Source of the DNA: Pseudomonas sp. F(2018) | GTDB taxonomy: Bacteria > Pseudomonadota > Gammaproteobacteria > Pseudomonadales > Pseudomonadaceae | Assembly (NCBI RefSeq): GCF_005508865.1 | Contig: NZ_SCOM01000001.1 | Span: 434,001-498,000 of the forward strand | Reading direction: 5' to 3' | Length of the DNA stretch: 64,000 nucleotides | Shown here: in pieces, positions 1 to 64,000 of the stretch | Numbering within the stretch: the stretch's first letter is position 1 | How the letters are laid out: each line of letters starts with the position of its first letter | Translations under genes and position numbers: made by a program | Notes under the pieces: generated by a model | The model's database searches: none | What the model was told of the DNA's origin: nothing | What the model saw: only the letters and a program-made list of their open reading frames with translations

Positions 1-607
1 CATCGGTCGCGGTGATGCCGTAGGCGGCCATCTTCACCGGGTCCAGCCACAGGCGCATGGCGAACACCTGGTTGCCGAGGATCTCGGCTTCGGCCATGCC
101 GGGCAGGGTGGCCAGCTTGGGCTGGATCACCCGCGACAGGTAGTCGGTGATCTGCGGGTTGGACAGCTCGTCGCTGTAGAAGCTGACGTACATCAGCGCC
201 GAGGCGTCGGCCGCTTCCTTGGACAGTACCGGGTCTTCGGCATCCTGCGGCAGCTGGTTCTTCACCTCGTTGGCCTTGGCAAGCAGCTCGGTGAACAGGC
301 GGTCGGTATCCGCGCCGATACGCGCGTAGATGGAGATGGTGGAGAGGTTCTGCTGGCTCGACGACGTCATGTAGTCGATGCCTTCGGCACTGGCCAGGCT
401 CTGCTGCAGCGGCTGGGTGATGTAGCCCTGAATGGTCTCGGCGTTGGCGCCGGGGTAGGCGGTGGCCACCGTGATCAGGGCGTTTTCCATCTGCGGGTAC
501 TGGCGGATCACCAGTTTGCTGAAGGCCTGGAAGCCCAGCAGGATGATCAGCAGGCTGACCACGGTCGCCAGGACCGGGCGCCGGATGAACGGATCTGTGA
601 AAGCCAT
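1..607 (-). CDS. mexW: RND multidrug efflux transporter, inner-membrane pump (N-terminal part; MexW-like)
   Basis: The gene begins at 607 and runs off the left edge, leaving about 202 N-terminal residues. The start reads MAFTDPFIRRPVLATVVSLL, the usual cytoplasmic N-terminus and first membrane helix of an HAE1-type RND pump, followed by the periplasmic porter segment (YPGANAETIQGYITQPLQQ and LPGMAEAEILGNQ are family hallmarks). RND pumps export drugs by proton antiport as trimers with a membrane-fusion protein and an outer-membrane channel. The adaptor gene lies 23 bases upstream on the same strand, so the two are co-transcribed. The name mexW rests on remembered N-terminal similarity and on the neighbouring imelysin cluster, which in P. 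aeruginosa adjoins mexVW. Family is certain; the paralogue name is less so. Confidence 0.85.
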   Translation of the reverse strand, partial: MAFTDPFIRRPVLATVVSLLIILLGFQAFSKLVIRQYPQMENALITVATAYPGANAETIQGYITQPLQQSLASAEGIDYMTSSSQQNLSTISIYARIGADTDRLFTELLAKANEVKNQLPQDAEDPVLSKEAADASALMYVSFYSDELSNPQITDYLSRVIQPKLATLPGMAEAEILGNQVFAMRLWLDPVKMAAYGITATD

Positions 608-630
608 AACGGGTTCCTTGGCGTCGAGCC

Positions 631-1779
631 TTACTTCTCGACGCTGGCTTGGTTGTCCTGGGTCAGCGACTGATCATCGACGATGGCCACATGGGCGCCG
701 TTGTCCAGCTTGAGCTGGCCGGCGGTGACCACGCGCTCGCCGGCCTTCAGGCCCTTGAGCACCAGCACCACGCCATCGCGGCGCTCGCCGGTCTCGACGA
801 AGCGGCGTTCGACCACCAGTTGGGCCTGGCCCTTGTCGTCTTTGACCACGGCACCTTTGTCGTCCTTCTTCTCGCCGATCACGTACACCGAGTTTCCGTA
901 CAGGGTGTAGGTGATGGCGGTTTCCGGTACCACGACCTGGTTCTTCTCGCCCGGCAGCAGTACCTCGAGATTGGCGAACATGCCCGGCAGCAGATTGTTG
1001 TCCGGGTTCGGCAGCGTGGCGCGGATCTGCACGTTGCGGGTGTTTTCCTCGACCTTGGGGTTGAGAGCGCCGATCTCGCCTTCGAAGACTTCACCGGGGT
1101 AGGCGGCGACCGACAGGCGCACGCGTTGGCCGATGGCCAGCTGCGGGAAGTCCTGCTCGGGCAGGAAGAAGTCGACGTACAGCTTGGACAGGTCCTGCAG
1201 GGTAGCGAAGTAGCTGCCCGGGCTCAGGTAGGCGCCAGTGTCCACCTGGCGAATGCCGATGGTGCCGGCGAACGGCGCGAGGATGCGCTTCTTGTCCAGC
1301 TCGGCCTTGAGCTGGGAGACGCTGGCCTCGGCCTTGAGCAGCTCGGCGTTGAGGCGGTCGAACTCGCTCTTGGAGATGGCCTGGCGCTTGATCAGGTCCT
1401 GCCCGCGCTGGTACTCGACGCGGGCCAGGGCGCGTACCGCCTCGGCGGTGGACAGGATGGCGCGCTCCACCTCGCTGTCCAGCTGCAGCAGCGGCTGGCC
1501 GACGGTGACCTTCTCGCCGGACTGGAACAGCACCTCCTTGACCGTGCCCTGCACCTCGGACGTCAGGTCCACGCCCTGGAACGCCTTGAGCGTGCCGATG
1601 GCCGGCAGGCGGCTCTGCCAGGGTCTTTCCTCGGAGACGGCGGCAGACACGCTGATGGCCGGCTGTGGTCCGGAGAACATCTGGATCTGCTGGTAGATGG
1701 AGAAGCCTTTGTAGGCGGCGAGGGCGAGCACCACGACGAGTACTACGCCCAGCATGATGAGCATGCGGCGGAGCAACAT
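631..1779 (-). CDS. mexV: RND efflux periplasmic adaptor (membrane-fusion protein; MexV-like)
   Basis: This 382-residue adaptor links the inner-membrane RND pump to an outer-membrane channel. A single N-terminal membrane anchor (about residues 5-25, MLLRRMLIMLGVVLVVVLAL) precedes the lipoyl/biotinyl half-motifs (GTVKEVLFQSGEKV and ILAPFAGTIGIRQVDTGAYL), an alpha-hairpin between them and a beta-barrel with the typical LLPGMFANLEVLLP segment. I chose the start at 1779 because AAGGA lies 8 bases upstream; the open frame extends 17 codons further without a good ribosome site. No tolC-like channel gene is visible. A promoter with a palindromic operator lies just upstream, so a TetR-type repressor outside the window is the likely regulator. 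Confidence 0.88.
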   Translation of the reverse strand: MLLRRMLIMLGVVLVVVLALAAYKGFSIYQQIQMFSGPQPAISVSAAVSEERPWQSRLPAIGTLKAFQGVDLTSEVQGTVKEVLFQSGEKVTVGQPLLQLDSEVERAILSTAEAVRALARVEYQRGQDLIKRQAISKSEFDRLNAELLKAEASVSQLKAELDKKRILAPFAGTIGIRQVDTGAYLSPGSYFATLQDLSKLYVDFFLPEQDFPQLAIGQRVRLSVAAYPGEVFEGEIGALNPKVEENTRNVQIRATLPNPDNNLLPGMFANLEVLLPGEKNQVVVPETAITYTLYGNSVYVIGEKKDDKGAVVKDDKGQAQLVVERRFVETGERRDGVVLVLKGLKAGERVVTAGQLKLDNGAHVAIVDDQSLTQDNQASVEK

Positions 1780-1828
1780 ATTCCGAATCCTTGGCGAGGC
1801 GGGGAGGGCCTGGAATGGCGAAGGTGGC

Positions 1829-1857
1829 ACCTTAGTGCTACTTGACCATCAAGTCAA
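1829..1857 (-). promoter_or_regulatory. Promoter and palindromic operator of the RND pump operon
   Basis: On the minus strand TTGACT (1852-1857) and TAAGGT (1829-1834) are separated by 17 bases, giving a plausible sigma-70 promoter about 50 bases before the adaptor start. A perfect inverted repeat ACTTGA-N3-TCAAGT (1840-1854) overlaps the -35 box and spacer. This arrangement fits a repressor that blocks polymerase. The regulator is not in the window. Confidence 0.6.
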
Positions 1858-1935
1858 AAGCCTGGCGTTTGCAAAAGATTGCGCCGCTATTGTCGCGCAA
1901 CACGGCGGCGCGCAAACCGCACAGATGGCCGGGAA

Positions 1936-1957
1936 ATCGGTACTTCCCTGTACCGAT
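1936..1957 (-). terminator. Stem-loop downstream of the chemoreceptor gene
   Basis: ATCGGTAC and GTACCGAT form a perfect 8-bp stem with a 6-base loop, 9 bases beyond the chemoreceptor stop. Only a short TTTCCC stretch follows on the minus strand, so it is a weak terminator candidate or an mRNA 3'-end hairpin. Confidence 0.4.
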
Positions 1958-1965
1958 TGGGCGCA

Positions 1966-3591
1966 TCAGGCGCCCAGGCGCTGGGTCACTTCACTGAGCT
2001 CGCCGGACAGGCTGCGCAGTGTATGGCTGGCGGCCTGGGTGCGCTCGACGTTCTCCTGGTTGGAGCTGGCGATGGCGGTGATCTCGGTGAGGTTGCGCGA
2101 GATGTCCTCGGCCACCGAGGTCTGCTCTTCGGCAGCGGTGGCGATCTGCCGGTTCATGTCGCGGATCGCCTCCACCGCACCGGTGATGCGCTGCAGCATG
2201 GCGCCGGCCTCGGTCACCTGGGTCACGCCTTCCTCGCTGCGATTCTGCCCGCTCTCGATGGCGCGCACGGCATTGAGTGCGCCGGTCTGCACGGTGTCGA
2301 TGATCTGGTTGATCTCGGCGGTGGACTCGGCGGTGCGCTGGGCCAGGGTGCGCACCTCGTCGGCGACCACGGCGAAGCCGCGGCCCTGCTCGCCGGCGCG
2401 CGCGGCCTCGATGGCGGCGTTGAGGGCCAAGAGGTTGGTCTGCTCGGCGATGCCGCGGATCACTTCCAGCACCTTGCCGATGCGCCCGCTGTCGCTCTCC
2501 AGGCGGCGGATCACCTCGGCGGTGTTGGCGATCTCGCCGCGCATGCCGGTGATGGTCTGGATGGTCGACTCCATCACCTTGCCGCCCTGGCGTGCCGAGC
2601 TGTCGGCGTCGTCGGCGGCGTGCGCGGCCTCGGCGGCGTGGCGCGCCACTTCCTGGGCGGTGGAGGACATTTCGTGCATGGCGGTGGCGACCTGGTCGGT
2701 GCGCTCGAACTGCTCGTTGATGCCCAGGGTCATGCGCGAGGCGATCTGGTTCAGCTCGCCGCTGGCGGTGTTCAGGTTGCCGCTGCTCAGGCGCAGGCTC
2801 TCGGTGGTGCTGGCGAGGAAGTCGCGCAGGGTGTTGGCCGCCCTGGCCAGCATGCCCAGCTCGTCCTTGCGCAGCACTTCCACCTTCTGGCCGAAGCGCC
2901 CATGGCTGAGCTGGTCGACATGGGTGATCAGGTGGCGGATCGGGATGATCAGGTGGCGGTTGACCAGCCACAGGCTGAACAGGGCGATCACCACGCTGGC
3001 GGCGAGCATGACCAGGGTGCCGAGGGTGATGGTGCGGTCGGCGCTGGCGTTGATCTGTTCGGCCTGCTGAATGCTCTGCTCGCGCAGCTGCTTGACCAGG
3101 GTGCTCATCTGCTCGCTGGCGGCGCGGTCTATGCCCTTGACCGCGGCATCGCCGGCCTTGGCGTCACCGCCGGCAGCGACGAAGGCGTCGCGTCCCTTGC
3201 GGTAGTTGGCGCCGAGGGTCTGGTGCTCGCTGCGCAGGCGATCCACCTGGCCCTTGAGCGCGGCATCGTCCCTGGCCTGCTGGGACAGCTCGCCGAGGAT
3301 GTCCTGGACCTTGCGTTCCTGGGCCTCGAACTGGCCCCAGTGCTTGTCCAGATTGGCTTGCTCCTGGCCGCGTAGCAGGACGTTCTTCCACTCCTGCACC
3401 TGGATCTTGAATTCGACGTTGGCCGAGTCGATCAACTGGGCAGCCTGCAGCGGGCCGTCGAGCAGGCCGCGGTAGGCATGCATGCCGCTGGAGAGGAAGC
3501 TGAAGCACGCCAGGGCGGTGATCAGGATCAGCGCCAGGCTGCCGCCGAGCAGCGCGAGGATCTGCGCGCGCAGGGATTTTTGCAGGAACAT
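1966..3591 (-). CDS. Methyl-accepting chemotaxis protein (transmembrane chemoreceptor)
   Basis: A 541-residue chemoreceptor. An N-terminal membrane helix (about residues 10-32) precedes a periplasmic all-helical ligand domain of about 150 residues, a second helix ([19 protein letters not shown]), a HAMP segment, and the cytoplasmic signalling helices. The hairpin tip is intact: [20 protein letters not shown] followed by [17 protein letters not shown]. It should signal through CheW/CheA to the flagellar motor; the ligand cannot be read from sequence. I start it at [11 protein letters not shown] (3591), with AGAGG about 10 bases upstream, rather than 32 codons earlier, because the extension lacks any family feature. 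A FliA-type promoter lies 133 bases upstream. Confidence 0.92.
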
Positions 3592-3723
3592 GGGGATTCG
3601 CCTCTTCGGGGTGGTTGCCCCCGGCGCCCAAGCGGGCACCGGAACTGCGGATATCCCTATCACCCGGCCATGAAGAGCCGGCGGCAACGGCCGGAAATCC
3701 GGCGCGAGTGCAACGTGCAGTAT

Positions 3724-3750
3724 AGGTCGGCCGCGCCACGCTGGCCTTTA
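3724..3750 (-). promoter_or_regulatory. FliA (sigma-28)-type promoter of the chemoreceptor gene
   Basis: On the minus strand TAAA (3747-3750) is followed after exactly 15 bases by GCCGACCT (3724-3731). The flagellar sigma factor consensus is TAAA-N15-GCCGATAA, so the -35 is perfect and 5 of 8 bases of the -10 match. A chemoreceptor is a typical FliA-regulon member. Confidence 0.6.
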
Positions 3751-3765
3751 GCCTGCACGGCTATT

Positions 3766-4875
3766 TCAGGCCAGGCGCAGATGGTTGTCCCACAGCCCCG
3801 CCGGCAATGCCAGCGGGCGCACGGCGATCTGCTCGCCGCGGCAGTCGAACAGGCGGCAGCGGCCCTGACCGGAGGTGACCACGAAGCCGTCGGCCACCGC
3901 ACCGACGCCGGCGCAATCCGGCAGCGGCGCATCCAGCAGCAGCTCGGTGCTGTCCAGGTTCCAGATAAAGAAGCGGTTGCCGCGCGGTGCGGTCAGCGCC
4001 AGCAGGCGCAGCTCGTCGTGGATCGCCAGGCTGGCGGTGTACTGGTTCATCACCAGGCGCTGCGCCTCGCCCAGGGGGAAGGGCTGGAAGGGCTGGCCGG
4101 GGCGCTTGATCGCCAGCAGCGGCGCGGCATCCTGCGGATCGCCTTCGTACTGCTGGCCGGAGACGATGGTGCCGTCCGCGGCCACGGCCAGGTGGCGCAC
4201 GCTGTTCATCCGCTCGGGCAGCTGCTCCTTGCTGATCAGCGTGCCGTCGCGGTGCATCAGCACCAGGCTCGGCTCCATGGCGTCGAGGTTCATCATCACC
4301 CGGCTGTCGGCCTCGGTGCGGATGCCGCCGTTGGCCACCACCAGTTCCTCGCCACCGGGCAGCCACAGCAGCTGGTGCGGGCCCAGGCCGTGGGTGCTGC
4401 GTTCGGCGACCCGTTCCAGGCGCTCGCCCTGCAGGCGGTACACGCCGAGCACGCCGCGGCCGGGCTGGCTGGTGTCGTTCTCGGTGCTGTAGAACCACTC
4501 GCCGTCCTTGTGGAACACGCCGTGGCCATAGAAGTGACGCTCGGCCGGCGAGGCCAGGGTCTGCAGCAGGCGGCCGTCGCGAGTATCGATCAGATAGCTC
4601 TCGCGGCTCGGCCGGCGGCCGACGAACACCGCCAGCGGCAGGCTGGGGTGCGGCACCACGTCATGGCAGCGTTCGGTCACCCGGGTGGCGAAGGCCTTGC
4701 TGCCGTCCAGGCGATAGCCCACGGCGTAGTGGTGGCCGTCGGCGTCGTCACGGGCCGACAGCAGCAGCGGTTGCGGACCGTGGCCGATCAGCTTCCAGCC
4801 GCCCAGGGCGCTGGTAGTCAGGGCGCCGGCGGCCAGGGCCAGGCCGCTTAGGCCGAGAAAGGCTCTGCGCTTCAT
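3766..4875 (-). CDS. DUF1513 periplasmic beta-propeller protein of the imelysin cluster
   Basis: This 369-residue protein carries a twin-arginine-type signal peptide (KRRAFLGLSGLALAAGAL), so it is probably exported folded by Tat. The rest is rich in short beta-strand repeats with WD/NHL-like turns (GHGVFHKDGEWFYSTEND, GPHQLLWLPGGEELVVANGG), as expected for the DUF1513 propeller family. No catalytic function is established for the family. Its start directly abuts the stop of the imelysin lipoprotein gene upstream, so the two are translated from one mRNA. Context suggests a role in envelope iron or haem handling; this is inference. Confidence 0.85.
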   Translation of the reverse strand: MKRRAFLGLSGLALAAGALTTSALGGWKLIGHGPQPLLLSARDDADGHHYAVGYRLDGSKAFATRVTERCHDVVPHPSLPLAVFVGRRPSRESYLIDTRDGRLLQTLASPAERHFYGHGVFHKDGEWFYSTENDTSQPGRGVLGVYRLQGERLERVAERSTHGLGPHQLLWLPGGEELVVANGGIRTEADSRVMMNLDAMEPSLVLMHRDGTLISKEQLPERMNSVRHLAVAADGTIVSGQQYEGDPQDAAPLLAIKRPGQPFQPFPLGEAQRLVMNQYTASLAIHDELRLLALTAPRGNRFFIWNLDSTELLLDAPLPDCAGVGAVADGFVVTSGQGRCRLFDCRGEQIAVRPLALPAGLWDNHLRLA

Positions 4876-5937
4876 TCAATCACCGTCGTGGGCATTGAAG
4901 CCCAGCTGCACGCCGAGGGCCTTGGCCAGTTCGCTGCCCTGCAGGCGGTGCAGCTTGTTGAGTTCGTCATAGAAGGCGTTCAGCTCGGCACGCCCGGCCC
5001 CGTCGGCGAGCAGTTCGCCGAGCGGGCGCTGCAGCGCGGCCAGATGCTGACGGGTGCTGGCGTACTGCTGGTCGATGCTGGTGGCCAGGGCCTGCTGGTC
5101 GTCGCCGAGCAGGCTGCGCACGCCGTCCTTGTTGCCGCCCAGCCACAGGCGCTCGGCGCTGGCGACACTGGCGGCGAGGCTGGCCAGACTGGCATTGCTG
5201 CGCCAGAACTCGGCCTGGTAAGGCTGCGGCACGCCCTTGCTCTGGCGGCCGAGGGCGGCGCCGAGCTTCTTCTTTAGGCCGTCGATGGCGTTGACCTGGG
5301 CGCGCAGCAGCTCGGCCATGGCCTCGGGTGCCTCGGCATAGCGGGCGTTGGGGAACTCCTTGAGCTGGGCGGCCATGCCGCCTTCCGCCTGCCACTGGCC
5401 GAGGACGTCGGCGGAGAGCTTCTGCTGGTGCTCGCCGATGGCGCTCAGCAGCGGGCAGTAACGGGTCTTCTGCGCGGCATCGGAGAGATCGATGCCCGCA
5501 TCGAACAGCACGTATTCATAGGCGGTCAGGCCCTGTACCACCACGCTGGCCTTCTCCACGTCGGCCTGGGTCAGCTGCGGCTTGTTCTTCAGCAGGGTTT
5601 CCACCTGGCGCTGCACCAGGTTCTTCTTGTCCGGCCAGAACTGCACCTGCCAGGCCCGGTTGCCTTCGGCCAGCGGGCCGAGCAGCAGCGGCTGCAGGGC
5701 GGCCCAGCTGGCGACGTCGGTGAGGAACGCCTGCTGCGCGGCGCCCAGCTCCTGTTTGCCGGCGCAGAACGCCTTGGCGCTCTCGGCCAGCTGCTGGTTG
5801 GACTGGTGCCAGGCGCTGTAGGCCGGCAGCAGCACGCCGTCGACCAGGGCGGCGCTGGTGCGCTGTTGCGGGTCCTGCGGGCTGCAGGCGGCGAGGCCCA
5901 GGGCGAGCAGGGCGATGACGAGGGGGGAACGGGGCAT
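4876..5937 (-). CDS. Imelysin-family lipoprotein
   Basis: A 353-residue imelysin-like periplasmic lipoprotein. The start at 5937 has a perfect AAGGAG site 6 bases upstream and gives a lipobox signal peptide (LALGLAAC, lipidated Cys18). The fold is the all-helical imelysin domain, recognisable in the QPLLLGP and WQVQFWPDKKNL segments. The usual GxHxxE metal motif appears degenerate here (LTAYEYVLFD, no His), unlike in the second imelysin at 7562-8896. Imelysin proteins are linked to bacterial iron uptake. It sits between the di-haem gene (10 bases upstream) and DUF1513 (abutting downstream). Confidence 0.87.
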   Translation of the reverse strand: MPRSPLVIALLALGLAACSPQDPQQRTSAALVDGVLLPAYSAWHQSNQQLAESAKAFCAGKQELGAAQQAFLTDVASWAALQPLLLGPLAEGNRAWQVQFWPDKKNLVQRQVETLLKNKPQLTQADVEKASVVVQGLTAYEYVLFDAGIDLSDAAQKTRYCPLLSAIGEHQQKLSADVLGQWQAEGGMAAQLKEFPNARYAEAPEAMAELLRAQVNAIDGLKKKLGAALGRQSKGVPQPYQAEFWRSNASLASLAASVASAERLWLGGNKDGVRSLLGDDQQALATSIDQQYASTRQHLAALQRPLGELLADGAGRAELNAFYDELNKLHRLQGSELAKALGVQLGFNAHDGD

Positions 5938-5947
5938 TCCGGGCTCC

Positions 5948-7360
5948 TTACAGGGAGTTGAGGAAGGCCAGCAGCGCACCGCGCTCGCTGGCGTCGAAAT
6001 CGATGACGGCCTGCCGGGCGCTCTGCGCCTCGCCGCCGTGCCAGAGGATGGCCTCCAGCAGGTTGCGCGCGCGGCCGTCGTGGAGGAACTGGGTGTGGCC
6101 GTTGACGGCCTGGGTCAGGCCGATGCCCCACAGCGGCGCGGTGCGCCACTGGCTGCCGCTGGCCTGGAACTCCGGGCGGCCATCGGCCAGGCCCTCGCCC
6201 ATGTCGTGCAGCAGCATATCGGTATAGGGGCGAATGGTCTGGTTGGCCAGCTCCGGCTCCGCGGCATCGGCAGCGGTGACGAAGCTGGGGATGTGGCACT
6301 GCTGGCAACCGGCGTCACTGAACAGCTGCTTGCCGCGGCGCACTTCCAGTTCCTCCACGTCGCGGCGTGCCGGCACTGCCAGGTTGCGGGTGTAGAACAG
6401 CACGTTGGCGAGGATGTTGGGGCTGACCTCGGGCTGGCCGCCATCGGGCATGGCGCGGCAGTCGGTCTGGGCGGCGCTGCAGTCGTCATGCGGCAGCAGC
6501 TCGGTGGTCAGACCCATATCGCCGGAAAACGCATGGGCATTCTGCTGGTTGAGGCTGGGCTGGCCGGCCTTCCAGCCAAAGCGGCCGAGCACCTGCCGGC
6601 CGCTGGCATCGTCATGTACGCGGTTGGGGACACCGCGAATGCCGTTGCCGTCGCGGTCCTCGGGATCGGCATTGGCCAGGATCGCCGCCTCGGGAATCGC
6701 TTCTAGCAGGCCGAGGCCGATCATAGGCGGCGCCACGCGGGCGGAGAACAGGGTGTCCGGGTGCAGTGCGCCATAGCCGAGATTGCTGATCACCAGGCGC
6801 GGCTTGCGCAGCTCGACGAGGGTGCCGTCGGCGAGCGTCACCGACTGCAGGTCGTACTCGACCCGCACCTTGCCCTCGGGTGCCACGCCGGGGTTGCTCA
6901 TGTCCTGCAGCTGGCCGCCGTATACCGGCTCGGGCACCACGCCCAGGCGCTGGCGCAACTCGGTGTGGGTCGGCGAGTCGTCGCCCTCGATGGACAGGCG
7001 CACCAGCATGGAAGCGGCGCTGAGCGCATCGCGCTCCGGCGGGTGGCCGCGACCGTCCTTGATATGGCAGTTCTGACAGGCGTTGGTATTGAACAGCGGG
7101 CCGAGACCGTCGCGCGCCGTGGTGGTGGCCGGGGCGATCACCCAGGGGTTGCGAAAGAAACTGTTGCCCACGGCGAAGTCCAGGCGCCGCGATGGCGCGA
7201 GGTTGGCGGAGGGCAGGGAGAAGGCGTTCTGGTCGCTCTGGCGCACCGTGGTGGCACCGCCGGACAGCGCCTCGCCAGGCTCGGCGGGAGGCGGCGTGCG
7301 CTCACAGGCCGCCAGGGCAAAGGCCAGCGGCAAAAAACAGAGGCGCAACGGCGAGGGCAT
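5948..7360 (-). CDS. Di-haem oxidoreductase (DUF1111, cytochrome c peroxidase-like) lipoprotein
   Basis: This 470-residue protein has a lipoprotein signal (ALAACERT, Cys19) and two CxxCH haem c sites: ACQNCH at residues 95-99 and GCQQCH near residue 355. This matches the DUF1111 'di-haem oxidoreductase' family, relatives of di-haem cytochrome c peroxidases, which should act in the periplasm. It lies first of three tightly spaced genes with the imelysin lipoprotein and DUF1513. The physiological reaction is unknown; electron transfer linked to iron redox state is plausible from context. Covalent haem requires the Ccm system, not seen in this window. Confidence 0.88.
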   Translation of the reverse strand: MPSPLRLCFLPLAFALAACERTPPPAEPGEALSGGATTVRQSDQNAFSLPSANLAPSRRLDFAVGNSFFRNPWVIAPATTTARDGLGPLFNTNACQNCHIKDGRGHPPERDALSAASMLVRLSIEGDDSPTHTELRQRLGVVPEPVYGGQLQDMSNPGVAPEGKVRVEYDLQSVTLADGTLVELRKPRLVISNLGYGALHPDTLFSARVAPPMIGLGLLEAIPEAAILANADPEDRDGNGIRGVPNRVHDDASGRQVLGRFGWKAGQPSLNQQNAHAFSGDMGLTTELLPHDDCSAAQTDCRAMPDGGQPEVSPNILANVLFYTRNLAVPARRDVEELEVRRGKQLFSDAGCQQCHIPSFVTAADAAEPELANQTIRPYTDMLLHDMGEGLADGRPEFQASGSQWRTAPLWGIGLTQAVNGHTQFLHDGRARNLLEAILWHGGEAQSARQAVIDFDASERGALLAFLNSL

Positions 7361-7395
7361 CGGCGAAAACCTGGACGGCCAATCAGGCGGGCAAT

Positions 7396-7409
7396 CTTAG
7401 CAGGCTAAG
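7396..7409. promoter_or_regulatory. Perfect 14-bp palindrome upstream of the di-haem gene
   Basis: CTTAGCAGGCTAAG is an inverted repeat of two 6-bp arms with a 2-base centre, 36 bases before the start codon of the di-haem oxidoreductase and just downstream of a TTGACT hexamer on the same strand. It could be an operator or a short leader hairpin. No regulator is known to me for this exact sequence. Confidence 0.35.
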
Positions 7410-7507
7410 GGAAGTCAAATAAGAGGAATTAGCGTTTGTGCCGAAGCCAGATTGTCGCGGGCATCAAAGCTGTCGGGAGAGGTTCCCAGCTCGCGTAACG
7501 CCGGCCA

Positions 7508-7541
7508 TAAAAAAACGGATGCACCTTGTGGGCGCATCCGT
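7508..7541 (-). terminator. Rho-independent terminator of the icmP-like gene
   Basis: On the minus strand ACGGATGC and GCATCCGT form an 8-bp stem followed by a run of eight T. It lies 21 bases after the icmP-like stop, so the di-haem operon downstream probably has its own promoter or receives only read-through. Confidence 0.85.
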
Positions 7542-7561
7542 CCTGGGCAGCTCTGCGGGTA

Positions 7562-8896
7562 TCAGAACTGGTGATCGGCGGTGTCCGGGTTGAGATCGCT
7601 GATGCCCAGAGCGGCGGAGGCCTTCTCGATGGCAGCGGTCTGCTTGACCAGGGCGGCGATGGCGTCACGAACGATCTGCTGGCCATCCTTGTTGTCGGCG
7701 GCGATCAGCTGGTCGAAGTGCGCGTTGTTCTTCTCGGCGCTGTCGACCAGGGCCTGCAGCTTGGCTTCGCTGGCTTCCAGGTCGGCCTTCAGGGTACTGT
7801 CGGCAGCGGCGTCAGCCTTGGCGACCAGGGACGACAGGCTCGGACCGGTCAGGGTGGTGCCGTCGACCTTCTTGTACTCGCCCAGGTAGACGTTGCGCAC
7901 GCCCTTGCCGTTATAGAAGTGCGAGTTGTGGGTGTTGTCGCTGAAGCAGTCGTGCTCGTCTTCGGTGGAGTTGGCTTCCAGGGCGACCTTCATGCGCTCG
8001 CCGGCCAGCTCGCCGAGGGACAGGCTGCCCATGCCGAACAGCATCTTGCGCAGGCCGCTTTCGGCCGGTTCGGCTTCCAGCTTGGCGCGGTAGTTGTCGG
8101 CGACGCCGGCTTGCCACTGGCCGACCATTTCGTCCAGGTCGGCGACCAGCAGGTCGGTGGCGGCCTTCAGGTAGGCGCGACGACGCTCGTTGTGCTCACC
8201 GGTGGCGCCAGCGCCGACCACGAAGTCGCTCGCCGGACGGGCACCGGCGCCCGGGTTGGTGCCGTTCAGGTCCTGGCCCCAGAGGAGGAACTCGATGGCG
8301 TGGTAGCCGGTGGCGATGTTGGCTTCGGAGCCGCCCAGCTCGTTCAGCTCGGCCAGCTTCGCGCTGGTGATCTCGGTGACGTCGATCTTGTCTTCGCCGA
8401 CCTGGATGGTGGTGTTGGCGATGATGTTGGCCGTGGCGCCCGGGTTGCCCTGGGCGTGCTGGTAGTCCTTGGCCACGTAGTCGATCAGGCCTTCGTCCAG
8501 CGGCCAGGCGTTCAGCTGGCCTTCCCAGTCGTCGACCACGGCGTTGCCGAAGCGGAACACTTCGGTCTGCATGTAGGGTACGCGCGCGGCCAGCCAGGCT
8601 TCCTTGGCGGCTTTCAGGGTCTCTTCGCTGGGCTTGGCCAGCAGGGCGTCGATGGCGGTTTGCAGCTGCTTGCCGGTGCTGGCGGCGTCGCTGAATACGG
8701 CGGAAGCCAGTTCGGCGTAATGACCGACCACGGCCTTAGCGGCGGCTTCGTCTACCTTGCCAGCGGCGGCGGTAGCGGTGGCGGCAGCCGGAGCGGCAGC
8801 TTGCGGAGCGGCGGCCTCTTTCTTGTCGTCGCCGCAGCCGGCGAGGGAAATGGCGAGGGCCAGCAGACTGGCGGTGGCCAGGGGCATACGAGTCAT
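7562..8896 (-). CDS. icmP: Imelysin-family iron-regulated lipoprotein (IcmP-like)
   Basis: A 444-residue outer-envelope lipoprotein: signal peptide ending SLAGC (Cys21), an Ala-rich linker (residues 22-45), then the imelysin peptidase-like domain with the GxHxxE motif intact (GYHAIEFLLWGQDL, near residue 197). The P. aeruginosa homologue IcmP was described as an insulin-cleaving metalloproteinase of the outer membrane; whether imelysins are true proteases or iron-binding proteins is debated. The order icmP, di-haem protein, imelysin, DUF1513, RND pump agrees with my memory of PA4370-PA4375, which supports the name. A Fur-box-like site overlaps the likely promoter upstream. Confidence 0.85.
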   Translation of the reverse strand: MTRMPLATASLLALAISLAGCGDDKKEAAAPQAAAPAAATATAAAGKVDEAAAKAVVGHYAELASAVFSDAASTGKQLQTAIDALLAKPSEETLKAAKEAWLAARVPYMQTEVFRFGNAVVDDWEGQLNAWPLDEGLIDYVAKDYQHAQGNPGATANIIANTTIQVGEDKIDVTEITSAKLAELNELGGSEANIATGYHAIEFLLWGQDLNGTNPGAGARPASDFVVGAGATGEHNERRRAYLKAATDLLVADLDEMVGQWQAGVADNYRAKLEAEPAESGLRKMLFGMGSLSLGELAGERMKVALEANSTEDEHDCFSDNTHNSHFYNGKGVRNVYLGEYKKVDGTTLTGPSLSSLVAKADAAADSTLKADLEASEAKLQALVDSAEKNNAHFDQLIAADNKDGQQIVRDAIAALVKQTAAIEKASAALGISDLNPDTADHQF

Positions 8897-8942
8897 GGCG
8901 GAGTCCTTTGCTTCTTAGTGTTGGAAGGCGGGAAAACCGCAC

Positions 8943-8972
8943 AATAATGCGAAAGATTTTCATTAAATGCAA
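8943..8972 (-). promoter_or_regulatory. Fur-box-like site over the icmP promoter
   Basis: Read on the minus strand, bases 8967 to 8949 match 13 of 19 positions of the Fur consensus GATAATGATAATCATTATC. The site overlaps a promoter-like pair: TTGCAT (8967-8972) and CATTAT (8944-8949) with a 17-base spacer. Iron-repressed expression is the expected behaviour for an imelysin gene. Confidence 0.6.
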
Positions 8973-9053
8973 AGGGCGTTTCCGTTCGTCGCCCTTGTAG
9001 ACGTGGCTCATGGTGTCGATAGAATTGCCGGCAATTCACAAGGAGCGTTGTCC

Positions 9054-9626
9054 ATGAGCCTCACTGCCGTTGCCATACTCGTCGTGCTGTTTCTCCTCGC
9101 CGCCTGGGCGGTGGTTCTCTACAACGGCCTGGTGCGTCTCAAGCACGGCGTGAGCAAGGCCTGGTCGAACATCGACGTGCTGCTCAAGCAGCGCCACGAC
9201 GAACTGCCCAAGCTGGTGGAGACCTGCAAGCAGTACATGCAGCACGAGCGCACCACCCTGGAGCGAGTGATCGCCGCCCGCAGCGCCGTGGCCAGCGCTC
9301 GCGAGCAGCACGACGTGGGCGCCCTGGGCAAGGCCGAGAGCAGCCTGCGTGCCGGCCTCGGCCAACTGTTCGCCCTGGCCGAGAACTACCCGGACCTGAA
9401 AGCCAACGACAGCTTCCAGCACCTGCAGCAGCGCATCTCCGGCCTGGAGAACGCCATCGCCGATCGCCGCGAGCTGTACAACGAGGCGGTCAACCTCAAC
9501 AACGTGCGCATCGAGCAGTTCCCCGACGTGATCCTGGCCCGCCTGTTCGCCTTCAAGGAGGCCGAGCTGCTGCAGTTCAGCGAGGAAGAAAAGGCCGACG
9601 TCGACCTCAAGTCGCTGTTCAACTGA
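9054..9626 (+). CDS. LemA family protein
   Basis: A 190-residue LemA protein: one N-terminal membrane helix (SLTAVAILVVLFLLAAWAVVLYN), then the cytoplasmic helical bundle with the family signature VSKAWSNIDVLLKQRHDELPKLVE and the C-terminal YNEAVNLNNVRIEQFPDVILARLF. I start it at 9054, 8 bases after AAGGAG, instead of the 29-codon longer frame. LemA proteins are widespread but their role is unclear. One base separates the stop from the next start, so it is coupled to the GIDE-domain gene. Confidence 0.92.
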   Translation: MSLTAVAILVVLFLLAAWAVVLYNGLVRLKHGVSKAWSNIDVLLKQRHDELPKLVETCKQYMQHERTTLERVIAARSAVASAREQHDVGALGKAESSLRAGLGQLFALAENYPDLKANDSFQHLQQRISGLENAIADRRELYNEAVNLNNVRIEQFPDVILARLFAFKEAELLQFSEEEKADVDLKSLFN

Positions 9627-9627
9627 G

Positions 9628-10545
9628 ATGGATGTCCCTGGTCTGGCCATCAGCATGGCCTTCAGCGTCGGCGCGTGCGTCGGCGGTGGCTGGTGGTGCA
9701 TCAAGCGCCTGTCCGAGGCGCGCTTCCTGCTCAACACGCCGACCTCGAAGATCCGCTCGGCGGCCCAGGGCTATGTCGAACTCTATGGCGTGCTACACGA
9801 GCTCTCCGACGGCCAGCTGCAGGCGCCGCTCACCGGCACTGCGTGCCTGTGGTGGCGCTTCAAGATCGAGGAGTATTCCGGCGATGGCAAGAACCGCCGC
9901 TGGCGGGTGGTTGAGAGTGGCGTCAGCGAGGCGCTGGTGCGCCTGAAGGATGCCACCGGCGAATGCCTGATCAACCCCAAGGGCGCGGAAGTGCGGCCGA
10001 GCACACGCCAGGTCTGGAGTGGCAGCGAGCGTCATCCGCGCGGCCTGAGTGGCGGTGGAGGGTTGTTGGGCATGCTGTTCTCTAGTGGCAGTCGCTATCG
10101 CTACACCGAGGAGCGCCTGCATATCGGTCAGCCGCTCTACGCCATCGGTGACTTCCGCACCCAAGGCGGCGCCGAGGCGTTCGACCTGACCCTGGCCCAG
10201 GGTGCGGTGGTGCGCGAGTGGAAGGGCGATTTCGCCGGCATGTTGCAGCGCTTCGACAGCAACGGTGATGGTCAGCTGGACCCGGCCGAGTGGGAGCGCA
10301 TGCGCGAGTCGGCGCGGGTAGAGGCGCAGCGTCGCCAGGCGGGGCGCGGCGAGGTGCCGGTGCATCATCAGCTGCGCAAGCCGGGGGAGTCTTTCCCGTT
10401 CATCCTCTCCAATGGCGGCGAGGACGAGCTGGCGCGTGGTTTCTACTGGCAGGCGGTCGGTGGCGCGCTGCTCTGCGTGGCGGGTGCGCTGGCCACTGCC
10501 TGGCTGGTGAGCAATGTGCTGCTGCCGGGGCTGGCTGGGGCCTGA
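9628..10545 (+). CDS. GIDE-domain membrane protein with an EF-hand-like loop
   Basis: A 305-residue protein with an N-terminal membrane segment (about residues 5-25) and a C-terminal one (about 278-300). The middle resembles the GIDE domain found in the mitochondrial E3 ligase MUL1/GIDE (AAQGYVELYGVLHELSDGQLQAPLTGTACLWWRFKIE), but there is no RING finger, so ligase activity is not implied. Near residue 210 it has an EF-hand-like calcium loop, DSNGDGQLDPAEWE. GIDE proteins in bacteria often neighbour LemA, as here (1-base gap). Function unknown; a paired membrane-stress or envelope role is speculation. Confidence 0.82.
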   Translation: MDVPGLAISMAFSVGACVGGGWWCIKRLSEARFLLNTPTSKIRSAAQGYVELYGVLHELSDGQLQAPLTGTACLWWRFKIEEYSGDGKNRRWRVVESGVSEALVRLKDATGECLINPKGAEVRPSTRQVWSGSERHPRGLSGGGGLLGMLFSSGSRYRYTEERLHIGQPLYAIGDFRTQGGAEAFDLTLAQGAVVREWKGDFAGMLQRFDSNGDGQLDPAEWERMRESARVEAQRRQAGRGEVPVHHQLRKPGESFPFILSNGGEDELARGFYWQAVGGALLCVAGALATAWLVSNVLLPGLAGA

Positions 10546-10548
10546 GTC

Positions 10549-11052
10549 TTACTTGCCCTGCTTGTGGATGCCCTTGGGCAGCTGGACGACGCGGCTCTCC
10601 GAGTAGATGTCGTGCCAGCTGCGCTTGTCCTTGTCCCACAGCGCCCAGAGAAAGCCCAGGCCCAGGCACAGCCAGGAGCCGATGGCGATTACGAAGCGCA
10701 GCAGCGCCTGCCACAGGCTGATGGCCGAGCCATCGGCGTTCTGGATGCGCAGGCCCCAGGCCTGCATGCCGAGGGTCTGGCCGTTGTGGGTCCAGAACTT
10801 GGCGAAGAAACCGAACAGGCTGAGCAGGGCCAGGCTGGCCAGCATCGGATCGTTGTCCAGCGCGCCGGCCTGGGACAGCTGCATCAGGCGCTCGCTGCCA
10901 TAGATCAGGCGCAGCAGGCCCTGCTGGTAAATCAGGCCCACCACCATGACCAGTGCCACGCACAGCAGGAAGTCATAGAACATCGCGGCGAAGCGGCGTG
11001 GCAGGCCGGCGCCGGGGAATTCGCCCTGGGGGCGCAGCATGTGCTTGGGCAT
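10549..11052 (-). CDS. RDD family membrane protein
   Basis: A 167-residue integral membrane protein of the RDD family. It begins with a charged segment ending LPRRFAAMFYDFLLC, the Arg/Asp-containing first helix that names the family, and has about four hydrophobic helices; a second signature is LGMQAWGLRIQNADG and the C-terminus has WDKDKRSWHDI. Function is unknown; some RDD proteins have been linked to ion exchange. The start is uncertain: 11052 (MPKHMLRP) is preferred over a frame 24 codons longer, but neither has a strong ribosome site. It converges with the GIDE gene with three bases between the stops. Confidence 0.8.
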   Translation of the reverse strand: MPKHMLRPQGEFPGAGLPRRFAAMFYDFLLCVALVMVVGLIYQQGLLRLIYGSERLMQLSQAGALDNDPMLASLALLSLFGFFAKFWTHNGQTLGMQAWGLRIQNADGSAISLWQALLRFVIAIGSWLCLGLGFLWALWDKDKRSWHDIYSESRVVQLPKGIHKQGK

Positions 11053-11124
11053 GGACAGCTCGGGAAGAAAAGACTTCGCGGGATTGTACGGGGTGTCGTC
11101 ATTCGGGACAAAAACGCCGGGCAC

Positions 11125-11155
11125 AAAAAAGCCCCTGATGTTGCCATCAGGGGCT
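11125..11155 (-). terminator. Rho-independent terminator of the cold-shock gene
   Basis: On the minus strand AGCCCCTGATG and CATCAGGGGCT form an 11-bp stem with a 4-base loop, followed by six T. It closes the cold-shock transcript just before the RDD gene. Confidence 0.9.
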
Positions 11156-11172
11156 CTTCGTAGCAGCAGCGA

Positions 11173-11385
11173 TTAGCCCAGAACCTGGACCTTGTCAGCT
11201 TGCATGCCTTTCTGGCCTTGCACGGCTTCGAAGGTGACCTTCTGGCCTTCTTTCAGGCTGCGGAAGCCCGAGCCTTCGATAGCGCGGAAGTGCACGAACA
11301 GATCCGGACCGCTCTCGGGAGTGATGAAGCCGAAGCCCTTCTCGTCGTTGAACCACTTGACGGTGCCGGTTTGACGATTCGACAT
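11173..11385 (-). CDS. Cold-shock domain protein (CspA family)
   Basis: A 70-residue single-domain cold-shock protein that binds single-stranded RNA/DNA as an RNA chaperone. Both nucleic-acid-binding motifs are present: RNP1 KGFGFI (about residues 16-21) and RNP2 LFVHF (about 29-33), after the usual [10 protein letters not shown] start. AAGGA lies 9 bases before the ATG. It is monocistronic, with its own terminator and a leader of about 160 nt. Pseudomonads carry several paralogues, so I give no symbol. Confidence 0.95.
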
Positions 11386-11584
11386 TGTCTTATTTCCTTG
11401 AAACTAGAGTTAGATGACAGCCTCGCGAGCTTGTGACGCGAGAGGGCTGGAACTGGTTGCAGAGAGTAAGAGAAGTCGAGCGGGATGTAGCGGATCTTAG
11501 GATCTACTGCACCAGGTCACGATTCAAGGCGACCCATGCAAACACAGTTGACCAACTCTACGCTAACTCAAATACGTTTGCCAA
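11386..11584 (-). promoter_or_regulatory. Promoter and long structured 5' leader of the cold-shock gene
   Basis: On the minus strand TTGGCA (11579-11584) and TAGAGT (11555-11560) are 18 bases apart, giving a promoter about 165 bases upstream of the start codon. The leader includes an inverted repeat CTCGCG/CGCGAG around 11420-11443. Long structured leaders that change fold with temperature are typical of cspA-type mRNAs; that it does so here is inference. Confidence 0.5.
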
Positions 11585-11640
11585 CCCCCCTGGAATAGCT
11601 GATTCCAGAGGCCTTGCAGGCAATTGAGGAGGGAATATCG

Positions 11641-11725
11641 TGGTGCCCCGGGAGAGACTCGAACTCTCACTTCTTTCGAAAACGGATTTTGAATCCGCCG
11701 CGTCTACCGATTCCGCCACCGAGGC
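11641..11725 (-). tRNA. tRNA-Leu (anticodon CAA)
   Basis: An 85-nt class II tRNA with encoded CCA end. The acceptor stem pairs GCCTCGG with CCGGGGC, the D-arm carries GGCGGAATCGGTAGACGC, the anticodon loop is TTCAAAA (anticodon CAA, reading UUG), a long variable arm follows, and the T-arm has GTTCGAGTC. Confidence 0.97.
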
Positions 11726-11738
11726 ACGATGGGCGCGC

Positions 11739-11767
11739 AGTATAGGGAGGCGTCAGGGGGTGGTCAA
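11739..11767 (-). promoter_or_regulatory. Promoter of tRNA-Leu
   Basis: TTGACC (11762-11767) and TATACT (11739-11744) on the minus strand with a 17-base spacer, followed by a GC-rich discriminator GCGCGCCC. The GC-rich discriminator is typical of stringently controlled stable-RNA promoters. Confidence 0.8.
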
Positions 11768-11925
11768 TCGCGCCGGCTTCGGCGTCAATGCCCTGCCATC
11801 TGTGCTTACAAATTCCCTGAGCGCTGCCGATAAGTCCACCAAATCAAGCTGTTAGGCTCTGAGGTCGGTTTGGTGGTGGCCGCTGCAGCGGCGCCGGGGA
11901 GGTTTTCACAGGAGGGGGCGCCGCG

Positions 11926-13692
11926 ATGCATGCCATCAGTTTCATCCAGGATCTGGCCGTGATCATGCTGGTCGCAGGCGTGGTCACCGTGCTGTTCCAT
12001 CGCCTGCGCCAGCCGGTGGTGCTGGGCTACATCCTCGCCGGCTTCATCATCGGTCCTCATACGCCGCCCTTCGGCCTGATTCACGACGAGGAGACGATCA
12101 AGATCCTCGCCGAGCTGGGCGTGATCTTCCTGATGTTCTTCCTCGGTCTCGAGTTCAGCCTGCGCAAGCTGTTCAACGTCGGTGCCACCGCCTTCATCGC
12201 GGCCCTGCTGGAAATCGGCCTGATGCTGTGGATCGGCTACGAGATCGGCAGCTTCTTCGGCTGGAGCAAGATGGACTCGCTGTTCCTCGGCGGCATCCTG
12301 GCCATCTCCTCGACCACCATCATCGTCAAGGCGCTGAGCGACCTGAAGCTGAAGAACGAGCGCTTCGCCCAGCTGATCTTCGGCGTGCTGATCGTCGAGG
12401 ACATCCTCGGTATCGGCATCATCGCGCTGTTGTCCGGCATCGCCGTCAGCGGCTCGGTGGAGACCGGCGAGGTGTTTGCCACCGTCGGCAAGCTGTCGCT
12501 GTTCATGGTGGTGGCGCTGGTCATCGGCATCCTGCTGGTGCCGCGCATCCTGGCCTATGTGGCCAAGTTCGAGAGCAACGAGATGTTGCTGGTCACCGTG
12601 CTGGGCCTGTGTTTCGGCTTCTGCCTGTTGGTGGTCAAGCTGGAATACAGCATGGTGCTGGGGGCGTTCCTGATCGGCGCGATCATGGCCGAGTCGCGCC
12701 AGCTACCGCAGATCGAGCGGCTGATCGAGCCGGTGCGCGACATGTTCAGCGCGATCTTCTTCGTCGCCATCGGCCTGCTGATCGATCCGGCGATTCTCGT
12801 CGAGTACGCCTGGCCGATCCTGGTGATCACCGTCGCGGTGATCGTCGGCAAGGTGGTGTCCTGCAGCCTCGGCGCCTTTATCGCCGGCAACGATGGGCGC
12901 ACCTCGCTACGCGTCGGCATGGGCCTTTCGCAGATTGGCGAGTTCTCCTTCATCATCGCGGCGCTGGGCATGACCCTGCAGGTCACCAGTCACTTCCTCT
13001 ATCCGGTGGCGGTGGCCGTCTCGGCCATCACCACCCTGACCACGCCCTACCTGATCCGCGCCGCCGACCCCTTCTCCAACAAGCTGGCGGGGCTGATGCC
13101 GGAACGTGTCGCGCGGGTCTTCGGGCTGTACGGCGACTGGTTGGGCAGCATCCAGCCCCAGGGCCAGAACGTGATGCTGCTGGGCATGATCCGGCGCATC
13201 CTGCTGCAGGTGGCGATCAATATCGCCCTGGTGATAGCGATCTTCCTTAGTGCCAGCTATTTCGCCGTACCGCTGGCGGCCTACTTGGAGCCCTGGGTGG
13301 CCGCGCAGAATCTGCAGAAGGCGCTGGTCTGGGGTGGCGCGCTGCTGTTGTCGCTGCCATTCCTGGTGGCGGCGTACCGCAAGCTGAAGGCGCTGGCGAT
13401 GCTCCTGGCCGAGCTCGGCGTGCGCCCCGAGAAGGCGGGGCGCCACACTGTCCGCGTGCGCAAGGTAATCGCCGAAGTGATTCCTCTGGTGTCTCTCGCC
13501 CTGATCATGGTGCTGCTAATGGCGCTGTCGGCCAGCATCCTGCCGACCGGCGAGGCGCTGCTGGTCATCGGCCTGGTGGCGGTGGCGGCGATCACCCTGC
13601 TGTGGCGCTGGCTGATCCGTCTGCACTCGCGGATGCAGATCGCCCTGCTGGAAACCCTGGAGCAGGACAAGCATGGCGGCGATCCGCATTGA
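11926..13692 (+). CDS. CPA2-type monovalent cation:proton antiporter (KefB-like membrane domain)
   Basis: A 588-residue membrane protein of the cation:proton antiporter-2 family. The first about 390 residues hold the transport domain (LRQPVVLGYILAGFIIGP, GVIFLMFFLGLEFSL, ISSTTIIVKAL, GLSQIGEFSFIIAALG). KefB/KefC proteins continue with a cytosolic NAD-binding RCK domain; here the C-terminal about 190 residues instead contain about four more hydrophobic helices. K+ or Na+ efflux coupled to H+ entry is likely, without the RCK gating domain. GGAGG lies 10 bases upstream of the ATG. It precedes queA by 78 bases; functional linkage is not evident. Confidence 0.85.
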   Translation: MHAISFIQDLAVIMLVAGVVTVLFHRLRQPVVLGYILAGFIIGPHTPPFGLIHDEETIKILAELGVIFLMFFLGLEFSLRKLFNVGATAFIAALLEIGLMLWIGYEIGSFFGWSKMDSLFLGGILAISSTTIIVKALSDLKLKNERFAQLIFGVLIVEDILGIGIIALLSGIAVSGSVETGEVFATVGKLSLFMVVALVIGILLVPRILAYVAKFESNEMLLVTVLGLCFGFCLLVVKLEYSMVLGAFLIGAIMAESRQLPQIERLIEPVRDMFSAIFFVAIGLLIDPAILVEYAWPILVITVAVIVGKVVSCSLGAFIAGNDGRTSLRVGMGLSQIGEFSFIIAALGMTLQVTSHFLYPVAVAVSAITTLTTPYLIRAADPFSNKLAGLMPERVARVFGLYGDWLGSIQPQGQNVMLLGMIRRILLQVAINIALVIAIFLSASYFAVPLAAYLEPWVAAQNLQKALVWGGALLLSLPFLVAAYRKLKALAMLLAELGVRPEKAGRHTVRVRKVIAEVIPLVSLALIMVLLMALSASILPTGEALLVIGLVAVAAITLLWRWLIRLHSRMQIALLETLEQDKHGGDPH

Positions 13693-13770
13693 GCGTGCCT
13701 TCAGTCGCCCGGTGCGTGGTTCGCGGGCCCGCTTTCCGGTAAGCTCTGCGCCCCCTGCGAGACTGACCCC

Positions 13771-15950
<2,180 letters not shown>

Positions 15951-16098
15951 TCGGTGATTCGCCGGCCTGCCGCTTGAAATTCGGCGCGGCGCACCCATCT
16001 ACTCGCGATGGCAGCCGACGCCCGTGCAAAAAAGCCCGGGCGCTCGCGAAAAATAGCCTGAAAACAACAGCTTCAAGACCTCGCAATAGGAGTTTTCC

Positions 16099-16440
16099 AT
16101 GAGTTTTCTGATCCCCGCTGCTTATGCCGACACCGTAGCCCCGGCGGCAGGCGCCGCGCCCGGCGGTGACATGATGAGCATCCTGATGCTGGTCGGTTTC
16201 ATGGTCATCTTCTATCTGATGATCTGGCGTCCCCAGGCCAAGCGCGCCAAGGAGCACAAGAATCTGCTCGGCGGCCTGCAGAAGGGCGACGAGGTAGTGA
16301 CCAGCGGCGGCATCATCGGCAAGGTCAACAAGGTCACCGACGACTTCGTGGTGGTCGAGATCGCCGACAACGTCGAGCTGAAGTTCCAGAAGCAGGCCAT
16401 CGCGGCGACCCTGCCGAAGGGCACTCTGAAGTCCATCTAA
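16099..16440 (+). CDS. yajC: Preprotein translocase subunit YajC
   Basis: A 113-residue single-pass membrane protein that associates with SecDF. After a short Ala-rich N-terminus comes the membrane helix (MMSILMLVGFMVIFYLMIW), then the basic RPQAKRAKEHKNLLGGLQKGDEVVTSGGIIGKV segment diagnostic of YajC. It lies 148 bases after tgt and 60 bases before secD. AGGAG precedes the start by about 8 bases. Confidence 0.97.
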   Translation: MSFLIPAAYADTVAPAAGAAPGGDMMSILMLVGFMVIFYLMIWRPQAKRAKEHKNLLGGLQKGDEVVTSGGIIGKVNKVTDDFVVVEIADNVELKFQKQAIAATLPKGTLKSI

Positions 16441-16459
16441 CGATTCTTCGTTCACCACT

Positions 16460-16482
16460 ACGGGGCGCCTAAGGCGCCCCGT
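16460..16482 (+). other. Stem-loop between yajC and secD
   Basis: ACGGGGCGCC and GGCGCCCCGT form a perfect 10-bp stem with a 3-base loop (TAA). No T-run follows, so it is more likely an mRNA-stabilising or attenuating hairpin than a full terminator; secD starts 18 bases later. Confidence 0.6.
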
Positions 16483-16500
16483 GTCATAACGGGCGGCGTC

Positions 16501-18372
16501 ATGCTCAACAAATATCCTCTGTGGAAGTACCTGCTGATCCTGGCTGTGCTGGCGGTCGGCTTCATCTATTCCGCACCTAATCTGTATCCGGACGACCCGG
16601 CCATCCAGATCACCGGTGCCAGCACGGCGCTGGAAATCGGCCAGGCCGACCTCGATCGCATCGGCAAGGCGCTGAATGACGGCGGCATCGCGGTCAAGTC
16701 CGCCCAGCTGGGCGCCAAGCAGGGCCAGGGTGCGCTGCTGCGTCTGACCAAGCAGGAAGACCAGCTGCCGGCCAAGGAGCTGGTGCGCAAGTTGCTCGGT
16801 GACGAGTACGTGGTCGCCCTGAACCTGGCGCCGACCACTCCGCAGTGGTTGCGCAACCTGGGCGCCGGCCCGATGAAGCTGGGTCTGGACCTGTCCGGTG
16901 GTGTGCACTTCCTGCTGGAAGTGGACATGGACAAGGCCATGGATGCGCGCATGAAGGTCTACGAGAGCGAGATCAAGAGCCTGCTGCGCAAGGACCGCGT
17001 GCGTTATCGCAGCCTGCCGCAGCAGGGTGGCGCCATCCAGCTCGGCTTCGCCGACAGCGAATCGCTGGAAAAGGCCCGCGAGCTGATCCGTGGCAGCTTC
17101 AACGATTTCGAGCAGACCACTACCGAGCGCAACGACCAGCAGGTGCTGCGTCTGGCGCTGACCGAGGCCAAGCGCGCGGAGATCCGCGAGTACTCGATCA
17201 AGCAGAACCTCACCACCGTGCGTAACCGGGTCAACGAGCTGGGTGTCGCCGAGCCGCTGGTACAGCGCCAAGGCGCCAACCGCATCGTGGTCGAGCTGCC
17301 GGGCGTGCAGGACACCGCCGAGGCCAAGCGTATTCTCGGCAAGACCGCCAACCTGGAGTTCCGTCTGCAGGCCGACGTCGACGCCGCGCGCGCCGCCACC
17401 GAGCCCTTCGAGTTCCGCGAGTCCGGTCGCCCGGCCGTGGCGCTGGAGCGCAGCCTGATCATCACCGGTGACCAGGTCACCGATGCCCAGGCCAGCTACG
17501 ACGAGAACGGCCGTCCGCAGGTGAACATCCGTCTGGATGGCCATGGCGGCGAGCTGATGAACCGCGCCACCCGTAACAACGTGGGGCGCAGCATGGCGGT
17601 GATCTTCATCGAGCAGAAGCCGCTGACCCGCTACGTCAAGCAGGTGGTCGACGGCGTCGAGAAGGAAGTGGCGGTGCCCTCCTTCAAGGAAGAGAAGAAG
17701 ATCATCAGCCTGGCGACCATCCAGTCGCCGCTGGGCAGCCAGTTCCGCATCACCGGCCTGAACGGCCAGGGTGAGTCCTCCGAGTTGGCCCTGCTGCTGC
17801 GTGCAGGTGGCCTGGCCGCGCCGATGTACTTCGCCGAAGAACGCACCATCGGTCCGAGCCTGGGTGCCGACAACATCGCCAAGGGTATCGATGCGTCGAT
17901 CTGGGGCATGATCTTCGTGTCCATCTTCATCATCGCCATCTACCGCTTCTTCGGCGTGCTGGCGACCGTGGCCCTGGGCTTCAACATGGTCCTGCTGCTG
18001 GCGCTGATGTCGGCGCTGAGCGCGACCCTGACCCTGCCGGGTATCGCCGGTATCGTGTTGACCATGGGTATGGCGGTGGACGCCAACGTGCTGATCTTCT
18101 CGCGGATACGCGAGGAAATCGCTAATGGCATGTCGGTGCAGCGCGCCATCCACGAAGGCTTCGACCGCGCCTACTCGGCGATTCTCGACGCCAACCTGAC
18201 CACTCTGCTGGTCGGCGGCATTCTCTTCGCCATGGGCAGTGGCCCGGTCAAGGGCTTCGCCGTGACCATGTCGTTGGGTATCGTCACTTCGATGTTCACC
18301 GCCATCATGGTGACCCGCGCGATGGTCAACCTGATCTTCGGCGGTCGCGACTTCAAGAAGCTGTGGATCTAA
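16501..18372 (+). CDS. secD: Protein translocase subunit SecD
   Basis: A 623-residue RND-like membrane protein that uses the proton gradient to finish protein export with SecF. One N-terminal membrane helix (about residues 10-28) precedes a large periplasmic region including GLDLSGGVHFLLEVDMDKAM, then five C-terminal helices beginning with the GMIFVSIFIIAIYRFFG stretch and containing GIVLTMGMAVDANVLIFSRIREE. Those segments are SecD signatures. It is followed by secF after 13 bases, so they form one operon with yajC. Confidence 0.98.
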   Translation: MLNKYPLWKYLLILAVLAVGFIYSAPNLYPDDPAIQITGASTALEIGQADLDRIGKALNDGGIAVKSAQLGAKQGQGALLRLTKQEDQLPAKELVRKLLGDEYVVALNLAPTTPQWLRNLGAGPMKLGLDLSGGVHFLLEVDMDKAMDARMKVYESEIKSLLRKDRVRYRSLPQQGGAIQLGFADSESLEKARELIRGSFNDFEQTTTERNDQQVLRLALTEAKRAEIREYSIKQNLTTVRNRVNELGVAEPLVQRQGANRIVVELPGVQDTAEAKRILGKTANLEFRLQADVDAARAATEPFEFRESGRPAVALERSLIITGDQVTDAQASYDENGRPQVNIRLDGHGGELMNRATRNNVGRSMAVIFIEQKPLTRYVKQVVDGVEKEVAVPSFKEEKKIISLATIQSPLGSQFRITGLNGQGESSELALLLRAGGLAAPMYFAEERTIGPSLGADNIAKGIDASIWGMIFVSIFIIAIYRFFGVLATVALGFNMVLLLALMSALSATLTLPGIAGIVLTMGMAVDANVLIFSRIREEIANGMSVQRAIHEGFDRAYSAILDANLTTLLVGGILFAMGSGPVKGFAVTMSLGIVTSMFTAIMVTRAMVNLIFGGRDFKKLWI

Positions 18373-18385
18373 GGGGCAGCCAGTC

Positions 18386-19300
18386 ATGAAAATCGGAACT
18401 ATCAACTTCATGGGCATACGCAATTTCGCGTTTGCCCTGACCATGATCCTGACCCTTATCGCCCTCGGTAGCTGGTTCTTCAAGGGGCTCAACTTCGGTC
18501 TCGACTTCACCGGCGGCAGCCAGATCGAGCTGAGTTACGACAAGCCGGCCGACCTCGGCCAGGTGCGCGAGCAGCTGGCGGCGGCCGGCTATGCCGACGC
18601 CGTGGTGCAGAACTTCGGCGCCACCACCGATGTGGTGGTGCGCCTGCAGGGTGATGACCCGCAGCTCGGCAACAAGGTGGCCTCCGTGCTGCAGGCGGCC
18701 AGCGGCGGCAACTCGCTGCAGGTGAAGAAGGTCGAGTATGTCGGCCCGGCCGTGGGCGAGGAGCTGCGCGACCAGGGCGGCCTGGGCATGCTGCTGGCTC
18801 TCGGCGGCATCCTGATCTACGTGGCCTTCCGCTTCCAGTGGAAGTTCGCCGTGGGCGCCATCGCCTCGCTGGTGCACGACGTGGTCGTGACCATGGGCAT
18901 CCTGTCGTTCTTCCAGATCACCTTCGACCTGACGGTGCTGGCGGCGGTGCTGGCGATCATCGGCTACTCGCTGAACGACACCATCGTGGTGTTCGACCGG
19001 GTGCGTGAGAACTTCCGCGTGCTGCGCAAGGCGAACTTGATCGAGAACATCAACATCTCGACCACCCAGACCCTGCTGCGCACCATCGCCACCTCGGTTT
19101 CCACCCTGCTGGCGATCATCGCCTTGCTGGTGTTCGCCGGTGACAACCTGTGGGGCTTCTCCATCGCCCTGTTCGTCGGTGTGCTGGCCGGTACCTACTC
19201 GTCGATCTATATCGCCAACGTGGTACTGATCTGGCTGAACCTGACCAGCGAGGACCTGATTCCGCCGGCGGTCAGCGAGGAAGTCGACGAGCGTCCCTGA
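18386..19300 (+). CDS. secF: Protein translocase subunit SecF
   Basis: A 304-residue partner of SecD with six membrane helices. Family motifs visible are FGLDFTGGSQIELSY near residue 33, ALGGILIYVAFRFQWKFAVGAI, and SLNDTIVVFDRVREN. AAGGGG lies about 10 bases before the ATG. A terminator follows at 19320-19351, ending the sec operon. Confidence 0.98.
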   Translation: MKIGTINFMGIRNFAFALTMILTLIALGSWFFKGLNFGLDFTGGSQIELSYDKPADLGQVREQLAAAGYADAVVQNFGATTDVVVRLQGDDPQLGNKVASVLQAASGGNSLQVKKVEYVGPAVGEELRDQGGLGMLLALGGILIYVAFRFQWKFAVGAIASLVHDVVVTMGILSFFQITFDLTVLAAVLAIIGYSLNDTIVVFDRVRENFRVLRKANLIENINISTTQTLLRTIATSVSTLLAIIALLVFAGDNLWGFSIALFVGVLAGTYSSIYIANVVLIWLNLTSEDLIPPAVSEEVDERP

Positions 19301-19319
19301 GTCGTTTCTACGATTGCCC

Positions 19320-19351
19320 GAAGCCCGGCCCAGCGCCGGGCTTCGTGTTTT
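19320..19351 (+). terminator. Rho-independent terminator after secF
   Basis: GAAGCCCGGC and GCCGGGCTTC form a 10-bp stem with a 5-base loop, followed by GTGTTTT. Confidence 0.8.
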
Positions 19352-19476
19352 GGCGGTGTGCGTTTCGTCGCAGTTCTCGCTACGCTGACCAGCGAAGCGG
19401 GAACTCGCTCAGCCTGGCCTGATCCAAGGCAGGGAATAGGGCGTGAATGCCCGGCAACTGAAGTCTGGAGGACCCC

Positions 19477-20025
19477 ATGAACAAGTCGATGATCGTAGGT
19501 GCAGTATTGGGCGCGGTGGGTGTCACTGCCGGTGGCGCTGTAGCCACCTACAGCCTGGTAGGCGGTCCTCTGTATGCCGAGGTGCTGGCCGTGCAGCCGA
19601 TCAAAGAGACCATCAAGACGCCGCGCGAGGTCTGCAAGGACGTGGCGGTGACTCGTCAGGCGCCGGTCAAGGATCAGCATCAGATCGCCGGTACCGTGCT
19701 CGGCGCCGTTGCTGGTGGCCTGCTGGGCAATCAGGTGGGTGGCGGCAACGGCAAGAAGATCGCCACTGTGGCCGGCGCCGTCGGCGGTGGCTATGCCGGC
19801 AACAAGGTGCAGGAGGGCATGCAGGAGCGTGACACCTACACCACCACCGAGACCCGCTGCAACACCGTGACCGACACCAGCGAGAAGCTGGTGGGCTACG
19901 ACGTGAAGTATCAGCTGGACGGCAAGATCGGTCAGGTGCGCATGGACCGCGATCCGGGCAGCCAGATTCCGGTCAACAAGGATGGCCAGCTGGTGCTGGT
20001 GCAGCAATCGCAAGTCGCCCAGTAA
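19477..20025 (+). CDS. Glycine-zipper 2TM-domain envelope protein
   Basis: A 182-residue exported or membrane protein. An N-terminal hydrophobic segment (VGAVLGAVGVTAGGAVATY) is followed by the glycine-zipper region typical of the 17-kDa surface-antigen-like family (AGTVLGAVAGGLLGNQVGGGNGKK and VAGAVGGGYAGNKVQEGMQ). Two cysteines (CKD and ETRCNTV) flank the zipper. Such proteins insert in membranes or the periplasm; the function is unknown. It has its own terminator. Its place just after secF matches PA3819 in P. aeruginosa by memory. Confidence 0.85.
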   Translation: MNKSMIVGAVLGAVGVTAGGAVATYSLVGGPLYAEVLAVQPIKETIKTPREVCKDVAVTRQAPVKDQHQIAGTVLGAVAGGLLGNQVGGGNGKKIATVAGAVGGGYAGNKVQEGMQERDTYTTTETRCNTVTDTSEKLVGYDVKYQLDGKIGQVRMDRDPGSQIPVNKDGQLVLVQQSQVAQ

Positions 20026-20037
20026 GCGCGACCCGAA

Positions 20038-20068
20038 ACAAAAAAGCCGCCTTATGGGCGGCTTTTTT
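20038..20068. terminator. Bidirectional terminator between the glycine-zipper gene and rhlB
   Basis: A-tract, then GCCGCC (20046-20051), a 5-base loop, GGCGGC (20057-20062) and six T. The A and T tracts make it usable in both directions for the two convergent genes. Confidence 0.9.
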
Positions 20069-20155
20069 CAGGCAAGTGCTTCGTCTGAGGCTGCTACCTC
20101 TCTCTGGAGCATAAGTCGCGCTAGGGTTGTAGTGAGTAGGAGTGCTCCGGCTCGG

Positions 20156-21583
20156 CTAAACGTGCTTGCGCGGCACCGGCTTGAGCAGTTCTTCCGGCGG
20201 CATCTCGCAGGTGATCTTGCGCCCGAGCAGCTCTTCGATCGGCGGCAGGGCGAAGGCGTCGTCTTCGCCGGCGAAGCTGATCGAGGTGCCGCTGGCGCCG
20301 GCGCGGCCGGTACGGCCGATGCGGTGCACGTAGTCGTCCGGCACTTCCGGCAGGGTGAAGTTGATCACGTGGCTGATGCCGTCGACGTGGATGCCGCGGC
20401 CGGCGACGTCGGTGGCGACCATCACGCGGATCTTGCCTTCGCGGAAGCCTTCCAGGGTCTTGATCCGCTTGTGTTGCGGCACGTCGCCGGACATCTGCGC
20501 GGCGCTGACGCCGTCGCGGATCAGCTTCTCCTCGATGCGGCGCACCTCGTCGCGGCGGTTGGCGAACACCATCACCCGCTGCCAGTCGTTCTGCGTCACC
20601 AGGTTGTACAGCAGCTTGTACTTGTCCTTGCTGGACACGGCGTAGACGTGCTGCTCGACGGTGTCGCTGGCGACGTTCTCCGGCTCGATCTCGACGATGG
20701 CCGGGTTCACCGTCCATTGGCGGGCCAGGTTCATCACGTCCTCGGTGAAGGTGGCGGAGAACAGCAGTGTCTGGCGATCGCCCTTCATCGGGGTCTGGCG
20801 GATGATCTGGCGTACCTGCGGGATGAAGCCCATGTCGAGCATGCGGTCGGCTTCGTCCAGCACCATCACCTCGACCATGTCCAGGTGCACTTCGCCGCGT
20901 TGGTTGAAGTCCAGCAGGCGGCCCGGGGTGGCGACCAGGATGTCGCAGTAGCGCGACTCCAGCTGCTTGAGCTGCTTGTCGAAGTCCATGCCGCCGACGA
21001 ACTGCATGACGTTGAGGCCGGTGTACTTGGTCAGGGCCTCGGCGTCCTTGGCGATCTGCACCACCAGCTCGCGGGTCGGCGCGATGATCAGCGCGCGCGG
21101 CTCACCCATGTAGCGCTCTTTCGGCACCTGGGTCTGCAACAGCTGGGTGATGGTGGAGATGAGGAAGGCGGCGGTCTTGCCGGTGCCGGTCTGGGCGCGG
21201 CCGATGGCGTCCTTACCCTTGAGGGTGTGGCCGAGGACCTGGGCCTGGATCGGTGTGCAGTAGGGGAAGCCCAGGTCGTGGATGGCGTGCATCAGCTCCG
21301 GCGCCAGGCGGAAATCGTGGAAGCGGGTCTTGCCTTCCTGCGGCTCGACCACGAAGTCTTCCAGCTTCCATTTATCTACCGGTTTGGCCGGGCGCTCGCG
21401 TCGCGGCTTGTCGGCGCGCGGCTTCTTGGCTTCGCGCGGCGCTTTGGCTTCGGCATCCGCCTGTGGTTGCGTGTTGCGCGGGGCGCTCGGTTTGGCGGGG
21501 GCGCTGGGAGTGCTGGCGGGAGTGACGCTGGCGGGCTGTTCGGCTTCGCCCTTGCTGAAAATTTTCTTGAGTGCTTTGAGCAC
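20156..21583 (-). CDS. rhlB: DEAD-box ATP-dependent RNA helicase RhlB
   Basis: A 475-residue DEAD-box helicase, the RNase E-associated type. Ordered motifs: Q motif ([24 protein letters not shown]), I AQTGTGKT, Ia [14 protein letters not shown] ([13 protein letters not shown]), [30 protein letters not shown]. An N-terminal about 80-residue Lys/Arg/Pro/Ala-rich low-complexity tail precedes the core. I take GTG at 21583 as start (VLKALKKIF, the usual RhlB N-terminus, with GAGA upstream); an ATG 16 codons upstream at 21631 is the alternative. It unwinds RNA during degradation. Confidence 0.9.
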
Positions 21584-21633
21584 GGCCGTCTCGTATTGGT
21601 CAAGGAATGAACGGTCGCCAGTGTAAAGCAAGA

Positions 21634-21662
21634 AGCCCGCGCGGCGAAATGCTGCGCGGGCT
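21634..21662 (-). terminator. Terminator of the dipeptidase gene
   Basis: On the minus strand AGCCCGCGC and GCGCGGGCT form a strong GC stem, followed by TCTTGCTTT. It ends the dipeptidase transcript just before rhlB on the same strand. Confidence 0.75.
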
Positions 21663-21670
21663 GCGGCCGG

Positions 21671-22831
21671 TCAATCGGGCAGGTTGGCCAGCAGCAGGTC
21701 ACGCACGTTGCCGCCCATGATCGCGGCGATATCGGCATCACTGAAGCCGGCGCGCTGCAGGCCCTCGGTGATCTGCGCCAGGCCGGTGCTGTCGAAGGGC
21801 GCGTGCACCGTGCCGTTGAAGTCCGAACCCAGTGCCACGTGGGCGACCCCGACCTTGTCTGCGGTGTAGCGGATGGCGCGGATGATGGCGCCGACCGAGG
21901 TCTCGCAGACGGCGGCGTCCCAGTAGCCGATGCCGATCACACCACCGTTGGCGGCGATGCGTTGCAGGTGGTCATCGGTGAGGTTGCGCGGGCCGGGGCA
22001 GGTGCCGGCGACGCCAGTGTGGGAGACCAGCACGGGGCGCTTGGCGATGGCCAGCACGTCGTCGATCAGCGACTTGGACGCGTGGGCCAGGTCGACCAGC
22101 ATGCGCTTCTCTTCCAGGCGGGTGATCACCTGGCGACCCAGCGGGGTCAGGCCACCCTTGTCCAGGCCGTGGGCCGAGCCGCCGACCTCGTTGTCGAAGA
22201 AGTGAGTCAGACCGGCGATGCGGAAACCGGCGTCGTACAGGACGTCAATGTTCTCCAGCTTGCCCTCGATAGGCTGCAGGCCCTCGGTGGCCAGTACGGT
22301 GGCCAGGCGCTGCGGGCCGCGCTGCCAGGCCTGCAGGTAGGCGGCCAGCTCGCTGCGGGTATGGATCAGCACCATCCGGCCCTCGCTGGCGGCGGCTGCC
22401 TGTTTCAGCTTGTCGGCCTGGTAAAGGGCACGGGCCAGCAGGCTGCTCCAGGTTTCCCGTGGCCAGCGCTGGGCCATGGCCAGCAGGGTGATGTTGTCGC
22501 TGTCGGCGCCGTTGCTCTCGTAGTTGATGCCACGCGGGGTCTTGGTGACGGTGGAGAACACCTGCAGGCCGACGCGGCCTTCGAGCAGGCGCGGCAGGTC
22601 CGAATGGCCGTAGTCGTGGCGCTCCAGCAGGTCGCGCTGCCAGAGCAGGGCGTCGTCGTGCAGGTCGGCGACGAACAGGGTCTGGTGCAGCTTTTCAGCA
22701 GAGTCGCTGGCGGGGTAGGGCGCGGGCGTGGCCACGCTGTTCGCCTGGCGGTCGAGCAGGGTGGGGATGGTGAAGAAGATTCCCGCGCCAACCGGCACGA
22801 GGATCAGCAGGGTGAGCAGTAGCTTGCGCAT
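21671..22831 (-). CDS. Membrane dipeptidase (peptidase M19, renal dipeptidase family)
   Basis: A 386-residue zinc dipeptidase. An N-terminal hydrophobic signal/anchor (KLLLTLLILVPVGAGIFFTIP) puts it in the periplasm or on the inner membrane. M19 motifs: VADLHDDALLW (first metal-binding His/Asp), RIAGLTHFFDNEVGGSAHG, VDLAHASK, VLVSHTGV and VALGSDFNGTV. Family members cleave dipeptides including D-residue substrates. I start at 22831 (MRKLLL); MLGCP five codons upstream is also possible. The open frame continues far upstream without family features. Confidence 0.9.
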   Translation of the reverse strand: MRKLLLTLLILVPVGAGIFFTIPTLLDRQANSVATPAPYPASDSAEKLHQTLFVADLHDDALLWQRDLLERHDYGHSDLPRLLEGRVGLQVFSTVTKTPRGINYESNGADSDNITLLAMAQRWPRETWSSLLARALYQADKLKQAAAASEGRMVLIHTRSELAAYLQAWQRGPQRLATVLATEGLQPIEGKLENIDVLYDAGFRIAGLTHFFDNEVGGSAHGLDKGGLTPLGRQVITRLEEKRMLVDLAHASKSLIDDVLAIAKRPVLVSHTGVAGTCPGPRNLTDDHLQRIAANGGVIGIGYWDAAVCETSVGAIIRAIRYTADKVGVAHVALGSDFNGTVHAPFDSTGLAQITEGLQRAGFSDADIAAIMGGNVRDLLLANLPD

Positions 22832-22932
22832 GGGGCATCCGAGCATTGTTGTTATGCGCCAGACTCTAACAAGGCGCGCCGGCAGCTGGCGATGGGCTGA
22901 CGTTTTTGCTGGGCGATTTGGCGGGAGCCTGC

Positions 22933-23871
22933 TCAGCCGAACAGGCGATTGCGGCCCTGCTGCTTGGCCTTGTACAGGGCCGCGTCGGCGCGCGCGATCA
23001 GGCTTTCCAGGCCGTCTTTGTCCTGCATCTGGGCCATGCCGATGGACACCGTGACGCCCGGCAGTATGCCTACCGGCGAGTAGAACGAGCTGATCTGCTC
23101 CAGGCTCTGGCGCAGGCGCTCGCCGATGGTGCGCGATTCGTCGGCATCCAGCTCCGGCAGGAGGATGACGAACTCCTCGCCGCCATAACGCACCATGCTG
23201 TCCTTCGGTCGCAACTGGTTGCGCAGGGTATGCGCCACCAGGCACAGGGCGTAGTCGCCGGCCAGGTGGCCATGCTGGTCGTTGTAGGCCTTGAAGTGGT
23301 CGACATCGAGCATGAGCATGCTCATCGGCTGGTGGCTGAAGGCGCAGCGGGTGCTTTCGCGTTCGAACACGTGCTCCAGCCAGCGGCGGTTGAAGCAGCC
23401 GGTGAGGATGTCGACGTTGGCGTTCTGCTCGCTGTCGAGAATGATCCGGTTGCCCTTGCGCACCCGGTCGCAGAGCAGTTCCAGCAGGTTCTGCATCAGT
23501 TCCGGCGACTGGTCGAACAGCTTGATCAGCGACTCGCGATGCAGGCGCAGGACCAGCGAGGGCTGGGTGGCCACCACATAGGCGGAAGGGCGGTCGTTGT
23601 CGATGAAGCTGATTTCGCCGGCGCAATCGCCCGGGGTCAGGGTGCTGACGGGCTGGTTGTCGAGGGAGCCGAGATAGACCTTCAGCTCGCCCTCGAGCAG
23701 CAGATAGAGGTGCTGGTTGCGGTTGAAGGGCGACAGCAGAATCTCGCTGGCCTCCAACTCGCAGGCGCGAAATTCCTGTAGCAGCTGTTGCAGGCTGCTG
23801 GCGGCGACGTTCTGGAACAGTCGCAATTGGCTGATCTGCTGGAGATCCTGCTGCCAGTTGGCATTTTTCAT
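22933..23871 (-). CDS. Diguanylate cyclase with N-terminal cyclic-nucleotide-binding domain
   Basis: A 312-residue soluble protein. Residues about 15-125 form a cNMP-binding-like domain (LYLLLEGELKVYLG, TLTPGDCAGEISFIDNDRPSAYVVA), and residues about 150-312 a GGDEF domain that makes c-di-GMP. The active site is GGEEF (230-234) and the inhibitory I-site RPKD sits five residues upstream (221-224), so it should be active and product-inhibited. The phosphate-binding cassette lacks the canonical RxA arginine pattern (GEISFIDNDRPSA), so ligand binding is uncertain. The start is the first Met with family-like sequence (MKNANWQQ); a GTG 24 codons upstream is possible and no clear ribosome site settles it. 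Confidence 0.87.
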   Translation of the reverse strand: MKNANWQQDLQQISQLRLFQNVAASSLQQLLQEFRACELEASEILLSPFNRNQHLYLLLEGELKVYLGSLDNQPVSTLTPGDCAGEISFIDNDRPSAYVVATQPSLVLRLHRESLIKLFDQSPELMQNLLELLCDRVRKGNRIILDSEQNANVDILTGCFNRRWLEHVFERESTRCAFSHQPMSMLMLDVDHFKAYNDQHGHLAGDYALCLVAHTLRNQLRPKDSMVRYGGEEFVILLPELDADESRTIGERLRQSLEQISSFYSPVGILPGVTVSIGMAQMQDKDGLESLIARADAALYKAKQQGRNRLFG

Positions 23872-24110
23872 CGCGAGAATGAATAACCTGTCTGGCTGCT
23901 GCGGGTGGGCATCGCTAAACACTCCCTGTCGTAGGGCGAACACCTATGAGCGACCTTATGCTCCGCAATATTACCTACGCAATGCTCGGACTAGAGCGGT
24001 CCGACCAGCGGTCGCAAGCGATGGACGGGGTTAACCCGCCCGCCGGCTGCTTGACCTTTCGACACATACTTAGCGAGTTGCCGGAGCATCTCGACGGAGC
24101 CTTGACGCGT
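23872..24110. other. Intergenic region, 239 bases, without a supported gene
   Basis: This stretch lies between the diguanylate cyclase start and the carboxylesterase stop. Its base composition is less GC-rich than the neighbours. It contains a palindrome GGGTTAACCC near 24030 and a pair of CGCAAT repeats near 23964-23983. An ATG-initiated frame at 23946 has no ribosome site, no recognisable product and runs antisense into the carboxylesterase. Probably promoter/leader for the cyclase. Confidence 0.4.
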
Positions 24111-25164
<1,054 letters not shown>

Positions 25165-26193
25165 ATGAAGATGGTGAAATCCACCCTGGCAGTACTGACC
25201 ACGGCTGCGGTGCTCGGTGTGAGCGGTTTCGCTCATGCAGGTGCGACCCTGGATGCGGTGAAGAAGAAAGGCTACGTGCAGTGCGGTATCAGCGATGGTT
25301 TGCCCGGTTTCTCCTATGCCGACGCCAAGGGTAACTACCTGGGTATCGACGTGGACATCTGCCGTGCCGTGGCTGCCGCCGTATTCGGTGACGCCTCCAA
25401 AGTGAAATTCAGCCCGCTGACCGCCAAGGAGCGCTTCACCGCGCTGCAATCCGGCGAAGTCGACGTGCTGTCGCGCAACACCACCTGGACCAGCTCGCGT
25501 GATGCGGCCATGGGCCTGAACTTCACCGGCGTGACCTACTACGACGGTCAAGGCTTCCTGGTGAACAAGAAGCTAGGCGTTTCCAGCGCCAAGGAACTGG
25601 ACGGCGCCACCGTGTGCATCCAGGCCGGTACCACCACCGAGCTGAACCTGGCCGACTACTTCCGCGCCAATGGCCTGAAGTACACCCCCATCACCTATGA
25701 CACCTCCGACGAGAGCGCCAAGTCGCTGGAATCCGGTCGTTGCGACGTGCTGACCTCTGACCAGTCCCAGCTGTACGCCCAGCGCATCAAGCTGGCCGCG
25801 CCGGACGACTATGTCGTACTGCCGGAAGTGATCTCCAAGGAGCCGCTCGGCCCGTCCGTACGTCAGGGTGACGAGGAGTGGTTCGACATCGTGCGCTGGA
25901 GCCTGTACGCACAGCTCAACGCCGAGGAACTGGGCGTGACTTCCGCCAACGTGGAAGAAATGGCCAAGTCCACCAAGAACCCGGACATCGCTCGCCTGCT
26001 GGGTGCAGAGGGTGATTTCGGCAAGGATCTGAAACTGCCGAAGGACTGGGCCGTGCAGATCGTCAAGCAAGTCGGTAACTACGCCGAAATCTTCGATCGC
26101 AACGTCGGTGCCGGCAGCGAGCTGAAGATCGAGCGTGGTCTCAATGCCCTGTGGAACAAGGGTGGCATGCAGTACGCACCGCCGGTGCGCTGA
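25165..26193 (+). CDS. aapJ: General L-amino-acid ABC transporter, periplasmic binding protein AapJ
   Basis: A 342-residue periplasmic binding protein that delivers amino acids to AapQM. The signal peptide ends FAHAG around residue 28. The mature part begins TLDAVKKKGYVQCGISDGLPGFSYADAKGNYLGIDVDICRA, the family 3 signature, and contains DVLSRNTTWTSSRDAAMG and GRCDVLTSDQSQLYAQR. GGAGGT lies 4 bases before the ATG at 25165; a second ATG at 25171 is an alternative. It is first in the aapJQMP operon and its stop is followed by two strong hairpins. Confidence 0.93.
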   Translation: MKMVKSTLAVLTTAAVLGVSGFAHAGATLDAVKKKGYVQCGISDGLPGFSYADAKGNYLGIDVDICRAVAAAVFGDASKVKFSPLTAKERFTALQSGEVDVLSRNTTWTSSRDAAMGLNFTGVTYYDGQGFLVNKKLGVSSAKELDGATVCIQAGTTTELNLADYFRANGLKYTPITYDTSDESAKSLESGRCDVLTSDQSQLYAQRIKLAAPDDYVVLPEVISKEPLGPSVRQGDEEWFDIVRWSLYAQLNAEELGVTSANVEEMAKSTKNPDIARLLGAEGDFGKDLKLPKDWAVQIVKQVGNYAEIFDRNVGAGSELKIERGLNALWNKGGMQYAPPVR

Positions 26194-26202
26194 TCCCCTT
26201 TG

Positions 26203-26274
26203 CCATCGCCCCTTCGTGGGGCGATGGTGTTCCTGATTTCGTGAACTCCGCGCCGCAATCCACGGGCGCGGAGT
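26203..26274 (+). other. Two tandem stem-loops between aapJ and aapQ
   Basis: CCATCGCCCC/GGGGCGATGG (26203-26227, loop TTCGT) and ACTCCGCGCC/GGCGCGGAGT (26245-26274) each form perfect 10-bp stems. Neither has a proper T-run. Such hairpins after a binding-protein gene usually protect its mRNA 3' end and lower expression of the permease genes. Confidence 0.7.
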
Positions 26275-26290
26275 TTCTATGAGGGCCGTT

Positions 26291-27475
26291 ATGCCAAATC
26301 CTGCCAATATTTCGCGTCCGCGCGGTTCGGTCTGGACCGACCCGCAGGTGCGCGGCTGGCTATTCCAGATCATCGCAGTCATCGCCGTCGTGGCGATCGG
26401 CTGGTACCTGTTCCACAACACCCAGCACAACCTCGCCCAGCGCGGGATCATCTCGGGCTTCGGCTTCCTGGAGCAGAGCGCCGGCTTCGGCATCTCCCAG
26501 CACCTGATCGACTATCAGGAGAGCGACAGCTACGGGCGGGTGTTCGTCATCGGCCTGCTCAACACCCTGCTGGTGGCGGGCATCGGCATCGTGTTCGCCA
26601 CCATCCTCGGCTTCATCCTCGGCGTGGCGCGACTGTCGCCCAACTGGATGATCAGCAAGCTGGCCACCATCTATATCGAGACCTTCCGTAACATCCCGCC
26701 GCTGCTGCAGATCTTCTTCTGGTACTTCGCCGTGTTCCTGCCGTTGCCCGGCCCGCGGCAGAGCGTCAGCCTCGGCGACACCTTCTTCCTCAGCAACCGT
26801 GGCCTGAACATGCCGGCGCCGACCATGGCCGAAGGCTTCTGGCCCTGCCTTATCGCTCTGGTGCTGGCGTTGGTGGCGGTGTGGTTCCTCGCCCGTTGGG
26901 CGCGCCAGCGCTTCGAGGCCACCGGTCAGGGCTTCCCGACCCTGATCACCAGCCTGGTGCTGATAGTGGGACTGCCGAGTCTGGCCGCGCTGGGGTTCGG
27001 TGATCCCTTCCACTGGACGGTGCCGGAGCTCAAGGGCTTCAACTTCCGTGGTGGTTGGGTGCTGATCCCCGAGCTGATGGCGCTGACCCTGGCGCTGACC
27101 GTGTACACCGCGGCCTTCATCGCCGAGATCGTGCGCTCCGGGATCAAGGCGGTCAGCCACGGCCAGACCGAGGCGGCCCGTTCCCTCGGCCTGCCGGCCG
27201 GCAAGACCCTGCGTCTGGTGATCATTCCTCAGGCCCTGCGGGTGATCATTCCGCCGCTGACCAGCCAGTACCTGAACATCGTGAAGAACTCGTCGCTGGC
27301 CGCCGGTATCGGCTATCCGGACATGGTCTCGCTGTTCGCCGGCACGACCCTGAACCAGACCGGCCAGGCCATCGAGGTCATCGCCATCACCATGAGCGTG
27401 TACCTGGCCATCAGCATCAGCATCTCGATCCTGATGAACTGGTACAACAAGCGCATCGCGCTGATCGAGCGGTAA
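26291..27475 (+). CDS. aapQ: General L-amino-acid ABC transporter permease AapQ
   Basis: A 394-residue inner-membrane permease, longer than typical polar-amino-acid permeases as expected for AapQ. Segments: ETFRNIPPLLQIFFWYFAVF near residue 130 and the EAA loop EAARSLGLPAGKTLRLVIIPQALRVIIPP that contacts the ATPase, followed by NSSLAAGIGYPDM. I prefer the ATG at 26291 because GAGG lies 6 bases upstream; an in-frame ATG at 26279 is also possible. It precedes aapM by 10 bases. Confidence 0.92.
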   Translation: MPNPANISRPRGSVWTDPQVRGWLFQIIAVIAVVAIGWYLFHNTQHNLAQRGIISGFGFLEQSAGFGISQHLIDYQESDSYGRVFVIGLLNTLLVAGIGIVFATILGFILGVARLSPNWMISKLATIYIETFRNIPPLLQIFFWYFAVFLPLPGPRQSVSLGDTFFLSNRGLNMPAPTMAEGFWPCLIALVLALVAVWFLARWARQRFEATGQGFPTLITSLVLIVGLPSLAALGFGDPFHWTVPELKGFNFRGGWVLIPELMALTLALTVYTAAFIAEIVRSGIKAVSHGQTEAARSLGLPAGKTLRLVIIPQALRVIIPPLTSQYLNIVKNSSLAAGIGYPDMVSLFAGTTLNQTGQAIEVIAITMSVYLAISISISILMNWYNKRIALIER

Positions 27476-27485
27476 GGAGAAGCGC

Positions 27486-28583
27486 ATGGAAGTCCATCAA
27501 TTCCGTCCGAGTCTGCCGCCGCCCCGCATGAGCGTGGGTGTGGTCGGCTGGCTGCGGTCCAATCTGTTCTCCAGCTGGTTCAACACCCTGTTGACCCTGC
27601 TGGCCATCTATCTGGTCTGGCTGATCGTGCCGCCGCTGCTGAAGTGGGCGGTGCTGCAGGCCGACTGGACCGGCACCACCCGCGCCGACTGCACCAGCGA
27701 GGGCGCGTGCTGGGTGTTCATCAAGGAGCGCTTCAGCCAGTTCATGTATGGCTTCTACCCGGAAGAGCTGCGCTGGCGCGTGGATCTGACCGTGTGGCTG
27801 GCGGTGATCGGCGCGGCGCCGTTGTTCATCCCGGCGATGCCGCGCAAGGCCAGCTACGGGCTGCTCTTCCTGGTCGTGTATCCGCTGCTGGCCTTCTGGC
27901 TGCTGCACGGTGGCTTCCTCGGTCTGACCGAAGTGGAGACCAGCCAGTGGGGCGGCCTGATGCTGACCCTGGTGATCGCCGCCGTCGGCATCGCCGGCGC
28001 GCTGCCGCTGGGCATCCTGCTGGCGCTGGGCCGACGCTCGAAGATGCCGGCGATCCGCGTGATCTGCGTGACCTTCATCGAGTTCTGGCGCGGCGTGCCG
28101 CTGATCACCGTGCTGTTCATGTCCTCGGTGATGCTGCCGCTGTTCCTGCCCGAAGGCCTGTCCTTCGACAAGCTGCTGCGCGCCCTGATCGGGGTGATCC
28201 TGTTCCAGTCCGCCTACATCGCCGAAGTGGTGCGGGGCGGCCTGCAGGCCATCCCCAAGGGGCAGTACGAGGCGGCCGCGGCCATGGGCCTGGGCTACTG
28301 GCGGATGATGGGTCTGGTGATCCTGCCGCAGGCGCTCAAGCTGGTGATCCCGGGCATCGTCAACACCTTCATCGCCCTGTTCAAGGACACCAGCCTGGTG
28401 ATCATCATCGGCCTGTTCGACCTGCTCAACAGCATCAAGCAGGCGACCACCGATCCGGCCTGGCTGGGCATGGCTACCGAGGGCTACGTGTTCGCCGCCC
28501 TGGTGTTCTGGATTTTCTGTTTCGGCATGTCCCGCTATTCCATGCGCCTGGAGCGCAAGCTGGACACCGGCCACAAGCGTTAG
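27486..28583 (+). CDS. aapM: General L-amino-acid ABC transporter permease AapM
   Basis: A 365-residue inner-membrane permease, partner of AapQ. Signatures are FIEFWRGVPLITVLFMSSVMLPLF, the EAA loop YEAAAAMGLGYWRMMGLVILPQALK, and FKDTSLVIIIGLFDLL. An N-terminal about 150-residue region with extra membrane segments is normal for AapM. AAGGAG overlapping the aapQ stop gives strong coupling. Confidence 0.94.
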   Translation: MEVHQFRPSLPPPRMSVGVVGWLRSNLFSSWFNTLLTLLAIYLVWLIVPPLLKWAVLQADWTGTTRADCTSEGACWVFIKERFSQFMYGFYPEELRWRVDLTVWLAVIGAAPLFIPAMPRKASYGLLFLVVYPLLAFWLLHGGFLGLTEVETSQWGGLMLTLVIAAVGIAGALPLGILLALGRRSKMPAIRVICVTFIEFWRGVPLITVLFMSSVMLPLFLPEGLSFDKLLRALIGVILFQSAYIAEVVRGGLQAIPKGQYEAAAAMGLGYWRMMGLVILPQALKLVIPGIVNTFIALFKDTSLVIIIGLFDLLNSIKQATTDPAWLGMATEGYVFAALVFWIFCFGMSRYSMRLERKLDTGHKR

Positions 28584-28595
28584 GAGTCATAGACC

Positions 28596-29357
28596 ATGAC
28601 CGAAGTTAAGAAAGAAGCCGCTGCCGAGCCGATCATTCAGCTGCAGGGCGTGAACAAGTGGTACGGCCAGTTCCACGTGCTCAAGGACATCAACCTCAAC
28701 GTGCAACAGGGCGAGCGCATCGTCCTCTGCGGCCCGTCGGGTTCCGGCAAGTCCACCACCATCCGCTGCATCAACCGCCTGGAGGAGCACCAGCAGGGCC
28801 GCATCGTCGTCGACGGCACCGAGCTGACCAGCGACCTCAAGCACATCGAGGCGATCCGCAGCGAAGTGGGCATGGTGTTCCAGCACTTCAACCTGTTCCC
28901 GCACCTGACCGTGCTGCAGAACTGCACCCTGGCGCCGATGTGGGTACGCAAGATGCCCAAGCGCAAGGCCGAAGAGATAGCCATGCATTTCCTCGAGCGC
29001 GTGCGCATCCCCGAGCAGGCGCACAAGTACCCGGGCCAGCTCTCCGGCGGCCAGCAACAGCGCGTGGCCATCGCCCGTGCGCTGTGCATGAAGCCGAAGA
29101 TCATGCTGTTCGACGAGCCGACCTCGGCCCTCGACCCGGAAATGGTCAAGGAGGTGCTGGATACCATGGTTGGCCTGGCCCAGGACGGCATGACCATGCT
29201 CTGCGTGACCCACGAGATGGGCTTCGCCCGCACCGTGGCGGATCGGGTGATCTTCATGGACCGCGGCGAGATCGTCGAACAGAACGAGCCCAATGCGTTC
29301 TTCGACAATCCGCAGAACGAGCGGACCAAGCTTTTCCTCGGCCAGATCCTGCACTGA
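28596..29357 (+). CDS. aapP: General L-amino-acid ABC transporter ATP-binding protein AapP
   Basis: A 253-residue ATPase that powers AapJQM. Walker [10 protein letters not shown] (46-54), Q-loop VFQHFNLF, signature [15 protein letters not shown], Walker [13 protein letters not shown] and the switch His in VTHEMGFA are all intact. It starts 12 bases after aapM with AGGAG. A bidirectional terminator ends the operon. Confidence 0.96.
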
Positions 29358-29490
29358 GGACGATTTGCTGCGCGTCGGAAAAACTGTGTTGGAAACGGCT
29401 TCGGAATGCTCATTTGCTGTTCGTAAACTCCGCTTCCTCAGCCGTCCCCGCCTTGTTTTTCTCTAGCTCGCGAAATCGTCATTTATAAGA

Positions 29491-29516
29491 AAAGGAGCCT
29501 GCGGGCTCCTTTTTCT
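29491..29516. terminator. Bidirectional terminator after aapP
   Basis: AAAGGAGCC and GGCTCCTTT form a 9-bp stem with a 4-base loop, flanked by A and T tracts. It separates aapP from the convergent AraC-type gene. Confidence 0.88.
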
Positions 29517-29523
29517 TTGCCCG

Positions 29524-30483
29524 CTATTCGGCGAGCGGCTGGCGCAGGCGCTTGCGGAAAGCTCCTGGCGTCTCGCCACAGAGCTGCTTGAACAGCTTGG
29601 CGAAGGTGGCGCGGTCGGCGTAGCCCACCTGAGCGGCGACCTGCTCCAGCGAACGCGCCGGGTTGCGCAAGGCGCTCTGCGCGGCGCTGATGCGCAGGCG
29701 TTGCAGGTAGTCGTTGGGCGTCAGACCGGTGGCCGCCTTGAAGCGCCGCAGCAAGGTGCGGGTGGAGCAGTTGGCGCGCTCGGCCAGCAGCGGCAGGTCG
29801 ATGGCCTGGGCGTGGTGCTGCTGCAACCAGCGCAGCAGTGGGGCGATCAGCGGGTCGTCCTGGCCGGCCGTCGGCAGCAGCGGGGCGAAGCGGCTCTGGC
29901 CGCCGCGCTCGCGCTCCACCACCAGGGCGCCGGCCACCCGTTGGGCCAACCAGTCGCCGCCATGCACGGCGATCAGGTGCAGGCACAGATCGAGACCGGC
30001 CTGGGCGCCGCCGGAGCAGAAGCGGTTGTCGTCTTCGGTGAACAGCTGGTCGATCTGCAGGCGCACCCTCGGGAAGCGCTGGCGGAAGGTGTCCGCCAGC
30101 GCCCAGTGGGTGGTGGCGCGGCGGCCGTCCAGTACGCCGGCGGCGGCCAGCAGGCAGGCACTGCTGCACAGGCTGGCGAGTTGCTGGTGCTGCGGGCGCG
30201 CGGCCAGCCAGGCGAGCAGGATGGTGTTGTGCTCCAGGGTGCGGTCGAGCGCGCTGCCGGTGGCGGGAATCAGCAGCAGGTCGGCGCGCTCGGCCAGGCT
30301 CAGGTCGCCATCCACGCGCAGCTGTGCATAGCCCAGTTGCACCGGCTGGCCATCGGCGCTGACCCGCTGCAGCTCGAACAGCGCCTCGCCGGCCAGCTGG
30401 TTGGCCAGGCGGAAGGCGTCGTCGGCCATGCTCAGGCTAGAGAGCACGGTTTGTGGGCAGGTGTAGAGGGCGATACGAATCAT
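29524..30483 (-). CDS. GlxA-type AraC-family regulator (DJ-1/PfpI domain plus AraC HTH)
   Basis: A 319-residue regulator. Residues about 1-185 form a class I glutamine-amidotransferase/DJ-1-like domain with the elbow ASLCSSACLLAAAGVLDGRRATTHW; residues about 215-315 form the AraC double HTH (LAERANCSTRTLLRRFKAATGLTPNDYLQRLRI and VAAQVGYADRATFAKLFKQLCGETP). This architecture is shared with GlxA/CdhR regulators. It is divergent from the NTF2-like gene, which it may control; effector unknown. Confidence 0.9.
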   Translation of the reverse strand: MIRIALYTCPQTVLSSLSMADDAFRLANQLAGEALFELQRVSADGQPVQLGYAQLRVDGDLSLAERADLLLIPATGSALDRTLEHNTILLAWLAARPQHQQLASLCSSACLLAAAGVLDGRRATTHWALADTFRQRFPRVRLQIDQLFTEDDNRFCSGGAQAGLDLCLHLIAVHGGDWLAQRVAGALVVERERGGQSRFAPLLPTAGQDDPLIAPLLRWLQQHHAQAIDLPLLAERANCSTRTLLRRFKAATGLTPNDYLQRLRISAAQSALRNPARSLEQVAAQVGYADRATFAKLFKQLCGETPGAFRKRLRQPLAE

Positions 30484-30579
30484 CTGGCGATTATTGACAC
30501 AAAGTTGTCTTTATCGCCAATCGCAGGCCGTCGTCTGCACGGCCATACTCAGCCCATCACAACTCGGAGCAGCATCCCC

Positions 30580-31050
30580 ATGGCTCACCCCAATGCCGAA
30601 CTGATCAGCCGTTTCTACCAGGCCTTCCAGCGCCAGGACGCCGAGGCTATGGCAGCCTGCTACGCCGACAACGTGGAGTTCTCCGACCCGGTGTTCCGCG
30701 ATCTCGAGGGTCGCGATGCCGGTGACATGTGGCGCATGCTCTGCTCCCGTGCCAAGCAGTTCTCCCTGACCTTCGAAGTGCTGGATGCCGACGACCGGCA
30801 GGGCCGTGCGCGCTGGGTGGCGACCTACCTGTTCAGCCAGACCGGACGCATGGTGGAGAACCATATCGAGGCCAGCTTCCGCTTCGAGGGCGGCAAGATC
30901 GTCGAGCACCGCGACCGCTTCGACCTGTGGCGCTGGTCCCGCCAGGCCCTGGGCGCCAAGGGCGTGCTGCTCGGCTGGCTGGCGCCGGTGCAAAACGCCA
31001 TCCGCAAGCAGGCCATGGGCGGGCTGCGCGCCTGGCAGGCCGGGCGCTGA
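30580..31050 (+). CDS. NTF2-like (SnoaL-fold) protein
   Basis: A 156-residue protein with the NTF2-like cone fold: [31 protein letters not shown] at the N-terminus and [44 protein letters not shown] in the sheet region. Members are small-molecule enzymes or ligand binders; the substrate is not evident. GGAG lies about 10 bases before the ATG. It is divergent from the GlxA-type regulator (96-base gap). Confidence 0.85.
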
Positions 31051-31090
31051 CTGGCGTAAGCTCGGCGGCCCCGCATCACGCTGCCGAGCC

Positions 31091-31390
31091 ATGACCGATA
31101 CACCTCCTGCCAAGCCCTGGTTCGTCTACCTGGTGCGTGCCGAGAACGGCGCCCTGTATTGCGGCATCAGCGACGATCCGCAGCGGCGCTTCGCGCAGCA
31201 TTGCAGCGGCAAGGGCGCGCGCTTCTTCCACTCCAGCCCGGCGCAGGCGCTGGTGTATATCGAGAGCTGCACGGACAAGAGCACCGCGCTGCGCCGCGAG
31301 CGGGCGATCAAGACGCTGACGAAAGCCGCCAAGGAGCGTCTGGTCGCCAGCTTCATCATGGAAGAAGCTGATAGCGCTCTATCAGTCTGA
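31091..31390 (+). CDS. GIY-YIG nuclease-domain protein (YhbQ-like)
   Basis: A 99-residue protein consisting of a single GIY-YIG domain: [28 protein letters not shown] has the VYLV...LYCGIS form of the motif, followed by the conserved Arg and [19 protein letters not shown] helix. Family members bind or nick DNA, and some are linked to repair; a role here is not known. It starts 40 bases after the NTF2-like gene. Confidence 0.9.
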
Positions 31391-31452
31391 GCGGGTAGGC
31401 CGGCGCCTGCCACGGAGTTAAGCTGGCCCATCACACTGACACGGAGCCCGTC

Positions 31453-32388
31453 ATGCACGAGTTGATCCTGCACCACTACCCGACCTCGCCGTTCGCCGAG
31501 AAGGCGCGCCTGCTGCTGGGCTTCAAGCAGTTGTCCTGGCGCTCGGTGATGATTCCGCCGGTGATGCCCAAGCCCGATCTGACCGCGCTGACCGGCGGCT
31601 ACCGCAAGACCCCGGTGCTGCAGATCGGCGCCGACATCTATTGCGACACTGCCCTGATCGCCCGTCGCCTGGAGGCCGAGAAGAGCGTTCCGGCGCTGTA
31701 CCCAGAAGGCCAGGAGTTCGTCGTCGCCAGCTTCGCCCAGTGGGTCGACTCGGTAGTGTTCCAGCACGCGGTGAGCCTGGTATTCCAGCCCGAATCCGTG
31801 GCGCTGCGTTTCGCCAAGCTACCGCCGGAAGCGGTCAAGGCCTTTATCGCCGACCGCGCCGGACTGTTCAGCGGCGGCACCGCGACCCGCATCCCGGCCG
31901 ACGTGGCCAAGCACAACTGGCCGAGCATCATGGCCCGCGTCGAACAGCAGCTGGCGCGTGAGCAGGGCGACTTCCTGTTCGGCGAGCCGTCGCTGGCCGA
32001 CTTCTCCCTGGCTCACTGCCTATGGTTCCTCAAGGGCACCCCGGTCACCGCGCCGCTGGTCGATGCGTACCCCAATGTCAGCGCCTGGCTGGGTCGTGTG
32101 CTGGGCTTCGGCCATGGCGCTGCCAGCGAGCTGAGTTCCACCGAAGCCATCGAGATCGCTCGCGCGGAGACTCCGGCGGCCTTGCCGGATGAGCAGTTCG
32201 CCGAGCCCAACGGCTTCCAGGCCGGTCAGCGGGTGAAGATCGCCGCGACCGACTATGGCGTCGATCCGGTGGAGGGTGAGCTGCTGTTCGCCGGCGCCGA
32301 GGAACTGATCCTGCGCCGCGAGGACGAGCGCGCGGGCGTCGTGCATGTGCACTTCCCGCGCCTGGGCTTCCGTATTGAAGCGCTGTAA
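31453..32388 (+). CDS. Glutathione S-transferase-like protein with C-terminal beta domain
   Basis: A 311-residue protein. Residues 1-75 form the thioredoxin-like GST domain (ILHHYPTSPFAEKARLLLGFKQL, KTPVLQIGADIYCDTALIARRLE), 85-215 the helical domain, and about 240-311 an extra domain of likely beta structure ending VVHVHFPRLGFRIEAL. The N-terminal YPTSPFAEK matches the catalytic-loop position; Ser or Tyr could activate glutathione. Substrate unknown. The extra C-terminal domain is not typical of classical GSTs. Confidence 0.85.
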   Translation: MHELILHHYPTSPFAEKARLLLGFKQLSWRSVMIPPVMPKPDLTALTGGYRKTPVLQIGADIYCDTALIARRLEAEKSVPALYPEGQEFVVASFAQWVDSVVFQHAVSLVFQPESVALRFAKLPPEAVKAFIADRAGLFSGGTATRIPADVAKHNWPSIMARVEQQLAREQGDFLFGEPSLADFSLAHCLWFLKGTPVTAPLVDAYPNVSAWLGRVLGFGHGAASELSSTEAIEIARAETPAALPDEQFAEPNGFQAGQRVKIAATDYGVDPVEGELLFAGAEELILRREDERAGVVHVHFPRLGFRIEAL

Positions 32389-32406
32389 GCAGGGGCCTGG
32401 GCGACG

Positions 32407-32742
32407 CTAGCGCAGCGCCGCCTCGATGCCTTCCGGGCTATAGCCGCGAATGACGGTGTCACCCACCGTCACCAGCGGTATGCCCTGGCCGTTCAGGGCG
32501 TCATAGGCACGGCGCCCTTCAGCAGACTTCTCGATATCGAATTCGGTGTAGGGAATGCCCTGTTCAGCGAGGAAGGTGCGCGTCTTGGCGCAATAGCCGC
32601 ACCATGCGGTGGCATAAAGCACCACCGGAGCATTCGCGGCAGCCTCCTGAAGCGTTGGCTTCAGGCCGGTGAAGGTCTCGATGCGTTCCCAGTTTTGCCA
32701 GGCGGCGAGTACCGCCAGCAGAACGAAAATCCGTTTACCCAT
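32407..32742 (-). CDS. Glutaredoxin-family protein with N-terminal hydrophobic segment
   Basis: A 111-residue protein with a short hydrophobic N-terminus (RIFVLLAVLAAW) and a glutaredoxin domain. The dithiol active site is CGYC (Cys48, Cys51), preceded by VVLYATAWC, and the glutathione-binding cis-Pro loop is GIPLVTVGDTVIRGYSPE. It may be membrane-anchored. One base separates it from the upstream nucleoid protein gene, so they are co-transcribed. Confidence 0.9.
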   Translation of the reverse strand: MGKRIFVLLAVLAAWQNWERIETFTGLKPTLQEAAANAPVVLYATAWCGYCAKTRTFLAEQGIPYTEFDIEKSAEGRRAYDALNGQGIPLVTVGDTVIRGYSPEGIEAALR

Positions 32743-32743
32743 G

Positions 32744-33751
32744 TCAGTCCTTGCGACGTTTGAGTTGATCCTTCAGCTGCGTCGGCACCTGGCGAATGAT
32801 CAGCATGTCGCGCGCCTCGTCGTACTCGATCTTCGAGCCCAGCAGGTGCGCCTCGAAGCTGATCGACAGGCCCTCGGCGCGGCCGGTGAAGCGGCGGAAC
32901 TGGTTGAGGGTGCGCTTGTCCGCCGGGAATTCCGGGGCCATGCCGTAATCCTTGTTGCGGATATGTTCGAAGAAGGCGCGCGGGCGGTCCTCGTCGATGA
33001 GGCCGGAGAGCTCGTCGAGGGTGATCGGCTCGCCGATCTTGGCCTGGCTGGTGGCGTAGTCGACCAGCGTCTCGGTCTTGGCGCGGGCCTGTTCCTCGGC
33101 CATGTCCTCGCTCTCGACGAAGTCGCTGAAGGCCTTGAGCAGGGTGCGCGTCTCGCTCGGCGCATCCACGCCTTCCTGGCAGCCGATGAAGTCGCGGAAG
33201 TAGTCCGAGACCTTCTTGCCGTTCTTGCCCTTGATAAACGAGATGTACTGCTTGGAGTTGGCGTTGTTGCGCCACTCGGAGATGTTGATGCGCGCCGCCA
33301 GGTGCAGCTGGCTGAGGTCCAGGTGCTTGGCCGGTGCCACGTCCAGCGCCTCGGTCACCGTCACGCCTTCGCTGTGGTGCAGCAGGGCGATGGCCAGGTA
33401 GTCGGTCATGCCCTGCTGGTAGTGCGCCAGCAGCACGTGGCCGCCGGTGGACAGGTTGGATTCCTCCATCAGCTTCTGCAGCTGCTCCACGGCCTGGCGG
33501 CTGAAGGCGGTGAAGTCCTGCTCGCCATCCAGGTAGGCCTTCAGCCAGCCGCTGAACGGGTAGGCGCCGGATTCCTCGTGGAACAGGCCCCAGGCCTTGC
33601 CCTGCTTGGCGTTGTAGCTCTCGTTGAGATCGGCCAGCAGATTCTCCATGGCCTGCGACGCGGCGAGCTCCGAGTCGCGGGCGTGCAGCACGGCCGGAGA
33701 GCCGTCGGGCTTCTTGTCGATCAGGTGGACGATGCAGTGGCGGATCGGCAT
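32744..33751 (-). CDS. Nucleoid-associated protein NdpA (YejK family)
   Basis: A 335-residue protein of the NdpA/YejK family. Diagnostic parts are the N-terminus [17 protein letters not shown], the central [22 protein letters not shown] and the C-terminus [36 protein letters not shown]. coli YejK binds nucleoid DNA; the detailed role is not settled. It heads a two-gene unit with the glutaredoxin. Confidence 0.93.
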
Positions 33752-33961
33752 GGGTATCGGTCTTCGGTGGTTCGGAACAGGGCGAGGAGTCTACCCGACA
33801 ACGGCCCGTGGCGGGTCTCTGCCCGGTCGGGTGATGGCTTAGTGCCGCTATCTTCGGTGATCCACCGCAATATTTCGGATAAAAGTCGCTACCCGCTTCG
33901 CTTCTTCAGAAATGTGCGTCTACTGTTTTTTCGTCCACACGACGCAGTAAAGGGACGGCCC

Positions 33962-33986
33962 GCGGCGGCGCCACAAGCGCCGCCGC
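33962..33986 (+). other. Strong stem-loop in the leader of the M28 aminopeptidase gene
   Basis: GCGGCGGCGC and GCGCCGCCGC form a perfect 10-bp GC stem with a 5-base loop (CACAA), 36 bases before the start codon. No T-run follows. It could stabilise the mRNA 5' end or attenuate read-through. Confidence 0.6.
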
Positions 33987-34022
33987 ATCCATTTGCTCCA
34001 AACACGGATTGGAGAAAGACCC

Positions 34023-35627
34023 ATGCATTACAAAAAAAAGCTGCTGTTTGCTTCTCTTCTGGCCTCCGCGGCCGCCCCGGCGCTCGCCGCCGGACCTCAG
34101 GACCTCTCGCAAGTCTTCGAAAAACTCTGGAGCCCGACTCGCCTCGGCCCGCTGGAGTGCCGCAGCGGCCTGCTCAATAGCTCGCCGCTGTTGCTGCCGC
34201 GCTGCATGCAGGCGGAGAACACCAACCAGCATCTGCAGATGCTGTACGACGTGGCCCAGGCCAACGGTGGCAACCGTGCCGCCGGCCTGCCGGGTTACGA
34301 CGGCTCGCTGAACTACGTGAAGGAAACCCTGGAGCGCGCCGGTTACCGGGTCACTCTGCAGTCCTTCCCGTTCAGCGCCTTCTACCCGCAAGGCCCTGGC
34401 ACGCTGCAGGCCGTGGCGCCGAGCCCGGAGACCTTCGAGTGGGAGGTGGACTTCACCTACCTGTCGCAGACCGATGCCGGTGACATCACCAGCAGCGTGG
34501 TGCCGGTGGATATCGCCCTCGGCGCCGGCAACACCTCCAGCAGTGGCTGCGAGGAAGCCGATTTCACCGGCTTCCCGGCCGGCTCCATCGCCCTGCTGCA
34601 ACGCGGCAGCTGCAACTTCCAGATCAAGGCCGAGAACGCCGCCAATGCCGGCGCGGTCGGCGTGGTGGTGTTCAACCAGGGCGACACCGAGGACCGCAAG
34701 GGTCTGATCAACGCCACCCTGGGCGACGCCTATGCCGGTGGCATTCCGGTGCTGTTCACCACCTATGACGTGGGTGTGGGCCTGGCACAGACGGCCGACC
34801 TGCAGCTTCGCATGGTCACCGACGTGGTGCGCGAGCGCACCCAGACCCAGAACCTGGTGGCCGAATCCAAGCATGGCAACCCGAACAACGTGGTGATGGC
34901 CGGCGCGCACCTGGACTCGGTATTCGAGGGTGCGGGCATCAACGACAACGGTTCGGGCAGCGCCGCGCTGCTGGAGCTGGCCGTGCAGCTGCGCAAGGTG
35001 CGGCCGACCAACAAGCTGCGCTTCGCCTGGTGGGGCGCCGAGGAGTCGGGGCTGGTGGGTTCGACCTACTACGTGACCCAGCTGCCGCCGGAGGAGAAGG
35101 CGAAGATCAAGGCCTATCTGAACTTCGACATGATCGCTTCGCCGAACTTCGGCTACTTCATCTATGACGGCGACGGTTCCGCCTTCGGCCTGGAAGGCCC
35201 ACCCGGTTCCGCGGCCATCGAGAAGCTGTTCGAGGAGTACTACAAGCTGCGTGGCCTGCCGTTCGAGGGTGACGAGATCACCTTCCGCTCCGACTACGCG
35301 CAGTTCTTCACCGACGGCATCGCCTTTGGCGGCCTGTTCACCGGCGCCGAGGAGCTGAAGACCGAGGAGCAGGCCGCGCGTTACGGCGGCACTGCCGGCG
35401 TCGCCCTCGATCCGTGCTACCACGCGGCCTGCGACAACCTGGGCAACATCGACATGCGTGCGCTGGAGATCAACGGCGACGCCATGGCGTTCGTCACCAG
35501 CTGGCTGTCGCATTCCACCAAGGCGATCGATGACGAGATCGAGGCCGGCAAGGCAGCGGGCCCGAGCCTGAAGCGCGCCGCCCAGGCCTACGACATCACC
35601 CACTGGGGCAAGCACTGGATCAAGTGA
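34023..35627 (+). CDS. Secreted M28 aminopeptidase with PA domain (PaAP-like)
   Basis: A 534-residue secreted zinc aminopeptidase. The signal peptide ends ALAAG (about residue 23). A protease-associated (PA) domain spans about residues 120-260 (GSIALLQRGSCNFQIKAENAANAGAVGVVVFNQ). The M28 metal ligands are visible: His/Asp in GAHLDSV, Asp in NDNGSG, Glu-Glu in WGAEESG, Asp in NFDMIASPNFGYF and His in CYHAACDN. It resembles the P. aeruginosa secreted leucine aminopeptidase. GGAG lies 8 bases before the ATG; a strong terminator follows. Confidence 0.95.
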   Translation: MHYKKKLLFASLLASAAAPALAAGPQDLSQVFEKLWSPTRLGPLECRSGLLNSSPLLLPRCMQAENTNQHLQMLYDVAQANGGNRAAGLPGYDGSLNYVKETLERAGYRVTLQSFPFSAFYPQGPGTLQAVAPSPETFEWEVDFTYLSQTDAGDITSSVVPVDIALGAGNTSSSGCEEADFTGFPAGSIALLQRGSCNFQIKAENAANAGAVGVVVFNQGDTEDRKGLINATLGDAYAGGIPVLFTTYDVGVGLAQTADLQLRMVTDVVRERTQTQNLVAESKHGNPNNVVMAGAHLDSVFEGAGINDNGSGSAALLELAVQLRKVRPTNKLRFAWWGAEESGLVGSTYYVTQLPPEEKAKIKAYLNFDMIASPNFGYFIYDGDGSAFGLEGPPGSAAIEKLFEEYYKLRGLPFEGDEITFRSDYAQFFTDGIAFGGLFTGAEELKTEEQAARYGGTAGVALDPCYHAACDNLGNIDMRALEINGDAMAFVTSWLSHSTKAIDDEIEAGKAAGPSLKRAAQAYDITHWGKHWIK

Positions 35628-35645
35628 TCCGCGCTTGCTGACGAG

Positions 35646-35680
35646 AGCCCCGCCACGGTTCGCCGTGGCGGGGCTTTTTT
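35646..35680 (+). terminator. Rho-independent terminator of the M28 aminopeptidase gene
   Basis: AGCCCCGCCACGG and CCGTGGCGGGGCT form a 13-bp stem with a TTCG loop, followed by six T. The T-run touches the stop codon of the convergent TAXI gene. Confidence 0.95.
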
Positions 35681-37011
35681 CATGGCACCGGCACAGGCGC
35701 CTGGCGCCGCTGCACCGCGTGCAGGCGCTCGATCATGTAGCGCAGGTGCATGTGCAGTTCGTACAGCTCGCTGGAGTAGGACAGCGGCACCTCGACCCGC
35801 GCCAGCTCGTCCTCCAGCTTTTCCAGGCGCGCGATCTCGGCGCCGATATCGCCGTTGAGGCTGCCCTTGTACAGCTGCTGGTCGATCTCGCGCAGGTGCT
35901 TGTACCAGCGGTAGATGCGAGCGCGGATGCGCCACTGGTAGATCGGGCCGATGGCCTTGAACAGCGGGAACAGCAGCACCAGCAGCGGGATGGCCAGGAT
36001 GATGTAGCGGTCGGCCAGCGAGGCGATGCGGAACGGCAGGTAGCGCTGCAGGATCGGCAGGCCCTTGTCGTAGTAATAGTCGGCCTCGCTCAGAGTCTGC
36101 AGCGACAGCGGCGGGCGCACCGGGTAGCTGCCGGCCGGGTCGAGCAGGCTGCCGTTCTTCAGCACGGTCTTGGCCGCCTCCAGAATCAGCGGGGTCAGCG
36201 ACGGATGGAAGCTCTCGCCGGCCACCAGAGTGGCCACCGGGCCAAGGGTGACGATGTCGCGCTCCGGGGTGTTGCGCGCCATGTCCAGCATGCCTTCGCC
36301 CACTTCCAGGCGGCTCAGGTAGGGCAGACGCGCCAGGTAGGCCTCGGTGCGGCGCAGGCTGACCAGGCGCAGCTTGGGTTCGGCGGCCAGGCGCTGGATC
36401 AGCGGGTTCTCCGCCGGGCCGACGAAGAACGCGGCGTCCAGTTCACCCTTCACCAGCGCATCGGCGGCGCGGCTGCCGCCCAAGGGCTGCCACTGTTTGG
36501 GATAGGCGCCCGGCTCGATGCGGTTGGCGGCGAACAGGGCGGCGGTCACCGCCTGGGTGCCGCTGTCTTCCGAGCCGATGGCCAGGCGCAGCTTCATCAG
36601 GTCGGCCAGGCGCTCGAACTTCACCTTGCGTGTGGTGAACAGCCACAGCGGCTCGCGGTACATCACGCCGAGGCCGGCCAGCTTGCCGCGTGCCTCGTCG
36701 TCCAGGGTCAGTTCCTGGCCGCTCTGGATCAGGGCCAGCTCCACGGAGCCGTCACCCAGCTTGGCCAGGTTGTCGCGCGAGCCCTGGCTCTGCACCAGCT
36801 CCAGCTCGAAGCCCTGCTGCTCCAGCTCGGCTCGCAGGCGTTCGGCGAAGGCGTGGTAGCCGCCGCCCACGGCGCCAGTGGCCATGCGTGCATGCATGGG
36901 TGGCGGCGGTGCAACGAAGTAGAACAGCGCGCCCACCAGGCCGGCCAGTACCGGCACTATCCACAGGTTGGCGAGGATGAGGATTTTCAGGTCGCGGAGA
37001 ATGCGGCGCAT
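35680..37011 (-). CDS. TAXI-family solute-binding protein anchored in the membrane
   Basis: A 443-residue protein with an N-terminal membrane helix (ILANLWIVPVLAGLVGALFYFV), a TAXI-type TRAP solute-binding domain (MATGAVGGGYHAFAERLRAEL, VQSQGSRDNLAKLGDGSVELALIQSG, LAIGSEDSGTQAV), a second helix near residue 335 (YIILAIPLLVLLFPLFKAIGPIYQW) and a cytosolic helical tail of about 90 residues. Classical TAXI proteins are soluble and need a DctQM-like permease; none is nearby. A sensory or scaffold role is possible but unproven. Confidence 0.87.
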   Translation of the reverse strand: MRRILRDLKILILANLWIVPVLAGLVGALFYFVAPPPPMHARMATGAVGGGYHAFAERLRAELEQQGFELELVQSQGSRDNLAKLGDGSVELALIQSGQELTLDDEARGKLAGLGVMYREPLWLFTTRKVKFERLADLMKLRLAIGSEDSGTQAVTAALFAANRIEPGAYPKQWQPLGGSRAADALVKGELDAAFFVGPAENPLIQRLAAEPKLRLVSLRRTEAYLARLPYLSRLEVGEGMLDMARNTPERDIVTLGPVATLVAGESFHPSLTPLILEAAKTVLKNGSLLDPAGSYPVRPPLSLQTLSEADYYYDKGLPILQRYLPFRIASLADRYIILAIPLLVLLFPLFKAIGPIYQWRIRARIYRWYKHLREIDQQLYKGSLNGDIGAEIARLEKLEDELARVEVPLSYSSELYELHMHLRYMIERLHAVQRRQAPVPVP

Positions 37012-37071
37012 GGTCGGTCCTTGTGGCTATCCCTGGCAGAGGATAGCCGGCCCGGGCCGCGTACTCACCGT

Positions 37072-38337
37072 TCAGCCGCGCGAGGCGAGAACTGCGCCGC
37101 GTCGATCGTGCCAGTAGCCCACCGCTGCCAGCAGCACCAGCAGGCCGAGGGCATACAGCGCCTCCACGCCCAGGGCCACCAGCACCAGACAGCAGAGCAG
37201 CGTGCTGAAACCTGCGATCCAGCGCCAGAGGCCGCGCAGCAGCACCCAGCCGGCAGCCATGCTGAGCAGGTAGACGACGATGAAGTTGCCGTTGGCGTAG
37301 CGGATCAGGTCGTCCACCGACAGCTGCATCACGGCGGCCAGGGTGGCGCACAGGCAGCAGATCAGCACCACCACCAGCAGGGCGCGGGCCGGTACGCCGT
37401 GGCGGTTGAGCGGGGCAAGCGAGGAGGGCAGCTTGCCTTCGTCGGCCAGGCTCCAGATCAGCCGGGCGAAGCCCTGCACATAGACGTTCATCGAGGCGAA
37501 GCAGGCCAGGTAACCCACCGCCGCCACCAGCCAGCGCGCCTCATCGCCGAGCAACATGTGCATCAGCCGCGGCAGCGAGGCGGCGTCGCTGTGCACGTCG
37601 CCGTACACGCCGAAGCTCAGCACCGCCACCGAGAAGCCCCAGTACACCAGGCCGGCCAGCAGCACGCCGAGCAGCAGGGCCAGGGGGAAGTCGCGTTGCG
37701 GATGCTTGAACTCCTCGCCCAGGTGGGTGAAGGCCTCGATGCCGACGAAGCACCAGAACATCACGCCCAGGGCGGCGGGAATCAGCTGCCAGGAGTCGTC
37801 GATCGTCGGCAGCAGCGGCTGGCTGGCCAGCGGCAGGTCGCCGACCCACCAGACCAGGCCAACGGTGCCGAGGATCGCCAGGGCGATCAGCCCCTGCACC
37901 AGGCCGCTGGCCCGGGCCGGGCGCTGGCCGAGCAGGAGCATGGCTCCGAGGGTGACGAACTGGATCAGCAGCGCCTCGCCTCTGCCGATCGGCAGCACGG
38001 CCTGCCAGAAACCGGTGGCGATGTTCAGCGCGGCGGGCAGGCCGACCGGCAGCACGGCGAGGAACAGGAAGGCGATCAGCCTTTCCATGCGCGCGCCGAA
38101 GGCGCGGCCGATCAGGTGCGGCGCGCCGCCGGCGTGGGGGAAGCGCTTGCCCAGTTGGGCGAAGGTGAACGCCACCGGCAGCACCAGGGCGATCAGGATC
38201 AGCCAGGCCCAGAGCGAGGCGCTGCCGGCGGCGGTGGCGGCCAGCGCCGGCACCACGAAGATGCCGGTGCCCAGCAGCGAGGTACTGAGCAGCGCGATGC
38301 CCTGCAGCAGGCCCAGTTCCTTGTTCAGCCGGCTCAT
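37072..38337 (-). CDS. yjeH: APC-family amino-acid exporter (YjeH-like)
   Basis: A 421-residue membrane protein with about 11-12 hydrophobic helices, of the amino acid-polyamine-organocation family. The N-terminus LNKELGLLQGIALLSTSLLGTGIFVVPALAATAAG and FPHAGGAPHLIGRAFG are characteristic of E. coli YjeH, which exports methionine and branched-chain amino acids. It is divergent from an Lrp/AsnC-type gene 123 bases away, the usual arrangement for an exporter and its amino-acid-sensing regulator. Confidence 0.9.
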   Translation of the reverse strand: MSRLNKELGLLQGIALLSTSLLGTGIFVVPALAATAAGSASLWAWLILIALVLPVAFTFAQLGKRFPHAGGAPHLIGRAFGARMERLIAFLFLAVLPVGLPAALNIATGFWQAVLPIGRGEALLIQFVTLGAMLLLGQRPARASGLVQGLIALAILGTVGLVWWVGDLPLASQPLLPTIDDSWQLIPAALGVMFWCFVGIEAFTHLGEEFKHPQRDFPLALLLGVLLAGLVYWGFSVAVLSFGVYGDVHSDAASLPRLMHMLLGDEARWLVAAVGYLACFASMNVYVQGFARLIWSLADEGKLPSSLAPLNRHGVPARALLVVVLICCLCATLAAVMQLSVDDLIRYANGNFIVVYLLSMAAGWVLLRGLWRWIAGFSTLLCCLVLVALGVEALYALGLLVLLAAVGYWHDRRGAVLASRG

Positions 38338-38407
38338 GATGTATGCTCGCTCCTTCCTTTCGATCCCGCCATGTTAAGCGCGCCGCCTCGGGCAGGTCGC
38401 CGCCGTT

Positions 38408-38441
38408 CACCGGCAAACTGGCGGAATCCACCGTCAAACTG
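38408..38441 (+). promoter_or_regulatory. Direct repeats between yjeH and the Lrp-type gene
   Basis: CACCGGCAAACTG (38408-38420) and CACCGTCAAACTG (38429-38441) match at 12 of 13 bases and are 21 bases apart, two DNA turns. Same-face spaced sites suit an oligomeric Lrp-family protein, so they are candidate operators for autoregulation and for yjeH. Confidence 0.5.
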
Positions 38442-38460
38442 CCTGCTGCCGAGAACCACC

Positions 38461-38880
38461 GTGGACAAGTTCGATCGCCAGATCATCGCCCTGCTGCGCC
38501 AGGATGCGCGTACCTCCGTCAGCCAGATCGCCCGCGAAATCAGCCTGTCGCGTTCGGCGGTCGGCGAGCGCATCCGCCAGCTGGAGCAGAGCGGGGTGAT
38601 CCGCGGCTACCACGCCCGGGTGGCGGAGGCCGGCGCTGGCGGGGTGAAGGCCTTCCTCGAACTGTTCTACAAGGACGGCCGCTGCCAGGACTACGTCGAG
38701 CGCATGCGCGCCTACCCGGAGATCCGCCAGTGCTGCGGCATCAGCGGCGAGACCGACATGCTGGTGCAGGTCGAGGCGGCGAGCATGGCGCGCCTGGCCG
38801 AGATTCGCGGGGTGATCGAGAGCTTCCCCGGCATGCAGCGGGTGAAGACGCATATGGTGGTCAACGAGTGGGCGATGTAG
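38461..38880 (+). CDS. Lrp/AsnC-family transcriptional regulator
   Basis: A 139-residue regulator starting at GTG. The N-terminal HTH (DKFDRQIIALLRQDARTSVSQIAREISLSRSAVGERIRQLEQSGVIRGYHARV) is followed by the RAM ligand-binding domain (VKAFLELFYKDGRCQDYVERMRAYPEIRQCCGISGETDMLVQVEAASMARLAEI). The gene lies inside a longer open frame whose upstream part is only antisense to the neighbouring genes. Divergence from yjeH suggests it controls amino-acid export. Confidence 0.93.
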   Translation: MDKFDRQIIALLRQDARTSVSQIAREISLSRSAVGERIRQLEQSGVIRGYHARVAEAGAGGVKAFLELFYKDGRCQDYVERMRAYPEIRQCCGISGETDMLVQVEAASMARLAEIRGVIESFPGMQRVKTHMVVNEWAM

Positions 38881-38896
38881 GGCGCGAGGCGGTGGC

Positions 38897-39694
38897 CTAT
38901 TCGGCCGATGCCTGGGTCGCCTCCTCCTCGGTGAGCATGTACTTGCCCGCCTGCAGGTCCTGGAAGTAGCGGTCGTAGCGGCCGCTGTCGCGGAACACCT
39001 GCAGGCGCTGGTTGAAGCGCAGCAGCAGGTCCTCGCTGTCTTCCAGGTTCCTGGGCAGCATCAGGTAGCTGCGGTTGATCAGCAGCGGCCTGGGGTGGTG
39101 GGTGACCCGGGCGCGTTCGGCCGGGGTGAAGTGACGGCTCAGTGCGGCGTAGCCGACGTTGATCTCCTGGGGGTAGAGCACCACCCGTTCCTTGAGCAGT
39201 TTCTCGAAGTTCTGCTGGTCGCTGGAGACCCGCTCCATGTGCACCTTGCCCTTGGCCAGGAAGGCGTCGAAGTCGGGGCCGTAGCTGTATTCCAGGCCGC
39301 CGCCCAGGGTCATGCCGGCCAGGTCGTCGAAACCCTGCCAGTCGAAGGGCTGCGACTTGAGGTGGAAGAACACGAAGCGTTCGTCCAGCAGCGGCGCGCT
39401 GAACAGGAAGTCCGCCTCGCGCTCGCCCTTGTGCATCCACACGCCGGTGGCGTCGAACTTGCCGGCGGCGGCCGCCGAGTGGGCGCGCGGCCAGGGCAGG
39501 AAGCGGAAGCTGACCTTGTAGCCTTCCTCGGCGAACAGGTCGCTGATGATGTGGGCGATCACGCCGCTGTGGCGCAATTCCTGGGACAGGTAGGGCGGCC
39601 AGTCGCCAACGCTGATCTGCAGCTCGCGCGGTTCCGCCTGGCTGGCCAGGCACCAGGACAGGCAGCAGATCGTCAGCAGGGTTTTCCAGCGCAT
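38897..39694 (-). CDS. Periplasmic substrate-binding protein (family 3-like)
   Basis: A 265-residue exported protein: the signal peptide ends LASQAEP (about residue 20), then the bacterial extracellular solute-binding fold (LQISVGDWPPYLSQELRHSGVIAHIISDLFAEEGYKVSFRFLPWPRAHSAAAAGKFDATGVWM). No permease or ATPase gene is adjacent, so it is either an orphan binding protein or a sensor partner. Ligand unknown. It converges with the Lrp-type gene. Confidence 0.87.
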   Translation of the reverse strand: MRWKTLLTICCLSWCLASQAEPRELQISVGDWPPYLSQELRHSGVIAHIISDLFAEEGYKVSFRFLPWPRAHSAAAAGKFDATGVWMHKGEREADFLFSAPLLDERFVFFHLKSQPFDWQGFDDLAGMTLGGGLEYSYGPDFDAFLAKGKVHMERVSSDQQNFEKLLKERVVLYPQEINVGYAALSRHFTPAERARVTHHPRPLLINRSYLMLPRNLEDSEDLLLRFNQRLQVFRDSGRYDRYFQDLQAGKYMLTEEEATQASAE

Positions 39695-39737
39695 GGGGAC
39701 TCCCGGGCTCCCGGAGGCTGTTACCCCGACAGCATAG

Positions 39738-40730
39738 TCAGTTCGCGCCGGCGGCGATGCTACCGTTCAGCCAGGCGCGCCGCGCCGCGACCTCGTGGAA
39801 GGTCCAGGCGACGAAGCGGCTCTGCTTGTTGCCCTGGGCCATGTCCAGCTGGCGCACCTCCAGCGCGCCGGCCTTCTTCAGCGCCGCTTCCAGGCCGGGC
39901 AGGTTGCTGGCCTTGGACACCAGGCTGCTGAACCACAGCACCTGGCCGGCCACCGCCGCGCTCTCGCCCGCCATGCGCCGCAGGAAGGCCGCCTCGCCCC
40001 CTTCGCACCACAGCTCGTTGCTCTGCCCGCCGAAGTTCAGCACCGGCAGCTTGCGCTTGGGGTCGAGCTTGCCGAGGTTCTTCCACTTGCGCGTGCTGCC
40101 GCTCACCGCCTCGGCGGCGGAGGCGTGGAAGGGCGGGTTGCACAGGGTCAGGGTGAAGCGCTCGTCGCTGGCCAGCAGGCCCTGGAAGATGTGCTGCGGT
40201 TCGCTCTGCTGGCGCAGCTCGATGGCCTCGGCCAGGCCGTTGGCCTGCACGATCACGCGGGCGGCGGCCAGGGCCACCGGGTCGATGTCGGAGCCGAGGA
40301 AGCGCCAGCCGTAGTCGCTGTGGCCGAGCAGCGGGTAGATGCAGTTGGCCCCGGTGCCGATGTCCAGTGCGCGAACCGCCTTGCCGCGCGGAATGGCGCC
40401 ATCGTTGCTCTCGGCCAGCAGGTCGGCCAGGCCGTGCAGGTAGTCGGCGCGGCCGGGAATCGGTGGGCACAGGTAGCCCGGTGGAATGTCCCAGTGGGCG
40501 ATGCCGTACAGCTGGCGCATCAGCGCGCGGTTGAACACCTTCACCGCCTCGGGATCGGCGAAGTCGATGCTCTGCTTGCCGTAGGGGTTGAGGATGACGA
40601 AGCGGCCCAGCTCCGGGCTGGCCTCGATCAGCTTGGGAAAGTCGTAGCGACCCTGGTGACGGTTGCGCGGGTGCAACTGGCCTTTGACGACGGCTTTGGG
40701 TTGGCGGGGCGGCTGAGCTTTCTGGCGCAT
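39738..40730 (-). CDS. rlmF: 23S rRNA (adenine-1618-N6)-methyltransferase RlmF
   Basis: A 330-residue SAM-dependent methyltransferase that modifies A1618 of 23S rRNA. Key segments: [17 protein letters not shown] near the N-terminus, the SAM-binding motif [16 protein letters not shown], the [14 protein letters not shown] acidic loop, and the catalytic NPPF ([12 protein letters not shown]). I start it at MRQKAQPP (40730), since the 53-codon extension upstream has no family similarity. It follows the Trp-rich small protein gene by 43 bases on the same strand. Confidence 0.94.
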
Positions 40731-40773
40731 GACGGGCGGTTCGGCGGGCGGGGCGCGCATTGTCCCACAGCCG

Positions 40774-41993
<1,220 letters not shown>

Positions 41994-42197
41994 CTAGCCG
42001 GTCGCTTCTCGGAGCGATGTTACTGCCGGCTACATGTTGGACACGGGTGAACAAACATTGGTTGTACCCGTCTCACGCCATCCGCTGCGTGAGCCTGCTG
42101 AAACTGGGACGGCGGCCTCGGTGAAAAAAGGCACGTTGCGCCGTCATGATTCAGACTAGGGCGTGACAGGTGGTTAACGCCATGCGAGGAGGATGCC

Positions 42198-43103
42198 ATG
42201 CACATATTGCTGACCGGCGGTACAGGTCTGATCGGACGTGCCCTGTGTCGCCAGTGGTTGCAGCAGGGACACCAGCTGACCGTGTGGAGCCGCACGCCGG
42301 ATCGGGTCGCCGCCCTGTGCGGCGCTGCCGTGCGGGGCATCGGCCGGCTGCAGGATTACGGCGACGGCCCGCTGGATGCGGTGATCAACCTGGCCGGCGC
42401 GCCCATCGCCGACCGGCCCTGGACCCACAGGCGCAAGGCGCTGCTGTGGGCCAGCCGCGTCACGCTGACCGAGCAGCTGCTGGCCTGGCTGGAGAGCCGC
42501 GAGCACAAGCCACGGCTGCTGATCTCCGGCTCCGCCGTGGGCTGGTATGGCGACGGTGGCGAGCGCGAGCTGCACGAGGACAGCCCGCCGGTGGTCGAGA
42601 ACTTCGCCGCGCAGCTGTGTGGCGCCTGGGAGGAGACGGCGCAGCGCGCCGAGGAGCAGGGCATTCGCGTGGTGCTGCTGCGCACCGGGCTGGTCCTGGC
42701 CGGCGACGGTGGTTTCCTCAAGCGCATGCTGCCGCCGTTCCGCCTGGGCCTGGGCGGGCCGATCGGCAATGGCCGGCAGTGGATGCCGTGGATCCATCTG
42801 CAGGATCAAATCGGCCTGATCGATTTTCTCTTGCAGCGGGAAGACGCCCGCGGTCCCTATAATGCCTGCGCGCCGCAGCCGGCCAGGAACAAGGCCTTCG
42901 CCCGCGCCCTCGGCCGTGCCCTGGGTCGCCCGGCGATACTGCCGCTGCCCGGGCCGCTGCTCCGGCTCGGCCTGGGCGAGATGTCCGGGCTGCTGCTCGG
43001 CGGGCAGAAGGCGCTGCCCCAGCGCGCCCTGGCCGCCGGCTACGAATTCCGTTTCACCGATCTCGACTCGGCCCTGGCCGACCTGTTCAAGGACACCGCA
43101 TGA
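42198..43103 (+). CDS. TIGR01777-family SDR epimerase (YfcH-like)
   Basis: A 301-residue short-chain dehydrogenase-like protein. The Rossmann motif is [26 protein letters not shown]; the family signatures [24 protein letters not shown] and [16 protein letters not shown] follow. It probably binds NAD(P), but its reaction is unknown. AGGAGG precedes the ATG by 6 bases, and the stop overlaps hemH (ATGA). Confidence 0.93.
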
Positions 43104-44122
43104 CCGATCATGCCCTGCTGTTGATCAACCTGGGTTCGCCGGCCTCCACCTCGGTGGCTGATGTACGTCGCTACCTCAACCAATTCCTCATGGACCCCTA
43201 CGTGGTCGACCTGCCCTGGCCGCTGCGCCGGCTGCTGGTGTCGCTGATCCTGATCAAGCGCCCGGAGCAATCGGCCCACGCCTACTCGTCGATCTGGTGG
43301 GAGGGCGGCTCGCCGCTGATCGTGCTCAGTCGCCGTCTGCAGCAGGCCATGCAGCCGCACTGGCCGCACGGCCCGGTGGAACTGGCCATGCGCTACGGCG
43401 AGCCGTCCATCGAGACGGTGCTCAACCGCCTGGTGGCCCAGGGGGTGCGCAAGGTGACCCTGGCGCCGCTTTACCCGCAGTTCGCCGACAGCACCACCAC
43501 CACGGCGCTGGAGGAAGTGCGCCGGGTGGTGCGCGAGCAGAACCTGACGCTGCAGTTCGCCGAGCTGCCGCCGTTCTACGCCGAGCCGGAATACCTCGAC
43601 GCCCTGGTGGCCAGCGCCAGGCCGCACCTGGAGCAGGACTTCGATCACCTGCTGCTGAGCTTCCATGGCCTGCCCGAGCGCCACCTGCACAAGCTCGATC
43701 CGAGCGGCCACTGCCTCAAGGGCGCCGACTGCTGCCGTACCGCTTCGCCCCAGGTGCTCGCCCACTGCTATCGCGCCCAGTGCCTGCGCAGCGCCGAGCT
43801 GTTCGCCGAGCGCGCCGGTCTGCCGGCGGGCAAGTGGTCGGTGTCGTTCCAGTCGCGCCTGGGCCGCGCCAAGTGGATCGAGCCCTACACCGAGACGCGT
43901 CTGGACGAACTGGCCAAGGCCGGGGTGAAGAAGCTGCTGGTGATGTGCCCGGCCTTCGTCGCCGACTGCATCGAGACCCTAGAGGAGATCGGGGATCGCG
44001 GCCGCGAACAGTTCCAGGAGGCCGGTGGCGAACAGCTGGTGCTGGTGCCGTGTCTGAACGATCACCCGCAGTGGGTGGAGGCGTTGAAGGTGCTGTGCGA
44101 GAGGGCGCCGGAAGGGCTGTGA
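43100..44122 (+). CDS. hemH: Ferrochelatase
   Basis: A 340-residue enzyme that inserts Fe2+ into protoporphyrin IX, the last step of haem synthesis. Signatures are [47 protein letters not shown], the catalytic-His segment [12 protein letters not shown] and [20 protein letters not shown]. Cysteines in [14 protein letters not shown] could ligate a cluster. It is translationally coupled to the TIGR01777 gene and has its own terminator. Confidence 0.97.
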
Positions 44123-44127
44123 ACGAG

Positions 44128-44149
44128 ACGGGGCTGCGGCCCCGTTTTT
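44128..44149 (+). terminator. Rho-independent terminator after hemH
   Basis: ACGGGGC and GCCCCGT form a 7-bp stem with a TGCG loop, followed by five T, six bases after the hemH stop. Confidence 0.88.
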
Positions 44150-44238
44150 CGTCTGAGGCCGCTGCTTTGGTAGTCGGATTGGGCAACGAACCGCAGGCGG
44201 GACGCGCCATGGTGGCGCGCCCCGGTCCGCTTGCCGCA

Positions 44239-45009
44239 CTAGCGACCCTCGTGGGTCTTGTGCACCGCCTCGATGATGACCTTGGCCACTTCCGCCGGGC
44301 GCGACTGCTGCGGCACGTGGCTGGCCTTCAACTCTGTGGTGCGGGCACCGATCTTCTTGGCGAAGGCGCGTTGCAGGTCGGGCTGGATCATGCGGTCCTC
44401 GTTGGCGACGACGAACCAGCTCGGCTTGGTCTTCCAGGCCGCCACGCTGGTCCTGTCCTCGAAGGCCGCGGCGCGGATCGGGCCCTGGGTCGCGAGCATG
44501 ACGCTGGTCTGCTCGGCCGGCAGGTCCTGGGCGAAGTCGTTGGCCATGCCCTTGGGCGTCAGGTAGAGGAAGCCGTTCTTGTCCGGCACGATCTCGCTCA
44601 CACCGGACGGCGCGGGGTAATCTTTGCCCAGTTCCTGGGTGGCCTGGCCCGCATCGGGGGCGAAGGCGGCCACATACACCAGGCTGCGCACCTTCTGATC
44701 GGCGCCGGCCTGGCTGATCACCGTGCCGCCCCAGGAGTGACCGACCAGCACCACGTCGCCTTCCTGGTTGTTCAGTACGCGTTGGGTGGCAGCCACGTCG
44801 TCGGTCAGGGAGGTCAACGGGTTCTGCACCACGGTGACCTTGATGCCTTCGGACTGCAGCAGCGGCACTACCTTTGCCCAGTCGGAGCCGTCGGCGAAGG
44901 CGCCGTGGACGATCACGACCGAGGGTTCCTGGGTGGCCGCCTGGCTGCCCATGGCGAACAGCGATGCACTCATGGCGAAGGCGAGGGCGAGAGTCTTGGG
45001 TTTGAACAT
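44239..45009 (-). CDS. Exported alpha/beta hydrolase
   Basis: A 256-residue periplasmic or secreted alpha/beta hydrolase. The signal peptide ends GSQAAT (about residue 25). The oxyanion strand is VVIVHGAFADGSDWAKVV, the nucleophile elbow is VGHSWGG (Ser near 98), the acid is in VVANEDRMIQP and the His in ASHVPQQSRP. I start at 45009, where AGGAG lies 8 bases upstream. It is divergent from the HD/LuxR regulator gene (107-base gap), which may control it. Confidence 0.92.
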   Translation of the reverse strand: MFKPKTLALAFAMSASLFAMGSQAATQEPSVVIVHGAFADGSDWAKVVPLLQSEGIKVTVVQNPLTSLTDDVAATQRVLNNQEGDVVLVGHSWGGTVISQAGADQKVRSLVYVAAFAPDAGQATQELGKDYPAPSGVSEIVPDKNGFLYLTPKGMANDFAQDLPAEQTSVMLATQGPIRAAAFEDRTSVAAWKTKPSWFVVANEDRMIQPDLQRAFAKKIGARTTELKASHVPQQSRPAEVAKVIIEAVHKTHEGR

Positions 45010-45116
45010 GGTGGAGTCTCCTGTGTGGGTTGATGCGCAGTGTCGGGGAGCCTCCGGCATCCGGGTATCGGTCGTTTATCCGAGGCCGGCTTGCTGGGCA
45101 GGGGTGGAGAAGCGGC

Positions 45117-46544
45117 ATGGCGAGTGATGGCATCGAGTTGCAGGCGGCGGTCCTCGCCCTGTCCATGGTCGGCGACCTCAGCATGGGCCAGCCGCTCGGC
45201 CAGTCGCGGCGCAGCGCGCGCCTGGCGCGGTTGCTCGCCCAGGCCTGCCACGGCGCTGGCGAGCACGCAGAGGTCGCCCGCCAGGTGTCCCTGCTGCGCT
45301 GGTCGGGCTGCACCGCCAATGCCGAGGGTTTCGCCCGCCTGCTCGGCGACGACGTGGGCGGGCGCAACGCCATGCTCAGCCAGACGCTGGACGGCGCCGG
45401 CCGGCGCGCCATGCGCCGCACCACGCCGTTGGCGGTGGTGCATTGCGAGGTGGCCGGCGAGGTCGCCCATACCCTGGGCCTGGGCGCGGCGGTCGAGCAG
45501 GGCCTGCGTAACGTGTTCGAGCAGTTCGACGGCCAGGGCAGACCCTTCGGCCTGCGCCACCCCGAGGTGCCGGAGGTGGTGTACCAGGTGATGCTGGCGG
45601 GCGATCTGGAGATCCTCGCGCGCGTGCACGGGTTGGAAGCCGCGCTGGCGTGGATCGCCGCCCAGGCCGACCGGCGCTACCCGGCGGCGCTGGCCGCGGA
45701 GCTGGCGCAGCATGCCGCGGACTGGCTGGCGATCGCCGATGCGCCCGAGGAGGAACTCGACGCGAGCGGGGCGCAGGTGCCGCTGACCCTGGTGGCGGAC
45801 GTGATCGACCTGAAGCTGCCCTGGCTGGCCGGCTACTCGCGGCGCGCCGCCGAGCTGGTGCGCCAGGCCGGCCGGCTATGGAGCCTAGACGAAGCCGTGG
45901 TCGAGCAGGCGGCCCAGGCCGCGCTGATCCATGGCATCGGCCGCGCGGCGGTGCCCAACCGTATCTGGAACGCCCCGGGTGCACCGCTTGCCGGGGACTT
46001 CGAGCAGATTCGCCTGGTGCCCTACTGGACGGCTCGCGCCTGCAGCCGCATCCCCGCCCTGGCGGCGCCCGGAAGGCTTGCCTCCAGCGCCTACGAGCGA
46101 CTGGACGGCAGCGGCTATTTCCGTGAGCTGGGCGGCGAGGCGCTGCCATCCGCGCAGCGTCTGCTGGCGGCGGCGCTCGCCTGGCAGGCGCTGGGCAGCG
46201 AGCGGCCCTGGCGGCCAGCCTTCGATGCGAGCGAGGCGCAGCGCGTGCTGCTCGACGAGGCTGGAGGTGGGCGTTTCGATCCGCAGGCCTGTCAGGCGGT
46301 GATCGCGGCGGCGCGTGGCGACGGTGCCCTGGCGCCATGCCGGAGCGGCAACGGCCTGCTGAGCGAACGCGAGACGCAGATCCTCAGGTGCATCAGCCTC
46401 GGCGGCAGCAACAAGGAGGTGGCCCGCCAGCTCGGCATCAGCCCGAGCACCGTGCGCACCCATGTCGAGAGCGTGTTCCGCAAGCTGCAGTGCACCACCC
46501 GCGCGGCGGCGACGCTGAAGGCGTTCACCCTCGGGCTGATCTGA
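45117..46544 (+). CDS. HD-domain (HD-GYP-like) protein fused to a LuxR-type HTH
   Basis: A 475-residue regulator. Two HD-related stretches are visible: residues about 107-145 (VVHCEVAGEVAHTLGLG ... FEQFDGQGRP) and about 255-335 (ALIHGIGRAAVPN with His272, and SSAYERLDGSGYF at 326-334, like the ERxDGSGYP of HD-GYP phosphodiesterases). The expected HD pair reads HG (His272-Gly273), so metal binding is probably impaired. Residues about 415-475 form a LuxR HTH (LLSERETQILRCISLGGSNKEVARQLGISPSTVRTHVESVFRKL). It may sense c-di-GMP or another nucleotide and act on the divergent hydrolase; this is inference. Confidence 0.85.
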   Translation: MASDGIELQAAVLALSMVGDLSMGQPLGQSRRSARLARLLAQACHGAGEHAEVARQVSLLRWSGCTANAEGFARLLGDDVGGRNAMLSQTLDGAGRRAMRRTTPLAVVHCEVAGEVAHTLGLGAAVEQGLRNVFEQFDGQGRPFGLRHPEVPEVVYQVMLAGDLEILARVHGLEAALAWIAAQADRRYPAALAAELAQHAADWLAIADAPEEELDASGAQVPLTLVADVIDLKLPWLAGYSRRAAELVRQAGRLWSLDEAVVEQAAQAALIHGIGRAAVPNRIWNAPGAPLAGDFEQIRLVPYWTARACSRIPALAAPGRLASSAYERLDGSGYFRELGGEALPSAQRLLAAALAWQALGSERPWRPAFDASEAQRVLLDEAGGGRFDPQACQAVIAAARGDGALAPCRSGNGLLSERETQILRCISLGGSNKEVARQLGISPSTVRTHVESVFRKLQCTTRAAATLKAFTLGLI

Positions 46545-46551
46545 GGCCGGC

Positions 46552-46581
46552 AAAAAAAACGGAGGCCGTAGCCTCCGTTTT
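46552..46581. terminator. Bidirectional terminator after the HD/LuxR gene
   Basis: A run of eight A (46552-46559), ACGGAGGC/GCCTCCGT stem and a TTTT tract, shared with the convergent thiolase gene. Confidence 0.88.
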
Positions 46582-46603
46582 CAACCCGCCAGCGAACAGG
46601 CGC

Positions 46604-47788
46604 TTACAGCACCTCGAACAGCCCGGCAGCGCCCATGCCGCCGCCGACGCACATGGTGATCACCACGTACTTCACGCCGCGACGCTTACCTTCCAGCAGG
46701 GCGTGGCCGACCATGCGCGCGCCGCTCATGCCGTAGGGGTGGCCGATGGAGATGGCGCCGCCGTTGACGTTGAGCTTGGCCGGGTCGATGCCGAGCTTCT
46801 GCGCGCTGTACAGCACTTGGCAGGCGAAGGCTTCGTTGAGCTCCCACAGGCCAATGTCGTCGACGGTGAGGCCGTGCTGCTTGAGCAGCTTGGGTACGGC
46901 GAACACCGGGCCGATGCCCATCTCTTCCGGGGCCAGGCCGGCCACGGCGATACCGCGGTACAGGCCCAGCGGCTGGATGCCGCGCTGGGCGGCCAGGGCG
47001 CCGCTCATCAGCACGCTGGCGCTGGCGCCGTCGGACAGCTGGCTGGCGTTGCCGGCGGTGATGCAGCCACCTTCAATGACCGGCTTGAGCTTGGTCAGGT
47101 CATCCAGCACGGTCTGCGGGCGGTTGCCCTCGTCCAGGCTCAGGGTGACGTCTTCGAAGCTGATCGCGCCGGTTTCCTTGTCGACCAGCTTCTTGCGCGC
47201 GGTGACCGGGACGATCTCGTCGGCGAACAGGCCGGCGGCCTGGGCGGCGGCGGTGCGCTGCTGGGACAGGAAGCCGTATTCGTCCTGGGCTTCGCGGCTG
47301 ATGCCGTAGCGCTTGGCCACCAGCTCGGCGGTCTGCAGCATCGGCATGTAGGCGTGCTCGGCCATCTTCACCACGGCCGGGTCGTAGTCGGTGGCGGTCC
47401 ACTTCATGTGGGTGTTCTGCACCAGGCTGATCTGCTCCTGGCCGGCGCCGACGGTGACGGCCATGCCGTCGACCATGATCTGCTTGGCGGCGATGGAGAT
47501 GGCCATCAGGCCGGAGGCGCACTGGCGGTCGATGGTCTGGCCACTGACCGACAGCGGCAGGCCGGCGGCCAGCAGCGACAGGCGGCCGAGGTTGGTGGAG
47601 GCGGTGCCGCCCTGCATGGCGGTACCCATCACCACGTCCTCGATCTCGGCGGCCTCGATGCCGGCGCGCTCGACGGCGGCGCGCAGGGCAACGGCGGCCA
47701 TGGACGGCGACTTGAGGTCGTTGAAGGCGCCGCGGAAGGCCTTGGCGATCGGCGTGCGGGCGGTGGAGACGATGACGGCGTCTTGCAT
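46604..47788 (-). CDS. Acetyl-CoA acetyltransferase (thiolase)
   Basis: A 394-residue thiolase. The acyl-accepting Cys90 is in DRQCASG, the catalytic His350 in [11 protein letters not shown] and Cys380 in [16 protein letters not shown] is also present. It either condenses two acetyl-CoA or cleaves 3-ketoacyl-CoA; the neighbours (hydroxyacyl-CoA and acyl-CoA dehydrogenases) favour beta-oxidation-type cleavage. The start at 47788 has GAGGA 8 bases upstream. Confidence 0.95.
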
Positions 47789-47816
47789 GGCGGAATCCTC
47801 TGTTGTGGTCTTCGTA

Positions 47817-48251
<435 letters not shown>

Positions 48252-48338
48252 GCTCGGTCCTCGTGCTTGCGTACCACCCTAAGGCCTGGGTGGTGCGCGG
48301 GATACTTTGATTCGTGGGCTGTATTGCGGGCTATAGCA

Positions 48339-48433
48339 CCCCTCTCCCTTTGGGAGAGGGGTGGGGGGTGAGGGCGCTAAAGGCCGCTCGGTCACTGTTC
48401 CCTCACCCTAACCCTCTCCCGGAGGGAGAGGGG
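48339..48433. repeat. Inverted pair of REP-like elements
   Basis: Two about 35-base arms in opposite orientation: 48339-48374 and 48400-48433. Each arm contains its own short hairpin (CCCTCTCCC...GGGAGAGGG), and the second is close to the reverse complement of the first, with a 25-base unique centre. This C/T-rich repeat type is scattered between genes in many gammaproteobacteria. Here it separates the thioesterase and iron-ADH genes. Confidence 0.85.
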
Positions 48434-48435
48434 AC

Positions 48436-49599
48436 TCAGTACGCCGCCCGGTAGATGGTCAGCGCATCGGCCTCGCTGACCTCGCGCGGATTGTTCACCA
48501 GCAGGCGCTGCTGCAGCATCGCATCGCTGGCCAGGGTCGGCAGCATGGCTTCCGGCACGCCGGCGTCGCGCAGGCGGCTGGGCAGCCCGCAGCGCTGGTT
48601 CAGCGCGGCCAGTTCGTTGATGAACTCGGCGGCGCACTGCTCGGTGCTGCCGCCCCTGAAGCGCTCGCCGAGCAGCAGCGGCGCCAGTTCGGCATACAGC
48701 GGGGTGGCTGCAGGCGCGTTGAAGCGCAGTACATGCGGCAGCACCAGGGCGTTGGAGAGGCCATGCGGAATATGGAAGTGCCCGCCCAGCGGATAGGCCA
48801 GGGCGTGCACCGCCGCCACCGGCGCATTGGCGAAGGCCTGGCCGGCCAGGCAGGCGCCCAGCAGCATGGCCTGACGCGCCTCGCGGTTCTGCCCGTTGTG
48901 CACCGCCTCATCCAGATTCGCGGCCAGCAGGCGCAGGGCCTCGCGGGCCAGCAGATCGGACAGTGGGTTCTTCTTCAGCTTGGTGGTGTAGGCCTCGATG
49001 GCGTGGACCATGGCGTCGATGCCGGTGGCGGCGGTCACCGCCGGCGGCAGGCCGAGGGTCAGCTCGGCGTCGAGCAGCGCCAGGTCCGGCAGCAGCAGCG
49101 GCGAGACCACGCCCATCTTGGTGGTTTCACCGGTGGTGACGATGGAGATCGGCGTGACCTCCGAGCCGGTGCCGGCGGTGGTCGGCACCTGGATCAGCGG
49201 CAGGCGCTGACCGCGGGCATTGCCCACGCCGTAGATGTCCTTGAGCGCCTGCTGGCAGTTGGGGTGGGCGAGCAGAGCGACCAGCTTGGCCACGTCCATC
49301 GAGCTGCCGCCGCCGAAGCCGACCACCAGGTCGGCGCCCAGCGCGCGGGCGCGCTCCACGGCGTTGAGCACGATGGCCTCGGGCGGGTCGGCAATCACCT
49401 GGTCGAACACCTCCACGGCCACGCCGGCCTGGGCGAAGCCGGGCAGCACGCCGTCGAGCAGGCCGAAGCGGGTGATGCCGGGGTCGGTGACCAGCATCAC
49501 GCGCTGGGCGCCGCGCTCCTGGCACAGGCTGGCGAGGCGCGCTGCGGCGCCGGATTCGCAGAGGATCTGCGCGGTGGTGGCGAAGCTGAAGGGTTGCAT
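48436..49599 (-). CDS. Iron-containing alcohol dehydrogenase
   Basis: A 387-residue group III (iron-dependent) alcohol dehydrogenase. NAD-binding GGGSSMD near residue 95, VPTTAGTGSEVTPIS and the metal-ligand region ALAYPLGGHFHIPHGLSNALVLPHV are all present. I start it at MQPFSFATT (49599) because GGAGG lies about 9 bases upstream; 66 codons of open frame further upstream are antisense-like. The alcohol substrate is unknown. Confidence 0.94.
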   Translation of the reverse strand: MQPFSFATTAQILCESGAAARLASLCQERGAQRVMLVTDPGITRFGLLDGVLPGFAQAGVAVEVFDQVIADPPEAIVLNAVERARALGADLVVGFGGGSSMDVAKLVALLAHPNCQQALKDIYGVGNARGQRLPLIQVPTTAGTGSEVTPISIVTTGETTKMGVVSPLLLPDLALLDAELTLGLPPAVTAATGIDAMVHAIEAYTTKLKKNPLSDLLAREALRLLAANLDEAVHNGQNREARQAMLLGACLAGQAFANAPVAAVHALAYPLGGHFHIPHGLSNALVLPHVLRFNAPAATPLYAELAPLLLGERFRGGSTEQCAAEFINELAALNQRCGLPSRLRDAGVPEAMLPTLASDAMLQQRLLVNNPREVSEADALTIYRAAY

Positions 49600-49616
49600 G
49601 ACAAGTCCTCCGAAGG

Positions 49617-50609
49617 TCAGGGCTGCGCCGGCACGGGCTGCTGGCGGGCGAAGAAGTCCCAGATGGCCTGTGGGCCGTCGAAACCGGAAAGGGTGGGGCC
49701 GAGCAGGCGCGGCGCGCGGAAGCGGGCCTGGGGCAGCAGGTGGCCGCCGCCGATCACCCCGTACAGGGCCACCTCGGCGCGACCCTCGGCCTGCCACTGG
49801 TCGAGGCTGACGCGCTGCGCCGGGTCGGCCGGATCACTCCAGGCCGTGCTGCTGTGCACCGCCTCGCGCGGGTAGCCGGCGAGATTGGCGAAGTACAGCG
49901 CCGACTCATAGGCCGAGCGCACGTTGCCGCGGTCGCCGAAGCCGAACAGGCTGACCGGGCCGCCGTTGTAGGGGTTGATCGGGTCGCGGGTGCCGTTCAT
50001 CAGCAGCACCGGCACGGCCTGGCCGGAGGGTGCGCAATCCAGGTTGGCGTCGGTCGGCAGATTGGCCGCCACGGCGGCGACGCCGGCCAGCAGCTGCGGC
50101 CGCTCCAGCGCCGCGCGCAGGCCCAGTTGGCCGCCGTTGGAATAGCCGACCAGAAAGGCGCGCCGGGGGTCGGCAGCGTGCTCGGCGGCGAAGCGCTGCA
50201 CCAGGGCGGCGAGCAGGCCAAGATCGTCGATGTTGCGGGTGCGCGCCGGGTAGTCGGCGGCGCGGCGGCAGTCGTTCCAGTTGTCCTTGAAACCCTGGGG
50301 GTAGACCACGATGAAGCCGTGCTCGTCGGCCAGGTGCTCGAACTGGTAGGCGCTGTAGGTGCGGATGTCGTCGATGCTCTGCAGCGAGCCATGCAGCACG
50401 AACAGCAGCGGCGCCTTGGCCGGCAATCCGGCCGGGACATGGAAGGCATAGTCGCGCTGCAACTCGCCGACCTGGATGCGGCCGCGCTGCAGTTCGGCGC
50501 TCGGCGTGGCGGTGGACGGCGTCGGCGTATGCAGGAAGTACAGGTACAGCCCGCCCAGCAACAGGGCCAGCGGTAGAAGCAGGGTCAGCACTCTTGTTGT
50601 TTTTCTCAT
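49617..50609 (-). CDS. PHB depolymerase-family esterase, membrane-anchored or secreted
   Basis: A 330-residue alpha/beta hydrolase of the LpqC/poly(3-hydroxybutyrate)-depolymerase family. An N-terminal hydrophobic anchor or signal (VLTLLLPLALLLGGLYLYFL) precedes the domain (PLLFVLHGSLQSIDDIRTYSAYQFEHLADEHGFIVVYPQGFKDNWNDC). The nucleophile elbow is GYSNGG; acid in NGTRDPINPYN; His in GGGHLLPQ. It may release hydroxyacyl esters for the adjoining CoA pathway; that is inference. Confidence 0.88.
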   Translation of the reverse strand: MRKTTRVLTLLLPLALLLGGLYLYFLHTPTPSTATPSAELQRGRIQVGELQRDYAFHVPAGLPAKAPLLFVLHGSLQSIDDIRTYSAYQFEHLADEHGFIVVYPQGFKDNWNDCRRAADYPARTRNIDDLGLLAALVQRFAAEHAADPRRAFLVGYSNGGQLGLRAALERPQLLAGVAAVAANLPTDANLDCAPSGQAVPVLLMNGTRDPINPYNGGPVSLFGFGDRGNVRSAYESALYFANLAGYPREAVHSSTAWSDPADPAQRVSLDQWQAEGRAEVALYGVIGGGHLLPQARFRAPRLLGPTLSGFDGPQAIWDFFARQQPVPAQP

Positions 50610-50645
50610 GGGTGCCTCAGGGTGGAGTCGAGGGTTGCACACGGG

Positions 50646-50674
50646 GATGCCCATGCAGAAACCTGCAGGGCATC
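50646..50674 (-). other. Stem-loop after the acyl-CoA dehydrogenase gene
   Basis: GATGCCC/GGGCATC with an inner TGCAG/CTGCA gives a 12-bp stem with a one-base bulge and a 4-base loop, 31 bases beyond the acyl-CoA dehydrogenase stop. No T-run follows, so it likely tunes mRNA processing before the esterase gene. Confidence 0.5.
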
Positions 50675-50704
50675 GCCGCGCGCAACGCCAATTTCACAGC
50701 GGCA

Positions 50705-52495
50705 TCAGAACGCGAAGCTCTCTTCGGCCATCGCCATCAGGCAGTCCGCACCGCCCAGCAGGGCCTCGCGGTGGCTGCTGGCGCGTGGCAGCACGCGGCG
50801 CAGGTAGAAGTCCGCGCTGTGCAGCTTGGCCTGGTAGAAGGCCGCCTCGCCAGTGCCGGCGTCCAGCGCCTGCTGGGCGATGGCGGCGGCCTGCAGCCAC
50901 AAGCCGGCCAGCAACACATAGGCCGAGTACTGCAGGAAGTCCACCGAGGCCGCACCGATCTCCTGGGCATCGGCCTGGCTGTTGGCGATCACCTGGGCGG
51001 CCAGCTCGCGCCATTGTTGCAGGCGCTGCTCGACCAGGCGCGCGGAATCGGCCAGGGCCGGTTGCCCGGCGGCGTCGCGGGCGTGGGCGGCCAGCTCGTC
51101 GATCAGCGCGCCCAGCTCGGCACCGCCGTCACCCAGCAGCTTGCGGCGGATCAGGTCGAGCGCCTGGATGCCGTTGGTGCCTTCATAGAGCTGGGTGATG
51201 CGGCTGTCGCGCATCAGCTGCTCCATGCCCCACTCGCGGATGAAGCCATGGCCGCCGTAGACCTGCACCGCGTGGCTGGCGACTTCCTGGCCCATGTCGG
51301 TGAAGAACGCCTTGACGATCGGGATCAGCAGCGCGGCGCGCTTGCCGGCGGCCTTGCGCGCGGCGGGTTCCTCGGCTCCGTGCTCCAGGTCGAGCTGGCG
51401 TGCGGTGTAGGCGGCGAGCATGCGGCAGCCTTCGACCAGGGTCTTCTGAGTCAGCAGCATGCGGCGCACGTCCGGGTGCACGATGATCGGGTCGGCCGCC
51501 TTCTCGGGCGCCACGGCACCGGTCAGGCCACGCGACTGCAGGCGCTCGCGGGCATAGCGCAGGGCGCCCTGGAAGGCCGCCTCGCCGATGCCCAGGCCCT
51601 GCAGGCCGACCTGGAAGCGCGCGTCGTTCATCATGGTGAACATGCAGGCCAGGCCCTGGTTGGCCTCGCCGACCAGCCAGCCGGTGGCGCCGTCGAAGTT
51701 CATCACGCAGGTGGAGGCGCCCTTGATGCCCATCTTGTGCTCGATGGCGCCGCAGCTCAGGGCGTTCTTCGCGCCTGGCGTGCCGTCGGCATTGGCGATG
51801 AATTTGGGTACCAGCAGCAGGCTGATGCCCTTCACCCCGGCCGGGGCGTCCGGCAGGCGGGCCAGCACCAGGTGCACGATGTTCTCGGAGAAGTCCTGCT
51901 CGCCGCCGCTGATGAAGATCTTGTTCCCGGTTACCCGATAGCTGCCATCGGCCTGGGGTTCGGCGCGGGTGCGCAGCAGGGCCAGGTCGGTGCCGGCCTG
52001 GGGCTCGGTCAGGCACATGGTGCCGGTCCACTGGCCGCTGACCATCTTGCCCAGATAGTCACGCTTGAGCTCGTCGCTGCCGTGCTTGTCCAGCGCCAGC
52101 ACCGCGCCCTCGGTGAGGCCGGAATAGATGCGGAAGGACAGCGAGGCGCCCATCAGCATCTCGTGGAAGGCGAAGGCCACCAGCTGGGGGAAGCCCTGGC
52201 CGCCGAAATCGGTCGGCCCGGTCATGCTCGCCCAGCCGTTGTCCACGTACTGCTGGTAGGCGGCGCGGAAGCCCTTGGGCGTGGTGACCTTGCCGTCTTC
52301 CAGGCGGCAGCCTTCCTCGTCGCTGTTGCGGTTGAGCGGGGCGATCTCGTTGCCGGTGAAGGCCGCGGCCTCCTCCAGCACGCCGTCGATCAGCTCGCGG
52401 TCGAGGCCGTTGCCCAGGCGCTCGCAGTGGCCGGCGACATCGAACAGTTCGTGCAGGACGAAGCGCATGTCGCGCAGGGGGGCTTGGTAGCTCAT
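50705..52495 (-). CDS. Acyl-CoA dehydrogenase
   Basis: A 596-residue flavoenzyme that forms the 2,3-double bond of acyl-CoA. Motifs: CLTEPQAGTDLALLRTRAE and NKIFISGGEQD in the FAD/substrate region, KMGIKGASTCVMNFDGATGW, MMNDARFQVGLQGLGIGEAAFQGALRYARER, and the catalytic-base region ITQLYEGTNGIQALDLIRRK. The length, about 200 residues above classical members, comes from a C-terminal extension found in the long subfamily. Its start overlaps the upstream hydroxyacyl-CoA dehydrogenase stop (ATGA). Confidence 0.94.
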   Translation of the reverse strand: MSYQAPLRDMRFVLHELFDVAGHCERLGNGLDRELIDGVLEEAAAFTGNEIAPLNRNSDEEGCRLEDGKVTTPKGFRAAYQQYVDNGWASMTGPTDFGGQGFPQLVAFAFHEMLMGASLSFRIYSGLTEGAVLALDKHGSDELKRDYLGKMVSGQWTGTMCLTEPQAGTDLALLRTRAEPQADGSYRVTGNKIFISGGEQDFSENIVHLVLARLPDAPAGVKGISLLLVPKFIANADGTPGAKNALSCGAIEHKMGIKGASTCVMNFDGATGWLVGEANQGLACMFTMMNDARFQVGLQGLGIGEAAFQGALRYARERLQSRGLTGAVAPEKAADPIIVHPDVRRMLLTQKTLVEGCRMLAAYTARQLDLEHGAEEPAARKAAGKRAALLIPIVKAFFTDMGQEVASHAVQVYGGHGFIREWGMEQLMRDSRITQLYEGTNGIQALDLIRRKLLGDGGAELGALIDELAAHARDAAGQPALADSARLVEQRLQQWRELAAQVIANSQADAQEIGAASVDFLQYSAYVLLAGLWLQAAAIAQQALDAGTGEAAFYQAKLHSADFYLRRVLPRASSHREALLGGADCLMAMAEESFAF

Positions 52496-53730
52496 GCGCG
52501 GCCCTCCTGTACGTCGGCGAATTTCTTGCCATCGGCCACCAGGCGGTCGATCAGGCCGGCCGGCTGCCAGTGCGCGCCGAAGCGCTCGGTCAGCTGCAGC
52601 AGGCGCTCGCGGATCGCGGCCACGCCCTGGGCGTCGGCCCAGGCCATCGGCCCGCCCTTGTCGGTGGGGAAGCCGTAGCCGTTCAGATACACCAGATCGA
52701 TGTCATGGGCGTTGGCGGCGATGTTCTCCTCGAGAATCTTCGCGCCCTCGTTGACCAGGGCCAGCAGGCAGCGCTCGAGGATTTCCTCGGGGCCGACATC
52801 GCGGCGCTGATAACCGAGGCGCTCGGCTTCGCGCTGCACCAGGGCATCCACTTCCGGGTCGTGCTCGGCCTGGCGGCTGCCCGGCGCGTAGACGTAGTAG
52901 CCCTTGCCGGCCTTCTGGCCGAAGCGGCCGAGTTCGCACAGGCGGTTGTCCACCTGCACCTGGGCCACGTCCTGGCCCTTGCCGGCCAGCTCGCGGGCGC
53001 GCCATTCCAGGTCGATGCCGACCACGTCGTACATGCGGAACGGGCCCATGGCGAAGCCGAAGCCCTGCAGGGCGCTGTCCACCTGATGCGGGTAGGCGCC
53101 TTCCAGCAGCATGCTGCGCGCCTCGAACACGTAGGTGTGCAGCATGCGGTTGCCGATGAAGCCGTCGCAGTTGCCGGCCACCACGCTGATCTTGCCGATG
53201 CGCTGGCCGAGGGCCACGGCGGCGTCCAGCACGGCCGGCGCGGTCTGCGCGCCGCGCACGATCTCCAGCAGCTTCATGATGTGCGCGGGGCTGAAGAAGT
53301 GCAGGCCGAGCACGTCCTGCGGGCGGGCGGTGACGGCGGCGATGGCGTCGATGTCCAGCGCCGAGGTGTTGCTGGCGAGGATCGCACCGGGCTTCACGAT
53401 GCGGTCGAGGGTGCGGAAGATTTCCTGCTTGAGCTCGAGGTTCTCGTACACCGCCTCGATCACCAGATCGACCTCGGCCAGATCGGCGTAGTCGTTCACC
53501 GCCTCGATGCGTGACAGGCGCAGGCTGGCCTCGCCGGTGCTGATGCGGCCCTTGGCGACGTTCTGCGCCCAGGTGTCCTCGGCCATCTTGAGGCCGGCCT
53601 CGACCATCTGCGGGTTGTTGTCCAGCCACAGCACCGGGATGCCGGCGTTGGCCAGGCTGATGACGATGCCGCGGCCCATGGTGCCGGCGCCGATCACGGC
53701 GGCCTGTTCGATCTTGTAGTTGTTACTCAT
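52492..53730 (-). CDS. 3-hydroxyacyl-CoA dehydrogenase
   Basis: A 412-residue NAD-dependent enzyme. The Rossmann motif is AAVIGAGTMGRGIVISLANAGI; the active-site region is LASNTSALDIDAIAAVTARPQDVLGLHFFSPAHIMKLLEIV, followed by NCDGFIGNRMLHTYVFEA and the two C-terminal dimerisation segments. No enoyl-CoA hydratase domain is fused. It heads the minus-strand acyl-CoA cluster and is divergent from a LysR gene. Confidence 0.94.
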   Translation of the reverse strand: MSNNYKIEQAAVIGAGTMGRGIVISLANAGIPVLWLDNNPQMVEAGLKMAEDTWAQNVAKGRISTGEASLRLSRIEAVNDYADLAEVDLVIEAVYENLELKQEIFRTLDRIVKPGAILASNTSALDIDAIAAVTARPQDVLGLHFFSPAHIMKLLEIVRGAQTAPAVLDAAVALGQRIGKISVVAGNCDGFIGNRMLHTYVFEARSMLLEGAYPHQVDSALQGFGFAMGPFRMYDVVGIDLEWRARELAGKGQDVAQVQVDNRLCELGRFGQKAGKGYYVYAPGSRQAEHDPEVDALVQREAERLGYQRRDVGPEEILERCLLALVNEGAKILEENIAANAHDIDLVYLNGYGFPTDKGGPMAWADAQGVAAIRERLLQLTERFGAHWQPAGLIDRLVADGKKFADVQEGRA

Positions 53731-53826
53731 AGCCCTACCTCGGTCACTTCATGTCGGCCGCCGTGGCGACCTGCCAAAACACAACTGACGAACCTTAAGT
53801 ACGGCGCTACTATTTGGGAAATTTTG

Positions 53827-53839
53827 ACTTGTGATAAGT
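53827..53839. promoter_or_regulatory. Candidate LysR-type operator
   Basis: ACTT-N5-AAGT, within TTGACTTGTGATAAGTTGAA, is an interrupted dyad between the divergent LysR and hydroxyacyl-CoA dehydrogenase genes, 12 bases before the LysR start. It fits the T-N11-A pattern only loosely. Confidence 0.35.
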
Positions 53840-53851
53840 TGAATTCCTCTT

Positions 53852-54751
53852 GTGAATATATTGACCTTCGACCTCAACCTCCTGCGCGTGCTCGATGCCC
53901 TGCTGCGCGAGCGCAACGTGTCGCGCGCCGCCGAGCGCCTGGCGCTGAGCCAGCCGGCGGTGAGCAATGCGCTGAACCGCCTGCGCGCGCTGCTCGACGA
54001 CCCGCTGCTGGTGCGCGTCGGCCGCGCCATGCAGCCGACGCCACGGGCGCTGGAGCTGGAGGCGCCGATTCGTGCCGCGCTGCGGCAGATCGAGGAGAGC
54101 CTGGGCGAGGGCAGCCACTTCGATCCGGCGCGCAGCCGCCAGCGCTTCACCATCGCCCTCACCGACTACGCCGAAATGCTGCTGATGCCGCGCCTGCTGG
54201 CGCGCCTGGCGGAGCAGGCGCCGGGCATCCGCATCGACGTGCGCCACCTGAGTCCGCGCCTGCCGGCCGAGGCGCTGGAGAAGGGCGAGCTGGACCTGGC
54301 GGTCGGTCGTTTCGAGGCGCTGCCACCGCGCTTCGCCGGCAGCCGCTGGATGAGCGAGACCCTGCAGCTGGTGGCCCGTCGCGACCATCCGCAACTGCGC
54401 GCCGGCCTGGACCTGGACGGCTTTCTGCGCCTGCGCCACCTGTGGGTGCACGGTGGCCAGACCCGTGGCATGGTCGAGCAGTGGCTGGGCGAGCAGGGCC
54501 TGAGCCGCGAGATCGTCTACACCACGCCCAACTACCTGCAGGCCGCGCACATCGCCGCCAGCGGCGACCTGGTGGCGGTGCTGCCGGCGCGCCTGGCGCG
54601 CTACTTCGCCGAGCTGCTGCCGCTGGACCTGTTCGACCTGCCCTTCGACCTGGGCGCCTTCCACCTGCAGATCGTCAGCCTCGACCTGCGCCGCCGCGAC
54701 GTGGCCCTGCAGTGGCTGATCGAGCAGATCCGCGTGCTCGGCGAGAGCTGA
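53852..54751 (+). CDS. LysR-family transcriptional regulator
   Basis: A 299-residue regulator starting at GTG. The HTH is DLNLLRVLDALLRERNVSRAAERLALSQPAVSNALNRLRALLDDPLLVR, close to the NodD/PcaQ-like subgroup, followed by a periplasmic-binding-like effector domain (RFTIALTDYAEMLLMPRLLARLAEQAP). Divergence from the acyl-CoA cluster makes it the likely regulator of that cluster, perhaps through an acyl-CoA or acid ligand. Confidence 0.93.
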   Translation: MNILTFDLNLLRVLDALLRERNVSRAAERLALSQPAVSNALNRLRALLDDPLLVRVGRAMQPTPRALELEAPIRAALRQIEESLGEGSHFDPARSRQRFTIALTDYAEMLLMPRLLARLAEQAPGIRIDVRHLSPRLPAEALEKGELDLAVGRFEALPPRFAGSRWMSETLQLVARRDHPQLRAGLDLDGFLRLRHLWVHGGQTRGMVEQWLGEQGLSREIVYTTPNYLQAAHIAASGDLVAVLPARLARYFAELLPLDLFDLPFDLGAFHLQIVSLDLRRRDVALQWLIEQIRVLGES

Positions 54752-54773
54752 GTTCACCTAGGGAAATCGCTGA

Positions 54774-54800
54774 TAGAGCCGCCCGCGCGGCGGTCGATAG
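54774..54800 (+). promoter_or_regulatory. FliA (sigma-28)-type promoter of the second chemoreceptor
   Basis: TAGA (54774-54777), exactly 15 bases, then GTCGATAG (54793-54800), compared with TAAA-N15-GCCGATAA: 3 of 4 and 6 of 8 matches. It lies about 100 bases before the chemoreceptor start. Confidence 0.6.
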
Positions 54801-54902
54801 CCTTTCCGGAACAACATGGTCATCGAGACCAGAGGCCCTGGGATGGGCCATCCAGAAAACGCTGCCCGCCATGGGCGGCTTTGGCGACCCGGGAGAACAC
54901 TG

Positions 54903-56525
54903 ATGCTGAACCAACTGAGCGTGCGCAGCCGCCTGCTGCTGCTGGCGTTGTTGCCGCTGGCCGTGCTGCTGGGGGTAATGCTGCTGGCGGCATCCAACGC
55001 CGGCCGCCTCAACCAGAGTTTCGAGGCGCTGTTCGTCGATCGCATGCAGCCGATCAGCCAGCTCAAGGAAGTTTCCGACGGCTACGCGGTGAACATGGTC
55101 GACGCCCTGCACAAGTACCGCGCCGGCCTGCTCGACGAGTCGGCCCTGCGGCAGAGCGTGGATGCTGCTCGGCAGCGTGTGGAGCAGGCCTGGCGCACCT
55201 ACACCTCGACCCGCCTGACCGCCGAGGAGAGCGACCGCGTGGAGCGTACCCGGCCGCTGATGGCCAGGGCCGACCTGCTGGTGAGCGAGCTGCTCGGCAC
55301 TGCCGGCGACAGCCTGCGCGGCGAGTCGGCGGAGAGCTTCAACCGGCGCCTGTACACCACCTTCGACCCGCTCAGCGCCGAGCTCGACGGCCTGGTGCGC
55401 CTGCAGCTGAGCGAGGGCGACAAGCTGCACCGCGAAGAAGGCGAAGCCTACAGCTCGATGAAGAGCAGCTTCATCGTCATTGGCCTGGTGGCGCTGGGCT
55501 TGGTGCTGGTGTTCGGCCTGCTGGTCAGCCGTTCGATCATCCGCCCGCTGGAGGCGCTGTGCGCGGTGATCGGCCAGGTGCAGAGCAGTTCCGACCTGAC
55601 CCTGCGTGCCGCCGACCAGGGCGAGCACGAGCTGGCACGGACCGCTCGCGCCTTCAACGCCATGCTCGAGCATTTCCAGCAGCTGATCCGCCACCTGAGC
55701 GACTCCTCTATCCAGCTGGCCGCCGCCTCCGAGGAGATGAGCGCGATCAGCGCCCAGGTCAGCGACGTGGCGTCCAACCAGGGCCAGCAGACCACCATGG
55801 TTGCCACCGCCGTGCATCAGATGAGCGCGGCGATCCAGGAGGTGGCGCAGAACGCCCTGGGCATGTCGCATATCGCCAACGATGCACGCCGCGAAGCCCA
55901 GCAGGGCACGTCGCTGGTGCAGGCCAACCTGGACTCGATCCAGCGCCTGTCGCAGTCGGTGCAGCAGGGCGCCGAGGTGATCAACCGCCTGCACAGCCAG
56001 AGCGACGAGATCGGCAGCGTGCTGGGGGTGATCCAGAGCATCGCCGAGCAGACCAACCTGCTCGCGCTCAACGCGGCCATCGAGGCGGCGCGGGCCGGCG
56101 AGGCCGGGCGTGGTTTCGCCGTGGTGGCCGACGAGGTGCGCAGCCTGGCCAGCAATACGCAGAAGGCCACCGAGTCGATCCGCAAGATGATCGATGCCCT
56201 GCAGGACGGCGCGCGCCAGGCGGTGGGCGCCATGCAGCAGTCCAGCGAGCGGGCGGCGGCCAGCGTCAGCCATGCGCGCGAGTCCGGCGAGGTGCTGCTG
56301 CACATCGCCAACGCCATCGACGGTATTGCCGACGGCAACGTGCAGATCTCCACCGCCACCGAGCAGCAGACCGCGGTGGCCAACGAGATCAGCCAGAACA
56401 TCACCCAGCTCAACGACAGCATCCAGGAAGTGGTCAGTGGCGCTCAGCAGAGCGCCATCGCCAGCCGCGACCTGGCCCAGCTGGCCAGCGGGCAGCAGGG
56501 CCAGGTGCAGCGCTTCCGCGCCTGA
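54903..56525 (+). CDS. Methyl-accepting chemotaxis protein with four-helix-bundle sensor
   Basis: A 540-residue chemoreceptor. Membrane helix about residues 10-32, periplasmic four-helix bundle about 33-190, second helix ([19 protein letters not shown]), HAMP, and cytoplasmic domain with the tip [20 protein letters not shown] and [23 protein letters not shown] precedes the ATG. The ligand is unknown. The protein ends RFRA, without the CheR-docking pentapeptide. Confidence 0.93.
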
Positions 56526-56850
56526 ATGGCCCACACGGCCTGTCGCCTGCTCGGCGATAGGCCGCTGGATATCGACCGCTCGTCGATTTTTGCCGTTGCG
56601 CCTGCTCGCGCAAGCGAGGCGCGAAGGCTCTGGATCGGGCCAAGCACAGGCGCAGCGGGGCGCCATGCGGCAGCGCCTCTGCAATGGGCGCTGGCGGCCT
56701 ATGCAGCGGTTTTTCCGTCAGCGCCACGACCGGAAAGGCCGGAAAAAGTGCTAGAACATCTGCGTCCGCGCCTTATGCCCCATCCGCCTAAATACAGCGT
56801 TGGCAAGGCCATAGAATGAGGCTCCCAGGCCGAAATCCAGGGAGAACCCT
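56526..56850. other. Intergenic region, 325 bases, without a supported gene
   Basis: Holds an inverted repeat TTTTTCCG (56710-56717) / CGGAAAAA (56740-56747) with repeated CCGGAAA motifs between, possibly a terminator-like fold for the chemoreceptor transcript, and an imperfect FliA-like TAAA-N15-GCCATAGA near 56792. A 97-codon ATG frame at 56526 has no ribosome site and no recognisable product. Confidence 0.4.
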
Positions 56851-57345
56851 ATGGCTATCGCCATCAGTCCGATTGGCAACACGCTCTACGAGCCGCGCGC
56901 ACTGCGCCCGCTCGATGACAACACCTCGCTGGAGGTGCGTAACCGCTTCGACACGCCGCTCAACCCCACCAACACCGAGCGTCTGCAGGATCGTCTGGCA
57001 CTGAATCGCGAACGGGCGGCCGAGCGATTCGCCCGCCAGCAGGAGCTGGCCGAGGAGCGCCGCGAGGTGCTGCGGGAACAGCAGGCCGAGCAGGCGCGGC
57101 AGGCGGCCGAAGAGGCCACCAACAGCCTGCAGGATCGTCTGCGCCAGCAGCAGGTGGAGCGTTTCCTCGAAGCCCGGCAGGTCGATCAGGACCCGAGTAC
57201 CGAGGCCGATCCGCTGACCCCGCAGAACCTCGCGCAGCAGCGGACGGAGGCCAACCAGCTGACCTTTGGCCGGCAGCAGACGGTGACCACGCGGACCGCC
57301 ATCGAGGCGATCACCACCTACCAGGAAACCCGCGACCTGATCTGA
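56851..57345 (+). CDS. Conserved hypothetical charged, helical protein
   Basis: A 164-residue protein without signal or membrane segment. The middle (about residues 45-115) is extremely rich in Glu, Arg, Gln and Ala with heptad-like pattern (ERAAERFARQQELAEERREVLREQQAEQARQAAEEATN), so a long coiled coil is likely. The N-terminus MAIAISPIGNTLYEPRALRPL and C-terminus are low in structure. GGGAGA lies 7 bases before the ATG. I do not recognise the family. Location after a chemoreceptor is the only hint. Confidence 0.75.
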   Translation: MAIAISPIGNTLYEPRALRPLDDNTSLEVRNRFDTPLNPTNTERLQDRLALNRERAAERFARQQELAEERREVLREQQAEQARQAAEEATNSLQDRLRQQQVERFLEARQVDQDPSTEADPLTPQNLAQQRTEANQLTFGRQQTVTTRTAIEAITTYQETRDLI

Positions 57346-57414
57346 TCGGGGCGGCGCTAGCGCCCCCGTTGATCGAGCCGAGCCGGCGCTGATGGCCAGT
57401 GGCCGGCGTCTTCC

Positions 57415-57441
57415 TATACTCCCTCCATCGAGTGATGGAGG
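57415..57441 (+). promoter_or_regulatory. Promoter -10 box and palindrome covering the ribosome site of the cupredoxin gene
   Basis: TATACT (57415-57420) is followed directly by CCTCCATC-GAGT-GATGGAGG (57422-57441), a perfect 8-bp inverted repeat whose right arm contains the GGAGG ribosome site six bases before the ATG. As DNA it could be an operator at the transcription start; as RNA from an upstream start it would hide the ribosome site. The -35 region (ATGGCC) is poor. Confidence 0.5.
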
Positions 57442-57447
57442 TGGCGT

Positions 57448-58092
57448 ATGGGCAGGCGGTACTGGGGGCTGGCGCTGGCGGCGCTGTGCGGTCCCCTGGC
57501 GGCGGCAACCCTGGAAGTCCGGCTGAGCGATACTCAGGGCCAGCCCCTGGCCGACGCCGTCTTATGGGTCGAGCCCGGGCCGCCCCAGCCCGTTGGTGCA
57601 ACGGCGCGGGTCAACCAGCAGAAGCGCCAGTTCGAGCCGTATATCCTGGCGGTGCAGACCGGCACCACGGTCAGCTTCCCCAATGCCGACCCGATCAACC
57701 ACCACGTCTATTCCTTCTCCGCCGCCAAGCGCTTCGAGCTGCGCCTGCAGAAGAGCAGCGACGCGCCGCAGGAAGTGCGCTTCGACAAGCCCGGACTGGT
57801 CACCCTGGGCTGCAATATCCACGACTGGATGCTCGGCTTCGTGCTGGTGCTGGACAGCCCCTGGTTCGCCCAGACCGATGCCCGGGGCCTGGCCCGTATC
57901 GAGTTCGAACCGGCAGCCGGGCAGCGCCTGCATGTGTGGCATCCGCGCATCGCCGACCCTGCCGAGCAGCAGGTGCGGGAGCTCGGCGGTGCGGCGGCAG
58001 TGGCCTGGCAACTGGGCGCGCCGCTCAAGCGCGACCCGCGCCCCAAGGAGCCATCCGGCAAGCCCAAGGGCAAGGGCGGCTACGCGCCATGA
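57448..58092 (+). CDS. Periplasmic cupredoxin-domain protein (methylamine-utilisation-like)
   Basis: A 214-residue exported protein (signal peptide ending LAAAT, about residue 20). It has the cupredoxin copper ligands: His85/86 in NHHVYSF and Cys122, His125, Met128 in GCNIHDWM, the type I copper arrangement. The Lys/Pro-rich C-terminal tail is probably disordered. The annotation 'methylamine utilization' is inherited for the family; no methylamine genes are near. Its stop overlaps the GGDEF/EAL start (ATGA), so both are made together. Confidence 0.85.
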   Translation: MGRRYWGLALAALCGPLAAATLEVRLSDTQGQPLADAVLWVEPGPPQPVGATARVNQQKRQFEPYILAVQTGTTVSFPNADPINHHVYSFSAAKRFELRLQKSSDAPQEVRFDKPGLVTLGCNIHDWMLGFVLVLDSPWFAQTDARGLARIEFEPAAGQRLHVWHPRIADPAEQQVRELGGAAAVAWQLGAPLKRDPRPKEPSGKPKGKGGYAP

Positions 58093-60329
58093 GCCTGCGC
58101 GGCAAGATCCTGGCTTTCTTCCTGCTCCTGCTGGCGGCGCTGATGCTGTTGCTGGCGGGGCTGGTCTATCGCTCCACCTTCGACCACAGCCTGCAGCAGG
58201 TGCAGACCCAGCTGGGCTTCGCCCATCGCGTGCTGGCCAACGAGCTGCAGAGCCGGCGCCAGGCGCAGAGCGCGATGGCCGAGCTGATCGCCAAGGACTT
58301 CACCCTGCTCGGCGAGATCGCCGACCTGGTGGCCAGCCCGCAGCAGGAGGCGCAGTCGCTGTCCGCCGCGCTGGAATCCTTCGCCTCGCGCAGCCAGGCC
58401 GGCTTCGCCCTGGTGCTGGCGCCGGACGGCCTGGTGCTGGCCGGTACCAGCGCCGAGCTGGCCTCGGGCGCACGGCTGCCGTGGAACGGGCTGCTGAACG
58501 AGGCCGAGCCGGACAGTGCCGAGCGCCTGGTGGTGCTGGATGGCCGCGTGTTGCACGTCAACCTGACGCCGATCTTCGCCCCGCGCCCGAACCTGATGGG
58601 CTGGCTGCTGATGGCCTTCGAGCTGGGCGGCAGCCACCTGCCGGACAGCCAGGAGGTGTTCCGCTTCCCGTTGCAGGGCCTGGAACAGGTGGCCCTGCGC
58701 GCGCCGCTGGCGGGCACCGACGGCGACCTGCAGGTGCTGCTGATGCGCTCGCTGTCCGCCGAGCTGGCCCATTACCAACCGCTGCAGTGGCAGCTGATGC
58801 TGATCTTCGCCGCCGCCCTGGTGCTGGCCGGGCTCGGCGCCCTGTGGATCGCCAACACCGTCAGCCGGCCGCTGGCGCAGATGGTGGAAAACGTGCGGCG
58901 CATCGCCGGCGGCGACTACCAGGCCAGTGTGGCGACCGCCGCCGGTGGCGAGGTCGGCCTGCTGGCCCACGAGTTCGCCGCCATGCAGCGCGGTATCGCC
59001 GAGCGCGAGGAGACCATCGGCTTCCTCGCCTACCGTGATCCGCTGACCGAGCTGGCCAACCGCAACCGCTTCGTTGCCGAGCTGCAGCAGGCGCTGTTGC
59101 AATGCCAGCCTGGCGAGGGCGTGGCGGTGCTGCTGATGGACCTTGACAACTTCAAGGACCTCAACGACACCCTCGGCCACGAGGCCGGCGACCAGCTGCT
59201 GCGTCTGCTCGCCGGGCGCCTGCAGGAGCTGCTGCGCGGCGGCGAGCAACTGGCGCGCCTGGGCGGCGACGAGTTTGCCGTGCTGGTGCCGCATTGCCAT
59301 CCGGGCCAGGTGGTGCCCACCGCCGAGCACTATCGCGCGGCCCTGCAGCAACCGTTCGTGGTGCGTGGCATCAGCATGACGCTCAATGCCACCCTCGGCA
59401 TCGCCCTGCATCCGGACCATGGCGAGAGCGCCGGCAGCCTGCTGCAGCACGCCGAGGTGGCGATGTACTGGGGCAAGGCGCAGCGCTCGCCCTATGCGCT
59501 GTACCGTCCGGAACTGGACCGCCACAGCCTGGTGCGCCTGGCCCTGATGAGCGAACTGAAGAGCGCGGTGGAGGAGGGCCAGCTGAGCCTGTACTTCCAG
59601 CCCAAGCTGGATATCCGCGCGCGGCGCCTGCTCGGTGTGGAATGCCTGGTGCGCTGGATCCATCCGGTGCACGGCTTCGTCCCGCCGGACGAGTTCATTC
59701 CCCTGGCCGAGCAGACCGGCAATGTCTGCGCGCTGACCCGCTGGGTGGTGCGCACGGCCCTGGCGCAGAGCCGCGCCTGGCACGACCAGGGCCTGGGCCT
59801 GGGCCTGAAGACCGCGATCAACGTCTCCGCCCTCGACCTGGCCGACCCCGGCTTCGCCGGTTACATCGCCGCCCAGTTGGCCGAACACCAGGTGCAGCCG
59901 GGCAGTCTCGTCGTGGAGATCACCGAGAGCGCGGTGATGGCCGATCCCGAGCAGGCCCTGGGGCAGCTGCAGCAGCTGTGCGAGCTGGGCGTGCGCCTGT
60001 CGATCGACGACTACGGTACCGGCTACTCCAGCATGGCCCAGCTCAAGCGCCTGCCGGTGCACGAGCTGAAGATCGACAAGTCCTTCGTCCAGGACCTGCT
60101 GAGCAACCCGGACGACGACATCATCGTCCGCTCCACCGTCGAGCTCGGTCACAACATGGGCCTGCGCGTGGTGGCCGAAGGGGTGGAGACCGACGCCGTG
60201 CTGCAGCGCCTGGACCAGCTCGGCTGCGATATCGCCCAGGGCTACCTGCTGAGCAAACCGCTGGCGCCCCAGGCCTTCGCCGAATGGCTGGCGCAGACCC
60301 ACTGGGGCCTGCCGCGTTTGTCTGCATGA
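58089..60329 (+). CDS. Membrane GGDEF/EAL protein coupled to a cupredoxin
   Basis: A 746-residue protein: membrane helix about residues 8-27, periplasmic sensor about 28-235, second helix (LMLIFAAALVLAGLGALWIAN), HAMP, GGDEF domain with intact GGDEF (392-396), and a C-terminal EAL domain. The EAL signature reads ECL (518-520), keeping the metal-binding Glu; downstream motifs NVSA, ITESAV, DDYGTGYSS, KIDKSF, EGVET and QGYLLSKPL are kept. The protein may thus both make and degrade c-di-GMP. No I-site RxxD is visible before GGDEF (GGEQLARLGGDEF). The upstream cupredoxin could be its signal donor. Confidence 0.9.
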   Translation: MSLRGKILAFFLLLLAALMLLLAGLVYRSTFDHSLQQVQTQLGFAHRVLANELQSRRQAQSAMAELIAKDFTLLGEIADLVASPQQEAQSLSAALESFASRSQAGFALVLAPDGLVLAGTSAELASGARLPWNGLLNEAEPDSAERLVVLDGRVLHVNLTPIFAPRPNLMGWLLMAFELGGSHLPDSQEVFRFPLQGLEQVALRAPLAGTDGDLQVLLMRSLSAELAHYQPLQWQLMLIFAAALVLAGLGALWIANTVSRPLAQMVENVRRIAGGDYQASVATAAGGEVGLLAHEFAAMQRGIAEREETIGFLAYRDPLTELANRNRFVAELQQALLQCQPGEGVAVLLMDLDNFKDLNDTLGHEAGDQLLRLLAGRLQELLRGGEQLARLGGDEFAVLVPHCHPGQVVPTAEHYRAALQQPFVVRGISMTLNATLGIALHPDHGESAGSLLQHAEVAMYWGKAQRSPYALYRPELDRHSLVRLALMSELKSAVEEGQLSLYFQPKLDIRARRLLGVECLVRWIHPVHGFVPPDEFIPLAEQTGNVCALTRWVVRTALAQSRAWHDQGLGLGLKTAINVSALDLADPGFAGYIAAQLAEHQVQPGSLVVEITESAVMADPEQALGQLQQLCELGVRLSIDDYGTGYSSMAQLKRLPVHELKIDKSFVQDLLSNPDDDIIVRSTVELGHNMGLRVVAEGVETDAVLQRLDQLGCDIAQGYLLSKPLAPQAFAEWLAQTHWGLPRLSA

Positions 60330-60427
60330 GGGGCGGCAAAGCCAGCGCTTTGGCCGGCTGGGCGACTTTCGCGAACGCACGCCCGGCGTAGGCTGCTGGC
60401 ACAACAATAAGCTCAAGGACTCCGCGC

Positions 60428-61494
60428 ATGCGCAAGGCATTGCTACTCATCGTGCTGGCCGGCCTCGGCTATTTGCTGTTCTGGCCCACAACGCTGCAGC
60501 CGCGGGCCTGGCAGCCCGGCCCGGTGCCCAGGGCCGAGGGCGTGTGGGCTGTTAATACTCGGCTGGATGGCGCCGTGCTGGAGCAGTCCGGCCTGGCCGG
60601 GCCGGATACTGTGGTAGTGGATGACCAGGGTCGGCGTTACAGCGGAATCGGTGACGGGCGCATCCTGCGCTGGCAGGCCGGCCAGCCCGTGCAGACCTTC
60701 GTCACTCTCGACGGTCGCCCGGTGGGCATGAACTTCGGCCCGGACGGCAGCCTGTACGCGGCGGACGAGGCCAATGCCAAGGTCTGGCGCATCACGCCCG
60801 ACGGCCAGGCGCAGGTGCTGGTGCAGAGCGATGCGCGGCAGCGCTTCACCTTCCTCAACGATGTGTTCGTGGCTCGCGACGGCCGCCTGTTCTTTACCGA
60901 GGCCTCCAGCCGCTGGGGCCTGGCCGACAACAAGCGCGCGCTGCTGGAGCACAGGGGTGACGGCGGTGTGTTCGTGCGTGACCCGGACGGGCGCATCGAG
61001 CGGGTGATGGATGGCCTGCAGTTCGCCAACGGCGTGGTGCTCAGTCCGGACGAGTCCTACCTGCTGGTCGCCGAGACTGGCGCCTATCGCATCACGCGCC
61101 TGTGGATACGGGGCCCGCGCAGCGGCCAGCGCGAGGTGCTGGTGGACAACCTGCCGGGCTTCCCCGGCGATCTCTCCGTCGCCCCGGATGGCAGTTACTG
61201 GTGCTCGTTCTTCTCGCCGCGCAAGGCCGTGCTCGATGCCCTGGGGCCCTGGCCGTTCCTGCGCAAGGTCGCCGCGCGCCTGCCGCCGGCGCTGCTGGCG
61301 CGGCCCAGCCGCTATCCCCACGTGTTCCGTTTCGACGGCGAGGGTCGTGTGCTGGAAAGCCTGCAGGCCTCGCCGGACAGCGCGCTGCCCAGCTTCAGCA
61401 GTGTGGTGCAGGTGGGCGACGAACTGCTGCTCGGCACGCCCGGCGGAGTAGGCGAGATCGATGCGGATGGGGCGTATCGGGTCAGCCTGTCGCG

Positions 61495-61498
<4 letters not shown>
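60428..61498 (+). CDS. SMP-30/strictosidine synthase-like beta-propeller protein
   Basis: A 356-residue protein with an N-terminal hydrophobic signal/anchor (ALLLIVLAGLGYLLFWP) and a six-bladed propeller: MNFGPDGSLYAADEANAKVWRITPDG, TFLNDVFVARDGRLFFTEASSRWG and FANGVVLSPDESYLLVAETGAYRITRLWIRGPRSGQREVLVDNLPGFPGDLSVAPDGSYW. This resembles strictosidine-synthase-like lactonases and eukaryotic APMAP. The reaction is unknown; an esterase/lactonase activity is possible. Its stop overlaps that of the convergent RecQ-family gene by four bases. Confidence 0.88.
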
Positions 61499-63432
<1,934 letters not shown>

Positions 63433-63544
63433 TCGCTGGCGGCTTTGAGTGGCTGCAGACCATAGCGCGCGCTGTCATGCGTTGCCAGCGGCCATGGTGT
63501 TGCCCGGTACGTGGCAAGCCTGCGGATGGCGATCTAGGCTCGTC

Positions 63545-63576
63545 GGAGGTAGTCACCAATGACGGGTTCGCCATGA
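63545..63576 (+). promoter_or_regulatory. Five-codon minicistron overlapping the ppk2 start
   Basis: GGAGGT (63545-63550) is ideally placed 8 bases before an ATG at 63559 that opens a frame of five codons (M-T-G-S-P) and stops at TGA 63574-63576. The stop overlaps the ppk2 ATG at 63573 (ATGA). The ppk2 start itself lacks a close ribosome site. Confidence 0.5.
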
Positions 63577-64000
63577 GCAAACAGAAGAAGGCAGCACAGG
63601 GAAAGGCCGCGGTCTCCGCCAAGGCAGCGGACGCAAAACTCTCGCGCAAGGACTACGAGGAGCAGCTGCATAAGCTGCACGTCGAGCTGGTCAAGCTGCA
63701 GCAGTGGGTGGTGGCCAGCGGCGCCAAGGTGGTGATCGTCTTCGAGGGGCGTGATGGCGCCGGCAAGGGCGGCACCATCAAGGCGCTGACCGAACGGGTC
63801 AGCCCGCGGGTGTTCCGTGTGGTGGCGCTGCCGGCGCCCACCGAGCGGGAGAAGAGCCAGATGTACATCCAGCGCTACCTGACGCAGATGCCGGCGGCGG
63901 GGGAGGTCGTGATCTTCGATCGCAGCTGGTACAACCGCGCCGGGGTGGAGCGGGTGATGGGCTTCTGCAGCGAGAGCCAGGTGCAGAAGTTTCTCGCCCA
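63573..64000 (+). CDS. ppk2: Polyphosphate kinase 2 (partial, runs off the right edge)
   Basis: The first about 142 residues of a PPK2-family kinase. After a Lys/Ala-rich N-terminus (MSKQKKAAQGKAAVSAKAAD) come the family core DYEEQLHKLHVELVKLQQWV, Walker A EGRDGAGKGGTIKALTE and Walker B-like VVIFDRSWYNRAGVERVMGFC. PPK2 enzymes use polyphosphate to phosphorylate nucleotides, mostly GDP or ADP. The sub-class cannot be told from the N-terminal part. It is divergent from the RecQ-family gene. Confidence 0.93.
   Translation, partial: MSKQKKAAQGKAAVSAKAADAKLSRKDYEEQLHKLHVELVKLQQWVVASGAKVVIVFEGRDGAGKGGTIKALTERVSPRVFRVVALPAPTEREKSQMYIQRYLTQMPAAGEVVIFDRSWYNRAGVERVMGFCSESQVQKFLA

Follow-up and report, generated by a model that had tools for sequence, protein, structure and literature searches.

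A cupredoxin gene recurrently paired with a Cache-type receptor gene for c-di-GMP turnover: a candidate copper or redox sensing unit in Pseudomonas and its relatives

The gene pair and its domains

The window, i.e., the whole analyzed stretch of 64,000 nucleotides from Pseudomonas sp. F(2018), contains two reading frames on the forward strand that encode a cupredoxin and a membrane GGDEF/EAL receptor, joined by an ATGA overlap, in agreement with the initial annotation. The features used in this study are the following (window positions, + strand):

57393..57420, +, sigma-70-like promoter match (9 of 12) just 5' of the pair, by consensus match only
57448..58092, +, cupredoxin, exported, 214 aa (P0001), from the reading frame and fold model, with a signal-peptide-like N-terminus by eye
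57700..57702, +, codon of His85, the first copper ligand, invariant and aligned to a solved cupredoxin
57811..57831, +, ligand loop Cys122-x2-His125-x2-Met128, each ligand invariant, with a spacing that we take to be of the amicyanin type
58089..58092, +, ATGA start/stop overlap of the cupredoxin and receptor genes, from the sequence
58089..60329, +, membrane receptor HAMP-GGDEF-EAL, 746 aa (P0002), from the reading frame and Pfam
58176..58793 (limits approximate), +, periplasmic sensor, Cache-type and dCache_3-like, shortened in the window copy, from alignment, Pfam matches of relatives and model
58620..58632, +, site of ~41 missing sensor residues, compared to orthologues L092, L095, L096 and L099, all of which have them
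58845..58994, +, HAMP domain, residues 253-302 (Pfam, 35.3 bits against a cut-off of 25)
59028..59486, +, GGDEF domain, residues 314-466 (Pfam, above cut-off)
59262-59276, +, GGDEF motif, residue 392 (exact sequence)
59553..60260, +, EAL domain, residues 489-724 (Pfam, above cut-off; catalytic residues)

The promoter match is the only one of its kind in 57200-60600, compared to a mean of 0.1 in 50 shuffles. The four window neighbours scanned encode a LysR regulator, a chemoreceptor, a 164-aa product and an SMP-30-like protein.

The AlphaFold2 model of the cupredoxin (mean pLDDT 88.9) is a beta-sandwich of the plastocyanin/azurin kind that resembles pseudoazurin, amicyanin and plastocyanin among the Foldseek matches listed (E 1.5e-6 to 4.1e-5), and the protein has the His, Cys, His, Met ligand set of type 1 copper sites. 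In an alignment of 142 distinct rows, His85, Cys122, His125 and Met128 are each found in 142/142. These are the ligands originally proposed, except that His86 had been offered beside His85 and has to be dropped, because position 86 is His in only 107 rows and otherwise Gln (34 rows) or Ser (1 row). Copper binding by this protein is supported by the invariant ligands together with the predicted fold. Pfam Cupredoxin_1 matches the window protein with 17.5 bits, below its cut-off of 27, and the NCBIfam scores are 15.6 bits for amicyanin (equivalog cut-off 110.2) and 15.9 bits for pseudoazurin (cut-off 109.85); the fold and ligand set are common to all three proteins, whereas the window cupredoxin has additional N- and C-terminal parts. 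The database name of such cupredoxins is presumably methylamine-related; a methylamine role was set aside, since we found no relevant literature joining methylamine utilization with GGDEF or c-di-GMP.

A periplasmic sensor on the c-di-GMP enzyme had been proposed as well, and it is probably Cache-type, judged from the dCache_3 matches of relatives and the structure model. The window sensor has no match to Pfam dCache_3, whereas among the 36 other sequences in alignment A2, 32 have a match at E 0.01 and 4 do not; at E 0.001 L043 and L059 show no match, and orthologue L092 scores 23.7 bits against a cut-off of 25.7. In a structure search, the structure model of the sensor resembled Cache/PAS-like sensors such as DctB, CitA and PctA. 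At the gap, the window retains 13 residues, the shortest segment in 105 receptor rows (the next are 30-34, and 94 rows have 50-59); a sensor truncated in this way could be unresponsive. The three top matches of the structure model were integrative models of other membrane receptors.

In the receptor alignment (105 rows; L122, for which no start codon was found, was left out), each EAL catalytic position is kept in 104 or 105 rows, whereas the GGDEF motif is exact in only 27. The conserved EAL and the mostly degenerate GGDEF suggest that the likely output of the family is c-di-GMP breakdown. The window receptor has E518, N578, E610, D640, D641, K661 and E697, with 9/9 positions checked intact (their catalytic roles are assumed to be those in EAL enzymes), and its GG[DE]EF motif is intact too; it probably breaks c-di-GMP down and may also synthesize it. 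Judged from sequence, the pair consists of a predicted exported protein with a complete type 1 copper ligand set and a co-encoded Cache-HAMP-GGDEF-EAL receptor with an intact EAL site.

Pairing across genomes and the four-gene operon

An EAL receptor lies directly downstream of 105 of 141 related cupredoxin genes, and 104 of these 105 receptors are recognized by the sensor model. At 11 further loci, the gene directly downstream encodes a Cache-type receptor with another output or none (nine class III nucleotide cyclases, one histidine kinase and one without output), and 7 of the 141 have no partner within the stretch, ~5 kb on each side (in L055, the sequence stops 1.7 kb downstream). No ORF in the stretches searched was matched by both the cupredoxin and the sensor models, i.e., there was no sign of a fusion protein; G418, G331 and G385 have long frames that were considered as fusions, but these contain the cupredoxin and lack the sensor.

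Co-occurrence was counted in two samples, with a sensor model built from cupredoxin neighbours and without correction for relatedness: in the order (194 genomes), both genes are present in 55, the cupredoxin alone in 1, the sensor alone in 2 and neither in 136, and the corresponding numbers among 349 genomes of the phylum are 42, 5, 1 and 301. Weaker matches were dropped (sensors with E above 1e-40 in the order, matches with E above 1e-20 in the phylum), and where one gene had been split over two rows (G000:C2, G093), its second half was left out; G142, with a weak sensor adjoining a weak cupredoxin, was counted as neither, G083, with receptor fragments, as cupredoxin only, and the G036 cupredoxin gene is in these counts and outside the 141. 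Counted from the sensor side, the 59 strong genes of the order sample include 45 with a cupredoxin gene directly upstream and 4 more with one within 4 kb; in the phylum sample, the figures are 39 and 3 of 49. The pairing is more than chance, and it persists despite changed gene order and changed output domain. Sequence comparison ties the two families together across genomes, with an output domain that appears exchangeable. A survey of the gene pairing had been suggested at the outset, and its failure to find conservation named as refuting; the pairing proved to be widely conserved.

The commonest unit contains the cupredoxin, the receptor, the barrel-like DUF3034 protein and a truncated-haemoglobin lipoprotein (Bac_globin); DUF3034 and globin are present at 83 of the 141 distinct loci. 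A complete operon of this kind is found in the window's own genome at C3 (L032). The DUF3034, second-barrel and globin models have no match in the window, and the window pair is a paralogue of that operon, without DUF3034 and globin and with the intact GGDEF motif. The initial annotation was right about the pair; it lacked the four-gene system, the paralogous operon, the missing piece of the sensor and the EAL bias of the family.

A cupredoxin and a receptor, without DUF3034, globin or a second barrel in the stretch, make up 33 loci, including all nine cyclase loci and the eight window-type loci, although the stretches of L045, L131 and L163 extend only 1.8-3.0 kb beyond the cupredoxin; in L073, L075 and L087, DUF3034 is ~7-8 kb downstream. 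DUF3034 is present in 8/8 genomes from which the window-type loci (L092-L099) come. The ATGA overlap is found in 6/6 window-type orthologues with touching genes (L092, L095-L099), the pair is split by genes on the other strand in L093 and L094, and the GGDEF motif is exact in 7/7 receptor rows of the window clade. In the genus sample, window-type genes occur in only 4 of 149 genomes, one of which (G645) has no DUF3034 match.

A link to denitrification was considered and rejected: cytochrome d1 (PF02239 matches with E below 1e-60, counted by hand) was found in 8 of the 56 genomes that have a strong cupredoxin match and in 16 of 138 others, i.e., there is no association, and the window's genome has no PF02239 match.

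Copper or redox control and competing explanations

We consider that these sequence data are best explained by a unit of periplasmic protein plus receptor, in which copper or redox control is exerted by contact between the cupredoxin and the sensor; we would give this reading an even chance. The copper loading or the Cu(I)/Cu(II) state would set the form of the cupredoxin, which in that form would dock on the sensor, and docking, through HAMP, would alter c-di-GMP breakdown and, in the window, possibly synthesis too. We thus infer that the cupredoxin may control c-di-GMP turnover. In the full operon, the truncated-globin lipoprotein, near the DUF3034 protein, would be the source of the redox input or its recipient. 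We regard the window pair as a probable duplicated branch of the full system, retuned by partial sensor loss and GGDEF retention; it may depend on the DUF3034 and globin genes that the complete operon supplies from another part of the genome.

Co-evolution was analyzed using 53 of the 105 rows, kept after removal of close ones. Cupredoxin distances correlate with those of the sensor (r 0.65), GGDEF (0.70) and EAL (0.65), and the partial correlations are 0.416 for EAL versus 0.415 for the sensor, and 0.487 for GGDEF versus 0.356 for the sensor. The cupredoxin-sensor partial correlation exceeds all 500 permutations, yet it is no higher than that of EAL. The cupredoxin thus co-varies with the receptor gene as a whole, with no preference for the sensor; therefore, co-evolution was not used as evidence of contact.

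The failure of this test to favour sensor contact agrees with another explanation, possible in our judgment although we doubt it, that the cupredoxin is an electron carrier of an envelope DUF3034-globin redox pathway, while the co-regulated receptor senses a small molecule through its Cache domain and the two proteins never touch. Cache domains usually bind small ligands, and some loci separate the redox genes from the receptor: DUF3034 and globin are beside the cupredoxin, with no receptor nearby, in L063, L064, L068 and L080 (a sensor gene is elsewhere in these genomes) and in G211 (L220; no sensor match in the genome), they are alone in L227, and in L228, L229 and L231 a divergent double cupredoxin lies near them, along with FMN_bind-like and PepSY_TM proteins (from Pfam, in L229 only). 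Conversely, 33 loci have the cupredoxin and receptor without these partners in the stretch, and the cupredoxin and receptor remain the constant pair while outputs vary.

A role of the cupredoxin as a copper store or chaperone, with the linked enzyme lowering c-di-GMP at high copper in a copper-stress response, would suit an exported protein with a complete copper site; we regard it as improbable, considering that no known copper gene is among the four window neighbours scanned and that the commonest companions are DUF3034 and globin. For the window pair itself, it is conceivable, albeit unlikely, that it is a decaying duplicate, its receptor locked in one state by partial sensor loss and its cupredoxin gene a passenger. 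The exceptionally short sensor segment and the rarity of window-type genes in the genus sample are in line with decay, whereas the open state of both frames, the retention of all ligands and EAL residues, the exact GGDEF motif throughout the window clade and the ATGA overlap in every touching orthologue are not.

Returning to control by contact, the recurrent pairing, often with a barrel-like protein and a secreted haemoglobin, points to an undescribed copper/redox sensing system. A wider version, which we offer only tentatively, is a widespread, undescribed envelope redox system, in which the exported truncated haemoglobin and the DUF3034 outer-membrane protein would pass electrons or a gas signal to and from the blue-copper protein, and the Cache receptor would read its copper state and pass it on to c-di-GMP breakdown or, with exchanged outputs, to cyclic-nucleotide or phosphorelay signalling.

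Relation to known systems and significance

Titles and the beginnings of abstracts found by our searches of the open-licence literature (including PMC8694187 and PMC3770913) contained no description of a cupredoxin-receptor system. Sensors of the dCache_3 family occur in histidine kinases, chemoreceptors and c-di-GMP enzymes and, in a few cases, in nucleotide cyclases, and the portion of the source that we used makes no mention of a cupredoxin partner (PMC4822843); the window sensor further differs from these receptors in being shortened and having no Pfam match. In YfiB-YfiR-YfiN of P. aeruginosa, according to the portion used of the source, an outer-membrane protein (YfiB, an OmpA/Pal-like lipoprotein) and a small periplasmic protein control a co-encoded membrane c-di-GMP enzyme, the diguanylate cyclase YfiN (PMC2837407). 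The likeness is in the co-encoding of a periplasmic protein with a membrane c-di-GMP enzyme, whereas here EAL would dominate the output, a copper site is present in the periplasmic partner, and globin and DUF3034 are additional members of the full operon. A module of the YfiBNR type was not found: the periplasmic protein matches only Cupredoxin_1 at E 0.1 in Pfam, and the operon partners are DUF3034 and Bac_globin. YfiR is not known to be a cupredoxin.

Another gene pair of a periplasmic protein and a membrane GGDEF-EAL receptor is NspS-MbaA of Vibrio cholerae; NspS, however, is a solute-binding protein for polyamines and is not known to be a metalloprotein. Copper-based input to GGDEF-EAL enzymes has been proposed for the MHYT-domain proteins MucR and NbdA. 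The proposed metal site of those enzymes is within their own membrane domain, whereas the copper site here is in a separate exported protein.

To our knowledge, only a minority of c-di-GMP enzymes have a known input signal. In the present system, the partner gene suggests what the receptor may receive: it encodes a copper protein, joined in the full operon by a haemoglobin. If this is true, c-di-GMP-controlled behaviour, such as biofilm formation and motility, would be linked to redox or gas conditions in the cell envelope, and DUF3034, secreted truncated globins and this group of cupredoxins would acquire a role.

Conservation of the cupredoxin–receptor pair

The initial annotation proposed translational coupling of a cupredoxin to a membrane GGDEF/EAL protein, and the gene overlap behind this proposal was confirmed: the cupredoxin stop codon and the receptor start codon share ATGA in the window (G000:C2:434001-498000), and the overlap is kept in all six window-type orthologues whose two genes touch.

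Genes of the window pair
57448-58092: cupredoxin gene, exported 214-aa product
58089-60329: receptor gene, 746-aa product

Directly 5' of the pair is a 164-aa gene (56851-57345) with no Pfam match; two genes upstream of the pair is a chemoreceptor (4HB/TarH sensor, HAMP, MCPsignal; 54816-56525), and a LysR-type regulator gene (53852-54751) adjoins it.

The order sample (194 genomes) contained 63 cupredoxin genes at E <1e-25, 61 of which fall in 60 fetched stretches; the remaining two belong to the window and to genome G036. Further relatives were taken from named genomes (the best 80 of at least 530), among which the nearest are mostly from Pseudomonas. A direct partner was defined as an EAL receptor on the same strand, matching the window receptor at E <1e-60. 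Such a receptor lies directly downstream of 105 of 141 cupredoxin genes, bearing out the conserved pairing for which the initial annotation had suggested a survey. The sensor model built from these receptors recognises 104 of the 105. The exception is locus L122: the model does not recognise the EAL protein encoded downstream of its cupredoxin, and a different sensor gene is found on the upstream side.

Nine of the 141 genes are paired with a HAMP receptor whose terminal output is a class III nucleotide cyclase (loci L039, L042, L043, L044, L045, L059, L131, L148, L163); for one the output is a histidine kinase (L171), and one has a receptor without output (L145); Pfam confirms all nine cyclases and the kinase. 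In sequence terms, outputs are thus exchanged beside a constant cupredoxin. dCache_3 is matched at E 0.001 by nine of these 11 receptors, two of which (L145, L163) score under its cut-off, and is not matched by those of L043 and L059. At L145:1984-2883 the cupredoxin is followed by a membrane protein of dCache type that carries no output domain.

Elsewhere, other genes split cupredoxin from receptor (L093, L094), the two are divergent (L089-L091, 3/141), receptor fragments accompany the cupredoxin (L086), or the receptor comes after a barrel gene (L051) or upstream of the cupredoxin (L164). A barrel gene without a direct receptor accompanies 10 of the 141 (L036, one of two copies, L061, L063, L064, L068, L080, L129, L139, L147, L167), and for seven (L047, L049, L055, L057, L065, L066, L078) no partner was found in the fetched stretches. 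Two same-orientation receptors flank one cupredoxin, followed by DUF3034, in L121, L149, L161, L162, L170, L223 and L224.

We also performed the reverse test, using the sensor model from the alignment of receptor sensors (A2) and taking as strong those matches with E <1e-40 in the 194 order genomes and E <1e-20 in the 349 phylum genomes. In this test, which is partly circular because the model was built from cupredoxin neighbours, a cupredoxin is directly upstream of 45 of the 59 strong sensor genes in the order sample (within 4 kb of 4 more) and of 39/49 in the phylum sample (within 4 kb of 3 more).

Genomes with each gene (weaker matches omitted; Fisher p uncorrected for relatedness)
Order sample (n=194): both 55, cupredoxin only 1, sensor only 2, neither 136; p = 8e-45
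Phylum sample (n=349): both 42, cupredoxin only 5, sensor only 1, neither 301; p = 2e-47

The 38 positive phylum-sample genomes outside the order-sample positives comprise 32 with both genes, 5 with the cupredoxin only and 1 with the sensor only. Both genes are present and unlinked in seven genomes of genus g28 and in G003 (order sample), and in G207 and G307 (phylum sample). Close relatives of the window's genome are sparse in the order sample, where a cupredoxin match was found in none of three other genomes of the genus and none of four others of the family; the genus sample has such a match in 52 of its 149 genomes.

Copper site, sensor and output

The window cupredoxin scores 17.5 bits against Pfam Cupredoxin_1, under the 27-bit cut-off, and matches solved cupredoxins weakly (best E 0.0017); its predicted model (pLDDT 88.9) resembles pseudoazurin, amicyanin and plastocyanin. 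Among the ligands named in the initial annotation (His85/86, Cys122, His125, Met128), His85, Cys122, His125 and Met128 never vary across an alignment of 142 distinct rows, made up of the window and 141 relatives. Position 86 did not hold up, with His in 107 rows, Gln in 34 and Ser in 1.

HAMP, GGDEF and EAL of the window receptor exceed Pfam cut-offs. The sensor appears to be of Cache type: besides the window, A2 has 36 members, 32 of which match dCache_3, and the window receptor model (pLDDT 86.0, pTM 0.65) matches the DctB, CitA and PctA sensors, although three integrative models of other membrane receptors rank higher. The window sensor is missing about 41 residues that orthologues L092, L095, L096 and L099 have; the segment concerned has 13 residues in the window versus 50-59 in 94/105 rows and at least 30 in all others.

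In the receptor alignment (105 rows, the window and 104 relatives; L122 was left out, its start codon not having been found), E518, E613 and Q717 are present in every row, and N578, E610, D640, D641, K661 and E697 each in 104. The exact GGDEF motif is found in 27 rows: 8/76 with the globin operon, 3/7 with the second barrel family, 9/15 with neither, and 7/7 of the window clade. The retained EAL residues and the scarcity of exact GGDEF suggest that the output of the family is probably c-di-GMP breakdown; since the motif is exact throughout the window clade, synthesis is possible there.

The larger operon and the window paralogue

The commonest gene order is cupredoxin, receptor, DUF3034, globin (69/145 rows, with models run on the fetched stretches). 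DUF3034 (PF11231) appears outer-membrane barrel-like, judging the sequence by eye. The fourth gene, scanned in L032, is a Bac_globin (39.7 bits, cut-off 21). The 86 globin rows, 83 of which are distinct loci, have His93, Phe58 and cysteines 75 and 82 throughout, Cys15 in 83 and a lipobox-like pattern in 72; we take Cys15 to be lipoprotein-type and His93 haem-type. DUF3034 occurs in 83 of 141 distinct loci, with globin in the same 83. A second barrel-like family (~410-455 aa) stands in for DUF3034 in some loci (beside the cupredoxin at L061:5505-6737, L139:5599-6837, L051 and L036); of two members scanned, one matches BBP2 weakly and the other has no match.

DUF3034 is present in 41 of the 194 order genomes, 36 of which have a strong cupredoxin; it also adjoins globin in the remaining five (G023, G101, G123, G171, G192). 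In three of these five (L228, L229, L231), DUF3034 and globin lie near a divergent double cupredoxin, without a dCache receptor, and near FMN_bind-like and PepSY_TM proteins (the domain scan covers L229, where the FMN_bind-like protein scores 21.7 bits, cut-off 22). This set is possibly a different envelope redox chain, and its composition points to envelope redox chemistry.

The window's genome carries a complete operon at C3 (L032: cupredoxin, EAL receptor, DUF3034, globin), whose cupredoxin is 49% identical to that of the window.

Genes following the second pair
L032:8352-9631 (G000:C3): DUF3034 and truncated-globin lipoprotein genes

DUF3034 and globin models had no match within the window. 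The window clade is small, with a copy at ≥66% identity in 4/149 genus-sample genomes, including the window's own; among these, DUF3034 is found in G000, G632 and G640 and not in G645. DUF3034 is present in all eight genomes of the window-type loci L092-L099, with a partial match in G523; these eight overlap with the four genus-sample genomes (DUF3034 coordinates are identical in G640 and the genome of L092). Two opposite-strand genes split cupredoxin and receptor at L093:5636-8291, one for a CHASE2 cyclase and the other short and, by eye, FecR-like; the L094 pair is split at the same distance.

Proposed mechanism and known systems

Gene linkage, conserved copper ligands and a conserved EAL site are established at the sequence level. 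The cupredoxin would touch the receptor sensor, the message would be copper or redox state, and globin and DUF3034 may feed it. The co-evolution test did not separate the sensor from EAL (leaning slightly to GGDEF) and no cupredoxin-receptor fusion was found in the stretches searched, so that neither line directly supports the contact. A link to denitrification was considered and rejected, no association being found.

NspS-MbaA is among the closest to the full operon in layout. The same is true of YfiBNR (PMC2837407). The parts differ in both cases, and the full operon belongs to neither. We found no description of the cupredoxin-receptor system in the open-licence papers searched. Its general type is familiar, a second-messenger receptor in the membrane that is paired with a periplasmic protein; in this case the periplasmic partner is a predicted copper protein, and a haemoglobin often accompanies the two.
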